6,572 nt of DNA. Origin: an uncultured Ruminococcus sp. GTDB lineage: Bacteria > Bacillota_A > Clostridia > Oscillospirales > Ruminococcaceae. Positions 1 to 6,572 of the stretch are shown here, piece by piece; position 1 is the first letter of the stretch; each line of letters opens with the position of its first letter. Under the pieces are notes generated by a model. It searched no databases. It worked only from the letters and a program-made list of their open reading frames with translations, and had not been told where the DNA came from. The position numbers and the translations under genes were made by a program. The stretch spans positions 1 to 6,572 of the forward strand of contig CAMOXW010000017.1 in the NCBI GenBank assembly GCA_946629405.1, in the 5' to 3' direction.

Positions 1-653
1 AGAGCGAAGCACTTCTTGCCGAGGAGAACGTTTCCGCCGTAAGCAGAGTTGATAGACCAGATAGTATTCTCCTCAGGGAACTGAACGATGTATCTCTTTT
101 CGGGATCAACGTCAGCCTTTGAGTGGAGACCTCTTACGAAATCGTCGGAAGTATCGCCGAGGTTCTCGAAGGCCTGCTTGCCCATACGGGTCATGATGTT
201 CATGTTGAGGACAACATAGATAGAGTCTGTTACCTCAACGCCCACCTTAGCGAGGGGGGAACCGATCGGGCCCATGGAATAGGGGATAACGTACATAGTT
301 CTGCCCTTCATAACGCCGTCATACATAGGAGTAAGGAGAGCCTTCATCTCATCGGGAGCCATCCAGTTGTTTGTAGGACCTGCGCCCTTCTTTTCCTTGG
401 AGCAGATGAAAGTTCTGTCCTCAACACGGGCAACGTCGTTAGCGCGTGTTCTGTGGTAGAGGCAGTTGGGGTACTTTTCGGGGTTGAGCTTGTACATTTT
501 GTCCCAGCTGTCATCGGGGAGAGAAGTGACCTCCTCGGTGAGTGCATCGAGCTGCTCCTTTGAGCCGTCGATCCATACTACCTTGTCGGGCTTACAGAGG
601 GCGACCATTTCGTCTACCCATTTTAAAACATTAGGGTTGTTTGTCAGTGACAT
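1..653 (-). CDS. pckG: Phosphoenolpyruvate carboxykinase (GTP), N-terminal part
   Basis: This enzyme interconverts oxaloacetate + GTP and PEP + GDP + CO2 in the cytoplasm. In succinate-forming ruminococci it is expected to run towards oxaloacetate, feeding the succinate branch. The gene runs off the left edge. About 218 residues are visible, against roughly 600 for the family. Translation from ATG 651-653 gives hallmarks of the GTP class: [11 protein letters not shown] (R76 aligns with the substrate-binding Arg of animal PEPCK), GPTNNW (92-97), [17 protein letters not shown] (117-133), IMTRMG (153-158), and [13 protein letters not shown] (205-217). The last contains the Tyr and the Lys pair (K213/K214) that bind substrate and Mn2+. 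The nucleotide P-loop lies outside the window. AGGAGG at 663-668 with 9 nt spacing fixes the start. No frame break is seen. The family call is near certain; the direction of the reaction is inferred. Confidence 0.96.
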
Positions 654-689
654 TGTATTATACCTCCTAAAAATTTATCAATGAAAGGG

Positions 690-722
690 GATACGGCTGA
701 AAGTCAATCGTATCTCTGATAC
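690..722 (-). repeat. Three GATAC/GTATC arms in the pckG leader
   Basis: Read on the minus strand, the pckG 5' leader begins with GTATC (722-718), a 3-nt gap and GATACG (714-709); CGTATC follows at 695-690. The middle arm can pair with the first (5 bp, 3-nt loop) or the third (6 bp, 13-nt loop), but not both. The first pair is also a DNA palindrome just downstream of the -10 box, where a repressor could sit. The arms are seen directly; any regulatory role is inferred. Confidence 0.4.
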
Positions 723-723
723 T

Positions 724-752
724 ATTATATAATATTTTTGTCAACCTGTCAA
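724..752 (-). promoter_or_regulatory. Consensus sigma-A promoter of pckG
   Basis: On the minus strand, TTGACA (752-747) and TATAAT (729-724) are separated by exactly 17 nt, a perfect match to the housekeeping consensus. Transcription would start near 717, leaving a leader of about 63 nt before the pckG ATG. A second TTGACA lies at 744-739 inside the spacer, but has no good -10 at proper distance. Strong basal expression of pckG is expected. Confidence 0.85.
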
Positions 753-839
753 TAGTCACGGAAGATTATTTGCCTGGGCAAACAAGATAACAGCTTCCGG
801 CGCTTTTGCGGTGGGGAGGAACATAGCAGCCGCAGATCA

Positions 840-864
840 TTTCCGGAAAAATGTGTGAAAACAC
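840..864. repeat. Two adjacent palindromes upstream of the gtrA promoter
   Basis: TTTCCGGAAA (840-849) is a perfect 10-bp palindrome. Three bases later GTGT-GAAA-ACAC (853-864) is a 4-bp inverted repeat abutting the -35 box at 865. The position suits an activator or repressor site for the plus-strand promoter. No known regulator motif is recognised, and such short palindromes can arise by chance. Confidence 0.3.
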
Positions 865-893
865 TTGAAAAAAAGCTTGGCAAGTGATACAAT
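865..893 (+). promoter_or_regulatory. Extended -10 promoter of the gtrA-dus operon
   Basis: TTGAAA (865-870), a 17-nt spacer ending in TG at 885-886, and TACAAT (888-893) form an extended -10 sigma-A promoter. The start site would be near 900, about 40 nt before the gtrA ATG. This rules out the upstream in-frame TTG at 865 as a start, because it lies inside the -35 box. Confidence 0.75.
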
Positions 894-939
894 GATATTG
901 TATGTGCATTACGCAAAGAATAAACGGAAGGAAGATAAT

Positions 940-1437
940 ATGCAAAAGCTTATCCGGGCTGTCGTGAATATTTTTCCGAAGCCGATACGCGACCTTTACT
1001 ACAAATATGAAGAAAAATGGCTATACCTTTTCTTTGGCGTGCTCACGACAGTGGTGAGCTTCGTCAGCGCAGGTGTCGCCAAAAGCCTGCTTGAAAATGC
1101 AGGCATGGGCAAGAGTGCTGTCAGCAACCTCAGCACCGTTATTTCATGGATATGCGCCGTGACCTTCGCCTATGTCACAAACAGGCTGTGGGTCTTTGAT
1201 TCTAAAGCACACGGCGTGAAGGAGCTTACCGCAGAGGCTGCGTCCTTCTACGGCGGAAGAGTCTTCACCCTGCTTGCGGAAATGGCGATAATGTGGCTTG
1301 GCTATTCGCTCATAGGTATCAACTACTGGATAACAAAGGTTGCTGCTAACGTCATAGTGCTCATCCTCAATTATGTGATAAGCAAGGTTTTTGTTTTCAG
1401 AAACAGGGAGGCTGCTCCGGAGAAGATTAATGAGTGA
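940..1437 (+). CDS. GtrA family membrane protein
   Basis: A 165-residue integral membrane protein of the GtrA family. Members are proposed to help move or present polyprenyl-linked sugars for cell-surface polysaccharide or teichoic acid glycosylation; the substrate here is unknown. After a basic amphipathic N-terminus there are four likely transmembrane segments, near residues 28-50, 63-83, 102-125 and 129-152. Typical family motifs are visible: NRLWVF (81-86) after helix 2 and NYVISKVFVF (144-153) near the end of helix 4. Length and topology are normal for the family. ATG 940 is chosen because an AAGGAAG Shine-Dalgarno (928-934) precedes it; a longer reading frame from TTG 865 would begin inside the promoter. 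The stop codon lies inside the start of the following dus gene, so the two are probably translated together. No glycosyltransferase partner is visible here. Confidence 0.88.
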   Translation: MQKLIRAVVNIFPKPIRDLYYKYEEKWLYLFFGVLTTVVSFVSAGVAKSLLENAGMGKSAVSNLSTVISWICAVTFAYVTNRLWVFDSKAHGVKELTAEAASFYGGRVFTLLAEMAIMWLGYSLIGINYWITKVAANVIVLILNYVISKVFVFRNREAAPEKINE

Positions 1438-2449
1438 CACTATTATAATAGGAAAGGTGCCGATAAAGCGTACCGCAGCACTTGCACCGATGGCTGGAGT
1501 GGCTGACCGGGCATACCGGCTTATGTGTAAGAAATACGGTGCAGCATACGTCGTGAGCGAAATGGTCTCCGCAAAGGGCATCTGCTATAGCGACCGCAAG
1601 ACCGCGGAGCTATGCACTATCACCGAAGCTGAGCGTCCTATGGGAGTTCAGCTTTTCGGGAGCGAGCCGGAGTTCATGGCGAAGGCTGTAGAGATAGTAA
1701 GGGCGTATGAGCCTGATATAATTGATATCAACATGGGCTGCCCTGTCCCGAAGGTCGTCGGTACAGGCTCAGGCTCGGCACTTATGAAGGATATCACGCT
1801 TGCGGCGAAGGTTTGTGAGGCTGCCGTGAAAGCAGCGGGGGAGACGCCTGTTACCGTCAAGATAAGGAGCGGCTGGTCGGCTGATACGGTCAACGCTGCG
1901 GATATGGCGAAGGCGCTTGAGGCTGCCGGAGCTGCGGCTGTTGCAGTTCATGGCCGGACCCGCGATCAGTTCTACAGCGGCAGGGCAGATATTGACGTGA
2001 TACGCACGGTAAAGGAAGCAGTGAACATTCCAGTCATAGGGAACGGCGACGTCGTATCTGCGGCGCATTGCGCTGATATGTACTCCCGGACAGGCTGCGA
2101 CCTTGTTATGATAGGGCGCGGGAGCTATGGCAATCCGTTCATATTCCGCGAGATATCGGCACATATGGCAGGGACGGGATACTCTCCGCCGGGAGTTGAG
2201 GAGAGAATGGAGGTAATGCTGGAACACATCCGGCTGATACTGGAGCTGAGCGAAAAATCCGAGGAGCTCGCTATGCACGAAGCCCGCAAGCACGCTGCGT
2301 GGTACATGAATGGATTTTACGGTTCGGCGAAGTTCCGCGGGAGGTGCTATCAGCTCTCATCCTATGCCGAGGCGGAAGCACTTGCGGCTGAATTTGCAGA
2401 CCTCCAAAGGTCCAGAGAAGTTTGGTTGGAGGAATTGCACAAAAAGTAA
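1430..2449 (+). CDS. dusB: tRNA-dihydrouridine synthase, DusB/NifR3 type
   Basis: An FMN- and NADPH-dependent enzyme that reduces specific uridines in tRNA to dihydrouridine in the cytoplasm. The 339 residues match the usual length. The TIM barrel carries APMAGVAD (19-26, FMN-binding loop), GVQLFG (72-77), DINMGCPVPK (99-108) with catalytic C104, VKIRSGW (143-149) with the FMN-contacting K144, VHGRTRDQFYSG (173-184), IGNGD (203-207) and IGRGSYGNP (228-236, phosphate binding). The C-terminal helical domain has RKHAAWYMNGF (286-296), typical of the family for tRNA contact. ATG 1430 is preferred over an upstream in-frame TTG because GGAG at 1419-1422 is 7 nt away. It overlaps the gtrA stop by 8 nt (ATGAGTGA), indicating translational coupling. 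The exact uridine target is not deducible from sequence alone. Confidence 0.94.
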   Translation: MSDTIIIGKVPIKRTAALAPMAGVADRAYRLMCKKYGAAYVVSEMVSAKGICYSDRKTAELCTITEAERPMGVQLFGSEPEFMAKAVEIVRAYEPDIIDINMGCPVPKVVGTGSGSALMKDITLAAKVCEAAVKAAGETPVTVKIRSGWSADTVNAADMAKALEAAGAAAVAVHGRTRDQFYSGRADIDVIRTVKEAVNIPVIGNGDVVSAAHCADMYSRTGCDLVMIGRGSYGNPFIFREISAHMAGTGYSPPGVEERMEVMLEHIRLILELSEKSEELAMHEARKHAAWYMNGFYGSAKFRGRCYQLSSYAEAEALAAEFADLQRSREVWLEELHKK

Positions 2450-2456
2450 TGAAAAA

Positions 2457-2487
2457 CTTTGTGAAAACCAACGAAAATGTCGCAAAG
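2457..2487 (+). terminator. Weak stem-loop after dusB
   Basis: CTTTGTG (2457-2463) can pair with CGCAAAG (2481-2487) over 7 bp with one G-U, around a 17-nt loop. It starts 8 nt after the dusB stop. It is not followed by a proper T-tract, so it is at best a poor intrinsic terminator or an mRNA 3' stabiliser. Confidence 0.22.
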
Positions 2488-2552
2488 CATAATTGTTCAT
2501 GTCAGAATTTGCCTATATTCCGTCGTTTGCGGGGATGGATAAATGATAATTT

Positions 2553-2577
2553 AAGTAAAACAGTGCGTAATTTACTT
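2553..2577. repeat. Inverted repeat upstream of the capA promoter
   Basis: AAGTAAA (2553-2559) and TTTACTT (2571-2577) are perfect 7-bp arms around 11 nt, centred about 70 nt before the predicted start of transcription. Just downstream, AATTG-ATA-CAATT (2581-2593) is a second small palindrome. Both lie in an AT-rich stretch and could bind a regulator; neither is followed by T residues as a terminator would be. Confidence 0.3.
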
Positions 2578-2598
2578 GCAAATTGATACAATTGGTAA

Positions 2599-2627
2599 TT
2601 GAAAAAGCCGAAAACTTGTGTTATAAT
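2599..2627 (+). promoter_or_regulatory. Extended -10 promoter of the capA-like gene
   Basis: TTGAAA (2599-2604), a 17-nt spacer ending in TGT, and TATAAT (2622-2627) give a near-consensus extended -10 promoter. Transcription would start near 2634, some 50 nt before the ATG. The leader has a short GC-rich hairpin (CCGG 2642-2645 with CCGG 2652-2655) ahead of the Shine-Dalgarno AGGAG (2672-2676). Confidence 0.8.
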
Positions 2628-2682
2628 ATAATACGGCGGGACCGGCGCACTCCGGCTGCCTCCGTAGGAACAGGAGATAATA

Positions 2683-3963
2683 ATGAAATACGGAAAGAAA
2701 AACCAGCTTGCATTGTTCAGCACGATTGCTCTGCTTGCAGCTTCGCTTACAACAGGATGCAGCAAAGTCGCAGAAAACAGCGACAGCACCTCGGACGGAG
2801 GCGTGCAGAATGATCCTGCCGCGGTAACGGATATCGCCACAGATGAGGCAGCTGTTCCGCCGACGGAAGCACCTGCCCCGGATAAGAGGGTACACGTTGT
2901 TGCTGCCGGCGACAACCTCATACATTACTCCGTCTACAAGAACGCTGAGGCGCTCGCAGGCGGCTACGGCTACGACTTCAAGCCTATGTATGAGAATATG
3001 CGCTATATCGTTGAAGGTGCGGATGTTGCGATACTTAATCAGGAGACCATAATCTCCCAGAGCAATGAGGTCCGCGGTGCCAATGGAGGAGCACTTATCT
3101 TCAATTCGCCCCCGGAGGTGGCTGACGCAGTTATCGACCTCGGGTTCGATGTTTTCACTATGGCAAACAACCACCTGCTTGACTACGGACTTGACGGTCT
3201 GGAGGAGTCGATAAACTTCTGGAACGCAAAGGCTCGTGAAAACGATATCACGGTCCTCGGAGCTTATCTCAGCGAGGAGGATGCGAACAATATCCGTGTG
3301 CGTGAGGTAAACGGCGTGAAGATCGCCTTCCTTGCATACTGCGAGCATATCAACGGCTTTGACGATCTGCTCATCGGCTCACACCTCAGGGTCATCAAGA
3401 ACAATGAGGAGGATGTTATCGAGCGCCAGATCAAGGCAGCAAAGCAGATTGCTGATGTGGTCATAGTTTCAGCTCACTGGGGCGCAGAGGACACGGTAAC
3501 GGTCAGGGATGACGTAAAGGTGCTTGCAGAAAAGATCATCGACTGGGGCGCTGATGTTATACTTGGCTGCCACACTCATACCGCCCAGACAATGGAATGG
3601 ATCACACGTCCGGACGGCACGAAGGGCTTTGTGTTCTACTCAATGGGCAACTTCATCTGTGCCCAGACCGACAACTTCAATGTTATTGGCGAGATGCCTG
3701 ATTTCGATATCGTCATTGACGGCAGTACCAACGAGGTCAGACTGGAAGATATCGGCGTAATACCGAATATTGTTCACTACAACTCACCTGACTTTGCCAA
3801 TATGAAGCTCTATCCGTATAGTATGTACACTCCCGAGCTTGCGAATTCCCACGGACTGCCCTACGCGATACCTCAGGGCACCTATACATCGTTCGGCTGG
3901 GACGTCGTAAATGACATTATCGACACCGCGATCCCGAAGGAATTCCAGAAGCTCGACAAATGA
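2683..3963 (+). CDS. CapA family metallophosphatase-like lipoprotein
   Basis: A 426-residue exported protein of the CapA family (poly-gamma-glutamate capsule synthesis type, calcineurin-like phosphoesterase fold). The N-terminus is basic, then hydrophobic to C26 in SLTTGC, suggesting a lipoprotein anchored outside the membrane, though the lipobox has Thr where Leu is usual. A low-complexity S/T/E/A/P spacer (about 27-67) links to the domain. Metal-site motifs follow in the family order: AAGDNLIH (74-81), LNQET (118-122), ANNHLLDYG (161-169), SAHWGAED (263-270), GCHTHTAQ (295-302) and YSMGNF (319-324). ATG 2683 has AGGAG 6 nt upstream. The gene has its own promoter and no capB/capC neighbours, so a role in poly-gamma-glutamate synthesis is unlikely. 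Cell-envelope or surface-polymer hydrolysis is a guess. It lies just upstream of the scaffoldin genes, which may be coincidence. Confidence 0.9.
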   Translation: MKYGKKNQLALFSTIALLAASLTTGCSKVAENSDSTSDGGVQNDPAAVTDIATDEAAVPPTEAPAPDKRVHVVAAGDNLIHYSVYKNAEALAGGYGYDFKPMYENMRYIVEGADVAILNQETIISQSNEVRGANGGALIFNSPPEVADAVIDLGFDVFTMANNHLLDYGLDGLEESINFWNAKARENDITVLGAYLSEEDANNIRVREVNGVKIAFLAYCEHINGFDDLLIGSHLRVIKNNEEDVIERQIKAAKQIADVVIVSAHWGAEDTVTVRDDVKVLAEKIIDWGADVILGCHTHTAQTMEWITRPDGTKGFVFYSMGNFICAQTDNFNVIGEMPDFDIVIDGSTNEVRLEDIGVIPNIVHYNSPDFANMKLYPYSMYTPELANSHGLPYAIPQGTYTSFGWDVVNDIIDTAIPKEFQKLDK

Positions 3964-4000
3964 TATTATCAATTAATAAAAAATTCATAAAGTGCACCGG

Positions 4001-4041
4001 GTACGGTTTTGAACAAAATTTATCAATTGTGCAAACCGTGC
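4001..4041 (+). terminator. Stem-loop after the capA-like gene
   Basis: Bases 4001-4009 pair with 4033-4041 over 9 bp (ACGGTTT/AAACCGT core, one G-U) around a 23-nt loop, 38 nt after the stop. The following sequence is A-rich, then TTGGTTTTA, rather than a clean T-run, so termination efficiency is uncertain. The right arm contains two GTGCAAA copies 9 nt apart (4029-4035 and 4038-4044), and a second AT-rich stem (4047-4055 with 4065-4075) follows. Confidence 0.35.
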
Positions 4042-4091
4042 AAAAATTGGTTTTACTGTTTATATAAAATACCAAAAACGGCATAAACCTA

Positions 4092-4120
4092 TTTACTTTT
4101 CTTTTTTGCTGTTATATAAT
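4092..4120 (+). promoter_or_regulatory. Promoter of the scaC leader
   Basis: TATAAT (4115-4120) is a perfect -10; TTTACT (4092-4097) is a 4/6 -35 at 17-nt spacing. Transcription would start near 4127, giving a 5' leader of about 320 nt before scaC. The -10 region shares GTTATATAA (4111-4119) with a copy at 4415-4423, near the end of the leader. Confidence 0.65.
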
Positions 4121-4126
4121 GAAATC

Positions 4127-4434
4127 AAGAATAAATATAGATTTGGGATTAAGTATCTCGTCACGGCAGTGTGATGCGTCTTTGCGTAAGTGCTGCGTGC
4201 GAAGCGAGTTTCCGGTCTGCTGCGGCAGTGAGTGCGTGTACATATGCCTTCTGTGCCGTTTGCGGACTTCTGCTTAAGTCCTTATGTATTACAAGGCTTG
4301 GCTTACCGGAGGAACGCTTCTTTCACGATCACTGCGTCCGGTAGGCTGCGCAAAATCCCGGTGTCCTGCCGGATCTCAGACAAGGATATAACCAAAGGGG
4401 CTGCTCGTTCCTTTGTTATATAACATTAATGAAG
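4127..4434 (+). ncRNA. Long structured leader RNA of scaC (candidate)
   Basis: This stretch holds no convincing gene but is GC-richer than its AT-rich flanks and full of inverted repeats. Pairings seen by eye: 4159-4164/4171-4176; CTTTGC (4180-4185)/GCGAAG (4199-4204); CTGC (4217-4220)/GCAG (4225-4228), or alternatively CGGCA (4223-4227)/TGCCG (4254-4258); GGACTT (4264-4269)/AAGTCC (4276-4281); a 9-bp stem 4301-4309/4338-4346, continued after an AGGA bulge by ACGC (4314-4317)/GCGT (4334-4337); CCGG (4358-4361)/CCGG (4369-4372); and the 12-bp stem 4386-4421. CGGCAGTG followed closely by TGCGT occurs twice (4164-4179 and 4223-4237). It does not match the T-box, SAM, cobalamin, c-di-GMP, RNase P, SRP or tmRNA motifs I know. 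A cis-regulatory RNA for scaffoldin expression is the inference; a separate small RNA is possible. Confidence 0.5.
4386..4421 (+). promoter_or_regulatory. 12-bp hairpin next to the scaC ribosome binding site
   Basis: ATATAAC-C-AAAGG (4386-4398) pairs with CCTTTGTTATAT (4410-4421) over 12 bp with one bulged C and an 11-nt loop. No T-tract follows, so it is not an intrinsic terminator. The right arm contains TCCTT (4409-4413), which could instead pair with AAGGA (4435-4439) of the scaC Shine-Dalgarno. The geometry would let a leader RNA expose or hide the start site; this switch is inferred. Confidence 0.5.
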
Positions 4435-4449
4435 AAGGAGGAAAATCAA

Positions 4450-5274
4450 ATGAAGACAAAAAAGATAGTCGTCGGAGCTATCGCCGCCTCAATGCTTTCA
4501 CTTTCAGTATGCTCAATTGCACCCGCTGTATATGCCGCAGGCGAAACAGTGCAGATATCCGTCAGCGAAACAACAGCAAGTGCAGGTGGGGAGTTCTCAG
4601 TGACAGTATCTCTGGCAGACATTCCGTCTAACCGCATTGCAGGTATTGATGTTGCTGTAAAGTTCGACAATACCGTATTATCCATCGATTCTGTAGAGGC
4701 TGGTCCTATCACAGAGACAGGAGCTGCTTCAGCGGATCCCTCATCATCAGACTCAGCACCCCTTTTCGATTGCACGATCAACGCTACAGAGGGTACTGTT
4801 GGTTTGCTGTGGAACACAATGCTTGAAGATTCAACTTACTGGATCAAGGATGACGGTGTGTTCTGTACTATCAAAGGTACAGTCAAGAGCGGTGTCGCAG
4901 ACGGTACAGTTTCCAAGCTGGAACTCGTTCCGTTCGTTCGTGAGACCCGCCCTGGCTCAGGCACAGCTAATGATGCTATCAGCATAGGTTACCTTGACGG
5001 TGAAGCCCAGGTAGAGTATGCCGTATCCACAAAGAACGGCAGCGTTACTGTAGGCACAGGCGCAGTCGCAACACTTCGCGGTGATGCAAACTGTGATAAT
5101 CAGGTAAATATGGCTGATGCTGTATTTGTTATGCAGAGTGTTTCCAACCCTGATAAGTACAAGCTTTCTGAAAAAGGCGAGAAAAATGCTGACGTTGACG
5201 GCCTTGAAGGTATTACCAACAAGGATGCTCTCAAGATCCAGCAGTACAAGCTCAATCTCATTACAGAGCTTTGA
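4450..5274 (+). CDS. scaC: ScaC-like adaptor scaffoldin (cohesin + dockerin)
   Basis: A secreted 274-residue cellulosome adaptor. In R. flavefaciens ScaC docks to ScaA through its dockerin and offers one cohesin of different specificity, widening the set of enzymes carried. A signal peptide (basic KTKK, hydrophobic core, cleavage near VYA29) is followed by one cohesin (about 33-201; starts VQISVSETTASAGGEFSVTV, with WNTM and GVFCTIKGTV further on) and a C-terminal dockerin (209-274). Dockerin loop 1 has Ca2+ ligands D212, N214, D216, N220 and D223. Loop 2 has D248, D250, T256 and D259, but L252 where a ligand is usual. ATG 4450 is chosen because AAGGAGG (4435-4441) lies 8 nt upstream; an in-frame ATG at 4429 precedes that Shine-Dalgarno. 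The modules are certain; the scaC name rests on size, module order and the following gene. Confidence 0.85.
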   Translation: MKTKKIVVGAIAASMLSLSVCSIAPAVYAAGETVQISVSETTASAGGEFSVTVSLADIPSNRIAGIDVAVKFDNTVLSIDSVEAGPITETGAASADPSSSDSAPLFDCTINATEGTVGLLWNTMLEDSTYWIKDDGVFCTIKGTVKSGVADGTVSKLELVPFVRETRPGSGTANDAISIGYLDGEAQVEYAVSTKNGSVTVGTGAVATLRGDANCDNQVNMADAVFVMQSVSNPDKYKLSEKGEKNADVDGLEGITNKDALKIQQYKLNLITEL

Positions 5275-5374
5275 TTTCCGTGATTATCTGATTTGTCCCC
5301 CTTACAAAGGAATACAAACCCATAAAATTTAGTTTAGTAATAGGCTCAAAACCTAAAGAAAGGAATTATTACAG
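5275..5374 (+). other. scaC-scaA spacer
   Basis: The 100-nt gap shows no intrinsic terminator and no promoter better than a poor TAAAAT (5323-5328) without a matching -35. A 4-bp hairpin (TAGG 5341-5344 with CCTA 5352-5355) sits just before the Shine-Dalgarno AAGGA (5360-5364), which is 10 nt from the next ATG. Read-through from scaC is the simplest reading. Confidence 0.45.
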
Positions 5375-6572
5375 ATGAAAAAGTTTATCTCTGCAGTCAC
5401 TTCAATGGCAATGGCTGCAACAATGGCAAGCGTAGCTGCTCCGGTATCAAATGCTGCTGACGCTACAAAGACACTTACAATTGCGTCTTATGCACAGTCC
5501 GGTTCTGAGTACGCTACTCAGGGCAGCAACATAACTATTTCTAAGGATGCTATCTCTGCTGGTGCTGTTAAGGTTCCCTGCGCTGTTTATCTCTCAGAGG
5601 ATACTGCTGACCTCCAGACTATTGCTATCCCGATCACAATCAACTCAGACCAGGCTGATGTTGCTAACGTAACATTCGATCTTTCTGACCCTGCAAAGCC
5701 TTACTTCGATACAAACCAGTCTATCACAACAGCTAAGGGCGAGGCTATCTCTACCAAGAATGCTGTAGTATTCGCTGCTGGTCTTGACGATATGGATGAC
5801 TATGCTCCTACAGGTATATTCAACCTCACAGTTGATTCTAAGCAGGCTGCTGCTGGTGCAGACAACTACTACATCGGCTTCGGCCAGACATTCCCGAGAG
5901 GATATTCATGGACAGGTGCTAAGTCTGACGATTACCCTGTATTCGTATTCGATGTAAACTTCCCGCAGAATACTGCTGCCGGCACATACAAGGTACAGTT
6001 CTGTAACTACATCAAGGACGACAAGGGCAACCCTGCTCTCCTTCTTGAGACAGAGTCAGCAAGATATGCTAATATCGGCGATTACTCCAACCTCGCTCTC
6101 AATGAGCTCACGATCACTGTTGAGGGAGAAAGCGATCCCGGCACAACAACTTCTACAACAACAACAACTACTACAACTACAACTTCTACAGTTACAACTT
6201 CCAAGAACGACGATCCCGTTGACGGCGATATCGTTCTCGACTTCGGCGAGTACAAAGCTAATGCCGGCGATAAGGTAGCAGTAAGCGTACTCCTCAAGTC
6301 CGGTGCTGAGAAGACTGTTGGTTCTTACGACGTTAAGTTCAAGATCGACAGCCCGCTCGCTATCACAGCTTACGGTTCATCTTCTGCTGCATACGGCGGA
6401 GCTGGCATTGAGACCAATAAGGAAACAATGCAGGCAAGCTTCATCTGCCTCGACCAGAACAGCGATCCTGTTGCTGGTGAAGCAGGCGGCGTAGTATTCA
6501 AGTTCAACGTTCAGGTTCCCGCTGATTGTCCGGACGGCGTTTACAACGTTGGTTTCGAGAACTGCGAGATCT
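5375..6572 (+). CDS. scaA: ScaA-like scaffoldin, N-terminal part
   Basis: A secreted structural protein of the cellulosome, running off the right edge; 399 codons are visible with no stop. A signal peptide (MKKFISAV..., cleavage near VSNA27) is followed by an N-terminal domain (about 33-252), then a Thr-rich linker (257-276, including ten consecutive Thr at 261-270). A cohesin begins near D285: DIVLDFGEYKANAGDKVAVSVLL, then SYDVKFKI (317-324) and VVFKFNVQVPADCPDGVYNVGF (373-394). The N-terminal domain ends with a cohesin-like strand pattern (VFVFDVNFP at 189-197, then GTYKVQF at 203-209), so it may be a diverged cohesin fold. ATG 5375 has AAGGA 10 nt upstream. Known R. flavefaciens ScaA proteins follow scaC and have an N-terminal domain, cohesins and a C-terminal dockerin that binds ScaB. 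The last modules are not visible, so another scaffoldin such as ScaB cannot be excluded. Rich GCT/TCT codon use suggests high expression. Confidence 0.8.
   Translation, partial: MKKFISAVTSMAMAATMASVAAPVSNAADATKTLTIASYAQSGSEYATQGSNITISKDAISAGAVKVPCAVYLSEDTADLQTIAIPITINSDQADVANVTFDLSDPAKPYFDTNQSITTAKGEAISTKNAVVFAAGLDDMDDYAPTGIFNLTVDSKQAAAGADNYYIGFGQTFPRGYSWTGAKSDDYPVFVFDVNFPQNTAAGTYKVQFCNYIKDDKGNPALLLETESARYANIGDYSNLALNELTITVEGESDPGTTTSTTTTTTTTTTSTVTTSKNDDPVDGDIVLDFGEYKANAGDKVAVSVLLKSGAEKTVGSYDVKFKIDSPLAITAYGSSSAAYGGAGIETNKETMQASFICLDQNSDPVAGEAGGVVFKFNVQVPADCPDGVYNVGFENCEI
6143..6202 (+). repeat. ACA/ACT microsatellite coding the Thr linker
   Basis: About twenty codons are almost all ACA or ACT, with a few TCT/TCC and one GTT. 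They encode the Thr/Ser linker between the N-terminal domain and the first cohesin. Such linkers are flexible and often glycosylated in cellulosomal proteins. The 3-nt unit means slippage would change linker length without breaking the frame. Confidence 0.85.

Follow-up and report, generated by a model that had tools for sequence, protein, structure and literature searches.

A conserved, structured leader RNA upstream of the scaffoldin gene scaC in Ruminococcus, possibly of a new regulatory class

The scaC locus and its promoter

The window analysed here is a stretch of 6,572 nucleotides of contig CAMOXW010000017.1 (assembly GCA_946629405.1) from an uncultured Ruminococcus sp. By Pfam it carries, from left to right, the start of a PEP carboxykinase gene (minus strand), a GtrA-like gene, a dihydrouridine synthase gene, a CapA-like gene (PGA_cap), scaC and the start of scaA. 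The scaC product scored 54.9 bits for cohesin (cut-off 24.1) and 22.8 for dockerin, marginally below the cut-off of 22.9, and its best solved relative is 'Scaffoldin C' (5lxv); the start of scaA scored 21.5 for cohesin, below the cut-off of 24.1. The gap between capA and scaC is 486 nt, and its scaC-proximal part is best read as the 5' leader of a scaC-scaA mRNA. The features treated below are the following.

4092..4120, + strand: leader promoter, TTTACT-17-TATAAT, 10 of 12 consensus positions, kept in relatives
4127..4449, + strand: leader RNA of scaC, 323 nt, putative start 6 nt past the -10 box
4127..4138, + strand: conserved 5' end, the 5' strand of P0 in about half of the relatives (43/95 leaders)
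4145..4159, + strand: hairpin P1 (4145-4149 with 4155-4159), in the best fold, weak covariation
4160..4175, + strand: hairpin P2 (4160-4164 with 4171-4175), near-invariant loop GGCAGU at 4165-4170
4178..4181, + strand: 5' strand of P3, GUCU, partner 4378-4381; two of five P3 pairs clearly beat shuffles
4192..4196, + strand: GCUGC, possible pseudoknot partner of the P2 loop (82/93 leaders)
4197..4206, + strand: 5' strand of a clade stem, partner 4315-4324 (clade C, 6 leaders)
4234..4247, + strand: hairpin with loop GUACAU (4234-4237 with 4244-4247), clade C
4337..4373, + strand: hairpin at the P5 position (4337-4345 with 4365-4373), 8 bp in the best fold
4378..4381, + strand: 3' strand of P3, AGAC, pairing with 4178-4181
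4386..4421, + strand: hairpin P6, 15 pairs, bulged base 4393, loop 4402-4406; present in folds and in matches to model R2
4435..4441, + strand: ribosome binding site of scaC, AAGGAGG, exact in 95/95 leaders
4450..5274, + strand: scaC, cohesin and dockerin by Pfam
5375..6571, + strand: scaA, start only, weak cohesin match

A consensus scan of 3900-5400 found two promoter-like sites where chance would give 2.5, so the window by itself is no proof of the promoter that the first-pass annotation had called good. The relatives do speak for it: TTTAC[TA] and TATAAT, with a spacer of 17, precede all 95 of the distinct homologous leaders, and in 93 of them the conserved leader row starts 6 nt after the -10 box. 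From this conserved promoter together with the position of the conserved row we infer the start of the leader; in all 95 the promoter sits far ahead of the place that corresponds to about 4430. A possible internal start at a TATAAT-like part of P6 was set aside, since inspection by eye found no kept -35 sequence ahead of it.

Further conserved DNA lies upstream of the promoter. The stretch TTGTGCAAACCGTGCAAAAA, which contains two GTGCAAA repeats, is found at 4027-4046 of the window; allowing one mismatch, 14 of 16 genomes carry a single copy, whose start lies in each case some 100 nt ahead of the leader, and a looser form was matched by 63 of the 95 leaders. It is perhaps a candidate binding site of a regulator. 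Between these repeats and the promoter a further stretch, GTTTATATAAAATACCAAAAA, is also conserved.

Occurrence of the leader in the genus

A search with ScaC gave 30 loci, and all 18 of those with a nearly full-length scaC had the same leader, its ends strongly conserved and its middle variable. We built covariance models of the first 82 positions (R1, 82 nt, trained on 19 leaders) and of hairpin P6 (R2, trained on 14), which the training leaders match by construction, having served to build them; E-values from these models are rough, and stricter filters were applied in searches of more than 40 genomes. R1 gave one strong match in 16 of the 18 genomes behind the ScaC and other loci. In the genus as a whole it matched 96 of 125 genomes at E ≤ 1, all except two (G103 and G088) below 1e-4, and in every one of the 96 the best match lay 94-308 nt before ScaC on the same strand (measured on fetched DNA for 63 genomes and by eye from coordinates, at 144-308 nt, for 33). 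Among the 66 fetched regions around R1 matches of those 63 genomes, scaC was downstream of the match in 64 (in four of which the first listed frame was longer or spurious and the position of scaC came from tblastn), and capA was upstream in 63 of these 64.

ScaC itself (E ≤ 1e-25) was present in 110 of the 125 genus genomes, and none of the 15 without it had an R1 match. The family sample (396 genomes) gave eight R1 matches, all in genomes of the genus list, and the order sample (394 genomes) gave three, two in genus genomes and one at E 0.095, so that nothing clear was found outside the genus in these samples. The last of the three (L153) lies at 19573-19676 of contig 94 of genome G711. An extra R1 match in genome G014, at E 0.054, proved to be a second real locus with capA and scaC. 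That genome thus holds two different leader-scaC loci, L134 on contig 318 with capA adjoining and L032 on contig 274, and is perhaps a mixed metagenome bin. Two extra matches in G022 (L135 and L136, E 0.19 and 0.41), with neither scaC nor capA nearby, were taken as chance, and further weak matches occurred in G062 (E 0.65), G095 (E 1.0) and G011 (E 0.53). As a rule there is one leader per genome, always adjoining scaC. The 116 leaders collected, 94 of them distinct, were joined by L007, taken from coordinates, to give the working set of 95, with lengths of 170-391 nt. Seven entries fell outside the scripted collection, and L007 was the only one of them added: L039 duplicates the position of L007 and L070 that of L131, L048 matches weakly, and L046, L063 and L065 were excluded.

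ScaC was present without an R1 match in 14 of the 125 genomes, and here we read the DNA before scaC at all 15 loci. R2 recovered P6 in eight of these genomes, where it accompanies a diverged 5' module (L151), a changed 5' module with a GUACA-type hairpin (L138 and L139), a second promoter and no recognisable 5' module (L141, L143, L145 and L148) or a shortened leader (L152); the other six genomes (seven loci) had neither P6 nor the 5' module. Thus the 5' module can be lost. R2 matched 103 of the 125 genus genomes at E ≤ 0.1, once in 98 and twice in five (G014, which has two scaC loci, and four whose second match is weak, E 0.04-0.07), and its match ended 21-23 nt before ScaC in the seven genomes whose coordinates were compared. 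By these numbers, and by its presence in genomes that R1 does not match, P6 has been retained in more genomes than the 5' module. At three loci without a leader (L140, L142 and L144) a common stretch, GTGTGGGTTACTATAAGTAAATTTAAGTGAAGTGTG, follows a second promoter upstream of scaC; it is perhaps a different leader element.

Folding and conserved helices

In its best fold, 4127-4455 forms 16 stems of at least four pairs, including P1, P2 and P6; of the 16 inverted-repeat pairs listed for 3960-4460, a count made without a chance control, five lie entirely inside 4127-4449. The fold of the window leader is modestly better than chance (z = -2.25, with two of 100 dinucleotide shuffles equally good), which by itself is only suggestive, so the case for structure is settled by the folds of the relatives. 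The 95 distinct leaders had a mean z of -3.23 against dinucleotide shuffles, 94 of them below -1 and 80 below -2, and ten clade alignments covering 86 of the 95 were all better folded than their column-shuffled counterparts (z = -2.0 to -8.2). The shuffles kept dinucleotides in these two single-sequence tests and in those of P5 and the P2 loop below; they kept them roughly or not at all in the tests of P0, P4, terminators, reading frames and ribosome-site pairing.

With its 16 stems and its well-folded relatives, the leader is structured as the first-pass annotation had proposed from at least six inverted repeats, and the collected relatives keep it through the genus as a long structured leader belonging to scaC. 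Two of the stems described there are present at other lengths. A 9-bp stem continued by a 4-bp stem across a bulge appears as an 8-bp stem (4338-4345/4365-4372, which an additional A-U pair, 4337/4373, could extend) continued across unpaired bases by 4348-4351/4361-4364, and the final stem beside the ribosome site (4386-4421) is a helix of 15 bp rather than 12, in which a single base bulges out. The homologues show covariation, though unevenly: good for P0 and P5, moderate for P3, weak for P1 and P2, while P6 is nearly invariant.

P1 and P2 were assessed in alignment A5, which holds 77 of the 95 leaders (74 distinct), L131 being excluded from the 5' blocks. Standard pairs filled 90.7% of the cells of P1 and P2 together over the 74 distinct rows (97.6% for P2), and at most 63% when the strands were slid by 1-3. 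The covariation score was 0.169 vs. 0.153 and was reached by 15 of 500 shuffles; changes on both sides were seen in ten cells (7 of 500 shuffles did as well) and in three pairs (371 of 500). As sequences, P1 and P2 are thus conserved and compatible with pairing, with weak covariation. The P2 loop can form at least five contiguous pairs with a downstream ACUGC or GCUGC in 82 of the 93 leaders tested, with 46.3 expected; the two others, L133 and L134, lack the loop pattern. By eye, a changed P2 loop and a changed partner still pair in L134, a single case.

P0 joins the first 9-14 nt to a UUUGUUCAU-like segment. Its pairing lies above the 95th percentile of shuffles in 43 of the 95 leaders and shows paired changes, e.g., GUG/CAC in L121 and L127; in the window no partner for 4127-4138 rises above chance, and several relatives are likewise at chance. 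P5 precedes the 3' strand of P3, and its sequence differs between clades while the pairing stays; a hairpin occupies its position in 68 of the 95 leaders at p ≤ 0.05, and the one in the window has a central pair probability of 0.97. P3, usually GUCUU/AAGAC and in the window GUCU/AGAC, is a long-range helix with moderate support: its five pairs are changed on both sides in 2, 3, 4, 0 and 1 leaders, counts reached by 36, 1, 0, 300 and 34 of 300 shuffles, and its probability exceeds 0.5 in just 16 of 82 leaders folded singly (0.0 in the window). P0 crosses P3, so the two would form either a pseudoknot or two exclusive folds. When one or the other was forced in nine leaders, the folds lay within 0.7 kcal/mol of each other in four (L075, L089, L097 and L124) and 2.5-11.5 kcal/mol apart in the other five.

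A further helix first noted by eye, P4 (AAACC/GGUUU), exceeded the 95th percentile of swapped partners in just 11 of 94 and 2 of 33 and was dropped. In clade C (six leaders) the stem 4197-4206/4315-4324 is 93% paired with two pairs changed on both sides, and the GUACAU hairpin is 95% paired with three. A hairpin loop like the latter recurs in the variable middle of many leaders, including L138 and L139, whose 5' module is changed.

P6, with its foot 13 nt before the ribosome site, has standard pairs in nearly all of the 95 leaders and an almost invariant sequence; L123 carries compensated changes. Since P6 hardly varies, the conservation may be for its sequence. Its outer pair is predicted to form with probability above 0.5 in 92 of the 95 leaders, and the Shine-Dalgarno sequence is predicted to be mostly unpaired in 80. 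The 3' arm contains UUCCUU (exact in 93 of the 95), complementary to AAGGAGG, and when the 5' arm was removed in silico the Shine-Dalgarno sequence became paired in 92 of the 95 leaders; segment-shuffled controls did so nearly as often (89.2%), which lends no real support to a ribosome site hidden by this arm. Hiding by the 5' strand of P3, which covers the site in the best fold of the window itself, fared no better, with at least five pairs in 10 of 94 leaders and in 15.0% of shuffled ones.

Possible functions of the leader

No family in Rfam 15 matched the window at its gathering threshold in a search with E up to 10 (the best score inside the leader was 23.5 bits for caiA, whose threshold is 55.5), and Rfam gave no match at 15 related loci; the statement that no known riboswitch class is recognisable here thus holds. 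Intrinsic terminators were found in two of the 95 leaders (0.2 expected), both overlapping P6, and not in the window, where looser rules gave one weak site at 4264-4281 with 1.3 expected. Attenuation by a terminator was rejected, terminator-like sites lacking in 93 of the 95 leaders. Searches of open-licence papers turned up no account of such an RNA at scaC or the scaffold genes, and the available portions of PMC12484212, PMC8040213, PMC3197198 and PMC2721979 do not mention one at scaC. The proposal of a candidate undescribed element thus finds no counterpart in Rfam or in that literature, and the scaC leader may represent a new class of regulatory RNA.

In the available part of a microarray study of R. 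flavefaciens FD-1, the RNAs of scaA, scaB and scaC rise about 4.5-fold on cellulose vs. cellobiose (PMC2721979). As the three rise together the operon is regulated, and as the response was measured as RNA the regulated step could be the promoter or the stability of the mRNA. The reading to which we incline, with modest confidence, is that the leader is a new family of cis-acting RNA that works through P6 on the translation of scaC or on the stability of its mRNA. P6 would keep the ribosome site open, protect the mRNA, or both, and the folded 5' module may tune this action in response to some signal or factor. The 3' arm of P6 could also leave the hairpin to pair with AAGGAGG, a step that complementarity permits and nothing further speaks for. 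The leader had at first been likened to an aptamer with an expression platform or to a protein-binding leader. What stands of this is the conserved, structured leader of scaC; a switch at the ribosome site finds no such backing, given a hidden-site test close to its control and a P6 that persists without the 5' module.

A tentative alternative that we take seriously is that P6 and the folded leader only stabilise the mRNA or direct its processing, protecting the 5' end or marking a cut, and sense nothing. A hairpin with so little variation, retained even where the 5' module is lost, would suit this role, as would the observation of the FD-1 change in RNA, and there is a precedent in the cip-cel operon of Clostridium cellulolyticum, where stem-loops set transcript stability and stoichiometry and so tune the mRNA levels of scaffoldin and enzymes (PMC4423207, PMC10311766). 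Those stem-loops, as far as the accessible text of these papers describes them, are intergenic, many at the 3' ends of genes, with mapped cuts, whereas the scaC leader is a multi-helix 5' leader known here from its sequence. A plain protector would, however, have no need of a near-invariant GGCAGU loop and a conserved first 60 nt.

A protein could well bind features such as a near-invariant loop or an invariant hairpin with a bulge. Control of translation or decay by a putative RNA-binding regulator with its site in P1/P2 or P6 is nonetheless a doubtful reading, to which the retention of P6 alone in some genomes lends some weight.

Translational riboswitches consist of a conserved 5' module followed by a hairpin adjoining the ribosome site, and the scaC leader has the same layout. 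A 5' module that binds a small molecule (e.g., a product of cellulose breakdown or a metabolite of energy state) and thereby changes P6 or the ribosome site would also agree with the conserved structured domain, with the near-invariant P2 loop and its pseudoknot-like pairing, and with the near-equal energies of the crossing P0 and P3 folds in four of nine leaders. We nevertheless consider a riboswitch unlikely: the two folds are well separated in the other five, the hidden-site test failed against its control, leaving no supported alternative pairing, and the element belongs to a single gene in a single genus and to no Rfam class. The nearest case described is the long, structured 5'-UTR of the xyl-doc cellulosomal cluster of Clostridium papyrosolvens, called a putative riboswitch with a convertible fold in the available part of PMC5815224. 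There it precedes enzyme genes rather than scaffoldin genes, carries terminator-like stem-loops and is proposed to block transcription until relieved by corn stover, whereas terminator-like sites occur in just two of the 95 scaC leaders; this comparison is one of descriptions, not of sequences. Should P0, P3 and the pairing of the P2 loop coexist, they would turn the 5' module into the kind of compact, pseudoknotted structure that binds ligands. The fuller claim, that this module founds a new riboswitch class which reads a signal of cellulose digestion and sets scaffoldin output through P6, is less likely again.

The remaining explanations are much weaker. Release of the leader to act in trans as a small RNA, which its size and fold would allow, is very improbable for an element that always adjoins scaC and has P6 directly before the ribosome site. 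We give still less credence to a short encoded peptide. Frames of 52-63 aa are open in the window leader, and beyond P2 two frames stay open slightly longer than in shuffled leaders (medians of 22 and 27 vs. 14 and 17 codons); when stretches of the window are translated, up to 38 of 94 other leaders match, a result that conserved nucleotides would also give. Yet 23 of the 95 leaders lack a start codon in their first bases, the frames that open there run for 5 to 69 codons, P2, counted from the 5' end, falls in each of the three registers (54, 22 and 17 of 93), and leader length itself varies widely. No start or register is kept and nothing marks any frame as conserved, so the leader holds no credible gene, as had been stated, and a leader peptide is unlikely. 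Conservation of the promoter or other sites in DNA rather than RNA merits next to no weight: conservation of the promoter and upstream element speaks for it, but the fold z-scores, the P5 pairing kept through sequence change and the paired changes in P0 and P3 tell against it.

We thus return to a cis-acting leader RNA with P6 at its core, which probably helps to control the amount of the cellulose-digesting machine. In ruminants, the cellulosomes of Ruminococcus play an important part in digesting fibre. The leader is common to most of the genus genomes examined, has a clear anatomy and comes with natural variants that have lost parts of it, so that its control is directly open to test; if the riboswitch reading is true, an entire genus would govern its cellulosome through a single RNA control point dedicated to it.
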